This document shows, piece after piece, positions 1-64,000 of a stretch of 64,000 bases of DNA (its first letter is position 1; the number at the start of each line of letters is the position of its first letter). A model generated the notes under the pieces. That model did no database searches. It was given only the letters and a program-made list of their open reading frames with translations, and was not told the DNA's origin. The stretch is from assembly GCF_014695725.1 (NCBI RefSeq), contig NZ_JACJOU010000013.1, positions 248,001 to 312,000 on the forward strand. Direction: 5' to 3'. A program made the translations under genes and the position numbers. This DNA comes from Microcoleus sp. FACHB-672. Lineage in GTDB: Bacteria > Cyanobacteriota > Cyanobacteriia > Cyanobacteriales > Oscillatoriaceae.

Positions 1-135
1 ACTTCACCCACGCTATAAGCTTGCAATCATATTTCTAAAAAACGTTATAGCCAAGCAATTATAAATTTTAATCTCCTTTAGTAATTATATTAAATTTCAA
101 GTTGACGGTGTAGTTAAAGACGATGTTGTCTGGTT

Positions 136-226
136 GTTTCAATCCCTGATAAAGATTCAAGTGAATTGCAAGCTGCATCAATCCCCTGTGTTTCAATCCC
201 TATCAGGGATTCAAGTGAATTGCAAG
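136..226 (-). CRISPR. Orphan pair of CRISPR-type repeats with a short spacer
   Basis: Two 37-base repeats lie at 136-172 and 190-226, separated by only 17 bases. Read on the minus strand both end in ATTGAAAC, the usual 3' tag of many cyanobacterial CRISPR repeats, and share the start CTTGCAATTCACTTGAATC. They differ only in the centre (GATAAAGAT against ATCAGGGAT on the plus strand). The spacer is about half the normal length. No further repeat and no cas gene was seen nearby. This looks like the relic of an array, or a mini-array whose spacer was cut down by deletion. Confidence 0.6.
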
Positions 227-413
227 TGCCGGATATAAGCTTAGACCCGATTTTATCCCCCCTCTCTGGCAAACACCGACCCCTCCGCGCCACCGGCTTA
301 ACCAAAAAAATCCGATTAAATCTGTTTAAATCTGTAAAAACCTTTCTCGCCTTTCCCAGTCATTCACAAAGAACTTGGCCAGAAGCATAGAGTATAGTAT
401 ACTCAACCGGCAC

Positions 414-488
414 TCATGCTAGATGCCGGCTATCACCGCCCCTACAAGCGGGAAATATCACTCAAAACTTGAGGGAAATCTAGCATGA
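414..488. repeat. Ten-base perfect inverted repeat upstream of the giant gene
   Basis: TCATGCTAGA at 414-423 is exactly mirrored by TCTAGCATGA at 479-488, with 55 bases between. A smaller hairpin (CTCAAAACTTGAG, about 461-473) sits inside. The pair ends 66 bases before the ATG at 555, so it could be an operator or a leader structure for that gene. This is inference from position only. Confidence 0.35.
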
Positions 489-554
489 TAGAAAGTGACA
501 GCCGGGGTTCCGGGAGTTTAAATCTAGCTGACGCGCGTTCTAGCCAGGGGTTCT

Positions 555-3500
555 ATGGTGAGTTCTCATCTGGATCGAATTCAAGAACTGATCGCTGATA
601 TTGACGGAGTGCTGCGGCAGCCGAGTTCGCGCTTGCCGTGGATGGGAGAAACTGCAAAAGACTCGCGTCGGGTTCTAGAGCGAACTCGCAGCTATCTGCT
701 AGAACTGCGGCAACAAATCGCTGCCAATGACTTCATGGCTCAAACCGCCATCGCACCGCCGGCAACAAACATCCAGCCGGTTCAAAGTTCCCCAACACCA
801 CAAAGCACCTCCGATCCGGTTTCCATTGAACAGGCACTACAAGCTGTTGTGCAAGACATGATGGGGTTACGCGCTAACCTTATGCAGCCCTTGCAGGCAG
901 ACGTAGAAGCCTTGCAGCGCGAACGCAACACCCTGCTGAAAGAAATCCGGCAACTGGACGCACAGCGACAGCAGCAGCACACCCTCGCCCAGCAGTCGGC
1001 TTACCAGCAGCAAATCATTTCAGAATTTTTGCAAGTGTTGATGGGGCGTGTACACGAGAGTTTGACTCAGCAAGTCAGCCAGACGCTCAATAATATCGAA
1101 CACCAGCTTTTAAATTATGAATCGGTCGCCGGCTACCAAAACCCTGCCTTAGAAGGAGCGGGTGAACCTGAGCCACGTCCCTACATCCCCGTATGGGACC
1201 CATCCGCCGCATACCGGCAAGTTTCTGCCGCACCCCTTCACCCACGCCAACGCCTAGAGCAAATGCAGGCGCTCCAGCAAAAAAGCGACGAGCTATTAAT
1301 GACGCTTGATTCTACTATCAGTGTCGTCTTTGAAGCCCTGCTGCGGAATGTTCACGGCTATGAAGAGTCTTTGTCCACCGGACTGGAAAAGATGCACAAC
1401 TTGGGGCAGCAGGGTGAAACCATGTTTACTCACTTGGTTAATCACCTGGCGCTAAAGTTAGGACAAGAAGCAGCCGGCTTTTTGCAATCACCAACGCCGG
1501 TAGCGAATCTAGAACCGGCATCGGGCGAAATTCCCTCCCCAACAGCTTCACAAGCGAAATTGCCGGCCAGCGAGGCTAAGAAAAAGCGCGAGCTGTCTCC
1601 ACCACCGGCACAAGCAAAAGCAACTGAAGCACAAGCCCAGACTAAAGCAAAACGACGTAGCGTTGAATCCACCGCAACACCGGCACAGAAAGGGGGCAAA
1701 AGCGGACAAGATCAAAACCCTGCAGGGGGAAGTCAAGGATCGGTTGAGCGGGAAAGCCCAGTAGAGTTAGAGTCGGCAGCCCTCTCTTTTGTAGAACCAG
1801 CGCCCAGCGTCCCAGACAATCAGGCAGTTATCGAAGAATTGCTGATGGATTTGGAAGTGGGATCTGCCAACTCCACCCAGTCACTCGATGCCCTCTTACC
1901 GACAACAGCAATTAATTCTGAAGCTACAGAAACAGAGCAAGAAGATTTTGATGCTTGGGTGGATCTGTTGGGCGCAGAATGGCAACAAGAAACAGCCGCG
2001 CCCACCCCTGAAACTTCCCCAACAGAAGCTGGGTTAACTGCTGGGGAAGTTTCAGCCGGCATGGAGCAACAGCTCAACGATCTGTATGACAATTTATTTG
2101 GGGTTGATGAAGAAGCAGTGCCGGCCCAATCGGCAGAGGCAGCCCCAGCCCCGTCAGAAAGTGCCGGCTTAAATTTATTTGAAGAAGCATTGTTTGAAGG
2201 CTTTACAGAAACGGCTGAGGGAAGCATTGAGACATCCTTACCCGCTCAAGCCACCGAGCCGGCAGCGCAGTCACTGGAAGAATTTCTATTTTTTGAGGAC
2301 GAACCGGCAGCGGATCAAAGCCCTGAGAATCTTGAAGATTTATTTGAAGAAAAACCAGCAGAGGTCAATCTCAACACCTCACAAGTTGTTGCCGGATCGG
2401 CATCTGTGACGGAGGTTGCTGCAAATGGGGCAGACAATTCAGATGTGAAGGAAACGCCCTCGGACTTATTCCCAGAACCGGCAGCCCCCTTAGCCGCTAA
2501 ACAACCCCCAGATACAACACCTCGCAAAGCTAAAAAAGAGCCGGCAGCGCAAACCAGTGACGAACCCGACGCTTTAAGTCTTTTTGATGACTGGGCGGCA
2601 GACAGCTACATCCCAGCCTCGCCCGATGAAAATCTGCTGCCAACTTCTATAGAGGAAGAAGATCCAGATCGTGATCTTGCCGTCAAGATCACAACTCTAC
2701 AGCAACTCCAGAATGATCTTTTCAGCCTGGAAGGTTTTGACGATTTTAGTGCCGAGGCGCTTGATGTGCCGGCAGATTTAGACGTGGCTGTGAATGAGCG
2801 GACATCTGAGAAAGCAGGATCGCCCCTCGAACCGACACCCACGCCCCCGGAACGCCTGCCCCAACAAAATTGGGAAAGCACCACCCTTGGGCAGTGGGCG
2901 GAAGAAATAGAAGTTTCCCAAGCGCCGGCACCGACAAGCAGCCCAAATTTAGGGGCATCACCGGATGAGCTGAGTGTTTCGGACTTGGCAGCAACACCTG
3001 AAGAAGAAGCACTTTTAGCGAGTGTAGATGATTGGTTTGCCGAGTTGGCCGGTGAGAGCGAGGCTCTACCGGCAGACTGGCCAAACTCTAATCCTCCCCT
3101 AGCGCCCAGAAACACGCCAAACATGACCCTGGAAGAGGCTTTTGCCAGCATGAGTTCGGCAACCGCCTCGCCGGCACCCCAAGATTTATTTGAGTCTACC
3201 GATAGCACCCCAAAGGCAATCAGCAGCGCAGCGTCTGCTGAGGATGCCGGCAGCTCAACTCTTGACGATTTGTTTGCCAGCATGACTGAGGAACCCTCGG
3301 CACCCGTTCAGGGAGAGGCACCCGATTTATTTGAGCCACAAAATTGGAATCCCGCTCCCACCGGCACCGTTTCCCCCGACGACATGGGCACCTCAACCCT
3401 GGATGATCTGTTTGCCAGCTTGAGTGAGGATTTTCCGGTGTCCTCAGAGCCGAGTGTCACGGAGACGGAAGCATTCCCGACGCAGGATCTAGGCACCACA

Positions 3501-5627
3501 ACCCTTGACAATCTGTTGACAAGTCCCTCTGAAGATTTCCCACCGTCCCGTGAGTCTGAGAAACCACGCCCAGTAGGCAGTTTGACAGATATGCTGGCGG
3601 ATGAAGCCCTGCCACCTGTGGAACCGGCCCCCCCAGATTCCAGCAGTGAAAAAAAAAAGGATTTAAAGCCGGCAAACCTCCTGCAAGTCTTTGAGTTTGC
3701 CCCGCCTGAACCGGCTGGCATTGCAGAAAATCGGCTTGCTGAAACGCAGGAAGTAATTCAACCCGTTGCAAAAGCGCAACCGCCGGCGATTGTGCTTGAA
3801 GAGGAGCCAGGGGAAAAAATCTGGTATCTTGGCATTGATTTTGGCTCAACAGGACTATCGGCAGCGCTGCTGAACCGTCAAAGCTGTGAAGTTTATCCGG
3901 TTTACTGGATGGCAACGGAACCAGCCGAATCTGGAGTGCCGGTGGAACGTTTGTTTCGCTTATCCACGGCTGTCAGCCGGCCAGATATGAGTGCTGAGTG
4001 GGCTGTGGCAACTGAGAACAGCACGGGGATGCAGCTAGAGGACTTTAAGCCTTTTTTGAAGCTAGGCATGACCGGCACAAAAATTGACCAAGACGCCCTG
4101 AGTCACTCAGCGCTGCCGTGGGAGCCGGTTCTACAGTGGTCTGCCGGCGAAGAAATTCCTCTAAGCTGGCTGCAACAAGCGCTGGCAGCGCTGCTGGCAA
4201 CGCTTAATCCCCTCAAGAATCCTCCAGAAACTGGTTTATTAACGGGTGCTGCCGGTCTGGAGTCGGCAACGTTTCAGTCGGCGCTGACTCAGTTGGCGGG
4301 GGTGTTTTTAAATCAGCCGGCGCAGTGGCCCGATAGCTACAGTTTTAATTTACGAGAGGCTGTGCTGGGTGCTGGGTTGGTGCGTCGCGCAGAGCAAGTT
4401 GTTGTGGTTGAGGATGCGATCGCAACGGTGCTGTCGGTTGTGCGGGGCGCTGCCGGTGAAACGTTAAGCGTGCCCAGCAGTGTTTCTCAAAAACTTGATC
4501 TGTTTAATGCGGACTCGTTGGGAGAGACGCTGATTTTAAGTGCCGGTGCGGTGACATCGGAATTGGCGCTGGTCAATTTGCCGGCCAATCTGCAAGATTT
4601 AACCTACAGTGACTTTAACTTTCTCAGTTGTCCTTATGCCGGTGATGCAATTGACCAAGATATTATTTGCCAATTGCTATTAAAAAGTGAACCGAGGGGC
4701 AAAACAGCTTTTACGTTTCCCGCTTTACAAGATTTACCCCAAGCCGGTCAGCCGGATCTGCACAAACGCTATCAATTGCAGCAGCTTTTGCACGGTTCAG
4801 CGGAGGGAAAGGCGCTTTTAGAAGCGGCGAAGCATTTGAAAGTGATTTTGCAACACCAAGATCGCTTTAATCTGGAGCTTGGAAACCAGCGCTGGACTTG
4901 CACTCGCAAGGAATTGGAAAGCCGCGTGTTTGTTCCGTTTGTTCAGCGCTTGAATCGAGAGCTGAATGTCCTGCTGAGCCAGACCGGCATTCAGCCGGTG
5001 GCCATCGACCAAGCGATTTGTACGGGTGCCACGGCTTCTCTGCCGGCGATCGCTCGCTGGTTACGGCAAAAACTTCCGAATGCCACGATTATTCAAGATA
5101 CTTATCAAGATCGCCGTCCGCCGGCTTGCAGTCGCATCGCCTGCGGTTTGGCTGCGTTGCCTCTCCACCCTCAAGTTTTTGATATCCACCGGCAGCAGTA
5201 TAGCGATTTCTTTTTACTAAGAGAACTTCTGAGTGCGTTTCCGAACTCTGCCTGTAATGTTGCGGAGATTGTGCGGTTACTCGAACGCAGAGGAATTAAT
5301 ACTCGTGCTTGTCAGGCGCGTATTTTTACGATCCTTGAGGGTGCGCTGCCTGCCGGTTTATTGCCAAGTGAGATCGATGCAGTGCTGCTGAATGAGGAGT
5401 GCCGGCAAGATCCTGATTTCCTCGGACTTAATGCCGCTCCCCTTTTCTATAAGGAAGATAATCAAACTTATCGTCCGAACCCTCAGCAATTTCAACGACT
5501 GCGAACCTATTTCAATCAGTTGGTGGCCGGCACCTATCAGCAATTAGAGGAGCCATTTACGGTGGATTTGGGGCAGCGTTTCCAAAAATCTGCATCGCTG
5601 TTGGACGTAAGTGCTCAAGACTGGTGA
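555..5627 (+). CDS. Giant acidic protein with C-terminal actin/Hsp70-fold ATPase-like domain
   Basis: This protein has 1690 residues and no named homologue that I recognise. Residues 1 to about 320 are Gln-rich and look helical or coiled-coil. Residues of about 320-1080 are low-complexity, acidic and rich in Ala, Pro and Ser, with many copies of a short motif of the form D/E-x-L-F, including near-repeats such as STLDDLFASM. From about 1090 the sequence becomes globular: GIDFGSTG at 1093-1100 matches the phosphate-1 loop of the actin/Hsp70/sugar-kinase superfamily, and CTGATASLPAIA near 1490 resembles the adenosine loop. About 130 mostly helical residues follow. No signal peptide or membrane segment is seen, so it should be cytoplasmic. 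ATP binding is inferred from the fold motifs. The ATG at 555 follows a weak AGGGG. The gene appears monocistronic and a hairpin terminator follows it. It could be a chaperone, a filament-forming protein or a scaffold. Confidence 0.75.
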   Translation: MVSSHLDRIQELIADIDGVLRQPSSRLPWMGETAKDSRRVLERTRSYLLELRQQIAANDFMAQTAIAPPATNIQPVQSSPTPQSTSDPVSIEQALQAVVQDMMGLRANLMQPLQADVEALQRERNTLLKEIRQLDAQRQQQHTLAQQSAYQQQIISEFLQVLMGRVHESLTQQVSQTLNNIEHQLLNYESVAGYQNPALEGAGEPEPRPYIPVWDPSAAYRQVSAAPLHPRQRLEQMQALQQKSDELLMTLDSTISVVFEALLRNVHGYEESLSTGLEKMHNLGQQGETMFTHLVNHLALKLGQEAAGFLQSPTPVANLEPASGEIPSPTASQAKLPASEAKKKRELSPPPAQAKATEAQAQTKAKRRSVESTATPAQKGGKSGQDQNPAGGSQGSVERESPVELESAALSFVEPAPSVPDNQAVIEELLMDLEVGSANSTQSLDALLPTTAINSEATETEQEDFDAWVDLLGAEWQQETAAPTPETSPTEAGLTAGEVSAGMEQQLNDLYDNLFGVDEEAVPAQSAEAAPAPSESAGLNLFEEALFEGFTETAEGSIETSLPAQATEPAAQSLEEFLFFEDEPAADQSPENLEDLFEEKPAEVNLNTSQVVAGSASVTEVAANGADNSDVKETPSDLFPEPAAPLAAKQPPDTTPRKAKKEPAAQTSDEPDALSLFDDWAADSYIPASPDENLLPTSIEEEDPDRDLAVKITTLQQLQNDLFSLEGFDDFSAEALDVPADLDVAVNERTSEKAGSPLEPTPTPPERLPQQNWESTTLGQWAEEIEVSQAPAPTSSPNLGASPDELSVSDLAATPEEEALLASVDDWFAELAGESEALPADWPNSNPPLAPRNTPNMTLEEAFASMSSATASPAPQDLFESTDSTPKAISSAASAEDAGSSTLDDLFASMTEEPSAPVQGEAPDLFEPQNWNPAPTGTVSPDDMGTSTLDDLFASLSEDFPVSSEPSVTETEAFPTQDLGTTTLDNLLTSPSEDFPPSRESEKPRPVGSLTDMLADEALPPVEPAPPDSSSEKKKDLKPANLLQVFEFAPPEPAGIAENRLAETQEVIQPVAKAQPPAIVLEEEPGEKIWYLGIDFGSTGLSAALLNRQSCEVYPVYWMATEPAESGVPVERLFRLSTAVSRPDMSAEWAVATENSTGMQLEDFKPFLKLGMTGTKIDQDALSHSALPWEPVLQWSAGEEIPLSWLQQALAALLATLNPLKNPPETGLLTGAAGLESATFQSALTQLAGVFLNQPAQWPDSYSFNLREAVLGAGLVRRAEQVVVVEDAIATVLSVVRGAAGETLSVPSSVSQKLDLFNADSLGETLILSAGAVTSELALVNLPANLQDLTYSDFNFLSCPYAGDAIDQDIICQLLLKSEPRGKTAFTFPALQDLPQAGQPDLHKRYQLQQLLHGSAEGKALLEAAKHLKVILQHQDRFNLELGNQRWTCTRKELESRVFVPFVQRLNRELNVLLSQTGIQPVAIDQAICTGATASLPAIARWLRQKLPNATIIQDTYQDRRPPACSRIACGLAALPLHPQVFDIHRQQYSDFFLLRELLSAFPNSACNVAEIVRLLERRGINTRACQARIFTILEGALPAGLLPSEIDAVLLNEECRQDPDFLGLNAAPLFYKEDNQTYRPNPQQFQRLRTYFNQLVAGTYQQLEEPFTVDLGQRFQKSASLLDVSAQDW

Positions 5628-5650
5628 GCTGTTACCGCCGGCTATAGGGA

Positions 5651-5680
5651 CGGGGTTGTCTCAACCCCGCTCAATTTTTC
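5651..5680 (+). terminator. Rho-independent terminator after the giant gene
   Basis: CGGGGTTG (5651-5658) and CAACCCCG (5662-5669) form a perfect 8-bp stem with a TCT loop. They are followed by CTCAATTTTTC, 23 bases after the stop codon. Confidence 0.7.
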
Positions 5681-5824
5681 TCATAACTAGCATCAAATCT
5701 GATTGATTAGAACTGATTCATCAGAAACCGCAGGCTTCCTTGACAAGAATCTTGAAAGTTTTGCTCAACGGTTAAAAACCCGATTTACCCGCAAAATCAG
5801 CTTTTTTTGCCCCTGAACCCTCAC

Positions 5825-5856
5825 CCCCTCACCCTATAACCCCCTCACCCTATAAC
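5825..5856. repeat. Tandem 16-base repeat, two copies
   Basis: CCCCTCACCCTATAAC occurs twice head to tail (5825-5840 and 5841-5856), inside a C-rich stretch of the 5628-6229 spacer. The rest of the spacer holds the terminator and nothing else I recognise. A short minus-strand reading frame over 5834-6025 looks like translated repeat. Confidence 0.6.
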
Positions 5857-6229
5857 CCTTTTTATTCTTAAAGGAGGAGGGAGTAATTGGCAATTTGGCA
5901 ACAACAGGATTTGCTAGTTCCTGTAGGATAATCCTCAATCGTTCAGAAAAGAACCCAAGCGGAAAACTAACCTCTTTACTCCGACTTCTTTCCGGTAATT
6001 TCCTGAATTTCTTAGAGAAAAACATGAGAACTTTACAAAACCGTTGCTAATTCAAAGATTTCGTAAATCTCAGTATTTATCACAGGGATTTTATCTTGGA
6101 AGTCCCTTAATATATAGCCTAAGAACACCTGATTTCTATACAAGTTGTAGCCCAGCCGTGATTACTACTTCTAATTTCTCCACTTCCCTATCGAGCCATC
6201 CGTCTAGGTGTAACTCTACGAATGAGCTG

Positions 6230-6856
6230 ATGTCGTATGAGCAAGAGTTGCATCCATCCGTAACGAATAAAGCCAAACGCCTGCTTGATATTTTGGGGGC
6301 TTTAGTTGGTTTAGCAATCGCTATTGTCTTTGCCATTCCAGTTGCATTTTTAATGCAGCTAGACAATCCAGGCCCGATACTTTACAGCCAAATTCGTTGC
6401 GGTTATAAAGGGAAAAAATTCCGAATTTGGAAGTTTCGTTCAATGGTTGTAGGAGCAGATCGGCTCAAGCATTTAGTGAATAACGAAGCGAATGGGCATA
6501 TTTTTAAAAATGAGAATGACCCCCGCATCACCCATGTGGGCCGGTTCCTCAGACGTACTAGCTTAGATGAGCTACCGCAATTCTGGAACGTTTTGATCGG
6601 TGATATGAGTTTGGTAGGAACTAGACCCCCGACTCCCGACGAAGTTGAGCGGTATGAAAGCCATCACTGGCAACGCCTGAATGTTAAACCTGGTATAACC
6701 GGCGAATGGCAAGCGAACGGTCGCTCCTGTGTCAAAGATTTTGAAGAGATTGTTCGGATGGATCTGAATTACCAACGGAAGTGGTCAATTGTTTATGACA
6801 TCAACTTGATATTAAAGACAATTGCAGTTGTTTTGAATAAGAGTGGCGCTTGCTAA
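6230..6856 (+). CDS. Bacterial sugar transferase (PglC/WcaJ-type phosphoglycosyl transferase)
   Basis: Members of this family move a sugar-1-phosphate from a nucleotide sugar to undecaprenyl phosphate at the inner membrane, the first step of exopolysaccharide or O-antigen synthesis. One hydrophobic segment (residues of about 18-42, the re-entrant anchor) is followed by DNPGPILYSQ, KFRSM, the DE dyad in SLDELPQ and GDMSLVGTRPP, all family hallmarks. It is the short form, without the N-terminal multi-helix domain of WcaJ. I chose the ATG at 6230 (208 residues). An in-frame TTG at 6044 would add 62 residues that do not look like this family. No other polysaccharide gene is adjacent; the glycan cluster lies 30 kb away. 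Confidence 0.88.
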   Translation: MSYEQELHPSVTNKAKRLLDILGALVGLAIAIVFAIPVAFLMQLDNPGPILYSQIRCGYKGKKFRIWKFRSMVVGADRLKHLVNNEANGHIFKNENDPRITHVGRFLRRTSLDELPQFWNVLIGDMSLVGTRPPTPDEVERYESHHWQRLNVKPGITGEWQANGRSCVKDFEEIVRMDLNYQRKWSIVYDINLILKTIAVVLNKSGAC

Positions 6857-6900
6857 GCACAGCAAAGAGTAATCGCAAGGCTTGTATATAGTTCTCGTTT

Positions 6901-6924
6901 AACCTGCGCTTGCAGGTTTTTTTA
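6901..6924 (+). terminator. Rho-independent terminator after the sugar transferase
   Basis: AACCTGC (6901-6907) pairs with GCAGGTT (6912-6918) around a GCTT loop, and is directly followed by TTTTT. It lies 45 bases after the stop. Confidence 0.75.
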
Positions 6925-7083
6925 TTAAGTGCTGAGTTGTCAGTAAAAGTCTATTTGGGATGCTTTTGTATAAAAGTATTGGGCGGGCAGGAAGCTTTCT
7001 TCTCAAACTTTTACCAGCATCTCTAAAATTTAAACTCCAAAATTGATATAAGCTGGTAGCCAGTCGCCGTGTTTTAAAAATTA

Positions 7084-7626
7084 ATGACGCTTGCTAGCTG
7101 GATTACTTTATCTCGTCTTTTAGGAGTTCCCTTTCTCCTTTATTTGCTGCACAACCCAACGCCAGCACACCGATGGATTGCTTTAACCATTTTTCTGGTG
7201 GCTGCCGGCACAGATTGGCTAGATGGGTATGTCGCTCGAAAATTCAACCAAATTACTGATCTGGGTAAGTTTCTTGATCCCTTGGTGGATAAGTTGCTTG
7301 TACTTGCGCCTTTGCTGGCATTTATAGAACTTAATTGGGTGCCGGCATGGGGCGTATTTTTAATTTTGGCGCGGGAATTAACGATAGCCGGTTGGCGGGT
7401 TAATCAAAAAACGATTGCCGGTGCCAATATTTGGGGCAAGCTCAAAACTGTGAGCCAAATTCTGGCAATCGCGCTTTTGCTTGCACCAACGCCTGATAGC
7501 TGGAAAACCCCTAACCTCATTGCTTTTTGGGTTTCCGTCGCTTTCACTTTAATTTCTGGCGCGATTTATTTGTTCCCCCCAAAAAGCAATCAGCCATCTG
7601 CTGCCGGCAGTACCTTAGACAGCTGA
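7084..7626 (+). CDS. pgsA: CDP-diacylglycerol--glycerol-3-phosphate 3-phosphatidyltransferase
   Basis: This is the committed step of phosphatidylglycerol synthesis: it makes phosphatidylglycerol phosphate from CDP-diacylglycerol and glycerol-3-phosphate in the membrane. Phosphatidylglycerol is essential for cyanobacterial photosystems. The CDP-alcohol phosphatidyltransferase signature is complete: D44, D47-G48, A51-R52, G61, D65, D69. The protein has 180 residues, the usual length, and is strongly hydrophobic with several membrane helices. The ATG at 7084 has no clear Shine-Dalgarno sequence. It converges with the membrane-protein gene ending at 7696, and a weak AAAGATT/AATCTTT hairpin lies between them at 7679-7694. 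Confidence 0.93.
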   Translation: MTLASWITLSRLLGVPFLLYLLHNPTPAHRWIALTIFLVAAGTDWLDGYVARKFNQITDLGKFLDPLVDKLLVLAPLLAFIELNWVPAWGVFLILARELTIAGWRVNQKTIAGANIWGKLKTVSQILAIALLLAPTPDSWKTPNLIAFWVSVAFTLISGAIYLFPPKSNQPSAAGSTLDS

Positions 7627-7695
7627 TGACTGATTGCTGATGCAAATTTCTGACTGTGTAGTTGTGTCGATTGAAACTAAAGATTTTAATCTTTG

Positions 7696-8310
7696 TTAGA
7701 CGGCACGCACGCCCGGTTTTCTCGCTCCCACAGAAGCGCCAATCATTGAGGCGACTAACCCTAACAAAGAGCCGAAGATGAAGGACCAAGCTGCTTTGGC
7801 TGTGTTACCGGCAATGTTGCGAGCTTCAGCGTTGTTGATATTGGGGGCGTTGTTGGGTACGTTAGCACCACCGGACTGTTGCGCCTGGTTAATGATTTCT
7901 CCAGCATTCGAGGCGACAACGCCGAAGGTTCCCGATACTCCACTCGCCAGCAACCAAGAACTGATTGCTAAAGTGGTTGCCCAAAGAATGGCACCATTTA
8001 ACAGAGCGGTTTTACTGTTCATCGGGCCACAAGTGCGGGCCATCACCCAACCGCCAAGAAATAAAGCAATCAGCAAACTGATGATTGCCCAAATGCCCAC
8101 GCCCAAGGCAGCATCACCGGCATCCGCTCCAGACGCGCCGGCACCCAGCCCAATTGCAGCGCCTAAAGCACTTAAAACCAGTTGGGTGCTAATCGCAATG
8201 ACAATTCCCGCAAAGATCGGACCCCATCTGACGCGATCGTGGTAGTCAACGACCGGATTTACAACAACAGATTCACCTACTCTATTTTCTGTGCGCTCTG
8301 AGTATGACAT
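7696..8310 (-). CDS. Four-helix membrane protein of unknown function
   Basis: The protein has 204 residues with a short polar N-terminus. The sequence RVRWGPIFAGIV leads into the first of four hydrophobic segments (residues of about 30-60, 75-100, 110-132 and 180-200), each rich in Gly and Ala. Proteins of this appearance are often annotated as PhnA-like or stress-associated membrane proteins; I do not recognise a defined activity. I chose the ATG at 8310 because MSYSERTENR begins a normal cytoplasmic tail. An upstream start at 8355 would add 15 unlikely residues. It is transcribed away from the PRC-barrel/DUF2382 gene at 9055 and shares a 744-base upstream region with it, which suggests joint stress control. 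Confidence 0.7.
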   Translation of the reverse strand: MSYSERTENRVGESVVVNPVVDYHDRVRWGPIFAGIVIAISTQLVLSALGAAIGLGAGASGADAGDAALGVGIWAIISLLIALFLGGWVMARTCGPMNSKTALLNGAILWATTLAISSWLLASGVSGTFGVVASNAGEIINQAQQSGGANVPNNAPNINNAEARNIAGNTAKAAWSFIFGSLLGLVASMIGASVGARKPGVRAV

Positions 8311-9054
8311 AAACTCTTTACCCCATTTCACTACTGCTATATTGTCTATTTCCAATTAGAGCAATCTTATTGGATACTTAATTTTAGGTATAATTTCAGT
8401 CTGGTATATCTATCGCTAGATAGAAGAAGAAGTTGAACAGCCTGCCTATCTAAGGGCGCTTTCTTCAATCAAATATCTACCGTTAGATAGACTTATATTG
8501 GAGTTTTGTATTGAATTCTTGCGGAGTTATTGATACAAAGCTTATTGAATTAATGAAATTTACGCTACGCTTATGCCCGAATCCTTTCTCAAAGATTTTT
8601 AATTAAAAACTCAAAGCTACCTTGGCGAGATTTAAGCATTTCTGAGCAAAATAGCAATCAGTCAAAGTATAAAGCCGTTAATTTGAAAGACTTTTCAATA
8701 GCAATTTAGCGCTTTGAACGATTGAGCAGTGAATCTTTTTAATGTTTCTGTATCTGAATTTGTGCCTTGTCGACAAAAAAAGTGTTTGAGATGTGTTCTT
8801 TTATCGGCTCAGGGAAAAATTGCCAGCTAGGATATAAGAGAAAGCTTTTACATAATTGAAGGTCTGTTCATCTATCAACTTTAAGCAGAGAAGTCAATCT
8901 ATCACAAGATTGAAAATAATTTATAAAATTTTTTCTTCACTGTTCTTATTATTTCACCGGCACTGATGAATCAGCCCTAAGAAGGAAGGCTCATGAGGGA
9001 GAGCCAGATAAATTAAGTGCAGAGGTTAAAGCATAAAAAGAGGAAGATAAGAGA
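8311..9054. promoter_or_regulatory. Divergent spacer with two near-identical palindromic elements
   Basis: This AT-rich region separates the membrane-protein gene from the PRC-barrel/DUF2382 gene. Two 18-base elements with dyad symmetry lie at 8406-8423 (ATATCTATCGCTAGATAG) and 8473-8490 (ATATCTACCGTTAGATAG), differing at two positions and 67 bases apart. They could be regulator binding sites. I see no RNA gene or convincing reading frame in the rest. Confidence 0.4.
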
Positions 9055-10005
9055 ATGCCACTTTACAAACTAGAGGATTTTAATCCTAGCTATCGCGAAC
9101 AAGCTTTTGATGGCGAAGACATTAAAGGGCTGGATGTTTATGCCGGCAGCTCAAATGAGAAAATTGGTAAGATTCATGACGCCTTAGTAGATGAAATGGG
9201 GCGCTTCCGGTATCTGGTTATTGATACCGGCTTTTGGATTTTTGGCAAAAAGGTGCTGCTGCCAGTCGGTCGTTGCCGTGTGGATGTTAACGCCCAACGG
9301 GTTTATGCGATGGGGCTGGTGAGCAAAGAGCAAGCGGAGCACTTGCCTGAGTACGATGAAAGCATGACCGTTGATTACGCTTACGAAGAGCGAGTGCGCG
9401 GTGTCTACCGGACTCCCAGCGTAGAAGGATCATTACCTGTAGAAACATCAGCGCAGCTGGAAGCACCGCGAGTTAGATCCGTTGCCACTCCAGTTACTTC
9501 AGAACAAACTGTTGCCAATCCCTTCGGTTCAGCTCCTGATGAAGCCACGCTTTACAACTATGATCGAGAACCCACGCTTTACCAGATGAACGAGCAAGAT
9601 CATCAAAAGCTGCGGCTGTACGAAGAACGGCTGGTTGCAAATAAAAGTCGGCATCGGGCGGGTGCGGTAGAAATTGGCAAGCGCGTTGAAACCGAAGTCG
9701 CACGTGCTGCCGTGCCGGTGGAGAAAGATCGAGTTGTTATTGAGCGAACACAGCTTAATGCTGGACAGGCCGTGAGTCCGGGTAGCGTTGATTTCCATGA
9801 AGGCGAAGTCGCACGAGTTGAACTTTACGAAGAAGTTGCTGATATCAAAAAGCAAGCTTTTGTGCGCGAGGAAGTCAATATTAGGAAAGAAACTGAACGG
9901 GACATGGTACAGGCTGAGGAAGTCCTGCGTCGCGAAGAATTAGAGGTGCACACGGAAGGGAATCCGGTTGTGGAGCGAAATAATCGGCCCAGAACTGACC
10001 GTTAA
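9055..10005 (+). CDS. PRC-barrel and DUF2382 (YsnF/AvaK-type) stress protein
   Basis: The protein has 316 residues. Residues of about 20-95 form a PRC-barrel (GLDVYAGSSNEKIGKIHDAL, then RFRYLVIDTGFW). A linker follows, and residues of about 185-300 match the charged DUF2382 domain, seen in Bacillus YsnF and in the akinete marker AvaK of Anabaena. Such proteins are associated with general stress or resting cells; their biochemistry is not established. The ATG has a purine-rich AGGAAG ribosome site. A strong terminator follows at 10037. The shared upstream region with the divergent membrane protein supports a common stress response. Confidence 0.85.
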   Translation: MPLYKLEDFNPSYREQAFDGEDIKGLDVYAGSSNEKIGKIHDALVDEMGRFRYLVIDTGFWIFGKKVLLPVGRCRVDVNAQRVYAMGLVSKEQAEHLPEYDESMTVDYAYEERVRGVYRTPSVEGSLPVETSAQLEAPRVRSVATPVTSEQTVANPFGSAPDEATLYNYDREPTLYQMNEQDHQKLRLYEERLVANKSRHRAGAVEIGKRVETEVARAAVPVEKDRVVIERTQLNAGQAVSPGSVDFHEGEVARVELYEEVADIKKQAFVREEVNIRKETERDMVQAEEVLRREELEVHTEGNPVVERNNRPRTDR

Positions 10006-10036
10006 GTTACGTTTTTGAGGTTTTGAATTGAGTTGT

Positions 10037-10080
10037 GATGCCGGCATTAAATAACTGCCGGCATCATTGCTCAATTTTTG
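10037..10080 (+). terminator. Terminator after the DUF2382 gene
   Basis: GATGCCGGCA (10037-10046) and TGCCGGCATC (10056-10065) form a perfect 10-bp stem with a 9-base loop, followed after a short gap by AATTTTTGTTTTT. The stem is built from the GCCGGC motif that is so common in this genome. Confidence 0.75.
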
Positions 10081-10402
10081 TTTTTCCTCACCATTCAGTT
10101 GGGATGAATGCGCTAAGTAGGGGAATACAATCGCACAGTATGATGGAAAGTTTTCTAAAAAGTAGCCAATTTGGCAACACAGCTTTGTTAAAGTGGCTTT
10201 TAATAAGTTTACCAAGCTCATGTTGATTGAGGGTGCCTTACTTAGCGCTAAAATTCTGGGAAAAAACTAGGAAACCCTACGCCAATTAAATATTAAATAA
10301 ATGCTTTTTAATGGTAAGGTATTCTAAAAATTCTCATTCTCAAAGCTTTCACGAAGCTCGTTTGCTACATAATGACAACTTGACATTTAAGGAGGATGTT
10401 TG
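10081..10402. other. Spacer before the SLH-protein gene
   Basis: There is no gene here. GCGCTAAGTA at 10110-10119 is mirrored by TACTTAGCGC at 10239-10248, too far apart for a simple hairpin. The ribosome site AAGGAGG (10389-10395) lies 7 bases before the ATG at 10403 and decides that start over an out-of-frame ATG at 10396 and an in-frame TTG at 10400. Confidence 0.4.
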
Positions 10403-11434
10403 ATGAATAAAGGATTTGCGGGTATATCAGCTGGCGCATTAGTGCTAGCAATTGGGATAATAGGCGAGGCAACGATAGCTTTGGTCTCGACCGCTCAAGT
10501 TTCTGGAGACAATACATTTCGTGACGTCAAACCAGATTACTGGGCGACTCCATTTATTCAAGCCTTAGCGAATAAAGGCATGGTTGCGGGTTATAGGGAT
10601 GGAACGTTCAAACCAGAGAAAGCAGTAGATCGCGATGAGTTTGCGGCAATGATCCGCCAAGCGTTCGAGGAAAAGCCGGTGAGAAGTATTCCCAGTGGAA
10701 GTGCTTTTAAAGATGTTCCTGAAGGCAACTGGGCAGCGCCTCCTATTGAAGAAGCTTACGAAACAGGCTTTATGGAAGGCACCCCCGATAATAAGTTTCT
10801 TCCGCAAAAGCCGCTTTCTAGAACTGAAGCGTTAGTTGCTTTAATGAAGGGACTGGATATGTCCTCTAAGCAACCAGAAACGACCGCTAAAGCAACGCCA
10901 GCTCCAATTTCAGCGGCAACGGCAAATCCAGCCTCTACTCCTCAAAAAAATCAACGTCGATTCATTGGGAACCCCTTGCTGTTTCCAATCGCATCGACTG
11001 CAATGATGACACCGTTTTTACAGATAGCTTCGCAAAAGCCGATTCAGCAAGCTCTGACTGCTGTTTCGTCGCAGAAGCCGGCTCAGAAAGCTGTGAGTAC
11101 CGCTCCAGCAGCAGTTGTCAGTAAGCCAAAGGCAAATGCTAAGCTGGCAGCCGCGGATGTGCTTAAGTTGTATTACAAAGATGCAGGGAAAATCCCTAAA
11201 AGTGCGGTTAATGATGTAGCTGCTGCGACTCAAGCCAATATAGTTGTCAACTATCCAGATGCAAAGGTTTTTAATCCTGATAAGCTGCTAAATCGGGCGG
11301 CGGCTGCGGCAATCATTCATCAAGCTTTAGTTAATCAAGGTAAGTTGGAAGCTCTTCCTAAGAATGTTGCGGCTTCTAAATACATTGTTGATTCTAGTGC
11401 TAAAAATAACCAAGCTGCCCAAGTTCCTAAGTAA
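10403..11434 (+). CDS. Secreted S-layer homology (SLH) domain protein
   Basis: The protein has 343 residues. A hydrophobic N-terminus (residues of about 5-30) should act as a signal peptide. SLH repeat 1 is at about 38-90 (FRDVKPDYWATPFIQALANK, then GTFKP and RDEFAAMI). SLH repeat 2 is at about 98-150 (FKDVPEGNWAAPPIEEAYET). A Pro/Gln/Ala-rich linker follows, then a degenerate third SLH-like segment at about 250-315. SLH domains bind cell-wall-linked polymers, so the protein should sit in the envelope. It lacks the porin barrel of the larger cyanobacterial SLH-OprB proteins. The strong AAGGAGG ribosome site suggests high expression. Confidence 0.85.
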   Translation: MNKGFAGISAGALVLAIGIIGEATIALVSTAQVSGDNTFRDVKPDYWATPFIQALANKGMVAGYRDGTFKPEKAVDRDEFAAMIRQAFEEKPVRSIPSGSAFKDVPEGNWAAPPIEEAYETGFMEGTPDNKFLPQKPLSRTEALVALMKGLDMSSKQPETTAKATPAPISAATANPASTPQKNQRRFIGNPLLFPIASTAMMTPFLQIASQKPIQQALTAVSSQKPAQKAVSTAPAAVVSKPKANAKLAAADVLKLYYKDAGKIPKSAVNDVAAATQANIVVNYPDAKVFNPDKLLNRAAAAAIIHQALVNQGKLEALPKNVAASKYIVDSSAKNNQAAQVPK

Positions 11435-11545
11435 GTTTGTCAGGGGTGTTGCTAGTCGGCACTCCGCTGAATTTGCATTGAACTCAATGATAGGCTAACC
11501 ACCGGCAACGGATTTGTAAGTTTAAGTTCCATTGCCGGTTAGCTT

Positions 11546-12481
11546 TTAAGAAGCCGAAAGAATTTCGTCGTCTGTGGAGAAATCAACTTCGGCTTTCTCG
11601 CGACCGGCTGTTAGATAATCATTTTGGAAGGAATCTTTTAAGCCGGCAATTAGCTCGTATTCTGGTTGCCAATTCAGTTCACTCATGGCTTTGTGAACAT
11701 CGGCAAAAAAGTGCTGAACGCGCATGGGGAAGGCTTTGCGTTTGCCAAAATCAAACTTTTTGGGTTCGTAATGCACCAGTTGCACCGACTCAGGTGATTT
11801 ACCGACTGCTTCTGCACAGGCACGGGCTAAACCATCAAAGGTGACATAGCGATCGCCTGAGACATTATAAATCTGTCCGATGGCTTTTTCGTTGCCGAGT
11901 ACGGCTGCCATTGCGTTGGCTAAATCTTGACAGTGACCGAATTGTGTGAAATGAGTGCCATTTCCAGGGATAGGAATAGGGCGATCCCGCACAATGCGAT
12001 CAAAAAACCAGGCTTCTAGATCGTTATAATTTTGTGGGCCGTAAATATAAGTAGGGCGAATAGAGGTAAACGGTAATCCCTGTTCTGTGAGATAGGCTTC
12101 CGTTTCATGCTTGCCTTTGTGCCGGCTTTTTGGGTCAACTGGATCGCCTTCTTTATGCGGCATTTGGTCAGATTTGAGATAGACGCCGGCGGAACTCATG
12201 TAAACAAAATGCTTCACCCGACCTTTAAATATTTCTGCGAGGGGTTGGGTATCACTCAGTTCGCGGCCATTATTATCAAAGATAGCATCAAATTCTTCTT
12301 TTTCAAGCTTTTCTTTTAGTTGTGCAGCATCTGTACGATCCCCGTGAATTTGTTGCAAACCTTCAACGGGAGCCGATTTTTTTCCGCGATTAAATAAGAC
12401 AATCTCATGTCCTTGTTTAACCAAAATTTTAGTTAAATAAACCCCGATAAACCGGGTGCCACCCATGATTAGAATTCGCAT
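11546..12481 (-). CDS. NAD-dependent epimerase/dehydratase family protein, CSP41-like
   Basis: The protein has 311 residues and an atypical short-chain dehydrogenase fold. GGTRFIGVYL at residues of about 7-16 is the dinucleotide-binding loop. RELSDTQPLAEIFKGRVKHF and YMSSAGVYLKSDQMP resemble the cyanobacterial homologues of chloroplast stem-loop binding protein CSP41, which binds and cleaves RNA in plastids. Whether this one acts on a sugar nucleotide or on RNA cannot be told from sequence. The ATG at 12481 is preceded by GAGGA; an earlier in-frame start at 12526 would add an unlikely tail. surE lies upstream on the same strand, 111 bases away, so the two may be co-transcribed. Confidence 0.85.
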   Translation of the reverse strand: MRILIMGGTRFIGVYLTKILVKQGHEIVLFNRGKKSAPVEGLQQIHGDRTDAAQLKEKLEKEEFDAIFDNNGRELSDTQPLAEIFKGRVKHFVYMSSAGVYLKSDQMPHKEGDPVDPKSRHKGKHETEAYLTEQGLPFTSIRPTYIYGPQNYNDLEAWFFDRIVRDRPIPIPGNGTHFTQFGHCQDLANAMAAVLGNEKAIGQIYNVSGDRYVTFDGLARACAEAVGKSPESVQLVHYEPKKFDFGKRKAFPMRVQHFFADVHKAMSELNWQPEYELIAGLKDSFQNDYLTAGREKAEVDFSTDDEILSAS

Positions 12482-12592
12482 TTTCCTCAATCCTCTTGAT
12501 TTGTAATTACGCCACTTCCACAGCAATTACACAGGAAGTTAGCTCTCTTCGTGACTTTAACAATTATGGGAAGGCGCGAAGCCGGCATTTTA

Positions 12593-13267
12593 TTAAAGTC
12601 GCAGTTGAGTTACAGCAATTTTACCAGAGAAGCAGACATCAACATCAGTGCCGGTGGTGCGCTTTCTATTTGCATATTCTCCGAAGTAATAAAAGTTATC
12701 GCCTTCGATGCGATAATTGACCGGCAACGGATGCGAACAAGGCTCACAAAACACGACTTCTGGATCGGGATCTCCGGGTAGTAAATGCGGGAGATTGATG
12801 TTCCAGTAATTTCCAGGTTCGAGGGTTCTGTTGAATAAATCAGCTAATACATTTGCCGTCCATTTGGCAGCTACATCCCAATCAACATTTTGTTTGCCTT
12901 TTCGATAGTGGGAAACAGCAATTCCAGGGATGCGATGAAAGGCGGCTTCTCGCACGGCGGCGACGGTTCCTGATATGTAAATATCGGCACCCATATTGCC
13001 GCCGGCATTGATGCCAGACAGCACCCATTTGACATCAGGGCAAAGATGCGTAATCGCAAGGCGGGTGCAGTCAGCAGGAGTGCCGGCGATTGCATACTCA
13101 GTTTCAGAGCGTTTGTGAACGTGGATCGCTTGAGTTGTGGTAACTCGATGCCCACATCCCGACCATTCTTGTTTGGGTGCGACAATGATGCCGGTGTCGT
13201 TTACCGCTTTCTGAAGTGCCCTGATTCCGGGGGCGTCGATTCCGTCGTCGTTAGTTAGAATTAGCAT
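12593..13267 (-). CDS. surE: 5'/3'-nucleotidase SurE
   Basis: SurE dephosphorylates nucleoside monophosphates and is linked to stationary-phase survival. The N-terminal MLILTNDDG carries the metal-binding aspartates D7 and D8. S36 (EWSGCG) and the Asn of SGINAGGN (N87) complete the metal site, and SGTVAAVREA follows as in the family. At 224 residues it is slightly shorter than many SurE proteins but appears complete. The ATG at 13267 leaves no room for an alternative. It is followed on the same strand by the CSP41-like gene. Confidence 0.93.
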   Translation of the reverse strand: MLILTNDDGIDAPGIRALQKAVNDTGIIVAPKQEWSGCGHRVTTTQAIHVHKRSETEYAIAGTPADCTRLAITHLCPDVKWVLSGINAGGNMGADIYISGTVAAVREAAFHRIPGIAVSHYRKGKQNVDWDVAAKWTANVLADLFNRTLEPGNYWNINLPHLLPGDPDPEVVFCEPCSHPLPVNYRIEGDNFYYFGEYANRKRTTGTDVDVCFSGKIAVTQLRL

Positions 13268-13760
13268 TTAGGTGAGTACGTTGAGTCGTAAAGCCATTAT
13301 TAAGCTTCTCATAGTTAAAAAGCATTAGCTATGAATTAGCAAAATGGGCGAGAGTCTTTCACCACAGAAATAGCAGCCGGCATCAAAATTGTTTTCCGTT
13401 ACGAAATCATATTACAGCACTACTCGCTTTTAAAAAAACAAAATTTATTTTAAATTTTTATCTATAAAATTACTTTAGATTGTTATCTGGTTATAGCCTT
13501 ACTGGATTAAAATATGTCGCCTAATTTATGTTCATGAAGGCGAATGCTTTAACTATATTAAAATCTCTAAAAAACAATGGGGCAATTCAGAGGATCGCCC
13601 CAATAAAATTATGTTTTGATAGCGCACCTTGCGGCTAATCTAGCTAGCCGACTATACAGACAAGTTATGTCAAGACCATTAGCATCTTTGAGCCAAAATC
13701 AATCATAACTGTCAAAAAATTAGCCCCGATTTACTTCAAAATTACAACTTTCTTGACCGC
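13268..13760. other. AT-rich spacer between surE and the DUF4168 gene
   Basis: No reading frame is convincing. The spacer contains the minus-strand terminator at 13569-13601 and a small CGGCTA/TAGCCG hairpin at 13632-13650. The part next to surE (13268-13500) is AT-rich and must hold its promoter. Confidence 0.4.
13569..13601 (-). terminator. Likely terminator of the DUF4168 gene
   Basis: On the minus strand GGGGCGAT and ATTGCCCC pair (one G-T wobble) around a 7-base loop, followed by ATTGTTTTTT. It lies 160 bases beyond the stop of the gene ending at 13761, which is rather far. Confidence 0.5.
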
Positions 13761-14246
13761 CTACTTTTGTTGAAGACGAAGCATTGCGTCTTTTACTTGC
13801 TGTTGCAGAGTCGAGTTATTTTGTAAGCTCACAGTAATGGCGTTAAATCGGGTAATTGTTAGGCCGTTGCTTTCAACAATCTGCTTCGATTGATTACAGT
13901 AATTCACTGCAATATCCCTCACATTTCGGGGAAGTGAATCAATGCTACCGGCTTGGCTGCAAACAATATTGGGAACCTCATTAGACCCAATCGTGCTTTT
14001 AATTTTTTCATAAGCTTGCTGCCGGCCTTTTTCAAGAGCCAAGACAGTTCGAGCGTAGCTCGTTATCTCTGTCTCATTGACTTGAGCCTGTGCTGCTGTG
14101 CTAAACACCAACCCAGGTGAGCCGGCAGAAAAACCAGGAATCAGCCCGGAAACTAAACCCACTGTGGAAAGAATGCCGACTGCTAGACATTTCGAGAGTA
14201 ATCGGCTGATGTGAAGTTGAGAACCGTGATAGAAGAAATTAATCAT
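13761..14246 (-). CDS. Secreted DUF4168 domain protein
   Basis: The protein has 161 residues. A hydrophobic segment (residues of about 15-50, ending AAQAQ) is a signal peptide with a plausible AQA cleavage site. The mature part (EITSYARTVLALEKGRQQAY, then ITRFNAIT and VKDAMLRL) matches DUF4168, a helical periplasmic family found in cyanobacteria and proteobacteria with no known activity. Two Cys residues (in IVCSQ and NYCNQ) could form a disulfide. I chose the ATG at 14246; a TTG five codons earlier is possible. Confidence 0.72.
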   Translation of the reverse strand: MINFFYHGSQLHISRLLSKCLAVGILSTVGLVSGLIPGFSAGSPGLVFSTAAQAQVNETEITSYARTVLALEKGRQQAYEKIKSTIGSNEVPNIVCSQAGSIDSLPRNVRDIAVNYCNQSKQIVESNGLTITRFNAITVSLQNNSTLQQQVKDAMLRLQQK

Positions 14247-14591
14247 GATTGCGTGGGACAAAAAACTAGAAATAAACCCGATACCAAGTTTGAACTATTT
14301 TACGAGAGGGAAGTTCCAGGCTAAAACTTCCGAAAGTTATAAAAATCTGGAGATTTTCACAGGCGTGGCCGTGACTCAACAAAACTCTCTGTAATAGCTC
14401 TGGATTTTATAGACAAAGCTGACTGCCGGCAAGAGTGCTTTTTGGACAGCTATCTGCACTAGCAGTTAAGCCCTAACGACTCTCCAGGGTTTTTAGACAA
14501 ATATTCGTCTAGAGATTTTACGCAATATAAGGTATCTTTTTCTACCATATCTAAAAGATGTTGAAGCTTATAAAAAGCTTTGATAAAGTCT
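14247..14591. other. Spacer between the DUF4168 gene and holA
   Basis: It contains short hairpins only: TAGAC/GTCTA near 14495-14512 and AAGCTT/AAGCTT near 14563-14578. I see no gene, RNA or clear terminator. Confidence 0.3.
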
Positions 14592-15578
14592 TTATGAAAG
14601 AACTTGGCAGAGTTCAATGACTTTAGTTTGCAGAGCCGGCATTTCTTCCGCCCCTCGCTTCAGACTGATTTCTAACTCTAGCAACACCGGCAGAGCTTTT
14701 TGCAATTGTTCAAACCTGAGATTTTTAACCTCTTGACGCAGAAAATAAATACGTTTGGGATTGCCCACCTCTGCCGCTTGTGCGATTCGCTCATCAGCCT
14801 CACCGGCATCCATCATCAGCCGCACCCACAACCACGTCCGAAACTGACCGATCAGCGTCGCTACAATCCGCAAACCGGGTTCATTGCGATTGATTAAGTC
14901 TGACACAATTGCCACAGCCGTTGCAGCATCTCCCGTGCGAATCGCAGCCGCCAGTTGCAAGCTATTTTGGGTACTAGAAATCGTCAGCGACGCCACATCT
15001 TGCGCACCAATTACTGGATTACTTCTGCCGGCAGCATAAAGCCGCAACTTCCCCAACTCCGCATAAAGTTGTCTCGTATCATTCCCCACCGCTTGCGCCA
15101 GCATTTCTGCCCCGTCCCCCGTCAATTTCACCCCAACATCATCGGCAGCCTCACGCACGTGTCTCACCAGCTCATCCGTCTTCCACGGGGGAATTGTCGC
15201 AAATTCCCGCACATTCTTGCCGGCACATTTTTGCAGCAGCTTTGTCGATTTGAGGCGTCCATCAGGTTTGTTGCGCGTCGTCAGCAGCAGCACACAAGAC
15301 TCTGGAATCACCGGCAGCGTCCGTTCCAACTGCGCCAGCAACTCAGGAGAACACTGTTGGCACAGCGTCGTATCAACCAACCAAACCAAACGATCGCCAG
15401 CACCAAACGCCGGTGTCATAGCTTGGTTAAGTGCCACAATCGCAGCATCCGATTGGTCGGGTGGAATTTTATCATAGTTAAAACTCACCCAATTAGAGTC
15501 AAGGACGCGATCCCGGAGAACGTCAACAGCTTTAGCAATCGCAAAGTCATCTTCTCCCCAATAGAGGTAAATTGGCAT
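14592..15578 (-). CDS. holA: DNA polymerase III subunit delta
   Basis: Delta opens the beta sliding clamp within the clamp-loader complex. The protein has 328 residues, usual for the family. MPIYLYWGEDDFAIAKAV is the typical N-terminus of the cyanobacterial protein (delta has a Rossmann-like AAA+ domain without a P-loop). The central LAQAVGNDTRQLYAELGKL helix bundle and the C-terminal LLELEISLKRG region are conserved. The ATG at 15578 fits the family; 66 more in-frame codons upstream read as non-homologous sequence. It is divergent from the 2H phosphoesterase gene, whose start is 33 bases away, so the two promoters must overlap the other gene's 5' end. Confidence 0.92.
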   Translation of the reverse strand: MPIYLYWGEDDFAIAKAVDVLRDRVLDSNWVSFNYDKIPPDQSDAAIVALNQAMTPAFGAGDRLVWLVDTTLCQQCSPELLAQLERTLPVIPESCVLLLTTRNKPDGRLKSTKLLQKCAGKNVREFATIPPWKTDELVRHVREAADDVGVKLTGDGAEMLAQAVGNDTRQLYAELGKLRLYAAGRSNPVIGAQDVASLTISSTQNSLQLAAAIRTGDAATAVAIVSDLINRNEPGLRIVATLIGQFRTWLWVRLMMDAGEADERIAQAAEVGNPKRIYFLRQEVKNLRFEQLQKALPVLLELEISLKRGAEEMPALQTKVIELCQVLS

Positions 15579-15610
15579 AAAGAGTACCTTAGATCGTGAG
15601 GCGATCGAGA

Positions 15611-16396
15611 TTGGACGATACCTATCAGATTTACTTAAATCGGGTAGCGCGGATGATGCAGCTAGAAACATATCTATCCGGGCTACAGCACATTCAGGAG
15701 TCTCCGAAGTTTCAACCCACATCAGCTGGAGACAGGCAACCCGTGCCGTTTCCAGGCTATACAGTGACAGCACCACCGTGGGAAGATGACTCGGAGAACA
15801 CTGAATTTTACACTAACTTGCACAGCTGTCAACAACATCTGTTGCAGCAGTTAGACACCGGCTTATTGGTGCCGGTGCCTCCTGAAAGCTTTCATTTGAC
15901 CTTAGGAGACTTGATTTGGGACAGTGCCTACCGGCACGCCAATAAAAATCCGGAATTTGAAGAGCAACTACGTGATCAGATCGCTCAAAGCTTTAAGCAG
16001 TACGAATCTGAAGTTGGGGGGAACGCTCAGATCCGCTGGCAGATACTAGGGCTAATGGTGAGAACCCGCGCCATAGCCGTTTGTTTAGTGCCCAGAGACG
16101 AGGACTCCTATGATCGGATTGTCAAGTTGCGCCGAGCAATGTATCAAAATGCCGGTTTAATTGGTTTGGGGATTGAGCAACAGTATCATTTCACCCCTCA
16201 TGTCACCTTGGGCTACTTTGGTGAAGTGAGTCCCGATCTGGATCGCGAACGCCTCAGTGTCCTCCTACATGAGTACAACCAGCACTGGATTGACGAGGAA
16301 CCCCACGAACTCCGGGTGCGCCGCGCCGAACTTCGGAAGTTTGACGACATGACGCGCTACTATCGTGAGTCTGATTGGCCGGCTGTAGAGTTCTAA
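15611..16396 (+). CDS. 2H phosphoesterase-like protein (DUF1868)
   Basis: The protein has 261 residues from the TTG at 15611, or 266 from a GTG at 15596. Two H-x-T-L motifs, FHLTLGDL near residue 95 and HVTLGYF near 197, are the paired catalytic motifs of the 2H superfamily (RNA ligase-like cyclic phosphodiesterases). The substrate is unknown. The TTG is favoured because it is preceded by GAGG at a good distance and because homologues, as I remember them, begin near DDTYQ. A hairpin terminator follows at 16444. Confidence 0.78.
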   Translation: MDDTYQIYLNRVARMMQLETYLSGLQHIQESPKFQPTSAGDRQPVPFPGYTVTAPPWEDDSENTEFYTNLHSCQQHLLQQLDTGLLVPVPPESFHLTLGDLIWDSAYRHANKNPEFEEQLRDQIAQSFKQYESEVGGNAQIRWQILGLMVRTRAIAVCLVPRDEDSYDRIVKLRRAMYQNAGLIGLGIEQQYHFTPHVTLGYFGEVSPDLDRERLSVLLHEYNQHWIDEEPHELRVRRAELRKFDDMTRYYRESDWPAVEF

Positions 16397-16443
16397 GTCA
16401 TGAGTCATGGGACTTTTGATGTAGGATCTCGCCATATCTAAGC

Positions 16444-16500
16444 AATGGGGAATGAGGCATGGAAAAAAGAACAATGCCCCATTCCCCATTTTTTATTTTC
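16444..16500 (+). terminator. Long-stem terminator between the 2H gene and cobH
   Basis: AATGGGGAATGAGGCAT (16444-16460) pairs with ATGCCCCATTCCCCATT (16474-16490) at 16 of 17 positions. A 13-base loop separates them and TTTTATTTT follows. The same CCCCATTCCC words recur near 46285, so it derives from a dispersed repeat. Confidence 0.7.
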
Positions 16501-16519
16501 CCTTCCCATTCCCAACAAT

Positions 16520-17149
16520 ATGTTGCCCATCCATCCGATCATGGAACAAAGCTTCGCCGCGATTGACCGAGAAATTGGCGAACACAACTTTAGCCCCGCT
16601 GAGTATGCAATTGTGCGGCGGGTAATTCACAGCACAGCAGATTTTGAATTTAAACAACTGATTCACTTCAGTCCGGGATCAATCGAGGGGGCAGTCACAG
16701 CACTGCGCCGGCAGGTTCCCATCGTCACAGATGTCAGCATGGTGAAACAGGGGGTGATAAGTTCTGTCAATCAAAGCTTTGGCAACCCGCTGATCAGTGC
16801 CGTTGAACAGGCACAGTTGGCGCTTGCCGGTAAAACGCGTACCGAAACCGGAATGCTGAAATGTTTGGAACAATGGCCAGATGCTATTTTTGTGATTGGG
16901 AATGCGCCCACTGCCTTACTCGCCCTTTGCGCCCATTTCACCACCGCCCCAACCCTGCCGGCATTAATCATTGGAGCACCTGTTGGGTTTATTTCAGTCA
17001 TCGAGTCCAAAGCAGCGCTTGCCCAGTTGCCGGTGCCCCAGATTCGCGTAGAGGGGCGTAAAGGTGGCTCGCCGGTTGCTGCCGCCATCCTCAACGCTTT
17101 AATCGTTTTAGCTTGGGGAGAGGGGCAGAAGGGGAGTGCTGAGTGCTGA
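16520..17149 (+). CDS. cobH: Precorrin-8X methylmutase
   Basis: This enzyme moves the C-11 methyl to C-12 to give hydrogenobyrinate or its cobalt form during corrin synthesis (CobH/CbiC). The protein has 209 residues. The catalytic His is H37 in VRRVIHSTADFEF. VTDVSMVKQGV and the glycine-rich IIGAPVGFISVIESKAAL are strongly conserved. The ATG at 16520 fits the family; 25 upstream in-frame codons run through the terminator repeat and are not coding. The last codons (GSAEC) and the stop fall inside a GAGTGCTGAGTGCTGAGT repeat, so the natural C-terminus has been replaced by repeat sequence. No other cobalamin gene lies nearby. Confidence 0.92.
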   Translation: MLPIHPIMEQSFAAIDREIGEHNFSPAEYAIVRRVIHSTADFEFKQLIHFSPGSIEGAVTALRRQVPIVTDVSMVKQGVISSVNQSFGNPLISAVEQAQLALAGKTRTETGMLKCLEQWPDAIFVIGNAPTALLALCAHFTTAPTLPALIIGAPVGFISVIESKAALAQLPVPQIRVEGRKGGSPVAAAILNALIVLAWGEGQKGSAEC

Positions 17150-17154
17150 GTGGG
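17134..17154. repeat. Dispersed AGTGCTGAGTGCTGAGT repeat
   Basis: A tandem GTGCTGA unit overlaps the 3' end of cobH. Related copies lie at 35877-35930 (inverted, over the 3' end of cofH) and 46225-46250 (next to the DUF3318 start). It is a common type of cyanobacterial intergenic repeat. Confidence 0.55.
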
Positions 17155-17235
17155 ACAAGAGGGTGAGAAACAGGCAAGGATTATTAGTAGCTTCTGAAAA
17201 CCGGCTTTGGGATCACAGATGCCCAGAGGCTTCTT

Positions 17236-19182
17236 TTAATTCTGGGTTCGTTCCACTTGCGAAGGCGGAATGCCTTCGATGGCAATTAAAGCGTCTATCA
17301 CTAATTTCACAATAGGTGCCGCCACAGCGCCGCCACTCCCTCCATCCGGTTCATCAACCACAGCTAAAACAACGTAACGGGGTGCCTCAGCCGGAAAGAT
17401 GCCCACAAAGCTAACCACTTTGGCATAGTCAGAGTAGCCATAACCGTCTGACTTTTGAGCTGTTCCTGTTTTGCCGGCAATGCGATAGCCAGAAATTTGT
17501 GCGGCTTTGCCGGTTCCATCAACAACAGCTTCCTCCATCATCGCTAACACCGTCTTCGTCGTTTTAGAGGAAAAAACTTGGCGGGGAAGCGGTAACTCAG
17601 GCTGCCAGAACGCTTCACCGGCAGTGTTATAAAGTCCACGCACAACGTGGGGTGTCACCAGTTTGCCCCCATTCGCCAGAGTGCCATGCAACTGTAGTAA
17701 TTGCAGAGGAGTCAGCGCAAACCCCTGGCCAAACGCGGTGGTCGCTGAGTTCACTGGCGAGGCGGTAAACTCAACTTGACTTTTGATCTGACTGGGGACG
17801 GCGAAAGGCAAGTCAATGCCGACTGGTTGGCCCAGCCCCAGACGTTCTAGCCAGCTATAGAAAACCTCCGGCTGCATTTGAGCCGCAACGTGTACCATGC
17901 CGACGTTGCTGGAATACTGCACAATTTCTGTGAGGGTCAAACTTCCCCGACCCCCGGCATACTCGTAATCCGCATTGGCAATAGGCCATTCATCCACGTA
18001 GACTAAGCCCTCGTCATTAAACACGCTATTGGGCTGGACGGCACCGGCTTCTAGGGCAATGGCAACGGTGATCGGTTTGAAGGTTGATCCAGGCTCATAA
18101 ATATCTGTGAGCGCCCAATTTTTAAACCGTGCCAAATCGAAGTTGTAGTATTTATTGGGGTCGTAGGAAGGCTCTGAAACCAGGGAAAGCAGCGAACCAT
18201 CCCGCGCATCCATCACCATCACGGTTCCGCGTGGGGCGCGGTACTGTTCCATCTGCTGCTTGAGGGCTGAGCGAACGGCCCGTTGCAAGCGAGTGTCAAT
18301 TGTTACCTGCAAGTGTAGGTCATCCACCGGCTGCAAAGAATCGGTTGCTTGCGGTGTCTTTTCTTCATCGCTTGTCTCCTCGAGATCCTCTTCTGGAACC
18401 GAGCGTTCTAACAAGTTTTGCTGGCTATATTCCACGCCGGCTTGAGCTTGTTTGTCAACATCTATGTAGCCCACGATTTCCGCTGCCACGTCTTGCTGAG
18501 GGTACAGCCGGGTGAAATTTTGAATCAGTTCTAAACCATCGATGCTTTCTGTAGCGATGCGATCTCCCACTTCTTGCGCGAGGAAATCAGCAACGCGAAT
18601 GCCGGTATCTCCACTTTTGAACAGCCCCTCTAATTCGCCGGCTGGGCGATCTAAAATCCGACCCAGTTGATCTGCGATCTGTGCCGCCGGCTTTTTAAAC
18701 ATTTGGGGGTGGGCATAGAGCGTGTAGACGGGCCGATCAATGGCTAATAAATTGCCATTGCGGTCAGTAATTGGGCGTCGCGGGATTGGCGCGGGTGGAG
18801 CGACTTTTTGCTGTTGCTGGGCGCGTTCTCCTAACTCCTGTCCCTGAATAATTTGCAACTTAAACAAATTCAGCCCTAACCCCAGTCCGCCGACGAGCAA
18901 AACTCCCCCAACCACCATCAATCTAAAGCGGTTGGCCAGCTGGGAGGAGGCGGGTAGGGACATTTCCCCCTGATTTTTTGCCTTGGTTGAGGAGCGGCGC
19001 TGCTTTCGTTTTGAGCTTGGCGCTGCTTCTTGACGGTGGCGGGTTTTGGGATCAGAGAGGCGAACGCTTACGCCGATGCGCTCTTGGAAGGGTTTGCGAT
19101 CGGGTTGTGTCTGCTGGCGTTTCTTGGATCGGCGTTTGTGCCGGCCCACACCTTCTGAGGACGGTGGCGTTGTAGAGTCCAT
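17236..19182 (-). CDS. ftsI: Class B penicillin-binding protein, septal transpeptidase FtsI
   Basis: FtsI crosslinks septal peptidoglycan as part of the divisome. The protein has 648 residues from the ATG at 19182 (a GTG five codons earlier is possible). An unusually long, very basic cytoplasmic tail (about 85 residues) precedes one membrane helix at about 88-108. The PBP dimerisation domain follows, then the transpeptidase with S366-x-x-K (STFK), SSN at 424-426 and KTG at 571-573, all intact. An acidic insert (about 260-285) sits before the transpeptidase. A small FtsL-like gene lies directly upstream on the same strand, 185 bases away, as in division clusters. Confidence 0.92.
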   Translation of the reverse strand: MDSTTPPSSEGVGRHKRRSKKRQQTQPDRKPFQERIGVSVRLSDPKTRHRQEAAPSSKRKQRRSSTKAKNQGEMSLPASSQLANRFRLMVVGGVLLVGGLGLGLNLFKLQIIQGQELGERAQQQQKVAPPAPIPRRPITDRNGNLLAIDRPVYTLYAHPQMFKKPAAQIADQLGRILDRPAGELEGLFKSGDTGIRVADFLAQEVGDRIATESIDGLELIQNFTRLYPQQDVAAEIVGYIDVDKQAQAGVEYSQQNLLERSVPEEDLEETSDEEKTPQATDSLQPVDDLHLQVTIDTRLQRAVRSALKQQMEQYRAPRGTVMVMDARDGSLLSLVSEPSYDPNKYYNFDLARFKNWALTDIYEPGSTFKPITVAIALEAGAVQPNSVFNDEGLVYVDEWPIANADYEYAGGRGSLTLTEIVQYSSNVGMVHVAAQMQPEVFYSWLERLGLGQPVGIDLPFAVPSQIKSQVEFTASPVNSATTAFGQGFALTPLQLLQLHGTLANGGKLVTPHVVRGLYNTAGEAFWQPELPLPRQVFSSKTTKTVLAMMEEAVVDGTGKAAQISGYRIAGKTGTAQKSDGYGYSDYAKVVSFVGIFPAEAPRYVVLAVVDEPDGGSGGAVAAPIVKLVIDALIAIEGIPPSQVERTQN

Positions 19183-19367
19183 AGTTCGCTCACTCACTCA
19201 CGGTTTCTTGCTGCACATTTGTCCTTTACAGGTGGAACAGTGCCGCACTCCAAGCACCCTTAGCACTCGAATTTACGACGGCTGCGTTTTCAGCCGGCAA
19301 CTGCTGGTTTGAGTTTTCCCAGACAGTGATGGGGGCGCTTGATACAGGACAAAGCACACTGACGATT

Positions 19368-19934
19368 TTAGTAACCCAATGGGGTTTTGACTGCCTCTTT
19401 TGAACCGGCAGACGACTGTGGATCAGGTACAGGAGGGATTGCCGGCTTCGTGCGGGGTGGTGCTGGCTCTAGAAAAATGATTTGGCTCGGATCTGGCGGG
19501 ACTAATTCGCTCCCCGGCAGTTCTGCCTGCTGGGCAATTTGATGTTTGATAACGGCATTGGCGGCTGCTAGCTGTTGCTCTTGCCGGCGCAGATTATTGA
19601 GCTTGCGGGACTCGTTTCCCGACACCTGCTGGCAATAAACTGTCCATCCATAAACGCTTAAGCACGCGGCCACTGAGATTAACGTTAAAAGTGAGGAACT
19701 CTGCTGTACGCGAACGAGCCAGCTCAACCATAACGGGGTATTGCCTGGAGTCGGCAGAATTTTAACGCTTTGGTTGCCGGTTAAAGGCGCTACGCTTTGG
19801 TTGCCGGTTAAAGGCGCTACGCTTGTTAGTTTTGTTTGAGTAATGGGCGTAATTTTCGCACTCGAGCCGGTAATATCTGATTTTATAGACCGAAATCGTC
19901 GGGTAGAATTCGTCGAGATCATTGCAACAGACAT
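19368..19934 (-). CDS. Small bitopic protein upstream of ftsI, FtsL-like
   Basis: The protein has 188 residues: a basic N-terminal tail of about 75, one hydrophobic helix (about 80-105, LLTLISVAACLSVYGWTVYC), then a short coiled-coil (RKLNNLRRQEQQLAAANAVI) and a Pro-rich C-terminus. Topology and position before ftsI match FtsL, the bitopic partner of FtsI, although FtsL is too variable to prove by reading. The tail contains an in-frame 27-base duplication (SVAPLTGNQ twice, 19765-19818). The ATG at 19934 has AGGTGA five bases upstream; a GTG three codons earlier is an alternative. Confidence 0.6.
   Translation of the reverse strand: MSVAMISTNSTRRFRSIKSDITGSSAKITPITQTKLTSVAPLTGNQSVAPLTGNQSVKILPTPGNTPLWLSWLVRVQQSSSLLTLISVAACLSVYGWTVYCQQVSGNESRKLNNLRRQEQQLAAANAVIKHQIAQQAELPGSELVPPDPSQIIFLEPAPPRTKPAIPPVPDPQSSAGSKEAVKTPLGY
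19765..19824. repeat. 27-base tandem duplication inside the FtsL-like gene
   Basis: Two identical 27-base units (19765-19791 and 19792-19818) plus the first 6 bases of a third. The repeat keeps the reading frame and duplicates nine residues of the cytoplasmic tail. Confidence 0.8.
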
Positions 19935-20209
19935 AGACTTCACCTATATCAAGTAGAGATTTTCCCACCCAGGGGTACAGAATTGATGACAATTATCCTA
20001 TATCACCCAATCACAGCACCGTTTGGCTAGTTTTCTCCACAACACCTCAAAAATTAATCACAACCATCCTAGCACCCGGCTGTTTTTGCACTAAACAAGA
20101 TCATTTCTTCGGGTAAGAGAGGGCATCTCAGGGAAAATAAATGAATTTATGTGAAATTTTTGGTTAAATAGAGTATCTTATTCATCTAGCGGATTTCAAT
20201 TATTGCCGC

Positions 20210-20340
20210 AAGCGCTTGATGAGTGGAACATGACGGTTTTGCCGGGTTCCAGGCTGAGAAGCGCTCGAAAACTGCGCGTTGTAAACCTTAGTTAGGAGGA
20301 AACGCCTCTTCCATCCCTGAGGATGGGGTGATCGGCGTGT
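20210..20340 (+). promoter_or_regulatory. Possible structured RNA leader of the lipoprotein gene
   Basis: Three successive foldable elements precede the ATG at 20350. First, AGCGCTT (20211-20217) pairs with AAGCGCT (20259-20265). Inside it TGGAAC (20224-20229) pairs with GTTCCA (20246-20251), and CGG pairs with CCG around TTTTG, leaving the internal loop GATGAG opposite GGCTGAG. Second, GCGTT (20276-20280) pairs with AACGC (20301-20305). Third, CCATCC (20311-20316) pairs with GGATGG (20321-20326) around CTGA. No T-run follows, so it is not a plain terminator. It matches no riboswitch class that I can recall. It could also be a separate small RNA. Confidence 0.4.
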
Positions 20341-20349
20341 GAGAGTGTT

Positions 20350-20553
20350 ATGAACAAAAAATTCTTTAGTTTCGCTTTAGTTCTTACCTTGGCCGCCGCT
20401 CTCGGAGCTTGCGGTGAGGGAGCTGATACACCAGATGCCACGACGACAACTCCTGCTGGAGGAACTTCTTCTCCTGCAGCCACTACACCGGCTACGTCTC
20501 CGTCTCCAGCGGCGACAACCTCGCCGGCTAAGCCTCCCGCAAAAACTCCCTAG
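20350..20553 (+). CDS. Small Thr/Pro/Ala-rich lipoprotein
   Basis: The protein has 67 residues. MNKKFFSFALVLTLAAALGAC is a clear lipoprotein signal with lipobox LGAC (lipidated C21). The mature 47 residues are almost entirely Thr, Pro, Ala and Ser after GEGADTPD, so it is probably an unstructured, membrane-tethered tail. No function is recognised. The ATG has only a weak purine stretch before it, and the upstream region can fold into several hairpins. Confidence 0.65.
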   Translation: MNKKFFSFALVLTLAAALGACGEGADTPDATTTTPAGGTSSPAATTPATSPSPAATTSPAKPPAKTP

Positions 20554-20916
20554 TTGGAGACAGGCTGATTTAAACTTCCAGCGTCTAAGTTTGGTAGCAG
20601 CTTTGGCATGGAAGTTTGAAAGGTAATAGGCTGGCAATCGCTCCTCACTATTTCCTTTGGCTTAGTTGCAGGATGGCCAGTATTTTGCATCTAACGGTTT
20701 AAAGTTACCTAATTGTTGAATAACAGTCTGTTAACTCAGCAGCTAAGATCAGCTAGTCTTGTATTCGCCTGAATCAAGCCTAGCTATTTTCGCTTTTTTT
20801 ACATAAAAAAATCATCGCCATCAATTGCTAGTTAAAAGAGTTTAATGAATTGATTGGCAAATGCCGGCTTAAAAGACAATAGGATAGACAACTGGGTTGG
20901 CTGTTAAACTTTTTGA
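20554..20916. other. Spacer between the lipoprotein and GST genes
   Basis: This is AT-rich sequence with no repeat, RNA or reading frame that I can support. It presumably contains the promoter of the GST gene. Confidence 0.3.
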
Positions 20917-21585
20917 ATGCTTTTACTGCAATTTAGTACCTCTCATTACTGCCGCAAGGCTCGCTTAGCTCTGGGTTACAAAAAGATAGCTTACCGAGTT
21001 GAAAATTTAACCCCTGGAGCACACGCCCTTAAGCTCAAGCCATTGACAGGGTTGACGACGCTGCCGGTCTTGTTGCCGGAAGTTGAGGGCGCACCGGCAG
21101 CAATTGGAGACTCGACGCAAATATTGAAGTTTCTGGAAGGTTACTGTCCTGATCCGCCCCTTTCGTTAAGTGATCACCGGCAGCAAACAGAAGCATTGAT
21201 GTTGGAAGATTGGCTTGACGAAAGCATCGGCACAGCTACTCGCTTTGTTTATTACGATTTTCGGGCGGGTGCCGGCAAGCAGATTGACCCCTCGTTATTT
21301 AGCCAGCTAGTAATTGGGGTGGTGCGCCGGCAGTATGCCATTAAGCCTGCATCTGTGCAGCGAGCAACTGATCGCCTTGCCGGCGCAATGGAAGAACTCT
21401 CTAGCCGGTGGCAGAACAGTCCTTATTTAGTTGGGGATCAATTGAGTGTTGCAGATATCGCAGCCGCCGCGCTGCTAAGCCCCTTAGCGCTGATTCCCCA
21501 ATACCGGCAAGATTATCCCTGGCTGTTTGAGCGGATCAGCCAAATCCATCAAATCTGCGGCGAACCGCTGCCGCCTGGATTATAA
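20917..21585 (+). CDS. Glutathione S-transferase family protein
   Basis: The protein has 222 residues. The N-terminal thioredoxin-like half starts MLLLQFSTSHYCRKARLAL, with S8-T9 and C13 where GSTs keep their catalytic Ser or Cys. LTTLPVLLPE carries the cis-proline and IGDSTQILKFLE the glutathione-binding Asp-Ser. The C-terminal half is helical, with SPYLVGDQLSVADIAAAALL typical of the N-capping box. It is likely a soluble enzyme of detoxification or redox metabolism; the substrate is unknown. The small secreted-protein gene 29 bases downstream on the same strand is probably co-transcribed. Confidence 0.87.
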   Translation: MLLLQFSTSHYCRKARLALGYKKIAYRVENLTPGAHALKLKPLTGLTTLPVLLPEVEGAPAAIGDSTQILKFLEGYCPDPPLSLSDHRQQTEALMLEDWLDESIGTATRFVYYDFRAGAGKQIDPSLFSQLVIGVVRRQYAIKPASVQRATDRLAGAMEELSSRWQNSPYLVGDQLSVADIAAAALLSPLALIPQYRQDYPWLFERISQIHQICGEPLPPGL

Positions 21586-21614
21586 AAGAAAAGGTAACGA
21601 GTGAAGGGACAACA

Positions 21615-21932
21615 ATGAAGCGCATCCCATTACTTAAATTTGGTGCCGGTGTTGGTGTTTTGCTAGGGCTAACGCTGGGAAGGGTTGAGCCGGCATTTTC
21701 TTTGCCGCCGGTAGAAGAAATACCAGAAGAAATCTTACGGACAGAAATTTTTACCGAAGCACGTTCGCCGATAGACGGCAAACCCCTCACGGCGGCTGAG
21801 TATGCGGAACTAAAAGCTCAGTTAGAAACTGGGCCAACACCTCGCTTAAGTTCTGAAGTGCGGCACGTCATTTTCCAGCTGCGTGTTCGCCGACTGATTC
21901 GTACGATTATTCCGTTTAACATCGTGCCTTAG
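21615..21932 (+). CDS. Small secreted conserved protein of unknown function
   Basis: The protein has 105 residues. A signal peptide (residues 1 to about 29, ending AFS) is followed by a short acidic domain (PEEILRTEIFTEARSPIDGK, then PLTAAEYAELKAQL) and a basic C-terminus (LRVRRLIRTIIPF). I recognise it as a small protein recurrent in cyanobacteria but know no function. It lies 29 bases after the GST gene, so it is probably in the same operon, and converges with ribBA across a bidirectional terminator. Confidence 0.7.
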   Translation: MKRIPLLKFGAGVGVLLGLTLGRVEPAFSLPPVEEIPEEILRTEIFTEARSPIDGKPLTAAEYAELKAQLETGPTPRLSSEVRHVIFQLRVRRLIRTIIPFNIVP

Positions 21933-21938
21933 ACCGCA

Positions 21939-21969
21939 TTTTAGGGAGCGTGACTCACGCGCCCTAAAA
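21939..21969. terminator. Bidirectional terminator between convergent genes
   Basis: TTTTAGGG (21939-21946) and CCCTAAAA (21962-21969) form the outer stem. GCGTGA and TCACGC continue it inside, giving a near-perfect hairpin with A/T tails usable in both directions. Confidence 0.7.
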
Positions 21970-21973
21970 CTTG

Positions 21974-23668
21974 CTACTCGGCAGTTTTTTCTTGAGTAAA
22001 CGTGTAAATCTTTTGCAGTTCTAGATGCTCACAAACAGAGGAAGGCAAATGGTTGTGGGGAAACATCTGACGGTCTAATTGCACACCTAAACTGGTTAGG
22101 GGATCGCCACCGGCAGACACCAAAAATTCTAATTGCTGGATTTGCGGCCAGCCGGCTAGGCTGTCGAGAATTTGGGCAATCGCTTGCACGTAAGGGTGTC
22201 CGGGTTGCTCATACCAATCTGATGCAGCCAGATCTGCTTGATCAAAGCCTAAATGGAACGTCAGCGCCGGCTCACCAAACAAGGCAATAGTGACAGGACG
22301 CGCTTCTTCTTGCAGCAACAGGTTATGAACATTGCCTAAATGCCGCAGTTTTTCCAATAGTTGATAACGTTCGGTTGCCGGCAGCAACTCATCTTGCCAG
22401 TGAATAGCGACTGTCACCAGATAAGTCTGCAACAGTAGATGCCCTAATTTTTCGGCTTTTGTGTTGAGATAGGTGCAGTTGTATGGGTTCGCTTCAATTA
22501 ACAACGGCAGCCGGTCTACCACTTCTAAACCATAGCCTTTCAGGCCGGCAATTTTGCGCGGGTTGTTTGTAATCAAGCGGATTTTCTTGACGCCCAGATC
22601 GTTGAGCATTTGCGCCCCTACGCCGTAATTACGCAAGTCTGCGGGGAAACCGAGGCGTTCGTTTGCTTCCACCGTATCCAGCCCCATATCTTGCAATGAG
22701 TAGGCTTTCAACTTATTGACCAGCCCAATGCCGCGTCCTTCTTGGCGCAAGTAGACGACAATGCCATTACCGGCATTCTCAATCATTTTCAGTGTCGCTT
22801 GTAGCTGCATCCGGCAGTCACAGCGCAGGGAACCCAAGGCGTCGCCGGTGAGGCATTCGGAATGTACCCGCACCATGACGCCGGTGTCTTGAAACTCTTT
22901 AGGATCTCCTTTAACAATGGCGACGTGTTCGGTATTATCCAGCAGGTTGCGATAGGCGTAAATCTGAAACTGACCGAACTCGGTTGGCAGAAGTGCCACC
23001 GTCTCGCGGCGAATAAATCGGTCGTGTTCCAGCCGATAACTGATCAAGTCAGCGATGCTAATGATTTTCAGTTGGCGGTTTTTTGCATATTCGACTAACT
23101 CCAACAGCCGCGCCATCGAACCGTCAGGATTTTGGATTTCGCAAATGACACCGGCAGGATATAAACCCGCGAGTCTTGCCAAGTCCACAGCAGCTTCTGT
23201 GTGACCGGCCCGTTTTAATACGCCCCCGTCTTGCGCCCGTAGGGGAAAAATATGGCCCGGTCTTCGCAAGTCTTCAGACTTCGTGGTTGGGTTGATGGCC
23301 ACTTGGATGGTGCGGGCGCGGTCTTCCGCTGAGATGCCGGTGGTCACGCCCAGGTTGGGTGCGGCGTCAATGCTGACGGTGAAAGCGGTTTGATCTTGCG
23401 CGGTGTTCTTGGTGACCATTAAGGGCAAATCTAGTTCATCCAGGCGATCGCCGGTCATGGACAAACAGATCAAACCCCGTGCTTCCACCGCCATGAAATT
23501 AATCATGTCCGGTGTGGCAAACTGGGCGGCGCAAATTAAGTCGCCTTCGTTTTCCCGGTTTTCGTCATCGACTACTACAATCGACCTGCCGGCCTTCAGG
23601 TCTGCCAAGGCGGCGTCTATCGAGTCAAATTTCACAAATTGCGTTGAGGGATGTTGCGGCGATTCCAC
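21974..23668 (-). CDS. ribBA: Bifunctional DHBP synthase / GTP cyclohydrolase II
   Basis: This enzyme supplies both riboflavin precursors: 3,4-dihydroxy-2-butanone-4-phosphate from ribulose-5-phosphate, and the diaminopyrimidine from GTP. The protein has 564 residues. The RibB half (about 1-205) shows DDENRENEGDLICAA and GHTEAAVDLARLAG. The RibA half (about 206-400) shows HSECLTGDALGSLRCDCR with the three zinc cysteines, and RQEGRGIGL. The final 160 residues are an extra domain usual in cyanobacterial RibBA but of unknown role. The start is a GTG (MESPQHP); no better start is seen. No FMN riboswitch was found in its upstream region. Confidence 0.95.
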   Translation of the reverse strand: MESPQHPSTQFVKFDSIDAALADLKAGRSIVVVDDENRENEGDLICAAQFATPDMINFMAVEARGLICLSMTGDRLDELDLPLMVTKNTAQDQTAFTVSIDAAPNLGVTTGISAEDRARTIQVAINPTTKSEDLRRPGHIFPLRAQDGGVLKRAGHTEAAVDLARLAGLYPAGVICEIQNPDGSMARLLELVEYAKNRQLKIISIADLISYRLEHDRFIRRETVALLPTEFGQFQIYAYRNLLDNTEHVAIVKGDPKEFQDTGVMVRVHSECLTGDALGSLRCDCRMQLQATLKMIENAGNGIVVYLRQEGRGIGLVNKLKAYSLQDMGLDTVEANERLGFPADLRNYGVGAQMLNDLGVKKIRLITNNPRKIAGLKGYGLEVVDRLPLLIEANPYNCTYLNTKAEKLGHLLLQTYLVTVAIHWQDELLPATERYQLLEKLRHLGNVHNLLLQEEARPVTIALFGEPALTFHLGFDQADLAASDWYEQPGHPYVQAIAQILDSLAGWPQIQQLEFLVSAGGDPLTSLGVQLDRQMFPHNHLPSSVCEHLELQKIYTFTQEKTAE

Positions 23669-25315
23669 AGAGACGTTCCAGCCAATTAGTCGTAAAGTTT
23701 TCTATAGCCTAATGTTTTGATTGTAGCCCTTTTACCGGCTCTGTAAACATTAAACGCTTGTTTAACAGCTTTTTGGGGCTGGCGACCGGATGCTAGTTAT
23801 TATATGGAATACTTTGTGTGTTGGAACGGATAAACTTTTTGGGCCGGGGGCTTTTCCTCATTTTGACTGATATCGTTAAGCTTTTGAGCAACCCTTTTTT
23901 TCCAGCTCCTAATTGCCTGATTTATCACATTACTTGCTTAGTGGCAATGTCAAAACTGCCTAATAATTTTCTCGGTTTAACTGTAACTAGCTTCCCGTCT
24001 AACATTGTGAAAGCCTATAAATAGCCCCTGCCCCTTGATGCGTATTTAAATGGGTGTGAGGGTTACATTGCAAAAATCTGCCAACTCACTTCTCACCAAG
24101 GCGCTTTTTAGCGTAACTTGAATGCTCTCTCCCTTCCCCAGTATGCTCCGGCAATTTTAATAACTTACCTTTTTGGCAGTAGATTTTTTAATCTAATCAG
24201 GAGATGTTTTGGCTTTAAGACGTTGAAGTTGCCGACAATAAGTTATTTACTCTAAAATCAAAAGTAATTTGACATTCTAAAGCTTTGCATTTTTATCTTG
24301 ACAAGCGCTAGGATTTCAGGAAAAACATTATAATAATTTTTTTAAATTCACCTTAAAAGAAAAATCTTACAGATGTTGGTAATTTCCTAAAATCACTTTA
24401 TAGAAAAACAAACCCTAAAAAAAAAGAACATTTTACCCCAATCAATTTCCATCGGCTTTTATAGCACGCATAATTCAAGCCACTTATAACCGTAAAGAGC
24501 TTATTTTTGATTCATTTATGGAATCTGGAACGATTGCTATTGCTGCGTTAATGCTATCACTTCTGGCCCTTGGCGTTGAGCTTTGCCAAGACGACTGCGA
24601 GATTACCCTAACTGACTTGAGAATTTTTTACGACAAAAGCAAATTCAGCCATCCCAATAATCTTGATTTTTAAACCGGCAATATTTGTAAAGGCGATAAT
24701 TCCCGCCATTGAGAATGCTTGATATCCGGGTGTGCTTGCTTGTGGCTGCTGGTTGCTGCTACCTAAGCAAACTTGCTGCTGAAATCCTGTAAAAAAAGAT
24801 ACCTTTCTCCAAAGTTCCTTCAATCGTTCACTGAGTGATATCATTTTCTGTTGCGGTTGCATCCCTAGGGGGGGGAATGCTCACCCAAAAGTTATAAATT
24901 CTGTTGTGGGAGACGAATTTACCGACCAATCTGAGCCTCTAAAATCTAAAATAGGAGGGCACTCTTAGTGCTTTTGGTTAGGGCACAAAATTCAAGAATG
25001 TAGCATTTTTCTGGCTGTGTGCAACACTAACAATGTAGTTAAGGCGCACGCCGGCTAGTTGAGATAACTTTTCTCGCTACAAACACCTCGTATGTCCAAT
25101 TCATGACCTTGACTGCTAAATGCTTTAAGCTCAGGACGTACTCTCACCCCAAAAATATACGGGCTATGATAACTGCAAATCCACAGACTTAAGTGTTACT
25201 CTTTGTCGCAGTAGAAGCAAAAGCTTCTGTAAAACGCTTTTGAGAAGTCAACCTGGTATAAAATTCAGCAAAAGCTAAACTCTCGTTTAGGAAAACGCTA
25301 TAAGGAGAAAGGATT
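23669..25315. other. Long gene-poor spacer between ribBA and argC
   Basis: About 1.6 kb of mostly AT-rich DNA. Two weak reading frames were considered. 24518-24673 (+) encodes 51 residues with one hydrophobic stretch (IAIAALMLSLLALGVEL) but no ribosome site. 24608-24862 (-) encodes 84 residues, also without support. No tRNA, repeat or riboswitch was recognised. A strong ribosome site (AAGGAGAAAGG) ends the region in front of argC. Confidence 0.35.
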
Positions 25316-26374
25316 ATGGATGATTTAGAACGGCTGCCGGTTGGCATTGTAGGCGCGTCAGGCTATGGGGGAGTGCAGTTGGTGCGCTTGCTGATGGATC
25401 ACCCAAAACTTAAACTGGCTTATTTGGGAGGTGACAGCAGCGCCGGCAAATCTTTCTCCGATCTGTATCCCCATTTCGGTAATTTTGTGAACCAGGCGAT
25501 CGAGTCAGTGGATGTAGAAACCATTGCGGAACGCTGTAAAGTTGTCTTTCTCTCCCTGCCAAATGGTTTAGCGTGGAAAATGGCACCGGCACTTATTGAG
25601 AAAGGGTGCAAAGTTCTCGATCTTTCTGCTGATTACCGATTTTCTAATTTAGACACTTATAAGACATGGTATGGCGGAGATCGCACAGATGGGGAAACTG
25701 CTGTCAACGCTGTATATGGTTTACCTGAACTTTACCGCGAACGTATCAAAGAAGCTCAATTAGTCGGTTGTCCCGGTTGCTATCCCACGGCTAGTTTGTT
25801 GGCGATTTCACCCCTTCTAAAGCAAGGATTAGTTTTAAGCGAAACGGTGATCATTGATGCAAAATCTGGCACCTCTGGCGGTGGCAGACAAGCGAAAACA
25901 AGTATGTTGCTCGCTGAAGCTGATAATTCTTTAGGGGCTTATGGAGTGGCGCGTCACCGGCATACTCCAGAAATTGAACAAATTTGTAGTGATCTCGCCG
26001 GCCACGAAGTTTTGGTACAATTTACCCCTCACCTAATTCCAATGGTGCGCGGGATTTTGTCTACCGTCTACGCCACACTACGTGATCCTGGGCTAGTGCG
26101 AGAAGATTTAATTACCATTTACACCGCTTTTTACCGATCTTCTCCTTGGGTGAAGATACTGCCCAATGGTGTTTATCCTCAAACCAAGTGGGCTGCCGGC
26201 ACAAATTTGTGTTACATCGGTGTTGAAGTTGATCCCCGCACAGATCGGGTGATTGTTATGTCAGCGATTGATAATTTAATCAAAGGACAAGCCGGTCAAG
26301 CGCTGCAATGTCTTAACTTAATGATGGGCTGGGAAGAAACCCTCGGATTGCCCCAAATGGGTTTTTATCCGTAG
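25316..26374 (+). CDS. argC: N-acetyl-gamma-glutamyl-phosphate reductase
   Basis: This is the third step of arginine synthesis, an NADPH-dependent reduction of N-acetylglutamyl phosphate. The protein has 352 residues, the standard length. [17 protein letters not shown] at 10-26 is the NADP loop; the catalytic Cys is C155 in [20 protein letters not shown] follows. The ATG at 25316 has an excellent ribosome site. There is no other arg gene in the window. An inverted repeat (26393-26458) lies between it and the convergent radical SAM gene. Confidence 0.96.
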
Positions 26375-26392
26375 CGCAATTTGCAGCCCGAA

Positions 26393-26458
26393 GGGCATAG
26401 CATTTGGATTATAAATTTTGAGTTAAGTCCCAGGTTTTATTCTCCGAATGCTATGCCC
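26393..26458. repeat. Inverted repeat between argC and the radical SAM gene
   Basis: GGGCATAGCATT (26393-26404) is mirrored by AATGCTATGCCC (26447-26458), and the match extends to 14 of 15 positions. There is no T-run. It may act as a barrier between the convergent genes or be a dispersed repeat. Confidence 0.5.
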
Positions 26459-26491
26459 CTACGACTTTATCGTTAAAATTTTGTCAGCAAA

Positions 26492-28060
26492 TTAAGCCGG
26501 CAACAACTGTTTCTCCTTCACATCAACCGGCGCAGATAAAGCTTCTTCCAAATCCGCACAACCCAGCTTTTCCTCTAAAATCTTCATCACTTCCCGTCCA
26601 AAATCGTTAGGATTTTGACGCCAAGCTTGCAGGCAAACTTCCCCAAAAAACGATCCGAATGGTTCAGGATTCCAAAGCAATTTTCGAGCTGTCCAGGGCA
26701 TGATACTCATCGGATCGTAACCCGGTTTGAGAATATCCTTCTTAAAGGCATATTCTTCTAAATGGGTGTGGGGTTGCAAGCCGATGAAGAAAATGGCCGG
26801 TTCAACTTTATCCGGCCCAAAAATACGCTCTAATTCCCGATGGTAGGCAATTGTCTGACGAATCGTTTCATAAGTTTCGTCTATGACATTAAACGAATAG
26901 TTGACTGAAACTAAATCATTGAAACCGGCAGCTTTTAAATCGCGGCAGTTTTCCAATACGGTGCGAAGGTTGTAACCCATTCGCATTTTCCGCACAAGTT
27001 CTTGGGAACCGCTAGTGATGCCAATTTCAAAATAATTCATGCCGGTTTTCACCATCAGATCGCACAATTCGGGCGTTAAGTTATCCGCGCGAATATACGC
27101 TGCCCAGTGAATATCATCCATGCCGGCATCAATAATTTTTTGCAACAGTTCAACGGCATCATCAATAAATTTACGCGCCGGAATAAACTGAGCATCGGTG
27201 AACCAAAAATTACGAATTCCGCGATCATAAAGCTGGCGAATCTCTGCCACCACTTCATCGGCTGGATTAATTCGCACCTGCTTGCCTTCAATTACCGTGT
27301 AAATGCAATAGCAGCAGTTATGGGGACAACCGCGCTTGGTTTGCACCCCAACGTAAAAATCTTCGTCGTGCAAGTAATATTGAAATTCCGGCCAAATTTT
27401 CTCGATATAGTTGTAATTACAGGCCGTTTTCTCAATATTAGTTGGTTGTTCGTGAATCATGCGATCACGCGGTTTGGTTTCTCCCACCACATAACAGCGT
27501 TCATCACTAAGATCTCGATTGGCAAGCAGTTTTTCCAGCAGCGCTTCACCTTCTCCGACTGAGATAATGGTTCCCGCCGGCAGACTACGCCCCAACTGTT
27601 CATAGAATACGCTTACCGCACCTCCACCGACAACCGCACGGGCATTTGAGCGGTATTTTTGAGCGCGTTGCAGCCCCCGCTTAATTAAGCCTTGGTTGCG
27701 CCATAGTTCAGTATAGTAAGCCGTGGTGATCCGCAGTCCTCCTAACGCCCCTCGCAGTTTCACAAAAGGATTTTTGGCGTAGTAGAACTCAAAAGCATTC
27801 TGCAAAGGATTGCCGCCTCGTCCACCCACTGGCGCATAAATCTGAATATCTCGCCAAGAAAATACCAGCAGCGTCGGCTGAAATTCATCGACGCAAGCAT
27901 CTAACGCGCCGGCGAAATCTAAAGGCGGTACTGTTCCCAAGTCAAAAATTCGCTGTTCGGCTTCTGGAAACAGCTTGTGGACGTGATCAGCCAGGTAAAC
28001 AACCCCAATGGGGAAGATGGGATTGCAAGGCAGGCGGACGTAGAGAATGCGATTTTCCAT
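26492..28060 (-). CDS. B12-binding-type radical SAM protein
   Basis: The protein has 522 residues from the ATG at 28060, or 529 from an ATG at 28081. In the longer numbering, the N-terminal part (about 8-200) resembles a cobalamin-binding Rossmann domain, with PNPIFPIGV-like FPIGVVYLADH and GGGAVSVFYEQLG. The 4Fe-4S motif C252-x3-C256-x2-C259 lies in KRGCPHNCCYCIY. A TIM-barrel follows with FWFTDAQFIP, YFEIGITSGSQE and VNYSFNVIDET. Such enzymes carry out methylations or rearrangements, often on tetrapyrroles or lipids; the substrate here is unknown. It stands alone, convergent with argC. It is not one of the well-known BchE or MiaB types by length and motif. Confidence 0.8.
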   Translation of the reverse strand: MENRILYVRLPCNPIFPIGVVYLADHVHKLFPEAEQRIFDLGTVPPLDFAGALDACVDEFQPTLLVFSWRDIQIYAPVGGRGGNPLQNAFEFYYAKNPFVKLRGALGGLRITTAYYTELWRNQGLIKRGLQRAQKYRSNARAVVGGGAVSVFYEQLGRSLPAGTIISVGEGEALLEKLLANRDLSDERCYVVGETKPRDRMIHEQPTNIEKTACNYNYIEKIWPEFQYYLHDEDFYVGVQTKRGCPHNCCYCIYTVIEGKQVRINPADEVVAEIRQLYDRGIRNFWFTDAQFIPARKFIDDAVELLQKIIDAGMDDIHWAAYIRADNLTPELCDLMVKTGMNYFEIGITSGSQELVRKMRMGYNLRTVLENCRDLKAAGFNDLVSVNYSFNVIDETYETIRQTIAYHRELERIFGPDKVEPAIFFIGLQPHTHLEEYAFKKDILKPGYDPMSIMPWTARKLLWNPEPFGSFFGEVCLQAWRQNPNDFGREVMKILEEKLGCADLEEALSAPVDVKEKQLLPA

Positions 28061-28425
28061 ACCGGCTTGGGGGTTAAGCATTTATGAAAGTTTTTTTCAT
28101 ATAACTTTACAATACCACTTACTGTCCCCTTATGTGGGCGAATCACTGTCCTGACTTGGATCGTCAACTTCTTTTCAACAGACTTCGCTGGAAACTGACT
28201 GCCGGTGGGGATTTTCTCTAACTCACACTCACCTCATGATCCATAGGTGCATATTTAATCAAATATGTCAAGATAAATGAGTCTAAAGACAATATAAAAT
28301 TATTATTCCAAAAGGAAGAAATCCTTCGATACAGTTCAGTTGGTAGCCGCATTTACAACTCCCGGGGATCGCGCAGTGTTAATGTTTGAAAGTAAGTCGC
28401 TGTGGTGCAAAACCCTTCAGTCGTT
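28061..28425. other. Spacer before the DUF1830 gene
   Basis: AT-rich near 28080-28320, then more balanced. There is no gene or RNA that I can support; it must hold divergent promoters for the radical SAM and DUF1830 genes. Confidence 0.3.
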
Positions 28426-28818
28426 ATGGCACAAATTCTCGACCCGATTCCTTCAGGCCAAGTCGGCCACATTCTTTGCTGCTATGTCAATGCTACCAGC
28501 AAGATTCAAATTGCCCGAATCACAAATATTCCCAACTGGTACTTTGAGCGAGTTGTCTTTCCCGGACAGCGTTTAGTATTTGAATCTTTTCCCGAAGCAG
28601 TATTAGAAATTCATACAGGTATGATGGCTAGTGCCATTCTATCCGATAAGATACCATGTAATCGTTTGTGTATACGTGAAAATACTGATGTCGTTGTCGA
28701 AACTACTCAGGAAGCGAAAAACACTGAAAAAAAGTTTTCACCCAGCCTCGAATCTCCCAATAAAGCTAAAGGGGCTGCAAAACCTTTAATCGCTGCTGCT
28801 TTAACTTCAGTGGATTAA
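28426..28818 (+). CDS. DUF1830 domain protein
   Basis: The protein has 130 residues. MAQILDPIPS, then ILCCYVNATSKIQIARITNI and GQRLVFESFPEAVLEIHTG, match DUF1830, a short family restricted largely to cyanobacteria with no assigned function. A charged, Ala/Lys-rich tail (about 90-130) is variable. The ATG at 28426 gives the usual family N-terminus; a GTG at 28402 would add eight residues. It is upstream of, and on the same strand as, two membrane-protein genes and an ABC ATPase. Confidence 0.82.
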   Translation: MAQILDPIPSGQVGHILCCYVNATSKIQIARITNIPNWYFERVVFPGQRLVFESFPEAVLEIHTGMMASAILSDKIPCNRLCIRENTDVVVETTQEAKNTEKKFSPSLESPNKAKGAAKPLIAAALTSVD

Positions 28819-28905
28819 AATCTAACTTTTATATTCCCCGCGAGGGCTGACTCGCTCACTCATGACTTGCTATGATGCGAGGGCTGATTTGATGGGTGTA
28901 ACGCT

Positions 28906-29343
28906 TTGAACCTGCCTTCCTTTATCTGGTTGTGGAAAATAGCGGCTTGGTCTATGGGATTTTCCATACTTGCCTATTTGCTACTTGCCATGACCGGCAC
29001 TTGGATGTTTCAGGCGCGGCAAACTCGGAACCGGCGTCCGCGTTGGCTGAGATCTGGGCATTACATCATTGGTGGCATCATGGTGGCTTTGGTGCTTTTA
29101 CTACTAGGGATTGGCCTTGTCGGCACTCTAGGGCATTATGGCACTTTAAACCACTCAGCTCACTTTGGAGCCGGTTTAACGGTAGTGGGTTTAGTTTTAA
29201 TATCTGCCTGGAGCGCAACACAAATTAGCCCAGGGCGTCCTTGGGCTAGAACAGTTCACATCAGCGCAAATGCAGTCTTGTTTATTGCGTTTGCGTGGGT
29301 TACATGGACAGGCTGGACTGTGGTGCAAAAATATTTACCTTAA
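28906..29343 (+). CDS. DUF4079 membrane protein
   Basis: The protein has 145 residues with four membrane helices (about 8-30, 50-72, 82-103 and 120-140) and conserved His residues (GHYIIGG, HFGAG, HISAN) spaced like haem ligands of b561-type proteins. It fits DUF4079, a cyanobacterial family of unknown role; haem binding is inference. The start is a TTG at 28906: an in-frame stop lies just upstream and the next Met would cut the first helix. Confidence 0.8.
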   Translation: MNLPSFIWLWKIAAWSMGFSILAYLLLAMTGTWMFQARQTRNRRPRWLRSGHYIIGGIMVALVLLLLGIGLVGTLGHYGTLNHSAHFGAGLTVVGLVLISAWSATQISPGRPWARTVHISANAVLFIAFAWVTWTGWTVVQKYLP

Positions 29344-29438
29344 TGCAAATTGGGTGTGAAGAATGAGTCATTGGAATTTTTTCCATGCGCTTAACCTCAC
29401 GCCCAATTTTTAATAGAATAAATGATGAACAGTTAATC

Positions 29439-29993
29439 ATGAACAGCGAACAATCTCAGCCGACAATCTTCCGCATCTCTCCCTTAATTCGGCTGACCCT
29501 TTTAAGTTTATATATTGCCCTGACAATTCCCTTACCGTTTTTATCTCAACTCACAGGTGCACCCGTCCCGCCGGCACTTTTGTGGGTAGCGTTAGGTTTC
29601 GGTGGCGTTGTTTTATATGGTGCCTTAAGTGAGCGCGTAATATTAGATGAGCAAGGCATTCAAGTAACTTATCCTACTTGGGTGCCCAAAATTTTTCGCA
29701 AAGGTTGGTCATTACCCTGGGCAGGCGTACAGGCACTAAAACCGCGAACAACCGGCCAAGGTGGATTGGTTTACTATTTCTTGAGTAAATCAGGTCAAGG
29801 CTATTTATTGCCGGCTCGTGTCGTGGGATTTGCTAAATTAGTTCAGCTAGTCGAAGCAAAAACCGGCATTGATACAAAAGATGTTCGTCCCTTAGCGCAG
29901 CCTTGGATGTATTTAATTTTGTTAGGATTTACATTGCTGCTCTTGCTAGTAGATATCTGGACAATTTGGACAGCACAAACCCAGATACATTAA
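29439..29993 (+). CDS. Membrane protein with PH-like core, unknown function
   Basis: The protein has 184 residues. Two hydrophobic segments (about 15-35 and 45-65) precede a soluble beta-rich domain (ERVILDEQGIQVTYP, WSLPWAGVQAL, GYLLPARVVGF) resembling bacterial PH-like domains. A last hydrophobic helix lies at about 150-172. No function is recognised. The ATG at 29439 is preferred to an in-frame start 18 codons earlier. It lies 58 bases before the ABC ATPase gene on the same strand and may be its membrane partner, although no permease signature is seen. Confidence 0.65.
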   Translation: MNSEQSQPTIFRISPLIRLTLLSLYIALTIPLPFLSQLTGAPVPPALLWVALGFGGVVLYGALSERVILDEQGIQVTYPTWVPKIFRKGWSLPWAGVQALKPRTTGQGGLVYYFLSKSGQGYLLPARVVGFAKLVQLVEAKTGIDTKDVRPLAQPWMYLILLGFTLLLLLVDIWTIWTAQTQIH

Positions 29994-30051
29994 TAAGTTT
30001 TAAGGTTTGACAAGTTACTTTAGAAGTTTCTCTCCTTCAACCTAACCCTTC

Positions 30052-30810
30052 ATGGTATCAACTGTCCCAAGCGCCCAATTGCGGCTTGATCAAGTCAGCG
30101 TGACTGCTTCCGTGGGTTTGCACTATTTGCTCAAAGACATTTCCTTTGAAATTAAACCAGGAGAACGAGTGGCGCTGATTGGGCCATCTGGGGCCGGGAA
30201 AACTACCTTGTTACGGCTGCTCAACCGGCTCAGCGAACCCACTCAGGGAGCGATTTATCTGGAAGATCGAGCTTATCGGCAAATCCCTACAATCGAGTTG
30301 CGTCGGCAGGTGACGCTGGTTTTGCAAGAGTCCAAACTTTTAGGGATGCCGGTGCGAGATGCCCTAGAGTATCCTTTGAAGTTGCAAGGCATGAGCGCAC
30401 AAGCGATTACCGAACGCATCTTAACTTGGGTTGAGCGTCTGCATATTCCCAATGAGTGGCTGGGGCGCACAGAAGTGCAGCTATCGGCAGGGCAGCGACA
30501 GATCGTTGCCATCGCCAGGGCGCTGACGTTGCAACCGAAAATTTTATTACTGGATGAGCCAACTTCCGCCCTTGATGCCGGCAGGGGGGCGAAGTTGATC
30601 ACGACTCTCACTGAACTGGCGGAAACCACACAAACAACAATTTTAATGGCCAATCACCAGCTGGATTTGGCCAAAGAATTTTGCACTCGCATCCTCTACC
30701 TGCAACAGGGGGAACTCATTCAAGATATGCCGGCGCAGCAAATTGACTGGGTTCAGCTGCGCCAAACCCTCATCCAAGCAGAAGCCAGAGAAGCTCAAGA
30801 GTGGAGTTAA
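30052..30810 (+). CDS. ABC transporter ATP-binding protein
   Basis: The protein has 252 residues. Walker A GPSGAGKTT lies at 44-52, the Q-loop in VTLVLQESKL near 92, the signature LSAGQRQ at 144-150, Walker B ILLLDEPTSALD at 164-175 and the switch His in MANHQLD. All catalytic residues are intact. The short, single-domain form resembles exporters of the FetA/YbbL kind and phosphate or amino acid importers; no cognate permease is adjacent, so the substrate is unknown. It converges with the ROK gene 11 bases away, with a GGGCTAA/TTAGCCC hairpin (30819-30835) across the junction. Confidence 0.88.
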   Translation: MVSTVPSAQLRLDQVSVTASVGLHYLLKDISFEIKPGERVALIGPSGAGKTTLLRLLNRLSEPTQGAIYLEDRAYRQIPTIELRRQVTLVLQESKLLGMPVRDALEYPLKLQGMSAQAITERILTWVERLHIPNEWLGRTEVQLSAGQRQIVAIARALTLQPKILLLDEPTSALDAGRGAKLITTLTELAETTQTTILMANHQLDLAKEFCTRILYLQQGELIQDMPAQQIDWVQLRQTLIQAEAREAQEWS

Positions 30811-30818
30811 TCATTGAA

Positions 30819-30835
30819 GGGCTAACCCTTAGCCC
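30819..30835. terminator. Small hairpin at the ABC ATPase / ROK junction
   Basis: GGGCTAA (30819-30825) and TTAGCCC (30829-30835) pair around CCC. It overlaps the last codons of the ROK gene and has no T-run, so its termination activity is uncertain. Confidence 0.35.
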
Positions 30836-31754
30836 CAACCACCTGCCAAGCCAATTTCGCGGCACCGGCAATACCGGCTTGGTTCCCCAATTCAGCCGTT
30901 AATAGCTGTAAACCTGGGCGGCACACCGGCAGAACTCGCCGCTCAATTTCTGATAGGGTTGCCGGCAGGAAAAATTCAGCACTGGCACTGATGCCGCCGC
31001 CAATAATAATCGCTTCTGGGGTGAGCACGTAGATGAGACTAGCTAAACCGGCACCCAGATGATGTCCGTAAGTTTCCCAAAAATCTAATGCTTGCCGGTT
31101 GCCAGCTTTTGCCATGTGGCCAAGTTCTGCCGGTTCTTGCCCTGTGCGCCGGCGAATGGCTTGAACTGAAACAAATTGCTCTAAAGAACCCCGGTTGCCG
31201 CTGTGGCATTCTGGGCCGTAAAGGTCTAGGGTAATTAAACCCAACTCTCCGGCAGCGCCGGTGCGGCCCACAAATAGCTCACCATTAAGGATAATGGCAC
31301 CGCCAACGCCAGTGCCTAAAGTCAGGACGATGAGGTTGTCAAACTGGCGACCGGCACCTAACCAAGCTTCTCCCAAACCGGCACAGTTGGCGTCGTTGGC
31401 TAAAATTGTCGGTTTGCCGGTTTTGTCTTCTAACCAGTCAGCTAAGGGGACATCTTCCCAGCCGGCTAAGTTAATTGCGACTTTGGCCACGCGAGAGCCG
31501 ATATCGACTGGCCCTGGTGTCCCAACGCCGATGGCCACGCATTTGCCCTTTGGATCTAGTTCCCCAATTGCGTCCACCATGACGCCTAAAACTGCTTCAG
31601 GTGTTGCCGGCTGGGGTGTTTCCACGCTTAAGGAATGATGGCATTTACCATCTGGGCTAAATCGCCCCAATTTAATGGCTGTGCCCCCTAAATCTATGCC
31701 AATGACTTCTGGGCTGATGCCCTTTTTTATTACAACGCCGGCGTCTGCGCTCAT
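30822..31754 (-). CDS. ROK family sugar kinase (glucokinase-like)
   Basis: The protein has 310 residues. GIDLGGTAIK (19-28) is the ATP phosphate loop, ANDANCAGLGE (119-129) carries the catalytic Asp D121, and TLGTGVGGAIILNGEL the sugar loop. Most ROK kinases bind zinc with CxCGxxGC. Here that stretch reads PECHSGNRGSLEQF, with a single Cys and no zinc set, a form known in some cyanobacterial glucokinase-like proteins. It probably phosphorylates glucose or a related sugar. The ATG at 31754 is a good start. Confidence 0.85.
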   Translation of the reverse strand: MSADAGVVIKKGISPEVIGIDLGGTAIKLGRFSPDGKCHHSLSVETPQPATPEAVLGVMVDAIGELDPKGKCVAIGVGTPGPVDIGSRVAKVAINLAGWEDVPLADWLEDKTGKPTILANDANCAGLGEAWLGAGRQFDNLIVLTLGTGVGGAIILNGELFVGRTGAAGELGLITLDLYGPECHSGNRGSLEQFVSVQAIRRRTGQEPAELGHMAKAGNRQALDFWETYGHHLGAGLASLIYVLTPEAIIIGGGISASAEFFLPATLSEIERRVLPVCRPGLQLLTAELGNQAGIAGAAKLAWQVVGAKG

Positions 31755-32127
31755 AAGTGCAACCTGTAATCGCTTTTGCCTTATTGTACGATTTTAGATT
31801 TTAGATTTATCTGGCTTTTTTGAGTGGGTTTTCAGATAACGGGTTGAAGCTGGGATTAGGGGTTTAGTTTGTTGGATGAGATAGTAAGCTTATTAAAATG
31901 TCAAGGTTTATTTTTTTTACAGCAGATGATAGCGTAGCGTGCCGTCAGGCATACACAGATGGGTTTAGGGTGAGTGGCAGAGATTTTGGAATTAAGATTT
32001 TTTAACCGCAGATAAACGCAGATGGGTTTAGGATTGGTTGCTGAGGTTTGGGTTTTTTGATTAAACGCAGATGAGGTTTAGAGTTGGCTGTTTTGAAGGC
32101 ATTTTTTTTGTTTTTGAAGGGGTATAT
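31755..32127. repeat. Spacer with degenerate CGCAGAT repeats
   Basis: The words ACAGATGGGTTTAGG, CGCAGATAAACGCAGATGG and ACGCAGATGAGGTTTAG recur between about 31950 and 32080. They belong to the same dispersed family as the ATCTGCGTTT repeats at 45451 and 45561, in opposite orientation. No gene is seen. Confidence 0.5.
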
Positions 32128-32688
32128 TTAATCGGCAATAGTGAAGCTTTTCAAAAATGTTTGAAATTCTTGTTCGGCTTTGCGGTAATCGGCTGATTTC
32201 TTGTCTAGTTCTGTTTGGCTAATTTCTTTGTCTTGATATTGTTTTTGTGCGAGTTCAAATTCTAGTTTTTTGAGTTGGTAGTTTTGTTTTATCAGGGTTC
32301 CTTCAACTGAGCCAACCCAATTGTAAAATCCCAAAGTTTGCGTTTCTGGATCTGTGTTTTTGACTGTGGCAATCGCAGATTTTCCCAGTTTTGCTTTACT
32401 GGTATCTGTTAATTGCCGAAAGCTTTCTAGGGCTTCCTTAATTTGTTGAGTTCTGGTTAAGGAATTTTCAAATGTAAATCTTTGATTGAGCGTATCATCA
32501 ATTGGTTCGTCTGGATGAACCGACTGTTTGACTGGGTTTGAAGAGGAATTGGCGGTGCTGGTGTTGGAATTGGGACTGAGTTGCTGGCGAGTTTGCTGTT
32601 CTTTAAAAGACCATAACATTCCTGCCACTGCGACAGGAACCAGGGCTAAAAAAATAGCGGCTTTTAGGAGAGATCGATTAATTTGCAT
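32128..32688 (-). CDS. Membrane-anchored or secreted protein of unknown function
   Basis: The protein has 186 residues. One hydrophobic helix near the N-terminus (about 8-27, LLKAAIFLALVPVAVAGML) anchors or exports it. A Ser/Asn/Thr-rich linker follows, then a largely helical, Lys/Gln/Glu-rich domain (about 70-186), probably coiled-coil (LKKLEFELAQKQYQDKEISQ). There are no Cys residues or catalytic motifs. The second Met (ATG at 32688) has AGGA at a good distance; the first at 32694 is too close to it. I do not recognise the family. Confidence 0.6.
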   Translation of the reverse strand: MQINRSLLKAAIFLALVPVAVAGMLWSFKEQQTRQQLSPNSNTSTANSSSNPVKQSVHPDEPIDDTLNQRFTFENSLTRTQQIKEALESFRQLTDTSKAKLGKSAIATVKNTDPETQTLGFYNWVGSVEGTLIKQNYQLKKLEFELAQKQYQDKEISQTELDKKSADYRKAEQEFQTFLKSFTIAD

Positions 32689-32814
32689 TGACATATTCCT
32701 AAGAAATTATCACTCTGAGGCTAGATAGAGATACAACAGCCGGTGTGATATTTCCGGGGTAGAGGCTAGAGGTTGACGCAGCCTTACCCCCTGCCCCATT
32801 TAATTTTGTCTGTC

Positions 32815-33699
32815 TTAACTTTGCTGCCGCAATTTAGGATTGACGAACTCGTTCAACCCTTCACCCACCAGAGACAACCCGACAACCATGAGTGTCATTG
32901 CTAAACCTGGAAATAAAGCCGTCCACCAGATGCCAGTGGGAAGTGCTTCTAGCGCCTGCCGCAAATCGTGTCCCCACTCTGCTGTTTCTTCGGGTAAACC
33001 TAAACCGAGAAATCCTAAGCCTCCTAATGTCAGAATGGCATCAGCAGCGTTGAGGGTGAATAACACCGGCACGCTTTGAATGACGTTAAGAAATAAGTAA
33101 CGCGTGAGAACTGTCCAGGTAGATGCGCCCATTGCTTGGGCAGCTTCAACAAACAGTTCGGTTCTGACACTGTGGGTGTGATTTCTCACAACGCGATAGT
33201 ATTGGGGAATGTAAGAAATACTCAAAGCAATCGCTGCATTCAATACTCCACGCCCGACAACAAACGCCAAGGTAATTGATAGCAGCAGTCCGGGTAAGGT
33301 GTAAATTGTATCCATAAAAAATAGCAACACCCGATCCACTTTTCCCCCTAAATAACCGCTGACTAAGCCAAGGGGGACGCCAATAATTAAACTGAGTGCT
33401 GTTGCCAAAATTACGACTTGCCACGCTGCTTGGCTGCCGAATAGGGTGCGTGAAAACACATCATAACCTTGCCTGCTGGTGCCAAACCAATGGCCGGGAG
33501 AGGGAGGTTGGTGGATGGGGTTACTGAGAAATTCTGTTGGGTTTTGCAGCCACCCCCAACTCTGGAAAGCCGGTGCTAAGAGGGCAATAAAGACAAATAG
33601 AAGTGTCAGCACAATACCCACCCCCATCATTTGCATCGAAAGGCTGGATTTACCGGCACGACGCAAGAATTGAGGCAGGGGCAGTCTGTTAGGAGCCAT
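32815..33699 (-). CDS. ABC transporter permease, DppC/OppC type
   Basis: The protein has 294 residues and is an inner-membrane permease of a dipeptide, oligopeptide or nickel importer. An N-terminal helix (about 25-48) and a periplasmic loop with HWFGTSRQGYDVFSR, a hallmark of the DppC group, precede the five-helix permease core with the EAA motif (EAAQAMGASTWTVLTRYLF). The C-terminus (GLGLPEETAEWG) is also typical. No DppB, ATPase or binding-protein gene is adjacent, so the system must be split in this genome. Confidence 0.9.
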   Translation of the reverse strand: MAPNRLPLPQFLRRAGKSSLSMQMMGVGIVLTLLFVFIALLAPAFQSWGWLQNPTEFLSNPIHQPPSPGHWFGTSRQGYDVFSRTLFGSQAAWQVVILATALSLIIGVPLGLVSGYLGGKVDRVLLFFMDTIYTLPGLLLSITLAFVVGRGVLNAAIALSISYIPQYYRVVRNHTHSVRTELFVEAAQAMGASTWTVLTRYLFLNVIQSVPVLFTLNAADAILTLGGLGFLGLGLPEETAEWGHDLRQALEALPTGIWWTALFPGLAMTLMVVGLSLVGEGLNEFVNPKLRQQS

Positions 33700-33832
33700 C
33701 TAGATATTCACTCTCAGCAAGATACGCTGCTTATTTTGACAGAATTCTGAATCAGTCTTCAGCAAGATTTCGCCACAAGTTAAAGAAGTCAGAAATTTTA
33801 CTTCTCACCCCCTTACCCCATCACCCTCTCAA

Positions 33833-35650
33833 TTAAGGAGACGGCTTCGGAGACGCTTGGGGCGTTGCCGGCAAAGTGGTGGGCGATGGACTGGGTTTTA
33901 TCTGCTGTTTGGGCGGACTGATGCGCGTTGGAGAGGGGATAGCTTTGGAAGGGCTGGGAAATGGGCCTGGTTTGCCTTGCTGTTTCAGCATCATAAAGAT
34001 ATCGTAGCGAGTGCTGCGTGCGTTGCTAATGGCTGCTGTTAGCCCAACGGTGCGAATCCCATTCACGACGGCTTGTTGCGCCGGCGGCAGTTCTGGGAAG
34101 AAAAATTGTTTATTGTTTACCAGGCGATCTACATCAATGAAAAAGTTGCCGGTGGTGGATTCAAGTTCTGTGGGAACAGCTTTTTGGAATTGTTCAGAAG
34201 CTGCTAGAGGGGTTGGCGGTTTGGGAACGATGCCACCGGCAACCGGCGCAAACATTGTCAAGAAAGCAACATTGCCATTTAACCAACCGTGAGTAAGTGT
34301 CAAGGCACCAAATTGGGAAGTCCAATTGACGACCGGCTGATTGCCAATTTTCGCCTCTTCAACCTTAAATTTGTATCGATCACTCATCACCCGATCTAGC
34401 TGTTTGAGGGCATTCTCTGCGGCGCGGCGGTCGCTTGAACGCACCATGAAGACTAGCCCAGCCGGAAACTGTGTCGTCGTTCCTTGAGCGGCGGGAATTA
34501 GGGAAAAGGAAAATTCCCCGGCCATCCATGCCAGCAAGTCTTTTTCTAAATTCAAGCCGGTGTTAGATGTGATGGCTTTTTGCAGCCATTGAGGGTCGAA
34601 GGGTGTCAGGGGGTTGGCTTCGGCACCTTCGGTGTAATCTTGCCACATCCGCTGCAAATTGCTGCCCGAGGCCATCATTAAGGTGTCTGTCGGCAGCCGG
34701 CTGAGCATTCCCTGGGCTTTATTTTCTACGGCTTGCTTTTTCTCACTATCTGGTTTTAGCCAAGAAACCGCTTTAAGATTTATGCCTTCAGGCTGCAGGT
34801 TAACTGTTGTGGCGACTCCCTGATTTTGTTGCAGTTGCGCCCTAGCTTGCGGAGGAATCGTTCGCACGGAATGAATGGCGGCAACATCCGCAGCCGCCGG
34901 CACATTGATATAAACTCTGGCGAATGGCCCAGATGTCTCGATTTGATTTAACGCTTCACGGTATCCAGGGGTTCTAGCTAGGGAGGGGCCGCCTTTATAG
35001 CTATCAATTGCCAGTTCTGTTGCTCTTGGGTTGGTGGTAACGACGAGGAAGCGATCATCAAGTATCGCGGCTGAGTATCTTTGAGCCTGCGCGCCTTGTA
35101 TTTCCCTTATTTTGATGTTGTTGTAAGTGCGCTCAACCCACTGACCCTGGGCTGGGGGTTTAGGTTTTTCTAACAGTTGTTTCGCCCGCCCTGCGTTGCT
35201 AATGGGTAGCACGATCATGAGGGCATTTTCGATGGAGGCTGCGGCATTGGGGGCAGGAGAGGTGGCTGAGGCGACGAGTTGAGGCGATAACCAAGCAATC
35301 ATTACCTCTCGCCCTACCCAAGGCTGGATATCTTTCTCATAGTTGTAGCCATTGACGCTCAACAAGTTATCGCGCCACTGGGCCAGTTGTCCATCAAGAA
35401 GTGCTCGGCTTTCTGGGGTGCCGTACTGTCGCAACTGCTGCCACTGACCGGGATTGGTACTTAGGGAAACGGCGGCAAATGCGTCTTGGGGGACAATGGT
35501 GGAACCGACAGGGGTATTTCCTAAAGGGGTTTTTTGAACCAATGCCCAATAAGCTGCGATCCCGCCACCAATTAACAAGACGGCAGCCCCCACCGTCAGC
35601 AGGCGGGCAGAGTTGGGTTTCTCAAATGCAGTTTTTATTTTGTCAATCAT
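33833..35650 (-). CDS. DUF3352 domain protein, membrane-anchored
   Basis: The protein has 605 residues. One N-terminal helix (about 17-38) anchors a large extracytoplasmic domain (about 50-560) matching DUF3352, a cyanobacterial family: VPQDAFAAVSLSTNPGQWQQ, then YEKDIQPWVGREVMIAWL. The C-terminal 50 residues are Pro/Ser/Lys repeats (KPSPSPT-like), as in wall-associated tails. The function is unknown. The ATG at 35650 is preceded by a purine-poor region. It lies downstream of cofH on the same strand, separated by 254 bases containing a dispersed repeat. Confidence 0.82.
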   Translation of the reverse strand: MIDKIKTAFEKPNSARLLTVGAAVLLIGGGIAAYWALVQKTPLGNTPVGSTIVPQDAFAAVSLSTNPGQWQQLRQYGTPESRALLDGQLAQWRDNLLSVNGYNYEKDIQPWVGREVMIAWLSPQLVASATSPAPNAAASIENALMIVLPISNAGRAKQLLEKPKPPAQGQWVERTYNNIKIREIQGAQAQRYSAAILDDRFLVVTTNPRATELAIDSYKGGPSLARTPGYREALNQIETSGPFARVYINVPAAADVAAIHSVRTIPPQARAQLQQNQGVATTVNLQPEGINLKAVSWLKPDSEKKQAVENKAQGMLSRLPTDTLMMASGSNLQRMWQDYTEGAEANPLTPFDPQWLQKAITSNTGLNLEKDLLAWMAGEFSFSLIPAAQGTTTQFPAGLVFMVRSSDRRAAENALKQLDRVMSDRYKFKVEEAKIGNQPVVNWTSQFGALTLTHGWLNGNVAFLTMFAPVAGGIVPKPPTPLAASEQFQKAVPTELESTTGNFFIDVDRLVNNKQFFFPELPPAQQAVVNGIRTVGLTAAISNARSTRYDIFMMLKQQGKPGPFPSPSKAIPSPTRISPPKQQIKPSPSPTTLPATPQASPKPSP

Positions 35651-35876
35651 AGAGTCAGAAATGGTCGCTCAGACAGGGTAGCCGGTGCAATTGTCAATTT
35701 ACCAGGGTCTGCGGAATTGATGGCGATCAATCTCGCCCGGTTCCAACCCTTAATACAGTTGGTTCAATAAACGCTGTGGGGAGAAGATAAGAGGCGTGCG
35801 GTGTTGAAGCCAACACCGCTTTTAAACGAACCACTCACAACATCAGTTGTGCGACTAAAGTCTTTCTTTACCTCAC

Positions 35877-35930
35877 TTAGCACTCAGAACTCAGGACTCA
35901 GCTCTCAGCATCCAGCACTCAAAACTGACA
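35877..35930. repeat. Dispersed CAGCACTCA-type repeat over the cofH 3' end
   Basis: Degenerate units of CACTCAG/CAGCACTCA run from about 35877 to 35930. They are the inverse complement of the GTGCTGAGTGCTGAGT repeat at 17134 and 46225, and encode the last residues of CofH. Confidence 0.5.
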
Positions 35931-37059
35931 GAGGACGATACAATGTATCCCGCTGCCGGTCAGGACGTCCCAAGGAGTGGATCGCTGCCTGTAAGGCTTC
36001 TGCTGTCTGACAACTGCCGCCTTGGGCACCGGCCATTGTGGTAATGTGTTCTTCCATTAAGGTGCCGCCAATGTCGTTACAACCCCATTTAAGGGCTTCT
36101 GTCGCGCCGGCAAGACCGAGTTTAACCCAGCTGGGTTGATGGTTGGCTATCCAATTTCCTAAAAAGATTCTAGACACGGCTGTGAGTAGGAGTGTATCGG
36201 CAAGAAGCGGCTGATCGCGTCCCACCCGACGCCGCAAAGGTGCCGGTGCCATTTCTCCCACGAAAGGCAGGAGAATAAATTCACTGATGCGGACGGGATA
36301 TTGCCGGTCTATGGCGGTTTGCTGAAGTAGACGCAATTTTTCTAAATGGCTGATTTGCTCCTCTGGGGTTTCAATATGTCCGCATAGCATGGTGCTTGTT
36401 GTCGGCAAACCCAAGCGGTGAGCTGTTTCTACAATTTCTAGCCAGGTGTTGCTATCGAGTTTTTCTGGACAGATAATGCGCCGCACCCGATCTTCCAGCA
36501 CTTCTGCAGCGGTTCCTGGCATTGAACCAACACCGGCATCCCGCAGCGCTACGATGACATCTGCATAACTCAGCCCATCTTCTCTGGCAATGAATTGCAC
36601 TTCTTGGGGAGAGAAGGCGTGCAAATGCAGTTGGGGAAATTCATCTTTGATTATTTTCACCAATTGCAGGTAAAACGACAAAGAGGAACCGGCAACCTTT
36701 GCTTGAGGGTTTAATCCCCCCTGCATACAAATTTCTGTGGCATCCTGTCGCACTGCATCTGTCGCTTTTTCGAGGATTTTGCCGGCATCCAGCCAAAACG
36801 CGCCTTCCTCTGCGTCATCGCGGCGAAAGGCGCAGAAGCTACAGTGCTGTTCGCAGATATTTGTAAAGTTAATATTGCGGTTGATGATGTAGGTGACAGT
36901 TTCACCGGCTTGTCTGCGCCGGAGTTCGTCGGCGGTTTGGCGAATGGCTGCGATGGCTGCCGGTTCTGTTTGTTTCAGGAGTGCGACTCCTTCTTCGGGG
37001 GAAATATCGGTGCCGGTTAAGGCACGGTTTAGAATTGCATCAACAGTTTGAGTTTTCAC
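35905..37059 (-). CDS. cofH: FO synthase subunit 2 (CofH), radical SAM
   Basis: CofH joins a tyrosine-derived radical to the ribityl pyrimidine to make, with CofG, the deazaflavin FO, the antenna chromophore of cyanobacterial photolyases. The protein has 384 residues. The 4Fe-4S motif is C69-x3-C73-x2-C76 in [35 protein letters not shown] and the C-terminal [15 protein letters not shown] are strongly conserved. The start is a GTG at 37059. The last residues (LSVLSAGC) come from a dispersed repeat rather than from the family. cofG is not in the window. Confidence 0.93.
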
Positions 37060-37186
37060 AGCGTTTTAGAAAATAGCCAATGATTTCTTTTATTTTGGCA
37101 GGCTATTCTGTGGGTGAGGCGGAGGTTAGGGAATTGCAAAATTTAGAATTCGTTATAACTTGTTAGGATAAAACGTTTTTGTTACT

Positions 37187-38398
37187 ATGATCAGTCAAAC
37201 GTTGCCGCCAAATTACCAGCGTCTAAGCCAACTGCTACCGGCATTTAAGGGATGGGCAATTTTTACAATTGTTACTTATCATTTATGGGGCTATTCTAAA
37301 GGCTGGTTGCTCTTTTCTCAGGTTTATACGGCATCTTTAAATCAGGGGATCAAGGGGTTATTAGAGGCAGTCTTAAATATTTTTTGCTTGCTGGGAGAGT
37401 ATGGGGTTCATATTTTTATTATTGCCAGTGGTTTTGGGTTGGCGTCTTCTTGGTGGCGAGGGGGGAAAGGTGCCGGCAACACGTTTCGCATATTTGATAT
37501 TTTAAAATTTTGGCGACGCAGACTTTGGCGATTATTTCCGCTTTATTGGTTGGCGCATGGTTTGGCGCTGATTTTGGCGTGGGTGCAGCCGGCTTGGGTT
37601 CCCTTTGGGCGTGAGGTATTAAATCGAGGGGGATTTGATCCAATCTTGGCAAGTTTTGCGAGTTTCACAACTTTGCGAAATTTTAGTTTAGATTACTATT
37701 TCTTTCTGAATGCAGCTTGGTGGTATGTAGGACTAGCGGTTCAATTGTATTTAATTTTTCCGCTACTGGTTTGGGTTGGAAAACGTTGGGGATGGTCAAG
37801 TTTACTTATTATTTCTTTGGTAATCACTTTATTATACCGGACGTTAATTATTGGGCTTTCCCTAAATGAAATAGCGACAGATGTTTTATTGCGTGGCGCT
37901 TTTTTTCCGACGCGTCTCTTTGGATTTGTCTTTGGAATTGTACTTGCGGTAACTCTTTTAGAACCGGCGGCGAAAAATTTTCAGGGGGTGTGCCGGTGGA
38001 GTCAAAAATTACTACTGGAAAAACGCTGGATTTGGCTAACTGCACTTATGTGGGTTGTGGGTGTGGGTTTTGATTGGGCTTCCTCTGAAGGTTGGATGGT
38101 TCTCAGAATTCCCGCAGATATTTTGATAGGCGTTGGAGAATTTTGCTTATTGTTTCAAACGATGAGTCTAATTCCGTGGGGGAAAGCCGGTTTAGCAACG
38201 CTTGGGAACCTTTCTTATGGTATTTATCTCTCCCATATGAACTTTATGGTTGCGCTGTGGGCAATTTTAACTCCTCTACTCTCGTTTTACTGGCTGCGAT
38301 TTTTTATCGTTGTAGCAATTACCTGCGGTTTAGGAGGATTATTTGATTATAGTTACCGATTGCTTAGCCAAAAAACATCGCTGAAAATCAGCAGTTAA
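37187..38398 (+). CDS. Membrane acyltransferase (acyltransferase-3 / OatA-like)
   Basis: The protein has 403 residues with about ten membrane helices. IVTYHLWGY near residue 30 carries the catalytic His of acyltransferase-3 proteins, HIFIIASGFGLASSW the second helix motif and FWRRRLWRLFPLYW the conserved Arg cluster. These enzymes move acetyl or other acyl groups onto extracytoplasmic sugars. It begins a same-strand run: the GT39-type gene starts 20 bases after its stop. The secreted SGNH-like protein at the end of the run could be its periplasmic partner, since acyltransferase-3 and SGNH domains often act together. Confidence 0.85.
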   Translation: MISQTLPPNYQRLSQLLPAFKGWAIFTIVTYHLWGYSKGWLLFSQVYTASLNQGIKGLLEAVLNIFCLLGEYGVHIFIIASGFGLASSWWRGGKGAGNTFRIFDILKFWRRRLWRLFPLYWLAHGLALILAWVQPAWVPFGREVLNRGGFDPILASFASFTTLRNFSLDYYFFLNAAWWYVGLAVQLYLIFPLLVWVGKRWGWSSLLIISLVITLLYRTLIIGLSLNEIATDVLLRGAFFPTRLFGFVFGIVLAVTLLEPAAKNFQGVCRWSQKLLLEKRWIWLTALMWVVGVGFDWASSEGWMVLRIPADILIGVGEFCLLFQTMSLIPWGKAGLATLGNLSYGIYLSHMNFMVALWAILTPLLSFYWLRFFIVVAITCGLGGLFDYSYRLLSQKTSLKISS

Positions 38399-38418
38399 AT
38401 TTACCTTTAAAAGCCGTG

Positions 38419-40128
38419 ATGAATCAAAGTCGCTCTCTATATAAACAGCCGTTTCACCCGTCACTCGAACATTTACTCATCGCAGCCATTGCCATTGGGA
38501 TTATGCTGCGCTTGATTAATTTAGGAACTCGTGAATTTTGGTATGATGAAATTCTATCTTTAATGCTATCCACAGGACAAAAACTTGCTTATCAATCCCC
38601 AGAAGAGACGCCGGTTATTTTATCGAAGTATAGTTCATTATTAAAGTTGCCGGCAGAAATTACAATTCCAGAGGCCCTAAAAACTCTCATTAGCCTGCTA
38701 AGAGGATTAGTTGGCGGAGAACCTCACCCACCTCTATTTTTTCTCAGTCAGCATTTTTGGTTACGCCTTGTTGGAAACAGTGAAATCGCTATGCGTAGCC
38801 TGAATGCTTTGTTAAGTATTGCCGCAATTGGATGCACTTATGGATTGGGGAAAACGATTTTAGGACATCGTGGCGGACTTTTACTCGCTGCGCTTTTAGC
38901 AACAAATCCGTTTTATTTATTTCACTCCCTAAACGTGCGAATGTATGCACCACTCGTTTTGTGGATTTCCCTCAGCACATGGGCGTTGCTTCAACGAATT
39001 AAAATTCAAATTAATCAAAAATCTCAAAATTCCGGAATGCCGGCAACAAAATTTCCTATATTTTTCTGGGATATCTTGTTAATTGCCTCAGTCACCGCAG
39101 GAATATTGACATTTTATTTATATATTTACTGGATCATTACTTTAGCAATCATCGCGATTTATTTAGATAGATGCCGGTGGTGGCAACACGCATTAAATTT
39201 AGCCGCCGGCATTCTATTATCCGTCCCCTGGATACTTTGGGGCACGCGCCAGCAACTCCGCAACGCCGACTTTCAGCGGTTTAACGCACCGGCAGGATTG
39301 ATTGCCCGCATCATACAGCATTTTCAGGATGTCGCCCAAACCTTGGGGACTCACCTACTCTTAGGAGACTGGGTAACAAGTTTGCCACCGGCAAGCCGTG
39401 TGATCGTGGGAGTGGGTGTAATGGGGGTGCTTGCTGGGGTGATCGTGAGTCTGTGGCGTCAGGCAAGGGGAGAGAGAGGGAGAATTCCCATCGTTCAACT
39501 TTCACTATTATTAAGCTTGCTGCCCCTATTGCTGGCGCTGGCAGTTGATATCGTCACCGGCAAGTTTACCGTGGGTTTTGGCTGGGGACGCAGTATGATT
39601 TGGGTTTTACCAGGCTGCTTGCTGTTGCTGGCTGTGTGGGTGGAAAAGGCTGCCTCGCGCTGGCGCAAACCAGCAGTGGCAGTGTTATTGCTATTGTATT
39701 TGAGCGTCAGTATTGGCGATTATAGTTTGCGGCAGCGCTGGGTCTTCCATAAAATTGCCGATGTTATCGCACAGCAACCCACTACGCCTACCTTAATTGC
39801 GATGAACTCTCAAGCTTGGGGTCATGTGATGCGTTTGGCTTATTATATTTCGCCGACAATGCCGGTGAATCTGTTGGCGCAAGAATCTAACCAGTTGCCC
39901 AATACATTAGAAAAGGTTCTCAAGTCTGAGGGTTCGCGATATTCTCGTATTGTCTGGCTAGAAAGTGCGATGCCGGTATGGTCGAAGCCGGCAACTGAGG
40001 CTGAAAGACAGCAAGTTAAACAGGTGTTAAACAGCCGGTTTCAACTGATTCAGCAGCAGTCTCTCTCAGGGACGATGGATCTTGATGAATTCAGACTCAG
40101 CCTTTACACTCGTTCTGCCGATCATTAA
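38419..40128 (+). CDS. GT39-type membrane glycosyltransferase (ArnT/PMT-like)
   Basis: The protein has 569 residues. The N-terminal loop REFWYDEILSLML carries the Asp-Glu typical of polyprenyl-phosphate-sugar-dependent glycosyltransferases, and PHPPLFFLSQHFWL is the second conserved loop. About 11 membrane helices are followed by a C-terminal soluble domain (about 470-569). Enzymes of this fold take a sugar from a lipid carrier and place it on an envelope acceptor. It starts 20 bases after the acyltransferase gene. A GTG precedes the ATG directly; the ATG at 38419 is preferred. Confidence 0.85.
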   Translation: MNQSRSLYKQPFHPSLEHLLIAAIAIGIMLRLINLGTREFWYDEILSLMLSTGQKLAYQSPEETPVILSKYSSLLKLPAEITIPEALKTLISLLRGLVGGEPHPPLFFLSQHFWLRLVGNSEIAMRSLNALLSIAAIGCTYGLGKTILGHRGGLLLAALLATNPFYLFHSLNVRMYAPLVLWISLSTWALLQRIKIQINQKSQNSGMPATKFPIFFWDILLIASVTAGILTFYLYIYWIITLAIIAIYLDRCRWWQHALNLAAGILLSVPWILWGTRQQLRNADFQRFNAPAGLIARIIQHFQDVAQTLGTHLLLGDWVTSLPPASRVIVGVGVMGVLAGVIVSLWRQARGERGRIPIVQLSLLLSLLPLLLALAVDIVTGKFTVGFGWGRSMIWVLPGCLLLLAVWVEKAASRWRKPAVAVLLLLYLSVSIGDYSLRQRWVFHKIADVIAQQPTTPTLIAMNSQAWGHVMRLAYYISPTMPVNLLAQESNQLPNTLEKVLKSEGSRYSRIVWLESAMPVWSKPATEAERQQVKQVLNSRFQLIQQQSLSGTMDLDEFRLSLYTRSADH

Positions 40129-40265
40129 AGCTTCTTTAATGTTATCATCTTTGGTTAATTGCTTTTTCAAAAATTGATTTTCTCTTGATCTAAAAGTCGA
40201 GAAAATTATAATTTTTTTTGTTTTTCTATTGAGCGGCGATCTAAAATCTAAAATGTAAAATCGAC

Positions 40266-41507
40266 ATGAGTGCCAGCAAATCCAAGTTTCTTTTACCTAT
40301 GCCGGCAGGATCTTTAGAAGTTCCTCAAATGGCATCAAGGCTCACTGATAACAGCGAGTCTTATTCTCAGGCACTCAGCGAACAACCGATTTATTTTTCT
40401 CTAGTAATTCCAGCTTATAACGAAGGGAGAAATATTCAGGAAATAATTAAGCAATTGAGCGAGTTACTCGATCAGGTCATTCCCAATAATTATGAACTAA
40501 TTGTCGTGGATGACGATAGCCCAGATTTTACTTGGAAATTGGCTCAAGCATTGATGCCTGAATATCCTCAATTGCGAGTGATGCGGCGTCAGGAAGAACG
40601 GGGACTTTGCACCGCAGTCATTCGCGGTTGGCAAGCGGCAAGAGGAGAGATTTTGGGGGTGATTGATGCTGATCTCCAACACCCGCCAGAAGTGCTATTA
40701 AAACTATTAGCAGAAATAGAACGAGGTGCAGATTTGGCAGTCGCTAGCCGTCATGTGGAAGGCGGCGGCGTGAGTGATTGGAGTTTAATGCGCCGGTTTT
40801 TATCTCGCGGTGCTCAGTTGTTGGGTTTAATTATGCTGCCGGAGGTGATTAGTCGAGTTTCAGATCCAATGACCGGCTATTTTTTGGTACGCCGCGATGT
40901 GATTGCCGGCAAGGTTATGAATCCACTCGGTTATAAGATTTTGATTGAGGTTTTAGGACGCGGAAAGATTCGCTGGATTGCTGAAGTCGGCTATGTCTTT
41001 CAAGAACGCCAAGAAGGCGAAAGTAAGGTAACCTGGAAACAATATTTAGAATATCTCCAACACCTGCTGCGGTTGCGCTTTTCCCTATGGCCGGTTGAGC
41101 GTTTTCTGCGTTTTGCTATAGTGGGATTGAGTGGGGTGTTTGTGGATATGGGGGTACTCTATCTGCTGCACGATACCAGCACTTTTGATTGGCCTCTAAC
41201 TCGCAGTAAAATTGTAGCCGCAGAAGTGGCAATTATTAACAATTTCTTATGGAATGACCGTTGGACTTTTGGCGATGTTTCTAGCAAGCAGCAGGGAAAT
41301 CGGCAACGTTTGAAACGATTGTTAAAATTTAATTTGATTTGTTTGGGAGGGCTGATTTTAAATGTGATATTTTTGAATTTCTTATTTAATGTATTGAAAA
41401 TTAATCAGTATTTGGCAAATTTGATAGCAATTGGAGTGGTAACTTGCTGGAATTTCTGGATTAATTTGAAGCTGAGTTGGCGCGTGACGGAAGTTGATAA
41501 AAAATAG
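40266..41507 (+). CDS. GT2 glycosyltransferase fused to GtrA domain (DPM1-like)
   Basis: The protein has 413 residues. The GT-A domain (about 43-270) shows VIPAYNEGRNI, the nucleotide-binding VVDDDSPD (81-87) and VIDADLQHPPE (132-142), as in dolichol-phosphate mannose synthases. The C-terminal GtrA domain (about 277-405, RFLRFAIVGLSGVFVD) has four helices and is thought to flip the lipid-linked sugar. The enzyme should make polyprenyl-phosphate-hexose on the cytoplasmic side, supplying the two GT39-type transferases that flank it. This division of labour is inferred from gene order and family roles. Confidence 0.9.
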   Translation: MSASKSKFLLPMPAGSLEVPQMASRLTDNSESYSQALSEQPIYFSLVIPAYNEGRNIQEIIKQLSELLDQVIPNNYELIVVDDDSPDFTWKLAQALMPEYPQLRVMRRQEERGLCTAVIRGWQAARGEILGVIDADLQHPPEVLLKLLAEIERGADLAVASRHVEGGGVSDWSLMRRFLSRGAQLLGLIMLPEVISRVSDPMTGYFLVRRDVIAGKVMNPLGYKILIEVLGRGKIRWIAEVGYVFQERQEGESKVTWKQYLEYLQHLLRLRFSLWPVERFLRFAIVGLSGVFVDMGVLYLLHDTSTFDWPLTRSKIVAAEVAIINNFLWNDRWTFGDVSSKQQGNRQRLKRLLKFNLICLGGLILNVIFLNFLFNVLKINQYLANLIAIGVVTCWNFWINLKLSWRVTEVDKK

Positions 41508-41727
41508 AATTTTAGGCAATTTATTTTTTTTTATAACCGCAAATGATATAGCCCTACTCTGTGATTGGTTAAAGATCATTACCCTAAAAATCCTGTAGTA
41601 CGGGAACCTTGCTCGCTAGAAATATGACAACCGATTTATGAGTGCTATAAATAGGGATGTAGGTTTGATGTAAGTTCGTATTAAGTATAATTAAAATTTA
41701 TAAATCAGGACTTATAAGATAAATTTG

Positions 41728-43653
41728 ATGAAGGATGAAGGCGGGAAGCAAAGGGGAAAAAGTATTTCTACTTTTCACGGTTCCTCTTTATATTTTCAAG
41801 GGCTATTGCTTTTAGTGTGGGTGGCTGCCGGCACCGGCTTACGTTTTACCCAACTCGATAGAAAGTCTCCTTGGACGGATGAATTTTCTACAATGGTGTT
41901 CAGTTTGGGGAACAGTTTTCGCACGGTTCCTCTCGATCAAGCGATTCCATTAAATGTTTTACTAGAACCCCTACAACCGGCATTTACAAATACAGGTTTA
42001 ATTACTTCAGTACAAAACGTCATTCATCACTTACTGGGTGAAAGTAATCATCCGCCGGTTTATTTTATATTGGCTAACCTGTGGATGCATTTATTTCCCC
42101 CAGCCGGCGAATACGTCTCGCTGTGGGTGGTAAGAGGTTTACCGGCACTTTTGGGTGTGCTCTCAATTCCGGCGATATATGGATTTAGCCGACTAGCTTT
42201 CCGTTCCCGCCTGATAGGGCAACTGTCAGCAGCCGTGATGGCAATTTCTCCCTACGGCATTTATTTGGCGCAAGAAGCCCGTCACTATACCTTAGCTATT
42301 CTACTGGTGATTGCTTCGCTTAGTTGCCTAATTATCGCGGTACAGTGCATTGATCAGCACAGATCAATGCCGGTTTGGGGGGCATTTATTTGGGTCGCGG
42401 TTAACAGTTTAGGGATTGCCGTTCATTACTTTTTTAGCTTTACGCTTTGCGCTGAAGGAACCGTTTTACTGGCGCTTATTTTGCATCAAAATCGCAAGAG
42501 AACCCGCATTCCTGAAATTGATCAAGAAAATAATTTGCCTCCTCCGTTTCTCCCCCTCAAAACCCTTTTTGCAGTTGCCGCCGGCACTTTAGCCGGTTGT
42601 TTAGTTTGGTTGCCGGTGTGGCAAAGTAGCTCAGATGACGGCGGGCTGACAGAATGGATTTACAGTGGTGCACGCGTGGGATTAGCCTGGATTAGCCCCC
42701 TATTTCAAGCGCTGGCTGCTTGGGTGACGATGCTGCTTTTGCTGCCAGTGGAGTCGCCGGTATTGTCGGTAGCGGTTGTCTCTGGGGCAGTGATGCTGAT
42801 TTTCATATTTTGGGCATCACCTATCTTGTGGCGGGGTTTTAAAAATCAATTGACAACGCCGGCAAACCGCACAGTTACCGCTGTTTTAGCTGGGCTTGTC
42901 TTAAGTGTAATCGCGCTATTTTTTATCATTACTTACGGCTTTGGCATCGATCTGACTCGCGGTGCTCGGTATCATTTCGTTTACTTCCCTGCCGTGATCG
43001 CTTTGCTAGGCGTGAGTTTAGCGGCTTGCTGGGAAACTTCTCAGCCTAGAAATGGGGAAAAGGGAGAAATCCGGCAATCTTCAATTCCCATATCTTTCAG
43101 TTGGCGTAGCCTTGCCTCATTTAAAATCTTTGCCGGTGGAAAAATAGCCGTTGTACTTATTTTACTGGTGGGATTTTTAAGTGGGTTGACCGTGGCAATA
43201 AATTTAGGCTATCAAAAATATTATAGGCCCGATCTGTTGGTTCCGATTATTCAACAAGCTTATCAAACAAAGCGTGAGACAACTATTAGCAAAGGAAAAA
43301 GCGATACAAAAACCGTCGTCTTGATTGCAACCACACATCAAAACCATGTGCAAACAGGTGAAATGATGGGACTAGCTTGGGAATTAAAACGTCTTGCCGA
43401 CTTAAATTCTCAGGCAAATATCCAGTTTCTTTTGGCGCATCAAAAGAAACCGGATTGTAAAGGTGAAATGTGCTTAGCTGCTAAAACACTCCAGAAAACA
43501 CTAAAAACTTTCTCTTCTGCGGATCTGTGGTTGGTGAATTTCAAAGTGCCGGCAAACTTAAATCCCCAAAATTGTACTTTAGACGCTCGCAAGCTGCCGC
43601 CGGTGGATGGCTACAACTATCAGCTTTATCACTGCCGCTCTACTAAAGTTTAA
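41728..43653 (+). CDS. Second GT39-type membrane glycosyltransferase
   Basis: The protein has 641 residues. SPWTDEFSTMVFS near residue 50 carries the Asp-Glu motif and NHPPVYFILANLWM the second conserved loop. AQEARHYTLAILLV matches the PMT/ArnT helix border. About 12 membrane helices and a soluble C-terminal domain (about 505-641) with several Cys residues follow. It is related to the enzyme at 38419 but longer and clearly divergent, so the two may attach different sugars or use different acceptors. The ATG at 41728 is preferred to the TTG just before it. Confidence 0.82.
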   Translation: MKDEGGKQRGKSISTFHGSSLYFQGLLLLVWVAAGTGLRFTQLDRKSPWTDEFSTMVFSLGNSFRTVPLDQAIPLNVLLEPLQPAFTNTGLITSVQNVIHHLLGESNHPPVYFILANLWMHLFPPAGEYVSLWVVRGLPALLGVLSIPAIYGFSRLAFRSRLIGQLSAAVMAISPYGIYLAQEARHYTLAILLVIASLSCLIIAVQCIDQHRSMPVWGAFIWVAVNSLGIAVHYFFSFTLCAEGTVLLALILHQNRKRTRIPEIDQENNLPPPFLPLKTLFAVAAGTLAGCLVWLPVWQSSSDDGGLTEWIYSGARVGLAWISPLFQALAAWVTMLLLLPVESPVLSVAVVSGAVMLIFIFWASPILWRGFKNQLTTPANRTVTAVLAGLVLSVIALFFIITYGFGIDLTRGARYHFVYFPAVIALLGVSLAACWETSQPRNGEKGEIRQSSIPISFSWRSLASFKIFAGGKIAVVLILLVGFLSGLTVAINLGYQKYYRPDLLVPIIQQAYQTKRETTISKGKSDTKTVVLIATTHQNHVQTGEMMGLAWELKRLADLNSQANIQFLLAHQKKPDCKGEMCLAAKTLQKTLKTFSSADLWLVNFKVPANLNPQNCTLDARKLPPVDGYNYQLYHCRSTKV

Positions 43654-43995
43654 ATAGATTGTTCAATCGGCTCACGCTTCAACTACGTTTTATTTTATTT
43701 TCAAACTCAGGATTTTTACTCAGTATATTCCGGAAACAGCGTCTAAAGTCTTGTTTAATCACTGATTAGATAGTAAGAAGAGAACTATAAATCTCCACAT
43801 CGGCTTTACCTTTGTAGGTGCGCCAGACTGCTAACAATCCCGGCCAAGAAATTGCGCTGACTAAGCAAAATATATGTATCCAGACCAGATCACTACACGA
43901 ATAAGCTAAGGCGCATCTCATTCGCTATTTTAGGCAAAGAACCGAACTATTAAATTTTTCTCCCACTCTTCCCCTCGCCCCCAACCAAAAATTAA
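43654..43995. other. Spacer before the SGNH-like gene
   Basis: No gene, repeat or terminator is recognised. The length suggests that the next gene has its own promoter. Confidence 0.3.
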
Positions 43996-45420
43996 ATGCG
44001 TAGCCGCTTATTGCTCCCTTTCCGATATGAGATGGCCATCATAGCAATCCTCGCGCTAGCCGGCATCTGTACCCCCGCACCATCCACCGCCATGAGTCTA
44101 TCTGACTCTACTTCCAACGCCAGTTTAGGGGTGCCGGCAGTCGCAGCAACCCCGCCCCCTGCTGCTAAACCCCAATCCGATCCCTTTGCAGAGGGCGTTA
44201 GAAGCGCTACCAGGGCGGCAAATTTAGCTCAAACAGCCAAATCGCTTCAACAATGGAACGACGTTGCTGTGGCGTGGCTGGAGGCGGCTACGTGGATGCA
44301 AGCCGTGCCGCCAGCCAGCCCGAAACGCGCCTTCGCCCAGAAAAAAGTCGTTGAGTATTTTTTGCGGAACTTCACCATTGCCCAACAAAAAGCTGCTGGT
44401 AAACGTTCTAACGTTCCCTTACCGACGTTTAACAGTGAAGTCCTTGATGAGCAATTGCTGCTGTATCTATCCTACTTGGCAGCCATCGGCCCACCCGATA
44501 TTTTAATTGTGGGGAGTTCCCGTGCCTTACAGGGCATCGATCCGAGCGCACTCCAGCAAGCCTTGGCCCAGCAAGGTTATCCGGGACTGCAAATTTTTAA
44601 TTTTGCGGTGAATGGGGCGACTGCCCAAGTCGTTGATTTTCAGTTGAGACAACTTTTGACCCCCCAGCAGTTACCACGACTCATTTTGTGGGCAGATGGG
44701 GCACGCGCGTTTAACAGTGGCCGGCCAGATCGGACGTATGATGCGATCCTCTCTTCTCCCGGCTATCAGCGGTTAGTTAGGGGAAACCGGCCTCGTCTGA
44801 GTTTAGATGAGATTTGGCAACGGCCACAGCAAGTTGTCGCTGCCGGCACCACCAAAACAGACTTTTTTTACCTAACAAATAAACAATTTAATGAATTTGA
44901 GAAGCAGCTAGATCAAAAGCTGGAAGGGAGCAGTTTTCACTCTTCAATCTTTAATTTTAAATTTCTAGATGAGCCGGCTAATACAATTGATGCCAATGGA
45001 TTTCTATCCGTTTCTAACCGCTTCAATCCTGCTATTTACTATCAGCAGAATCCGCGAGTTTCAGGTTTGTATGACAGCGACTATACAGCCTTTCAATTAA
45101 AAGGACAGCAAGCCGTAGCCCTTAACGAAATAATTTATTTCACAAACACTCGCAAAATCCCCCTAATTTTCGTCAATCTCCCCCTAACGCAAGATTACTT
45201 AGACCCAACACGAAAATCAGCCGAACAGCAATTCGTGCAAAATATGCAACGTCAAGCAGATGCCAAAGGATTTATCTTTCGCAACCTTTCCCAGAAAAAT
45301 TTAACCCAAAATAATAATTTTTCTGACCCCAGTCATCTTAACGTAATCGGAGCCGCAGCCGTCGCCAAACAACTAGCTCAAGACTCAAATATTCCTTGGC
45401 CCCGAAACATTAGGAACTAA
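43996..45420 (+). CDS. Secreted SGNH-hydrolase-like protein (DUF1574-like)
   Basis: The protein has 474 residues. A hydrophobic N-terminus (about 10-33) with a basic start serves as signal or anchor. After a Pro/Ala linker and a helical region, PDILIVGSSRALQGIDP near 168-184 carries the nucleophile Ser block of SGNH esterases. FNFAVNGATAQVV supplies the Gly/Asn blocks, and DPSHLNVIGA places D444 and H447 as the Asp-x-x-His pair. It should be a periplasmic esterase or acyltransferase; it also resembles DUF1574 proteins. Position after the acyltransferase and glycosyltransferases suggests a role in glycan acylation. Confidence 0.75.
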   Translation: MRSRLLLPFRYEMAIIAILALAGICTPAPSTAMSLSDSTSNASLGVPAVAATPPPAAKPQSDPFAEGVRSATRAANLAQTAKSLQQWNDVAVAWLEAATWMQAVPPASPKRAFAQKKVVEYFLRNFTIAQQKAAGKRSNVPLPTFNSEVLDEQLLLYLSYLAAIGPPDILIVGSSRALQGIDPSALQQALAQQGYPGLQIFNFAVNGATAQVVDFQLRQLLTPQQLPRLILWADGARAFNSGRPDRTYDAILSSPGYQRLVRGNRPRLSLDEIWQRPQQVVAAGTTKTDFFYLTNKQFNEFEKQLDQKLEGSSFHSSIFNFKFLDEPANTIDANGFLSVSNRFNPAIYYQQNPRVSGLYDSDYTAFQLKGQQAVALNEIIYFTNTRKIPLIFVNLPLTQDYLDPTRKSAEQQFVQNMQRQADAKGFIFRNLSQKNLTQNNNFSDPSHLNVIGAAAVAKQLAQDSNIPWPRNIRN

Positions 45421-45450
45421 GAATTACCTTTGCATCTAACAGTCAAGCCC

Positions 45451-45597
45451 ATCTGCGTTTATCTGCGTGCATCTGCGGTTAAAAAAAATAAAAAATTAAC
45501 TTACCAAATAGCCGAGTCTTCGGCCTCAGAACGAAAAGAAAATGCAAAATAATTCTAATTATCTGCGTTTATCTGCGTGCATCTGCAGTTAAAAAAA
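45451..45597. repeat. Two 30-base ATCTGCG repeats
   Basis: A block made of ATCTGCGTTT, ATCTGCGTGC and ATCTGCGGTT (45451-45480, followed by an A-run) recurs at 45561-45590 with a single change (ATCTGCAGTT). It belongs to a dispersed family, inverted copies of which are at about 31950-32080. Confidence 0.7.
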
Positions 45598-45612
45598 TAA
45601 ATTTTTCGGTCT

Positions 45613-46224
45613 TCATTCCCGCTTCATCGCATCAGGAATACCTACAGAAGAAAAACCGGCAATCGCTCTTAAATTTTGACAGCGAATTAACTCAGTAAAA
45701 TTCAAACCGGCACGTCCTTCAATTTTAGCAACAGACTCAATTGCCCCTAACAAGTGAGCAGCCGCTTCAGCTTCACTATAACCGCGCCGCAGGGCAACAC
45801 CAATAGCCACTTGATCCGCATCAACTTCAGATTGAGAACTACGGTAAGATCGCCAAATTTGGCTGCCGGCAAGTGCACTTAAACCGCCGGCAACAATCAC
45901 ACCCACAGCATCTCCCTGGATCAACTCCACAAAGGTGCCAAAAACTCCACCAACAACCAATCCTTGATATAAATCTGGCTTAAACCATCTAATTTCAGTT
46001 AGCCAACTAACAGTACGCAGCAACAGCAAATCTCGCTGCGGTTTCGGCAGCCGCCCCCACAGATCAAAATTAATAAAAATAGGCCGATCTTGCGCCCAAG
46101 GCAGGGGAAAAGGGCTGTCAATGACTAGAGGTTGCTGCGGTTTACTAACAATTTTAGTCCGCATCCGACCAGAAGCCGGCATTAAGTCTAGCAGGCGTTG
46201 AATTTCAGATCCAGGCTCGATCAT
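45613..46224 (-). CDS. DUF3318 domain protein
   Basis: The protein has 203 residues. MIEPGSEIQRLLDLMPASGRM and PFPLPWAQDRPIFINFDLW match DUF3318, a cyanobacterial family. Two hydrophobic stretches (about 88-105 and 107-122, GLVVGGVFGTFVELI and AVGVIVAGGLSAL) suggest a membrane hairpin, followed by SEVDADQVAIGVAL and a helical tail. The function is unknown. The ATG at 46224 is immediately preceded by a dispersed repeat that must form its leader. Confidence 0.82.
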   Translation of the reverse strand: MIEPGSEIQRLLDLMPASGRMRTKIVSKPQQPLVIDSPFPLPWAQDRPIFINFDLWGRLPKPQRDLLLLRTVSWLTEIRWFKPDLYQGLVVGGVFGTFVELIQGDAVGVIVAGGLSALAGSQIWRSYRSSQSEVDADQVAIGVALRRGYSEAEAAAHLLGAIESVAKIEGRAGLNFTELIRCQNLRAIAGFSSVGIPDAMKRE

Positions 46225-46310
46225 GGGTGCTGAGTGCTGAGTGGGAGAGTGGGAAAGTCAGAGAGTGGGAGAGTGGAGAAATTTCCCATCCCCCATGCCC
46301 CATTCCCAAT
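46225..46310. repeat. Compound dispersed repeat between DUF3318 and CNT genes
   Basis: GTGCTGAGTGCTGAGT (46227-46242) is followed by repeated GAGAGTGGGA units (to about 46275) and by CCCATCCCCCATGCCCCATTCCC (in two overlapping words, 46284-46307). These are the same words seen at 17134 and 16474. Confidence 0.55.
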
Positions 46311-46315
46311 ATTAT

Positions 46316-47869
46316 CTAACGGTTGCGATTCGGTGAAGGTTTAAGGGCGGGTGTGGGTGGTTTAGCAGCCGGCGCTGTGGGTAAAGGTGCGGCGGTGGGG
46401 GCAGCTGGCGAGGGGGCGACAGCCGGCGCACTGATGGGTGCGGTTTTGTCACCTAAAATACTGGCGCTGCCGGTGTCAAATACGCCGGCAACACAGGCGA
46501 TCATCATTGTTGCTAGGGTGCCAACAAATAAAGCTTTCCAACCGAGTTCTGAAATATCTTTGCGCCGTGAGGGAATTAAGGCAATTGTACCTCCGACAAA
46601 AATTCCCACGGAAGCTAAGTGAGCAAATCCAGACAGGGCATAGCTGACAATTAACACTGTGCGATTACTTATCGCGCCGGCTTTAGCGGCTTCTGCTAGT
46701 GCTTGATAGGGAGGAATTGCTGTTTCTAAGAGTCTGCGCCCAATAATAACTGATGCTGTCCAAGATTCATTAAAGGGAACGCCGGTTAACAAAGTCAGGG
46801 GATAAAATAAGACGCCTTGAATATTTTGTAAGGTGACAACCTTAAAAATGTCTCCAATTGGACTTGGTAAGCCTGCTAGCCCCCCAAAGATTTGATTGAT
46901 TAAAGATACCAAGCCTAAGATTAAAATCAGCACAGCAGCGATAGCTACAGCCATTTTAACCCCATCCAGCGCTCCCACAATTGCCGCATCCAATGGACTC
47001 ACTCGCTCGATGGGTTCTCCACCCACTGTTTCCATTTTTATGTCTTCTGGTTCTTCATCTAGTGCTGCATCTAAACCCTGCCCGCCGAGTTCTGTGCCGG
47101 TGAATTTCTTCTCGGTTTTGTCTGGTTTTTCTTCTTTGGGAATTCCGCCAGCAGTCAGGGGAACTTCGGTTTCTGGCACTAAAATTTTTGATAAAACAAA
47201 ACAAGCCGGTATTGCCATAATTGAGGCAGATACTAGGTGTCCCAAGATGTTGGGAAAAACCGGCCTTAAGAAACTCACATAAATAGCCAAGGTTGAAGAA
47301 GCGGCGGTGCCAAAACAACACGATAAAATCGCGCAGAGTTCACTGCGAGTCATTTTAGGCAAATAAGGCTTAACCACAATGGCCGCTTCAATACCCACAA
47401 AAATATTAGCTGCCCCGCTTAAAGCTTCAGCCCCACTCAAGCGCATGGTGGCATAAAATATTTTGGCAAACACCTCGGTTACAATTTGAATGATCCCGAT
47501 GTTGTAGAGCAAGGCCATCAATCCTGAGAAGAAGATGACGGTAGGCAAGGCTCGAAATGCAAAGACATAGCCTAAATTGACATCTGCCGGCCTAGTAGGC
47601 AGCGGAACCAGATTTTTCCCAAATACAAAATTTGCGCCGGTATCAGCCGCCAGAAAAACACCGTCTAGTAAGTTACTAAATGCCTGTAGGGCGCTCCTAG
47701 TCGGCGGAAACATAAATACAAACGCGCCTAAAATTAATTGCAAGGCAATGCCGGATATAATGACGCGCCAGGGAATAATTCGGCGGTGTTCGGAAAAAAG
47801 CCATGCGATCGCGCATAAGCCAAAGATTCCAAAAAACGAGATGATGTTGAGATAGATCGGATGAGGCAT
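46316..47869 (-). CDS. Concentrative nucleoside transporter (CNT family)
   Basis: The protein has 517 residues from the ATG at 47869, with about ten membrane helices. FVGIEAAIVVKPYLPKMTRS and FGTAASSTLAIYVSFL form the first half of the binding site, and PFNESWTASVIIGRR and SYALSGFAHLASVGIFVGG the second. CNT proteins take up nucleosides with sodium or protons. Two oddities: the usual GQTEAP reads GIEAAI, losing a substrate-contact Gln, and an acidic insert of about 60 residues (about 215-275) interrupts the core. A Pro/Ala tail follows. An in-frame extension upstream of 47869 is not family-like. Confidence 0.87.
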   Translation of the reverse strand: MPHPIYLNIISFFGIFGLCAIAWLFSEHRRIIPWRVIISGIALQLILGAFVFMFPPTRSALQAFSNLLDGVFLAADTGANFVFGKNLVPLPTRPADVNLGYVFAFRALPTVIFFSGLMALLYNIGIIQIVTEVFAKIFYATMRLSGAEALSGAANIFVGIEAAIVVKPYLPKMTRSELCAILSCCFGTAASSTLAIYVSFLRPVFPNILGHLVSASIMAIPACFVLSKILVPETEVPLTAGGIPKEEKPDKTEKKFTGTELGGQGLDAALDEEPEDIKMETVGGEPIERVSPLDAAIVGALDGVKMAVAIAAVLILILGLVSLINQIFGGLAGLPSPIGDIFKVVTLQNIQGVLFYPLTLLTGVPFNESWTASVIIGRRLLETAIPPYQALAEAAKAGAISNRTVLIVSYALSGFAHLASVGIFVGGTIALIPSRRKDISELGWKALFVGTLATMMIACVAGVFDTGSASILGDKTAPISAPAVAPSPAAPTAAPLPTAPAAKPPTPALKPSPNRNR

Positions 47870-48113
47870 GAGCTGAATCCTTGCAATTTTATGACGAATG
47901 CTTACCCGTTCCGCTGCCGGTGCCATCGGTATCTGGCTGATTTGATCTCGGCAGGTAAAACCAAGCGCGACAATCCTCCAAGCCATCTAGAATAGTCAGG
48001 TAATACACTAATGTCTCCAAAACTTAAGATTCTGATACATTTAGCAAAGCCACTTCACCAGATTGAGACTGGCATCAAAGCTGATAATTGGTAACTGCAC
48101 TGAGGAATGATGC

Positions 48114-48374
48114 ATGGATGCTTTTGAGCCAACCCCGCCTGAATGGACATCCCAGGGGATTCACGCCCACGAGTTCTGCTGCCCTAACTGCAAAGCGTCT
48201 GCGATGGAAGCGCAGGGAGTTTGGATTAACCGGCGATCGCCGGTGTATACAGAGGATCATCGCCGAAAATGGCAGGAATTTTACCAGTGTCAGTGCGGTT
48301 GTGTTTGGTGGGCGTGGAGTAATGATCGCCCACCCTCCAATCTGAAAAAGCCGGACATCATGGAAGATTTCTAA
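48114..48374 (+). CDS. Small zinc-ribbon-like protein
   Basis: The protein has 86 residues. EFCCPNCKASA (about 20-31) and YQCQCGCVWWAW (about 57-68) give two Cys pairs arranged like a zinc ribbon. Between them lies the highly conserved-looking GVWINRRSPVYTEDHRRKWQ. I recall this as a small conserved cyanobacterial protein without known function; zinc binding is inferred. It is divergent from the CNT transporter, and the start ATG lies in a GATGCATGGATG context. Confidence 0.72.
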   Translation: MDAFEPTPPEWTSQGIHAHEFCCPNCKASAMEAQGVWINRRSPVYTEDHRRKWQEFYQCQCGCVWWAWSNDRPPSNLKKPDIMEDF

Positions 48375-48729
48375 AGCAAGAGAGGGGAGAATTTTGAATT
48401 TTGAATTCACAAATTTTACCCTTCTTTTGCTATGCTGTAAACAGATTTTTTGCTGCCAATTAAATAAAATGAGAGCCTTAAAAGACTCCTTCAAATCAAA
48501 TTCTCACATTTTTTGTAAAGGTTAATTGTTTGAATTTAAAATTTGCAGATAATTCTAATACACTTAAGCATTTTATAAATAAAGCTTAATCTCTTTGAAA
48601 GAAAATTTTAAGCAAAACTTAAAAAATCTAGATTATTTTTTTGTTTGCTTTGTTCTTTAACTAAGACTCATCGATTCGGTTTATGAGTTTTACAGCTAAA
48701 TGTCTACTCAGCAAATTAGAAATTTTAAT
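48375..48729. other. AT-rich spacer
   Basis: Very AT-rich, with a short TTTTGAA direct repeat near 48390-48410. No gene, RNA or terminator can be supported. The two flanking genes converge here. Confidence 0.3.
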
Positions 48730-51138
48730 TTATCCTCCAAAGTTAGCAGATGGGGCCGAAATTAAGGCACCGGCAGTCTCGCTATCCATCGGTTTTGAGA
48801 AATAATAGCCCTGTCCATACTCACACTGTAATCCTGAAAGCAGTTGCAGTTGGGCCGGCGTTTCGATTCCTTCAGCCACTACCTGCATCCCCAAATTATT
48901 TGCCAACATTACAATTGCCCGCACAATTTCTGAGTTTTCCGCTTTATCGCACATGGCGCTGACAAAAGAGCGATCAATTTTTAAGGTATTAATCGGAAAC
49001 CGGCGCAGATAGCTCAATGAGGAATAGCCGGTGCCGAAATCATCAATGCACAGCTGGATATTTCTATCTCTAAGTTGCTCTAGCACAGCGGTTGCCGCAT
49101 CGGTATTATCCATCACCACGCTTTCGGTAATCTCCAGTTTTAAACAACTAGGCTGGATGCCGGTATATTGCAGCGTTTCGTCAATTTGAGCAAGTAAAGC
49201 CGGCTGCGAAAGCTGAATGCCAGATAAATTTACGCTCATTGTCATCTGCTGGGCGGCTGGAAATTGCTCCTGCCACCAGCGCATCTGAAGGCACGCCTCG
49301 CGCAGCACCCATGCCCCCAAGGGGACAATTAAGCCGGTTTGTTCTGCCACGGGAATAAACTCTGTTGGCGAAACCAAACCTCGCTCTGGGTGCAGCCAGC
49401 GCACGAGCGCCTCAAACCCCGCTATGGTGCCGGTGGTGAGGGAGACAATCGGCTGGTAGTGCAGTAAAAATTTTGAATGGGCGGTGAATTTAGAAGTTTT
49501 ACTTGATAAATCAAAGTTTTCTTGGATGGCTCGCCGTAAGTCGGTTTCTAGCCGCCAGCCGGCTAAGACACGCGTATGCATACCGGCATTAAACACTTGA
49601 GAGTTGGCTTTGCCTTGTGCTTTAGCGCTGTACATGGCAACACCGGCATCGCGCAGTAAATCTTCTGGGCGCTGTTGGGCGGGTAGATCCTTTAAACGTC
49701 GGGCGGGGGGGCGCAAGGGCACAACACCGTTCGCTGTGGTGTCTAATTCCGCCTTGGTTTGGCACTGATGGGCTGCAACGTCCTGTAAAAGCAGCCGGCT
49801 GCTTACTTCAGCCTGCAAACCCGCACTGAGGGCGATCCCAATGCTGACTGTAATAAATACTTCTTGCCTCTCGATGAGAAAAGGCACTTTTAGGGATTCG
49901 TGCAGCCGCTCAGCAATGGCGAGCGAGTCAGCAATATTTTTGATGTGATGTACGACAATCCCAAACTCATCCGATCCCAGATGTCCGATGGGATCACCGG
50001 CTCGTAAGCAAGTTTGCAGCCGGTGAGCAAAAGCCACGAGTAATTGCTCTCCCAGCCGGTATCCCAGGCTGTATTGGATTCGTTTAAAGTGATCAATATT
50101 GAGAAACAGCACGGCAAAGCCATTGCTAGGCTGTTGCTTTGACTGCTCGATGGCAAATTCGACGCACTTCAGCAACCCAGCATGATTGAGCAGTCCTGTC
50201 AGTAAATCGTAATAACTGTCAGGGAGAGCCGGCACCGCAAATCTCCCGTCTCTGCCGGCAACCAGCCGGCCTGGATGAATCATTCTCACAAGCCCCAGAC
50301 TTGCCACACCGCCCTGATATGAAATCGGAGCAACTTTCACCGATACCCTAATTGGATTAGCCTGATGCTTGTGCAGTAGCCGGAAATCAGAGGTTTGCGG
50401 TTCTGAAACTTTAGCCCGCCCACGCCGGTTGGTATGGCTCAACTTCCGGCGATCTTCTGGTGCCACCAGTGCGGAAAAATCCATTCCTTTCAATTCTGCC
50501 ACCGTGTAACCCAGCATCTTGGCAAATGGCTGATTGACAAACAGCAGTTGACTTCCTTGAAGAATAAAAATCCCATCCTGAACTTGCTCTAAAACCGTCA
50601 GGTATTCTCCCTCAGCATAAGGGCGCGAATTTTCTCTTTGGTGGCACTGGAGGGCTGTCTGCGTTAAATCGCTGAAATGACGCTGTAACTCTCTTTGAGC
50701 GATCACTTGCCGGCTGAGTCCCTGCAAGGCATCTAGTTGCAACTGGCTTAACTCTCGCTGCACTGAATCTAATACACATAACGCCCCGACTGCTTGCCCC
50801 TCTGCGGTGATTAAGGGAACGCCGGCATAAAACCGAATGTAAGGGGATGAAGTCACCTTCGGGTTGTTGGCGAAGCGGACATCCTGGGAAGTATCTCCAA
50901 CAATTAATACATCAGGCTGCACAACGGTGTGCGCCCAAAAGTCCACCTCCCACAGCGAAACTTCTAGCAGTTCTAAATTAAAAGCGTATCGGGTGCCATC
51001 AATCAAATACAACAATGCCATCGACGTGCCGCAAATGCGGGCTGCTAAGTGCGGTATTTCTGCAAAGACTGCTGCCGGATCGTACTGCCGGCCAGCATCA
51101 CTCTTAATTGCTTCGTTTTTTGGTTCTTGGAGCATCAT
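48730..51138 (-). CDS. GAF-PAS-GGDEF-EAL cyclic-di-GMP signalling protein
   Basis: The protein has 802 residues from the ATG at 51138. The order is a GAF domain (about 20-155), a PAS domain (about 175-290, FILQGSQLLFVNQPFAKMLG), GGDEF (about 315-520) and EAL (about 550-790). The GGDEF signature reads LGSDEF, so cyclase activity may be weak or lost, and about 45 residues are inserted before its last helix. The EAL domain keeps FEALVRW, NLSGIQLS, EITESVV, IDDFGTGYSSL and KIDRSFV, so it should hydrolyse c-di-GMP. It is cytoplasmic and could link a GAF ligand or redox signal to motility or biofilm. A histidine kinase gene lies upstream on the same strand. Confidence 0.88.
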   Translation of the reverse strand: MMLQEPKNEAIKSDAGRQYDPAAVFAEIPHLAARICGTSMALLYLIDGTRYAFNLELLEVSLWEVDFWAHTVVQPDVLIVGDTSQDVRFANNPKVTSSPYIRFYAGVPLITAEGQAVGALCVLDSVQRELSQLQLDALQGLSRQVIAQRELQRHFSDLTQTALQCHQRENSRPYAEGEYLTVLEQVQDGIFILQGSQLLFVNQPFAKMLGYTVAELKGMDFSALVAPEDRRKLSHTNRRGRAKVSEPQTSDFRLLHKHQANPIRVSVKVAPISYQGGVASLGLVRMIHPGRLVAGRDGRFAVPALPDSYYDLLTGLLNHAGLLKCVEFAIEQSKQQPSNGFAVLFLNIDHFKRIQYSLGYRLGEQLLVAFAHRLQTCLRAGDPIGHLGSDEFGIVVHHIKNIADSLAIAERLHESLKVPFLIERQEVFITVSIGIALSAGLQAEVSSRLLLQDVAAHQCQTKAELDTTANGVVPLRPPARRLKDLPAQQRPEDLLRDAGVAMYSAKAQGKANSQVFNAGMHTRVLAGWRLETDLRRAIQENFDLSSKTSKFTAHSKFLLHYQPIVSLTTGTIAGFEALVRWLHPERGLVSPTEFIPVAEQTGLIVPLGAWVLREACLQMRWWQEQFPAAQQMTMSVNLSGIQLSQPALLAQIDETLQYTGIQPSCLKLEITESVVMDNTDAATAVLEQLRDRNIQLCIDDFGTGYSSLSYLRRFPINTLKIDRSFVSAMCDKAENSEIVRAIVMLANNLGMQVVAEGIETPAQLQLLSGLQCEYGQGYYFSKPMDSETAGALISAPSANFGG

Positions 51139-51348
51139 AAAATTTTTATATCCGCACATCAGCGGCACTGCTTTGGTGTTTTCCAGCCCTTGCTGCGTAC
51201 CGCGCTCAATTTTTGTTATTTTAGAGGGCTTTGCTGTTAGAAAGTGCCCCAAGTACAAAAAAGCATCTTTATTTCTCCTTTTCTTTGCCTTCTTAACAGG
51301 TAAAGTGACTAAGCTTTCCTTATATGTCTGATAAGTTCACAGCGATTT

Positions 51349-52869
51349 TTAGTGAAGGGGCAGCTCAATGACAAATTCAGATCCTTCTCCCGGCGATGAA
51401 GTACATTTTAATTGACCGCTATGTTTTTCTCTGACAATTTGATAACTGATTGAAAGCCCAAGCCCAGTTCCTTTGCCCACGGGTTTTGTTGTAAAGAAGG
51501 GATCAAATAATCTGTTGCGGACTTCTTCGGTCATTCCATTGCCGGTGTCAGCAATCCGAATCACAATATGAGAATTGAGTATTGGGGGGTCTTTTTGTCC
51601 TGTTTCCTGTTCCCTATTCTCTGTTTCTACAGATGTGTGAATCCGAATTTGTGGTTTCTGGGCAGTTTGTTCGCTGCCGGCAGATTCTTCAAGGGCGTCT
51701 ATGGCATTATTGAGAATATTCATAAAGACTTGATTCATCTGGCCGGCGTAACATTCGACTAAAGGAAGTTCGCCATATTCTTTGATGATTTCAATTTCAG
51801 GGCGATCCGGGTTTGCTTTGAGCCGGCTATGCAATATCAGCAGTGTGCTGTCAATTCCTTCATGAATATTCACCGGCTTCTTCTCGGCTTGATCCAGCCG
51901 GGAGAAATTCCGTAAGCTGATGACAATTTGACGGATGCGCTCGGTTCCCACCTGCATTGAAGAGACTAGGTTGGGCATATCTTGCATGATAAAATCTACA
52001 TCAATTTCTTGCTGTTTTTCTTGAATTTCCGGCACTGGGTTGGGATAGTTCTGCTGATAAAGTTCTACCAATTCGAGTAAGTCTTTTGTGTACTGACGGA
52101 CGTGGGTGAGATTGCCGTAAATAAAGTTAACGGGATTATTAATTTCGTGGGCAACACCGGCAACCATTTGCCCCAGAGACGACATTTTTTCGGTTTGAAC
52201 AAGCTGGGCTTGAGTTTGCTGCAAATTGTCTAAAGCTTGTTGCAACTGCTGTGCTTGTTCTCTAAATCGAGCTTCTGACTGCCGCAGTGCTTCTTCTGCA
52301 CGCAAACGTGCGGTAATATCACGCAGCAAGACTAGAAAAGCGATTTCTCCTTCCCATTCAGTTTCAACCACTCGCATTTCTGCAACAGCTTTATCGCCAT
52401 TGAGGGGGGTAATATCAACTTGTGTTTGCACGATTCGTGTATCTGCGGTGCCGGCTGCCCCTCCACCCGGCATAATTGTTGTATCAATCTCACAAGCCGG
52501 TTTCTCTACAACAAACGAGCCGAACAGTGATCGACCAACCAAATCTTCTACCTTGCAGTTAAAAAGACATTCGGTTGCTGGGTTGGCAAAATTTACCAGT
52601 CCCAAAGAGTTAACGATGATAATGCTATCTGCGTTTTTGTTAATTACATTGCGAAAACGAGCCTCTAGCAGTTGCAACTGGTGCTGATGCTGTCGCAGAT
52701 CCTGTTGTACATGGTGCCAGTTAAGCGCTTGCCTAATCGTATTGAGTAAACCGCTAGCCTCTTTCACTTGGTGAGTTCCTGTAGCTTCCCTTCTAAATGT
52801 AAGGTGTTTGCCCTGGGTTTGCTCACTTGTGCTAACACTTATAAATCTGTGGCTGTTGGTCATAACCAT
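51349..52869 (-). CDS. PAS-domain sensor histidine kinase
   Basis: The protein has 506 residues from the ATG at 52869 (GGGAG precedes it; a GTG nine codons earlier is less likely). A coiled-coil start, a PAS domain (about 75-190) with an insertion, and a second coiled-coil lead to the H-box (GQMVAGVAHEINNPVNF, near residue 240). The HATPase domain has the N-box (NILNNAIDAL), G1 (IADTGNGM), F (FDPFFTTKP) and G2 (GKGTGLGLSI). It is the soluble HisKA type that phosphorylates a separate response regulator; none is adjacent. The GGDEF-EAL gene follows on the same strand, perhaps functionally linked. Confidence 0.88.
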   Translation of the reverse strand: MVMTNSHRFISVSTSEQTQGKHLTFRREATGTHQVKEASGLLNTIRQALNWHHVQQDLRQHQHQLQLLEARFRNVINKNADSIIIVNSLGLVNFANPATECLFNCKVEDLVGRSLFGSFVVEKPACEIDTTIMPGGGAAGTADTRIVQTQVDITPLNGDKAVAEMRVVETEWEGEIAFLVLLRDITARLRAEEALRQSEARFREQAQQLQQALDNLQQTQAQLVQTEKMSSLGQMVAGVAHEINNPVNFIYGNLTHVRQYTKDLLELVELYQQNYPNPVPEIQEKQQEIDVDFIMQDMPNLVSSMQVGTERIRQIVISLRNFSRLDQAEKKPVNIHEGIDSTLLILHSRLKANPDRPEIEIIKEYGELPLVECYAGQMNQVFMNILNNAIDALEESAGSEQTAQKPQIRIHTSVETENREQETGQKDPPILNSHIVIRIADTGNGMTEEVRNRLFDPFFTTKPVGKGTGLGLSISYQIVREKHSGQLKCTSSPGEGSEFVIELPLH

Positions 52870-53919
52870 ACTTGAAGTCTCCCTGTAAGTTTTCACTAAA
52901 ATTTTTAACGATTAAAATTTTTAGTGAACCTATCTCTCAGTCGGCACCCTGACTTGCTTATTAAACTAATTTAATATCAAAACCCTAAACAACAATTAAC
53001 AGCTAGTTAAATCCATCTAAATTTTAACTTTTGCTAATTAAAAGAGCGTCTTGCATTAAATCTTGACGCTGATTAATAAATTTGAAACCTGGATGCTACC
53101 CTGAGTTGAATGATTGGGCAAGCCTTTCTATCCTGGCCCTAAGTTTATATATTCCTCGAAAGCACCAAATTATGTTTGTTATCTAAACTACATTTTTATA
53201 TTATTTAATATTTTTTTAAGGCTAATGACTATGTTCCATAGCATTAAAACATAACATTAGGCCGGCATTTACAGTTATTTTTATAATTCTGGCTGATAAA
53301 CACCGAAGAAGTCTCTTAAAGCTAGAAAGGCAAAAACATGATTTCTGGTAGTCGGCTTCTAATTTACAAACTTAGCGCTTTTGAGGAGAGCGTGATTATG
53401 GCTTTTGTCAAGAAGAGTTCATTGATTCTTTAAGAAACTGCTAACTAAGTCGCCCAAGCAGCTAAATTTTTAGCGATGATCCCCTAAAAATTGCCGCTCT
53501 CACTCGCCAAAATTATTTCAAATTCGCTCAGAAACTTCTAAAATTAACCCTGAAGATTATTAAGTTAGTCTAGACTGTAAAGCGAAGGATTTTGTGCCTA
53601 GGTATAGCAATTTCAGGGTAAGAATTTACCGAATCTTTACAAACATCAAAAAAACCTGAGCTAAATACATTAAAAATATTTAATCTAAATGCCATTTATC
53701 TGAACTATCATCGGGCGACGCAACGCTAGATAGGCACAGGCTGTTGCCTTTATCTTTCCTACGATAGATTTCAAATTAAAGAAAAAAGCTTAAAGAAAGA
53801 TCCTAAAAATAATCTAAAAAAAATCAGCAAGTTACAACATAGGTTGTAGAGAATTGGGAAAAATGCAAGGCTGACGAGCCTATACTGGAAATAGAAAAAA
53901 CGACTGAATTGAGTTGAGC
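52870..53919. other. Long AT-rich spacer with one tiny reading frame
   Basis: About 1 kb without a convincing gene. An 11-codon frame at 53398-53433 (+) has an unusually good ribosome site (GAGGAG, 9 bases before its ATG) but lies far from any gene. No repeat, tRNA or terminator was recognised. The region holds divergent promoters for the histidine kinase and the DUF1350 gene. Confidence 0.3.
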
Positions 53920-54693
53920 ATGGACTGGCAGGAAGTAGCGGGTAGCTGGGTTTTAATTCCCCCTCGGCCCACCGGCATGGTGCATTTCCTTGGGGGCGCT
54001 TTTGTGGCAGCTGCACCTCAGCTGACCTATCGATGGTTATTAGAGGAGCTAAACCGGCAAGGGTATGCAGTGGTGGCGACACCGTTTGTAAATACCCTCG
54101 ATCATACTGAAATTGCACGCTCTGTGCTCTGGAACTTTGAGCAAACGCTCAATCGCTTACACTCCACAGGAATGCTCCGCAAGCGATATTTGCCCATTTA
54201 CGGCGTTGGGCACAGCATGGGTTGCAAATTGCATTTACTCATTGGCAGCTTGTTTGAGGTGGAACGCGCCGGCAATATTTTGATTTCGTTTAATAATTAC
54301 CCCGCTAGCCGAGCGATCCCCTTAGTAGAGCAGTTCAGGCCGGCTTTTGCCATCGAGTTTACGCCGTCGCCCCTGGAAACGAATGATATTATCGCCCAAG
54401 GCTACCGAATCCGGCGCAATCTGCTGATCAAATTTAACAACGACGACATTGATCAAACCCTGCTGTTAAACCAGGTACTACAGCGGATGTTTCCCAGCAT
54501 GGTGACGCTGCAAACCCTCAACGGTAACCATCTGACGCCCTTGGGACAAGACCTTAGCTGGCCGGTTGGCCAAGTGTTTACACCAATGGATGCGCTTGGG
54601 CAATGGATGAGGCAAGAAGTTTATCGAGATTTAAATCAGCTCAAACAACGAATTTTCCATTGGCTTGATCCCCTGGCACCGAGAACGAAATGA
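53920..54693 (+). CDS. DUF1350 alpha/beta-hydrolase-like protein
   Basis: The protein has 257 residues. WVLIPPRPTGMVHFLGGAF is the family N-terminus, and GVGHSMGCK (about 96-104) is a G-x-S-x-G nucleophile elbow. LNGNHLTPL near the end supplies a possible catalytic His. DUF1350 proteins occur in cyanobacteria and plastids; the substrate is unknown, with a lipid or ester as inference. The ATG at 53920 gives MDWQEVAGSW. It converges with the HTH-GrpE gene with 6 bases between the stops. Confidence 0.82.
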   Translation: MDWQEVAGSWVLIPPRPTGMVHFLGGAFVAAAPQLTYRWLLEELNRQGYAVVATPFVNTLDHTEIARSVLWNFEQTLNRLHSTGMLRKRYLPIYGVGHSMGCKLHLLIGSLFEVERAGNILISFNNYPASRAIPLVEQFRPAFAIEFTPSPLETNDIIAQGYRIRRNLLIKFNNDDIDQTLLLNQVLQRMFPSMVTLQTLNGNHLTPLGQDLSWPVGQVFTPMDALGQWMRQEVYRDLNQLKQRIFHWLDPLAPRTK

Positions 54694-54699
54694 GAATCC

Positions 54700-55332
54700 T
54701 TACCCTACAGACTTAACCTGAGCACGGTAAAGCAGTTTATCGCCTTGCTGATAGCCGATGTGAGATACTTTCACCGGCTGTCCCGGTTCAGCGATTCCTT
54801 GGTTTAGCTGGTGCCGACGGGGATCGTAAGGCACTTCGGCACCCACCTGCTCAATCGCCTCCACACCCCACTGTTGCAATAAATTTTCGACCGGACGCAC
54901 AAGCGGCAATAATTTAAGTGCCGGCATCTCCGGGTTTTGCTGCACTGCATAAGCTGCCGTTGGCCAAAACCGCATCCAAGGTTCCAAGGTTTGCAGGCAG
55001 GCTTGCTGAAATTCCTGCATCAAAGATGCTCGCTGTTCTGCCAATTGCGCCTGTAAACGCTGGTACTCTTGTTGCAATGCTGCTGTTGATGCCGGTGCCG
55101 GCTCATCTGTTAAAAAACTTGCCAGTAATTCACTTAAGGATATTTGCAGAGCTTTGCTTAGCTTTTGCAAGTTCTCAACTCGCATCTGTGACACTTGCCC
55201 TCGCCGCAGTTGCCTAACTTGCCATTCAGAAACACCGGCTTGTCGCGAGAGTGCCTTAAAACTAGAAACCCCCGCCTGCTTCATCAACGCTTGCAGCCGG
55301 TGGGTGTAGTCTTGATCTTTAGACGCAGACAT
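54700..55332 (-). CDS. Helix-turn-helix / GrpE-like fusion protein
   Basis: The protein has 210 residues. Residues of about 10-68 form a Cro/C1-type HTH (FKALSRQAGVSEWQVRQLRR, then LSKALQISLSELL). A coiled-coil (about 80-112, LQQEYQRLQAQLAEQRASL) leads to a GrpE-like C-terminal part (about 125-207: VRPVENLLQQWGVEAIEQVG, YDPRRHQL, VKVSHIGYQQGDKLLYRAQV). GrpE is the nucleotide exchange factor of DnaK. Fusion to a DNA-binding domain suggests a regulator that senses or recruits the Hsp70 system; this is inference. The normal grpE gene is presumably elsewhere. Dps and sulfiredoxin genes lie upstream on the same strand. Confidence 0.8.
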   Translation of the reverse strand: MSASKDQDYTHRLQALMKQAGVSSFKALSRQAGVSEWQVRQLRRGQVSQMRVENLQKLSKALQISLSELLASFLTDEPAPASTAALQQEYQRLQAQLAEQRASLMQEFQQACLQTLEPWMRFWPTAAYAVQQNPEMPALKLLPLVRPVENLLQQWGVEAIEQVGAEVPYDPRRHQLNQGIAEPGQPVKVSHIGYQQGDKLLYRAQVKSVG

Positions 55333-55464
55333 CTTAAATCAAATCTTGCAATTTCTCAATAATTTTTTGAAACTAGAAAGCTGAAAATAGGGGATTGAGA
55401 TAGGATTCTGGTTGAAAGAAATTTGTCATCTTCCCCCTCTCCGTCTGTCCCCTCAGCTTCTTCT

Positions 55465-55492
55465 AAAATGAGAGATTGGCTCAACTCATTTT
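55465..55492 (-). terminator. Possible terminator of the dps gene
   Basis: AAAATGAG (55465-55472) and CTCATTTT (55485-55492) form an 8-bp stem 12 bases beyond the dps stop on the minus strand. The stem itself ends in T residues. Confidence 0.4.
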
Positions 55493-55503
55493 GTACCTAT
55501 TCT

Positions 55504-55995
55504 CTATTCTTCTAGCAGGCTTCTTAACATCCAAGCGGTTTTTTCATGGACTTGCAGCCGTTGGGTCAGCAAATCTGCCGTGGGTTCATCATTGGCTTGA
55601 TCGACAACGGAGAAAATTGAACGGGCAGTTCGCGCTACAGTTTCTTGACCTTGCACCAACAGGCGAATCATTTCTTCTGCTTTCGGAACTCCAGGCGTTT
55701 CTTCAATTGCGCTTAACTTCGCAAATTCGCTATAAGTACCGGGCGCAGGAAAACCTAATGCCCTAATGCGTTCAGCAATCAGATCGACGGCTAAAGCCAG
55801 TTCGTTGTATTGCGTTTCAAACATCAAGTGCAATGTTTGGAACATCGGGCCGGTGACGTTCCAGTGAAAGTTATGGGTCTTGAGATATAGCGAATAGGTG
55901 TCAGCGAGGAGTCTAGAGAGTCCCTCTGCAATCTCACCTCTGGTCTTTTCGTCAATTCCGATGTCAACTTTCATGGATTTGGGTTGAACTTGCAT
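55504..55995 (-). CDS. Dps-family ferritin-like DNA-protection protein
   Basis: Dps forms 12-subunit shells that oxidise Fe(II) with hydrogen peroxide and store iron. The protein has 163 residues. The inter-subunit ferroxidase ligands are in register: H44 (in NFHWNVTG), H56, E60 (usually Asp), D71 and E75. There is no long basic N-terminal tail, so DNA binding by that route is unlikely. The ATG at 55995 has an AGGATG ribosome site; a Met at residue 8 is an alternative. It is upstream of HTH-GrpE and downstream of sulfiredoxin, all on the minus strand. Confidence 0.93.
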
Positions 55996-56120
55996 ACTGC
56001 ATCCTCATTTAACTATAGAATTCGATGGGTTGTTAATTCTGTACTCTAACCTGCATTACATTTAAGGGCTACAGCCGTTGCGGCGCAACTCCCCGTAGGA
56101 AGATTTTCTGCCGGCCTTCT

Positions 56121-56381
56121 CTAGGCTAAGTGCATTTGCAGTACAGAACGGGGTGCACGGCGGATTTTGCAGGGAATCGTTTCCAGTCCCAAACGCTGAC
56201 AAGCCTCGTAGCGGTGGCAACCAGAAAATCCGTAATATTGGCCATCAACTTCTAACACGTCAATCGGTTCTCGTACACCAATTTCTTTGATCGACTCCAT
56301 CAGCGCCTCCACCTTAGCCGGATCGTTTTTGCGTGGTAGAGGCCGGCGAATCTGCGCGAGGGGAATCTCCTCGATTCTCAT
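56121..56381 (-). CDS. srx: Sulfiredoxin
   Basis: Sulfiredoxin repairs over-oxidised (sulfinic) 2-Cys peroxiredoxin using ATP. The protein has 86 residues, the compact cyanobacterial size. The fold is ParB-like, and the active-site Cys is C55 in the signature GFSGCHRYEA. IREVPL-like IEEIPLAQIRRPLPR and VREPIDVLEVDG match the family. The ATG at 56381 has a perfect AAGGAG ribosome site. Dps follows 126 bases downstream on the same strand, consistent with a peroxide-defence pair. Confidence 0.93.
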   Translation of the reverse strand: MRIEEIPLAQIRRPLPRKNDPAKVEALMESIKEIGVREPIDVLEVDGQYYGFSGCHRYEACQRLGLETIPCKIRRAPRSVLQMHLA

Positions 56382-56497
56382 GTTGCATCTCCTTTTGTCC
56401 TTCTTTATAAATCATAGTCATAATGACTTCGACTTGCAAGCGAGGTCAAGAACTGATACCAAAGCCGGTTTTGAGAGGTAGCGCACTCAAGCTTTTA

Positions 56498-56591
56498 GGC
56501 GGTTGAAACTGACTTAAGCGATGAGACCCGGACTTAAGTCCCTGGCGGAGTGAGTACCCCACCGAGAACCCGCCTGGGAATCAAATCCTCC
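56498..56591. other. Nested-palindrome block, possible IS200/IS605 end or structured RNA
   Basis: Between srx and the broken CHAT gene lies a GC-rich island, unlike the AT-rich DNA around it. GGACTTAAGTCC (56530-56541) is a perfect 12-base palindrome, with CTTAAG also at 56513-56518. GGCGG (56544-56548, and again 56498-56502) can pair with CCGCC (56570-56574). AGTGAGTACCCCACCGAG lies inside, and AATCCTCCCGC follows at 56584-56594. Such nested hairpins are typical of IS200/IS605 ends and of the RNA guides made from them. No transposase fragment is present. The identification is tentative. Confidence 0.35.
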
Positions 56592-56633
56592 CGCTTACAG
56601 AGTAAAGTCATCAATTGAAATATTTATAAATCT

Positions 56634-57254
56634 TCAATTCGCCTCGCCGATCAGCGTAAATGCCGCCCATTGTTTAGGATTGGGATATTCTTTCATGGTA
56701 GTGAGCATGGCTTGACGTAGAGCAACAGCTTTGTCAGGATTTTGTTGCAGATAGCGATAAAATTCATTCATTAAAAAGGCAGTAGAATCATCATTAACTG
56801 CCCACAGCGATACCAGGACGCTCGGGACTCCCGCAGCAATTAAAGAGCGAGATAAGCCAACCACCCCATCGCCTTTAATGTCACCACGTCCAGTGTCGCA
56901 GGCGCTGAGGACAACTAAATCAGCTTGTAGTTTCATGTCAAAAATTTCGCCGGCAGTGAGTAAACCATCGAGCGCATCGTCAGGTTTGCCGGCAGGCGCA
57001 AGCGCAATGGCTCCCGGTACACCAAAGCCTTTAAAATCATCCAGTAAGCCGTGGGTCGCCAGATGAATAATGCGTGCTTGTTGCATTTTCTCCATCACCA
57101 TTGTTTTGGTGGCTTTGCTCCCGATCAGTGCTTCGGTGTTGAAGAGTTTGGCAATTTGAATTGCTTCCCTTTCTGCACCAGGGAGAGGGGTTAAGTTTGC
57201 AACTAATTCTCCTATTTGAATTTTGGGCATGGTCGGATTGCCCACAACTAACAC
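56634..57254 (-). CDS. CHAT peptidase domain, C-terminal segment of the broken gene
   Basis: The segment has 206 residues if started at the GTG at 57254. It carries the catalytic half of a CHAT (caspase-like) domain: PLPGAEREAIQIAKLF, the His in IIHLATHGLLDD, the Cys in DLVVLSACDTGRGD, then VVGLSRSLIAAGVPSVLVSL and the terminal WAAFTLIGEAN. All active-site residues are intact, suggesting that the interruption is recent. No ribosome site precedes it; the 18 codons between the second TAA and this GTG still read as CHAT sequence (VLDLTHKQKH). Confidence 0.65.
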   Translation of the reverse strand: MLVVGNPTMPKIQIGELVANLTPLPGAEREAIQIAKLFNTEALIGSKATKTMVMEKMQQARIIHLATHGLLDDFKGFGVPGAIALAPAGKPDDALDGLLTAGEIFDMKLQADLVVLSACDTGRGDIKGDGVVGLSRSLIAAGVPSVLVSLWAVNDDSTAFLMNEFYRYLQQNPDKAVALRQAMLTTMKEYPNPKQWAAFTLIGEAN

Positions 57255-57308
57255 ATCCTTGACTGACCTTTGAGTGCTGTGCTTCTGCTTGTGGGTTAAG
57301 TCTAAAAC

Positions 57309-58163
57309 TTAAATAGCCGGTGCGGTGAGGATGGTATGTTTTTCAATTAAGTATTTGCCTTGCTCGTCTTGGAGTGCAGGGAAAGGAACGAGAAACAGCG
57401 ATTTTTGTGGGATGAAGATGACTCGCTCATCAGGGTTGTTTGGTAGTAATTCGGCAATAGGTGCGATCAGGATTTGGTGGAGTTGTTGTAACTTCTCGGT
57501 TGAGTTTTGGGATTGAGAATTAACAACAGTTGCATCAACAATACCGAGACCCCTAACACCCATCGCATCACGGCTGGTGGTAACGAGGTCTTGTAGGGAG
57601 GTGTTCAATAATTTTTTTAGGTCTACTTGCTTGTAGGCAATTTCACCTGTGGGTTTAATCACCCAAATGTAGAGTTTTGATGGCTGCCATTCTTCTTTTT
57701 TTCCTTGAATTTGGTAAAGTTCATTAATAATCGAATATTGAACAAGGGTAGCGTTTTGCTGGGAAGCAATTTGCTGAATTTCTGGAAGGGTTGGGGGTTT
57801 GAGATTGGATTGATTGTTGGGGTTTTGTGAGAGCTTGGAGTCTAATAACTCCACCAAAGCACGACTGCGACTGCGTTCAGCAATTAAAAGTGCTTCTTCA
57901 AATTTATTTTGTGCAACTAAAGCTTGTTGCAAAAAGCGGTAGCTACTAGCTTGCCGCTCAAAAATGGAGATTTTTTGATCATCTTTTAATTCTCGCGCTC
58001 GGAGAGATTCCCAAGCCTCAATCGCTGCCAATAAGGTAGTTTCGGCTTGGGAATATTTACCTTGAGTATTGTAAACTGCCCCAATATTGTTGAGCGTCGC
58101 ACCTTCTCCTGCCTTGTCACCAATTTCTTGGGTAATGGCTAAGGCTTGTTGATAATACTTCAA
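57309..58163 (-). CDS. Middle segment of the broken CHAT gene
   Basis: The segment has 284 residues if initiated at the TTG at 58163, which is only the third codon after GCC-less context of the first TAA and is not a natural start. It holds the last TPR units (ALAITQEIGDKAGEGATLNN, then a degenerate one), a helical linker (RARELKDDQKISIFERQASS) and the first half of the CHAT fold (LVQYSIINELYQ, KLYIWVIKPTGEI, VIFIPQKSLFLVPFPALQDE). It ends at TAA 57309 after ILTAPAI, where intact homologues continue with Gln. It is probably not translated separately. Confidence 0.6.
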   Translation of the reverse strand: MKYYQQALAITQEIGDKAGEGATLNNIGAVYNTQGKYSQAETTLLAAIEAWESLRARELKDDQKISIFERQASSYRFLQQALVAQNKFEEALLIAERSRSRALVELLDSKLSQNPNNQSNLKPPTLPEIQQIASQQNATLVQYSIINELYQIQGKKEEWQPSKLYIWVIKPTGEIAYKQVDLKKLLNTSLQDLVTTSRDAMGVRGLGIVDATVVNSQSQNSTEKLQQLHQILIAPIAELLPNNPDERVIFIPQKSLFLVPFPALQDEQGKYLIEKHTILTAPAI

Positions 58164-59280
58164 GGCTTTGGGTTACTGGCCCATCTTGCGCTGAACTAAC
58201 CCAATATTGTTGAGCATCGTACCTTCCATTGCCTTATTGCCAATTTCTTGGGCAATGGCTAAGGCTTGTTGAAAATACTCCAAGGCTTTAGGGTACTGTC
58301 CTAGGTTGTCGTAAACTGACCCAATATTGCTGAGCGTCTTACCTTCTCCTGCCTTGTCACCAATTTCTTTGACAATGGCAAAGGCTTGTTGATAATACTC
58401 CAAGGCTTTGGGGTACTGTCCTAGGTTGTGGTGAACTAACCCAATATTGTTGAGCGTCGCACCTTCTCCTGCCTTGTCACCAATTTCTTTGCGAATGGCT
58501 AAGGATTGTTGATAATACTCCAAAGCTTTGGGGTACTGTCCTAGGTTGTCGTAAACTGACCCAATATTGTTGAGCGTCGTACCTTCTCCTGCCTTGTCAC
58601 CAATTTCTTGGCTGATTGCTAAGGATTGTTGATGATACTCTAAGGCTTTGGGGTGCTGTCCTAGGTTGTCGTAAACTAACCCAATATTGTTGAGCGTCGT
58701 ACCTTCCACTGCCTTGTCACCAATTTCTTGGGCAATGGCTAAGGCTTGTTGATAAGACTCCAAGGCTTTGGGGTACTGTTCTATGTTGTGGTGAACTTCC
58801 CCAATATTGTTGAGCGTCGCACCTTCTCCTGCCTTGTCACCAATTTCTTTGCGAATGGCTAAGGATTGTTGATAAAACTCCAAAGCTTTGGGGTACTGTC
58901 CTAGGCCGGCGTAAACTGCCCCAATATTGTTGAGCGTCGTACCTTCCACTGCCTTATTACCAATTTCTTGGTGAATAGCTAAGGCTTGTTGATAAGACTC
59001 CAAAGCTTTGGGGTACTGTCCTAGGCTGTCGTAAACTGACCCAATATTGTTGAGCGTCGTACCTTCCCCTGCCTTGTCACCAATCTCTTTGCGAATGGCT
59101 AAGGCTTGTTGATAATACTCCAAGGCTTTGGGGTACTGTCCTAAGTTGTTGTAAACTGACCCAATATTGTTGAGTGTTACACCTTCACCTTGGCGTTCCC
59201 CAATTTCTCTGACAATCACTAAAACACTTTGAAACGTCTCTAAAGCTTCTCGAAACTGACCTTGATTTAACTGCTGAAGA
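58081..59280. repeat. Ten tandem 120-base TPR-coding repeats
   Basis: The word CCAATATTG starts a new unit at exactly 120-base steps from 58081 to 59161 (ten units). Neighbouring units differ at only a few bases over most of their length, mainly in the words for the first helix. The regular period and high identity point to unequal crossing-over or gene conversion. Confidence 0.85.
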
Positions 59281-59447
59281 CCTACTTGATTCAGTCGCAA
59301 TGCCTCGTCTCGGCGTTGTTCTCGTGTCTGCGCCTGTGCCAATACAGTACCGCTTCCCCAAGTATTCCTCACCACTGGTAACGGACAACTCAAAGAGATG
59401 AGCAAGGCTACAGTAATAACGCTAAGGCGATGTAGATGAGGATGCAT
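58173..59447 (-). CDS. TPR protein, N-terminal segment of the broken CHAT gene
   Basis: The segment has 424 residues. A signal peptide (1 to about 40, ending LAQAQ) sends it out of the cytoplasm. From about residue 45 it is a run of TPR units with a 40-residue period (consensus LGQYPKALEYYQQALAI, then EIGDKAGEGTTLNNIGSVY). The units are nearly identical in DNA, a sign of recent duplication or gene conversion. The frame ends at TAA (58173) in the middle of a repeat. The ATG at 59447 is preferred to a TTG four codons earlier. On its own it could still make a soluble TPR solenoid. Confidence 0.75.
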   Translation of the reverse strand: MHPHLHRLSVITVALLISLSCPLPVVRNTWGSGTVLAQAQTREQRRDEALRLNQVGLQQLNQGQFREALETFQSVLVIVREIGERQGEGVTLNNIGSVYNNLGQYPKALEYYQQALAIRKEIGDKAGEGTTLNNIGSVYDSLGQYPKALESYQQALAIHQEIGNKAVEGTTLNNIGAVYAGLGQYPKALEFYQQSLAIRKEIGDKAGEGATLNNIGEVHHNIEQYPKALESYQQALAIAQEIGDKAVEGTTLNNIGLVYDNLGQHPKALEYHQQSLAISQEIGDKAGEGTTLNNIGSVYDNLGQYPKALEYYQQSLAIRKEIGDKAGEGATLNNIGLVHHNLGQYPKALEYYQQAFAIVKEIGDKAGEGKTLSNIGSVYDNLGQYPKALEYFQQALAIAQEIGNKAMEGTMLNNIGLVQRKMGQ

Positions 59448-59738
59448 AGTCTCAATCAATCGGTTAGTGAACTATTTACATATATCTCCCAGGTTGGGGA
59501 TGTTAGGTAAAAATCCATACAACTTCTTCACAAATAGTCATTGGTGTGATTGCGCCAAAGCCCGGTGCCATGAGGTTTTGTGATCCTCTGTCCTCTCTTC
59601 TGGGAGAACGCAATATCTTTGGCTTTGTATGAACCCTATTGGAACCGGCTTGGGTGTGATTAACGCGTTGTTTTGCCACCGGCCTGCTACAGCATAATGA
59701 GAGTGCAACCCAGCTTGTCTGAAACGAGGGAAATTGAG

Positions 59739-60299
59739 ATGTCTGTGCAATTACTGCGGCGGCAATTCACAGTTGAAGAGTATCACCGCATGGCTGAGGC
59801 AGGAATTCTGACAGAAGATGAGCGGGTGGAACTGATAGATGGCATGATTGTTCACATATTGCCTATAAGCCCGCGCCATGCAGCGTGTGTGAAGCGATTC
59901 ATTAGACTTTTCTCTCAACGGTTGGGCGACAATAGTATTGTTTCCGTTCACAATCCAGTGGAATTAAGCAATCAATCAGAACCGCAACCTGACATCGCAT
60001 TACTGCAACCGCGATCTGATTTTTATGAAGCCGGCCATCCTCAGCCAAAAGATATTTTCTTAATCGTAGAAGTTGCAGACACTACTGTAGAATCAGACCG
60101 GCAAGTAAAAATTCCTCTGTATGCCGGCAGTGGAATTTCTGAAGTTTGGCTAGTGGATATTAATGAACAATTAATCGAAATTTACCGGCAACCAACAGCA
60201 GCCGGCTACCAAGATATTCAAAAGTGCCGGCGGGGACAAAGGATTGCCCCGCAAGCGTTTCCTGAAATTCAACTAGCCGTAGACGAAGTGTTGGGATAG
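59739..60299 (+). CDS. Uma2 family (DUF820) putative restriction-type nuclease
   Basis: The protein has 186 residues. FTVEEYHRMAEAGILTEDER and VELIDGMIVHILPISPRHAA are the typical N-terminal half. PQPDIALLQPR and IFLIVEVADTT carry the PD-(D/E)xK-like Asp and Glu-x-Ala/Val motif, and KIPLYAGSGISEVWLVDI follows. The family is greatly expanded in cyanobacteria; a nuclease fold is accepted but the role is unknown. The ATG at 59739 has GAGGG upstream; earlier in-frame Met codons are unlikely. It is divergent from the CHAT gene and converges with the PRK-like gene. Confidence 0.88.
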   Translation: MSVQLLRRQFTVEEYHRMAEAGILTEDERVELIDGMIVHILPISPRHAACVKRFIRLFSQRLGDNSIVSVHNPVELSNQSEPQPDIALLQPRSDFYEAGHPQPKDIFLIVEVADTTVESDRQVKIPLYAGSGISEVWLVDINEQLIEIYRQPTAAGYQDIQKCRRGQRIAPQAFPEIQLAVDEVLG

Positions 60300-60317
60300 C
60301 CGGCAAAGGTGCGAATG

Positions 60318-61289
60318 CTAAGACAGAGCGCTTTGCGGTACTGTCTTCGTAGAGTCTAAGTGAACAGCCTTGAGCATATGATAAGCAATTAATAACTGTG
60401 TAATTGCTAAGGGGTAACTCTGCAGCGTTTCGCCCGTAGTGCCGACGAGTTTGCCAATTTCTGGATTAATCTGCAACCCGCAGTAGGGTAACAAGTCTGG
60501 CATTTCGTGGCATAAAATGCGCTCTAACTTGTTCACCTGTTCAGCAGTTGCATGATTATCAATTTCCAAAACATCAACCGGCTTGCCCATATCGCGTTCC
60601 AACTCCAAGCGGATTGCCGATGTAGAATCCTCTCCGCTTTCATCGACAACCTTAAGAAGATCCGGGTGCGGTATCGTTGGTCTGAGAACCAAACGCACAT
60701 TTAAATGTGACGCATCTTCCTCAGATCCTTCGGTTGGGGGATAAAAACTGACGACCACATCCGCCCATTGGCGCTGAGGACGAATAAAAGCCTCTGAGTC
60801 CGGTTCACGTTTTTCGATTTCCGCAAGCACCTGTTCCGGCTTATAGCCTCGCTTCATCGTATCGCGCTTGACCTTCCACTTGGCGCGTAAAAATTCCGGC
60901 GGTGCTAGATACACTTTCACATCATAAGCGTCTCGCGCTCCAAGGGTTGAATAACCGAGCAACCCTTCAACAATCACAAATTTGCTGGGCTTGATGTATT
61001 CTGGCGGATCGAATTCCCCGGTTGTGTGGTTGTAAATCGGCTTGAGAATGGGTTGGCCTTCTCGCAGCAAATGCAAGTGCTGCTGAATGATATCGAGGTA
61101 ATTGCAATCCGGGTGCAGTGCCGTAATGCCGATTTCCGCACGCTGCTTGCGGTCGTAGCGGTGATAATCATCGGTACAGATCACCGTAACATTCTCAGAA
61201 CCCAAGACTTGAGCGATCCCTTTGGTGAGCGTTGTTTTACCGGCAGCGCTGTCGCCAACGATGCCAAGGATAATGGGGCGCTGGCTCAT
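60318..61289 (-). CDS. Phosphoribulokinase/uridine kinase-family protein (PRK paralogue)
   Basis: The protein has 323 residues. The P-loop GDSAAGKTT lies at 12-20, and CTDDYHRYDRKQRAEIGITA matches the phosphoribulokinase substrate loop. PIYNHTTGEFDPPEYI and VIVEGLLGY follow as in PRK. It differs from the Calvin-cycle enzyme of cyanobacteria, which has a Cys in the P-loop (GDSGCGKST) and the light-regulated Cys pair. Here the P-loop Cys is replaced by Ala, so thioredoxin control of that kind is absent. The C-terminal 120 residues are also different. The substrate is probably a phosphorylated sugar or nucleoside but is not certain. Confidence 0.8.
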   Translation of the reverse strand: MSQRPIILGIVGDSAAGKTTLTKGIAQVLGSENVTVICTDDYHRYDRKQRAEIGITALHPDCNYLDIIQQHLHLLREGQPILKPIYNHTTGEFDPPEYIKPSKFVIVEGLLGYSTLGARDAYDVKVYLAPPEFLRAKWKVKRDTMKRGYKPEQVLAEIEKREPDSEAFIRPQRQWADVVVSFYPPTEGSEEDASHLNVRLVLRPTIPHPDLLKVVDESGEDSTSAIRLELERDMGKPVDVLEIDNHATAEQVNKLERILCHEMPDLLPYCGLQINPEIGKLVGTTGETLQSYPLAITQLLIAYHMLKAVHLDSTKTVPQSALS

Positions 61290-61404
61290 ATTTCCTCTTT
61301 AGTGAAAAATTCTTTTGGCACAATCTTACGGGGAAATGGCGGGGATCGCTTAAAAATTAACAAATAAAAATAAAGAAACTGCCACAGAGAGTACCCCAGC
61401 ATCC

Positions 61405-63054
61405 TTACCAATCATCCCGCCGTTGCGTTGGTTCGTCCCAATCAGACTCGTGTTGCGTTCGTTGATCCCAATCAGATTGCCGGCGATCCTGTTCTTCCTC
61501 TTCATATTCCAACTCTTCTTCTTCCTCCTCCGGCTGAGGCGAAAGCACCTTCAAAGGTTCAACGACTTTAGCGATCGCATCCTTAATAAACGCCTTGACG
61601 AACTCATCCTTGCGATTTAACTGGAATTGCCGCTGCACCACCTCAGTAATCCCGCCATCTCCCCAATCTTGATCGTGGCGGAAATACTCAATAAAACTTT
61701 TGCCGGCAATTCGCGTTAGATAAGCCGCCGTCACCCCTTGAATTGCCTTGCCAACAATAAGTGTGCCCACATTCATTTGCAGCGCTGTAGACACCAAATT
61801 CGTTGCGCCCTTAACAATTCCCAAACTCGCCAGAGTTTTAGCCAGAGACAACGCCAATTCCCGGCCATTTTCCATATCAAGGTAAGAACCGTAAATTCTG
61901 CCGATTTCTACCACCATTTGGGCATTAACCGCCGCCGTTGCCAGCAAATCAACCACCGGCAGCGGCGTCACCGCAATCACACCGGCACCAATCCACTGAA
62001 AACGTTCCACAATTTTCTCAGCTTGCCGGCGGCGCTGCGCGTCAATTAGCCGTCGCGCTTCCTCTCCTAAACGCTGGGATTGCAACAGAATATTATCTGC
62101 CACCAAATCTTCCCCCTCAGCCCGTAGAATCGCCGCCATTCGCCGAATTAAAGGCATAATATCGGGATCAGGTTCTAATATCTGCCCATTTTCTAGTTCC
62201 ACCGCTTGAGGATTAGCCGCAATTGCCACAACATCCATTGCCGCTACAAACCCCCGTACTCGCTCTCGCAATCTCGCTAAAATGGCTTCTCGGTCTTGTT
62301 CTGGATAAAGATCCGTTTTATTGAGAACCACGATTGAACGCTTGCCAATCTCTGCTAACGCCCTTAAGGGATTATATTCCGACTTTCGCAAGTCATTATC
62401 CACCACAAACAACAGCAAATCGGCTTCTGTAGCCAGTTGTCGTGCCAATTCTTCTCGCTGAGTGCCGGCAATTCCCGCTTCTAAAATTCCCGGTGTATCG
62501 GTAACTAAAATCTCCCGTTCCAATCCTTTTAACTTCAGGCTGTAAGTTTCCCCCACCTCCGTTGTCCCCATCGGTGCGGAAACTCGCCCAACCATCCGCC
62601 CCATTAAAGCATTGACTAGGGAAGTTTTGCCGGCACTTCCTGTCCCAAACACCACCACCTGCAAATCCCCCCGCGATAAATAAGTCTCAATTTCTCGCGA
62701 ACGGCTGATTAATGCCTGCTTAGCCACCTCATCTTGAATTTGATCAACCTGCTGGCGAACCGCTTTCAAGGTTTCCTCAGCCGCCTCAGACTTTTGCACC
62801 GGAACTTTTGGTCTTGGCTTGCGCCGGCCTGTTTTTCGCTTTTTGGCCGGCTGAAATAGGCGCAGATAGTACACCAAGGCAGTAATTAAAACCGCCAGCA
62901 GCACAATCAGCAGCAACAGCAGCAGATTTGCCAGAAACGGGGTAGAAAAAGCAACTTGGATGTACAGCCGGTAAAGGGAATTAATCAACCACAGCATTAA
63001 CCCCAGGATGAAAGTGAGGCCGGCAATGAGCGTTAACAGGCGCGACAGAGGCAT
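61405..63054 (-). CDS. Membrane-associated GTPase with DUF697/YcjF-like domain
   Basis: The protein has 549 residues. Two N-terminal membrane helices (about 5-25 and 38-64) precede a basic stretch. The Era-like G domain shows G1 GTGSAGKTS (137-145), a conserved Thr in MGTTEVG, G3 DTPG and G4 NKTD. A hydrophobic DUF697-like domain (about 335-460, GVIAVTPLPVVDLLATAAVN) follows. The C-terminus is an acidic run and a short repeat of the form SDWD-x-x-TQ ending in DDW. It probably acts at the inner or thylakoid membrane; the role is unknown. The ATG at 63054 is preferred to a TTG at 63069. It lies upstream of the PRK-like gene on the same strand. Confidence 0.85.
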   Translation of the reverse strand: MPLSRLLTLIAGLTFILGLMLWLINSLYRLYIQVAFSTPFLANLLLLLLIVLLAVLITALVYYLRLFQPAKKRKTGRRKPRPKVPVQKSEAAEETLKAVRQQVDQIQDEVAKQALISRSREIETYLSRGDLQVVVFGTGSAGKTSLVNALMGRMVGRVSAPMGTTEVGETYSLKLKGLEREILVTDTPGILEAGIAGTQREELARQLATEADLLLFVVDNDLRKSEYNPLRALAEIGKRSIVVLNKTDLYPEQDREAILARLRERVRGFVAAMDVVAIAANPQAVELENGQILEPDPDIMPLIRRMAAILRAEGEDLVADNILLQSQRLGEEARRLIDAQRRRQAEKIVERFQWIGAGVIAVTPLPVVDLLATAAVNAQMVVEIGRIYGSYLDMENGRELALSLAKTLASLGIVKGATNLVSTALQMNVGTLIVGKAIQGVTAAYLTRIAGKSFIEYFRHDQDWGDGGITEVVQRQFQLNRKDEFVKAFIKDAIAKVVEPLKVLSPQPEEEEEELEYEEEEQDRRQSDWDQRTQHESDWDEPTQRRDDW

Positions 63055-63332
63055 GGACAGCAGCAGCAAATGGGTAGGTCAGATGCTTACGATCTTAGTC
63101 TCCTCTGATTATGTTGAGCCTTAAGCTAGATGGCAATTTCTGTAGCTGTTTTATCCTAAAAAAAGCATCAGCGAAGGAATAACTGATTAAACCGGCACCT
63201 AGCCTAACTATCTCGGTGTGATCATTTCAACCGCATTACCCGTCAATTTCGTAGAAAGCATCACCCTTACAACGTAGTGCTTGAGATGCTTCAGAGTGGA
63301 TTTTTTTGATCATTATTGTGGAGTAAAACATC

Positions 63333-63866
63333 ATGGGACTTTTTGACCAAATCTTAAATGCCGTCGGCAATCCCAATCAACAAGCGAATCCCAACCAACT
63401 AGGCGGTATTTTGGGAAGCGTGGAACAGTTAGGAAGCAACTACGGTGCCGATCCGGGGGCAACCCAAATGGCCTTATCAATGGTCGGCAACTACGTGCGA
63501 TCCGCCTTACAGCAACAACGGGCAACCGTCGGCCCAGCACAAGCACAACAAATTGTAAATCAATACGGTGGTACAACACCCAACAACCAAGCAGTTCAGG
63601 CATTGTTTCCCCCCCAAATGCAAGGGCATATTATTCAAGAAGTCGCTCAAAGAACCGGATTAAACGCACAAACCATTCAAATGATGCTGCCGATGTTAAT
63701 CCCAATCGTTCTTAACTTCCTCAAAACAGGATCGAACGTCCAAAATCCGCAGCAAGGACAAAACCCAGTCCTGAATAACTTCTTAGATGCCGATAGGGAT
63801 GGAGATGTCGATATTGCAGACGCTATGCAATTAGCCAGTCGCCATCTCGGTCAAGGCAATCGCTAG
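63333..63866 (+). CDS. DUF937 protein with an EF-hand-like loop
   Basis: The protein has 177 residues. MGLFDQILNAVGNPNQQANP and QEVAQRTGLNAQTIQMMLPM with LIPIVLNFL match DUF937, a helical bacterial family of unknown function that often contains Gln/Asn-rich stretches. Near the C-terminus DADRDGDVDIAD (about 150-161) fits a calcium-binding EF-hand or dockerin-type loop with Asp at positions 1, 3, 5, 9 and 12. The ATG at 63333 follows GGAG at a suitable distance. No operon partner is seen. Confidence 0.8.
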   Translation: MGLFDQILNAVGNPNQQANPNQLGGILGSVEQLGSNYGADPGATQMALSMVGNYVRSALQQQRATVGPAQAQQIVNQYGGTTPNNQAVQALFPPQMQGHIIQEVAQRTGLNAQTIQMMLPMLIPIVLNFLKTGSNVQNPQQGQNPVLNNFLDADRDGDVDIADAMQLASRHLGQGNR

Positions 63867-63953
63867 ATTCAGCTTCTTGCAAAAGTCTTGAATTACCAAT
63901 TTGTCTTGAACACCAGCCGTTAACCCATCTGTGTTCATCTTCCTATTTTCAAA

Positions 63954-63997
63954 CCCAGAGGAATGCAATAGAGGCACTAACTTTGCGTCCCTCTGGG
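63954..63997 (+). terminator. Weak inverted repeat at the window end
   Basis: CCCAGAGG (63954-63961) is mirrored by CCTCTGGG (63990-63997) with a 28-base loop. The sequence that would show a T-run lies beyond the window. Confidence 0.3.
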
Positions 63998-64000
63998 CTT

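Follow-up and report, generated by a model that had tools for sequence, protein, structure and literature searches.

A cyanobacterial gene with a SepJ-type coiled coil, a predicted Hsp70-like head and a conserved adenine run between them

What does a filamentous cyanobacterium make from a gene in which a coiled coil of the septal kind runs on, through a long acidic chain, into a putative ATP-binding domain, and does it make one protein from that gene or two? Septal proteins determine whether cyanobacterial cells form a communicating filament, and to our knowledge the cytoplasmic side of these proteins is poorly known. Here we describe such a gene in a window of 64,000 nucleotides from Microcoleus sp. 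FACHB-672, the whole stretch of DNA that was analysed; positions are those of the window, and all features named lie on its + strand. A gene combining a SepJ coiled coil with an Hsp70-like head is a concrete candidate for the septal cytoplasmic side, and it bears on whether the SepJ coiled coil is periplasmic or cytoplasmic. The reading that we prefer, at a probability of roughly 0.6, is that its products form a soluble, septum-associated scaffold of the SepJ type, in which slippage determines how many ATP-switch heads are present.

The gene, its coiled coil and its linker

The complete gene spans 555..5627, begins with ATG and encodes 1690 amino acids in frame 0, the long headed isoform, for which homologues were detected. 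A sequence-only reading of this DNA had described the same frame with a helical N-terminus, and the long predicted helices bear it out. That reading also knew no named family with such a layout; Pfam and NCBIfam indeed gave nothing above cut-off for the window protein, and Rfam gave no match in window positions 1-12000. At the level of abstracts and passages, we recognised no description of a SepJ-Hsp70 hybrid gene in the literature.

The N-terminal helical module (residues 1-312, 555..1490) is modelled with helices at residues 3-21, 28-65, 88-191 and 230-311, and since the mean pLDDT is 71 and the pTM 0.28, these are better taken as rods than as a globule. Residues ~88-306 align with the coiled-coil domain of SepJ. 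When an alignment of 53 N-terminal sequences (A3) was compared with one of SepJ-like proteins (A4), hhalign returned 99.4% with an E-value of 3.4e-21 over 181 columns; judged by sequence, this module and the coiled coil of SepJ are homologues. It is missing at nine of 80 loci (L037, L039, L041, L063, L070, L073, L085, L102 and L109) because the record ends within ~4 kb upstream. The A3 profile matches 85 genomes, 77 of them with two or more matches, some of which are pieces of one gene, and in all eight cases examined the second match was SepJ-like. HmpF was considered as the second carrier of the module and rejected: the second protein bears an EamA permease, as SepJ does. In the reverse direction, a search with the SepJ coiled-coil profile at E 0.01 found SepJ and the hybrid gene only, in 8/8 genomes.

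The two proteins thus share a homologous coiled coil followed by a variable, low-complexity linker, and they occur largely in the same genomes, but they differ in what follows. The C-terminal part of SepJ (FraG) is an EamA/DME permease, which Pfam matches at E 9e-22 to 1e-23 for three homologues, whereas the Pfam search of the window protein gave no EamA permease match, and the hybrid ends in an Hsp70-like head, has no clear membrane segment and carries an acidic linker with LYxxLF and DLF motifs. The highest 19-residue hydropathy of the window protein, 1.66, falls within the head, and outside the head it has no strongly hydrophobic stretch; the hybrid protein looks soluble and cytoplasmic. 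Passages in two papers argue that the SepJ coiled coil is periplasmic, and describe it as having no evident export signal (PMC12096826, PMC5623728). A periplasmic coiled coil in SepJ set against an apparently cytoplasmic hybrid protein is a point against the scaffold reading.

Across 386 genomes, in counts made without correction for kinship, a SepJ-like protein is present in 74 of the 76 genomes with a strong head and a strong head in 74 of the 82 with a SepJ-like protein; without four permease-only calls the figures become 73/76 and 73/78. Two genomes (G031 and G056) have a head without SepJ, and in eight with a SepJ-like protein no strong head is present. For these counts, 13 weak or partial matches were removed from 89 heads, and nine permease-only matches in frames of 309-363 aa from 91 SepJ candidates. 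Counted as SepJ-like were proteins whose permease match lay in a frame of at least 560 aa (75 genomes), those in shorter frames accompanied by a coiled-coil match of its own (G119, G166, G193), and those recognised by the permease only, in frames of 409-452 aa (G040, G048, G222, G323).

The linker (1491..3806; the head profile begins slightly further on, at 3819) was first described as an acidic, disordered chain with short hydrophobic-acidic motifs, and this description holds. Residues 313-1089 carry a net charge of -115 over 777 residues, and the pattern [DE]-x(0,1)-[LIVM]-F of the D/E-x-L-F array gives 13 matches at 10 distinct places, whereas 200 shuffles of the linker averaged 1.6 matches and none reached 13. 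Conservation of the array, which the sequence-only reading had made a test of its proposal, proved partial: the window's group and many Microcoleus- and Nodosilinea-type members show enrichment, whereas 22 members of Nostocales type, chosen by organism name, do not (median 1 match, maximum 3), and neither do several others such as L043, L044, L047, L071, L096 and L110. As far as these motif counts go, the array is confined to particular lineages, and Nostocales-type members have almost none of it. More widely spread is a [LV]YxxL[FL] site, present in 61 of the 72 linkers against a mean of 0.8 and a maximum of 3 in shuffles, whose window copy of the common LYxxLF form is LYDNLF at 2082..2099.

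The surroundings of the gene suggest another possible role, in hormogonium motility or envelope-polysaccharide export and not in junctions. Downstream lie a bacterial sugar transferase (6044..6856), whose cluster is found near 34/81 loci, and a CDP-alcohol phosphatidyltransferase of the PgsA type (7084..7626), whose cluster is found near 21/81; a divergent CRP-type regulator stands near 56/81. Part of a study in Nostoc reports that a DnaK system connects pili with polysaccharide (PMC9239167). The neighbours speak through gene order only, however, and the module is common to SepJ and to no other protein in the eight genomes searched, so we regard this role as rather unlikely.

The adenine run and its reading frames

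At the boundary of linker and head lies a run of ten adenines (3649..3658), the proposed slippage site. In the window, loss of one A brings a TAA (3664..3666) into frame two codons past the run and yields a short isoform of 1036 aa, while gain of one A leads to a stop 11 codons past the run and a product of 1046 aa. Runs of at least nine A occur at this boundary in 46 of 80 loci, with lengths of 9-11, and the length is exactly 10 in 40 of 47; for the nine loci without an N-terminal module the scan covered up to 2500 bases upstream. The background of such runs outside the gene is 0.009 per kb and strand, and there is none in the 148,782 bases that code for heads. The run is not found everywhere: 26 of the 71 loci with upstream DNA (Nodosilinea-type, several Leptolyngbya-type and part of the Nostocales-type members) have no run of eight or more, and in a second locus set 32/60 have a run of at least nine and 28/60 have none, so two products are not universal.

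Among 45 loci with at least eight A, the long product is read in frame 0 at 26, with one more A at 16 and with one A fewer at two (L036 and L042), and one locus could not be evaluated. In each of the 44 evaluable loci a single reading is long and the other two terminate within 36 codons, the alternative stops being looser in Nostocales-type members (up to 36 codons past the run) than in the window's group. The single giant reading frame first proposed is real, but the conserved A-run at the linker/head boundary makes this probably a two-product gene, and we strongly infer that both the headed and the headless isoform are made.

The run is also present at loci where the gene is split. We considered gene fission in Microcoleus, with separate upstream and downstream genes, and rejected it: all 19 split loci break at an A-run of 9-11 (L063, which has only shorter runs and no recognisable N-terminal module, was left out). 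Of the 19 downstream frames, seven lack any ATG, GTG or TTG upstream of the head, seven have GTG or TTG only and five have ATG, so independent starts are possible at some loci. In 14 chosen Microcoleus-type sequences, the A10 is invariant and the frame is flipped by one base beside it; L079 and L056, which are split by other single-base differences, fall outside this comparison. On a tree, run presence changes five times and the frame-0 product ten times, and for the short form starred branches require at least nine changes of frame-0 product (runs of eight, in L046 and L090, were coded as runs and the A7 of L054 as none). Such flips between sister strains would offer a natural experiment on slippage.

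The closest parallel in form is dnaX of Thermus thermophilus and Chlorobium, which, in the passages available to us, likewise has an A9 or A10 run with nearby stops in the other frames and a frame-0 product that is long in some species and short in others, and in which the proportion of two clamp-loader subunits is fixed by slippage (PMC5009743, PMC3711429, PMC1088944). The protein is unrelated, the isoforms of the hybrid gene are predicted ones, and slippage here would add or remove an Hsp70-like head. If so, the hybrid would be a further, chromosomal case among the bacterial genes whose A9-A10 slippage governs the proportion of two forms of one protein.

That slippage might instead be ribosomal, a -1 programmed frameshift on A_AAA_AA, is something we consider improbable, although a -1 shift is equivalent to one extra A and would give the long form in the 16 loci that need it and the short form in the 26 with a long frame 0. 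The two loci that require one base fewer do not fit. RNA folding covered two stretches on either side of the run and, compared with shuffles, 46 stretches downstream of it; over the 46 the median z is -0.02, and 43 show no structure at z -2 (the exceptions with z <= -2 being L035, L046 and L079). A run length near 10 also suits polymerase slippage, which part of one paper infers at 8-10 A in Nostoc IS elements (PMC1088944).

Still less probable is phase variation at the level of DNA, by which the run would change length in replication, cells would switch between headed and headless forms, and slippage in the transcript would be incidental. Homopolymers are known sites of phase variation, according to a passage in one paper (PMC3711429), runs of 9 to 11 A exist, and close relatives differ in frame, as where L056 (A9) and L015 (A11) stand next to A10 relatives. 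Switching by the run would, however, be expected to give varied run lengths, and the prevailing length is exactly A10 regardless of the frame-0 product, while in the 14 Microcoleus-type sequences it is a base outside a constant run that flips the frame. We give very little credence to a passive run, a conserved tri-lysine patch coded by AAA with the split frames as sequencing errors or pseudogenes: lysine is AAA in 70% of cases in neighbour genes (2678/3841), so KKK would be all A about one time in three, and the control sites are few (two and five), but runs of at least nine A stand at 32/32 KKK sites near the head, compared with 0/2 elsewhere in the gene and 0/5 in neighbour genes, the first A of the run falls in each of the three codon phases set by the upstream frame, the remaining two readings stop early, the splits recur across many assemblies (including the complete genome record L058), and the heads past the break remain aligned over their length.

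The Hsp70-like head

The C-terminal domain had been read as an actin- or Hsp70-fold ATPase joined to the motif-bearing chain, with structure prediction and a fold search of residues 1085-1690 as the check. The model of these C-terminal 606 residues is confident (pLDDT 87.7, pTM 0.90), with a best Foldseek match at E 1.6e-15 and ~15% identity to an Hsp70-type domain, and a best VIA-align match at Z 23.3 (rmsd 3.8, 365 aligned). The 50 matches listed by Foldseek and by VIA-align are Hsp70-superfamily entries; for the filament-forming actins (MreB, ParM, FtsA and FcmB) the comparison extends to these listed matches. The domain is thus modelled as an Hsp70-type nucleotide-binding domain of the actin superfamily (P0002 residues 1-456, 3807..5174), on the model, the fold matches and conservation; the combination first proposed stands, in filamentous cyanobacteria, with the domain being of Hsp70 type and not generically actin-like. 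For the window protein, a Pfam listing to E 1, whose filters drop most weak matches, contains no HSP70 family; at E 0.1, HSP70 matches 12 of 61 members (best 2.5e-5) and PilM_2 matches 38/61.

The head resembles the nucleotide-binding domain of Hsp70/DnaK in predicted fold, motif order, phosphate-1 motif, Lys81 and adenosine motif. The phosphate-1 motif GIDFGSTG (3831..3854) supplies Asp11 of P0002, which like Lys81 and Glu252 is invariant in 61/61 heads, and an adenosine-type motif, CTGATAS, follows at 5019-5039. It differs at the phosphate-2 hairpin (SAGAVTSE, 4539..4562), where a Ser occupies the place of the Hsp70 catalytic Asp. Position 245 of P0002, in this loop, is N in 38 heads, S in 17, H in three, and C, T and D in one each, so that 60/61 have no Asp there. 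A comparison with cyanobacterial DnaK by hhalign reached 57.8% only, over a partial alignment, and these equivalences therefore rest on motif order and not on coordinates. The lost phosphate-2 Asp, so placed, speaks against fast ATP turnover. The head differs further beyond the fold: the substrate-binding beta-sandwich and lid of Hsp70 are absent from the model, and modelled secondary structure and conservation point to a C-terminal helical module (P0002 456-590, 5172..5576) in their stead, with two short strands past residue 455 (547-550 and 554-557).

The suggestion of a client-loading chaperone in the Hsp70 sense thus becomes unlikely, since the model has no substrate-binding domain. More broadly, we doubt that it works as a genuine chaperone of the Hsp70 type, or polymerises like actin, with a coiled coil that serves oligomerisation only and no septal link; the fold and the three invariant residues would suit it, but the missing beta-sandwich, the lost Asp and the homology of the coiled coil to that of SepJ do not. 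FcmB, as described in part of one paper, is likewise an actin-superfamily ATPase reported only from filamentous cyanobacteria; by that description it is of ParM type, has a partner, FcmC, and forms a separate family, and we rejected it as the identity of this gene (PMC12645912).

A possible role at the septum

In the scaffold reading, RNA polymerase, or less likely the ribosome, would slip at the A10 run. The headless form would consist of the coiled coil with the acidic docking linker and stop at 1036 or 1046 aa in the window, and the headed form would read on into the ATP-binding head. The coiled-coil modules may build rods with one another, and probably with SepJ too, at septa, while the linker would recruit partners through the LYxxLF site and, in some lineages, the DLF array. 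The head, which keeps most ATP-site motifs, could act as an ATP-dependent switch of conformation or assembly, and slippage would then fix the number of heads per rod, much as it sets the dnaX subunit ratio. We infer the septal location with moderate strength and the ATP-switch mechanism of the head only weakly. A bolder version, in which rods with SepJ in the septum form a cytoplasmic, ATP-gated part of the junction and the heads, their number set by slippage, form or control an energy-responsive lid, seems to us a long shot.

Other septal proteins were compared by their descriptions in the parts of the literature available. The constituent proteins of the septal-junction cap are given as not identified in passages of a 2022 paper (PMC9722847). 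FraI, SepT and SepN, whose descriptions differ, were rejected as the hybrid gene. SepI is an improbable match for it, being reported in a passage as 521 aa, against open frames of 1189-1519 aa in the named Nostocales-type members (PMC12421839); besides this difference in length, the SepJ coiled-coil profile gave no third protein in the eight genomes. SepI (Alr3364) is nonetheless described in one passage as a coiled coil plus linker without a permease (PMC12096826), and by that description alone its layout is the layout of the headless isoform.

Gene layout and the Hsp70-like head

The open reading frame at 555-5627 on the forward strand comprises 1690 codons from an ATG start, and its product has a single match within its own 6.37 Mb genome. 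The three-region layout first described by the sequence-only reading, with a helical N-terminus, a long acidic linker and an actin/Hsp70-type C-terminus (the head), was confirmed in this frame, and its remark that the layout belongs to no named family holds, since Pfam and NCBIfam return no family name above cut-off for the window protein. The closest titled relative is a metagenome record, Microcoleus vaginatus WJT46-NPBG5, with 94% identity in the head. The highest 19-residue hydropathy is 1.66, located within the head, and values reach 1.78 at most across 52 fused relatives; we therefore read the protein as soluble.

For the head, 61 sequences were aligned (the window copy and 60 of 80 homologous loci, thinned at about 88% identity), and the structure predicted from them has a mean pLDDT of 87.7 and a pTM of 0.90. 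Foldseek gave a best E-value of 1.6e-15, the 50 matches listed being DnaK and other Hsp70-superfamily domains, and in a second structure comparison (best Z 23.3, rmsd 3.8, 365 residues) all 50 matches listed were of that superfamily, bearing out the suggested actin/Hsp70 fold. The link to Hsp70 is faint at the level of sequence: Pfam at E 0.1 found PilM_2 in 38 of the 61 heads and HSP70 in 12, and hhalign of the head against DnaK reached only 57.8%. When residues are equated with those of Hsp70 by motif order (numbered along the C-terminal 606-residue piece), Asp11 (phosphate-1), Lys81, Glu252, Asp285 and Lys345 are invariant and Glu202 is present in 54 heads, while the place of the phosphate-2 Asp is taken by Asn (38), Ser (17), His (3), Cys (1), Thr (1) and Asp (1). 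Beyond residue 455 the model holds only helices and two short strands, with no Hsp70 substrate-binding domain. Together, the conserved motifs, the replaced phosphate-2 Asp and the absence of this domain from the model suggest a head likely to bind ATP, perhaps hydrolysing it poorly, which as modelled would not be a chaperone of the Hsp70 plan.

The window's linker does carry an array of D/E-x-L-F motifs (13 matches against 1.6 expected), but the array is not general: the median is 1 match in 22 Nostocales-type linkers and 8 in the remaining 50, where counts range from 0 to 19. Of 72 linkers, 61 share a single site of consensus (D/E)-x-L-Y-x-x-L-F, where 0.8 would be expected, the exceptions being loci L035, L036, L044, L060, L065, L076, L090, L091, L092, L096 and L101.

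A SepJ-like N-terminal module

A profile built from 53 N-terminal modules was searched against 386 genomes drawn from the phylum, and it matched at least 85 of them; in at least 77 it matched more than once, some of these matches being fragments of a single gene. The second protein carrying the module, fetched in eight cases, is built of a coiled coil, a linker of low complexity and a C-terminus that is hydrophobic, and in the three given to Pfam the match was EamA (E 9e-22 to 1e-23). This is the published layout of the septal protein SepJ (FraG) of Anabaena, with 751 aa, coiled coils at 28-95 and 127-207, then a linker, and a membrane domain from 412 (PMC5623728). Profile-profile comparison of the module with the SepJ coiled coil gave 99.4% (E 3.4e-21, 181 columns), strongest in a segment of the type LDxTxxVxFxxLQxxxxxYQxxLSQxLxxMxxxxQQGE. 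Judged from these profiles, the module is homologous to the SepJ coiled coil, and the similarity is not a general coiled-coil match, because the reverse search with the SepJ profile at E 0.01 returned SepJ and the gene under study, and nothing else, in 8/8 genomes.

The head was matched at E 1e-10 in 89 of the 386 genomes, 76 of them strongly, and a SepJ-like protein was counted by hand in 82; the two occur together in 74 (Fisher p 2e-67, kinship ignored), or, without four permease-only SepJ calls, in 73 of 76 genomes with strong heads and 73 of 78 with SepJ-like proteins. A head occurs without a SepJ-like protein in genomes G031 and G056, and a SepJ-like protein without a strong head in G015, G027, G048, G087, G098, G104, G222 and G323. 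Divergent heads were seen in genomes lacking a SepJ-like call, at L029, L030 and L194 (G031, G056) and L193 (G181, G185); in some genomes the family's Hsp70-like portion may be independent of SepJ. At L189 (G015), L190 (G027), L191 (G048) and L195 (G222) the N-terminal module and linker stand without a head within the 16-18 kb retrieved, and these are natural headless versions; in G087 a degenerate head frame comes after a long N-terminal-module frame. By title, the best 80 of 317 loci come mostly from filamentous genera. Two contigs of Mastigocoleus testarum BC008 (L075 and L077) have identical heads and matching surroundings, either a duplication or an assembly artefact.

An A-run between linker and head

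In 19 loci, the fused L045 and L071 standing outside this set, the N-terminal module and head lie in different frames, and in every one of them the frame break coincides with 9 to 11 consecutive A. Many fused genes have the same run between linker and head, at 3649-3658 in the window copy. Runs of at least nine A occur in 46/80 loci, 40 of 47 being exactly 10 long, and a second, overlapping set of 60 loci (the window gene is in both, and some lineages recur) has an A-run at most 1000 bases before the head in 32. The run is not universal: among the 71 loci for which upstream DNA exists, 26 lack any run of at least 8. Outside the gene there are 18 runs (11 A, 7 T) in 1,000,325 bases, and the 148,782 bases of head coding DNA scanned contain none. 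Elsewhere, the window has A9 and T9 homopolymers at 24417-24425 and 41524-41532. Lysine composition does not explain the run, because KKK sites are written with at least nine A in 32/32 cases near the head, 0/2 elsewhere in the gene and 0/5 in neighbour genes (small controls).

Forty-five loci with a run of at least 8 were read with the run shortened by one A, unchanged, and lengthened by one A. The reading that enters the head is frame 0 in 26, one A more in 16 and one A fewer in 2; only L056, with its frame broken further upstream, could not be evaluated. All other readings stop within 36 codons of the run (for the window's group and for Microcoleus, within 1 to 11), and the window products are 1036 aa (one A removed), 1690 aa (run unchanged) and 1046 aa (one A added). 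Across 14 selected Microcoleus-type sequences the A10 and the following TAA are invariant, and one base adjoining the run sets the frame. A quick tree of 72 heads, with some long branches, implies 5 changes in run presence and 10 in the frame-0 product, of which, for the short product, at least 9 are forced by starred branches.

Proposed isoforms and gene neighbourhood

According to PMC1088944, PMC5009743 and PMC3711429, runs of about nine A cause slippage of bacterial RNA polymerase, slippage in Thermus dnaX yields about half short product from the long frame, frame 0 of Chlorobium-type dnaX encodes the short product, and Nostoc has IS elements with 8 to 10 A. The gene under study holds both arrangements in one family, and we therefore propose that slippage would yield two isoforms, one headed and one headless, the latter with the coiled coil and linker layout reported for SepI (Alr3364). 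Transcriptional slippage is compatible with 44/44 evaluable loci, and ribosomal -1 shifting with all except L036 and L042; among 46 folded stretches no general stimulating RNA structure was seen after the run (median z -0.02, three at -2 or below). The analysis argues strongly that both isoforms are made. The coiled-coil rods would assemble with SepJ at septa, a location that is reasonably likely, and the linker would recruit a partner; more tentatively, the heads would act as ATP switches, their number set by slippage. Among the papers listed by the literature searches we recognised none on the gene, its SepJ link or its A-run, and the SepI paper may mention them; the fold, the coiled coil and the slippage all belong to known kinds, and their union is new to us.

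Function can hardly be read from gene order alone. Across 81 loci, many with short flanks, and with each neighbour named from a single copy in L050 or the window, a divergent CRP-type regulator lies upstream at 56, alongside a DUF2232 protein (55) and a phosphoribosyltransferase (48), and downstream are a sugar transferase (34) and a PgsA-type enzyme (21), the only pair kept in the window. Past the divergent operon, 33/81 loci have a small conserved protein of about 125 aa (L050:3846-4217 and similar), for which Pfam gave only a sub-threshold coiled-coil match. On the window's own contig, outside the window, two large WD40-repeat proteins of 1588 and 1649 aa (L112:107-4873 and 6774-11723, on the gene's upstream side at about 0.8-12.4 kb; Pfam for the second only) have a P-loop-like motif by eye and occupy the place of the CRP-regulator operon in relatives.
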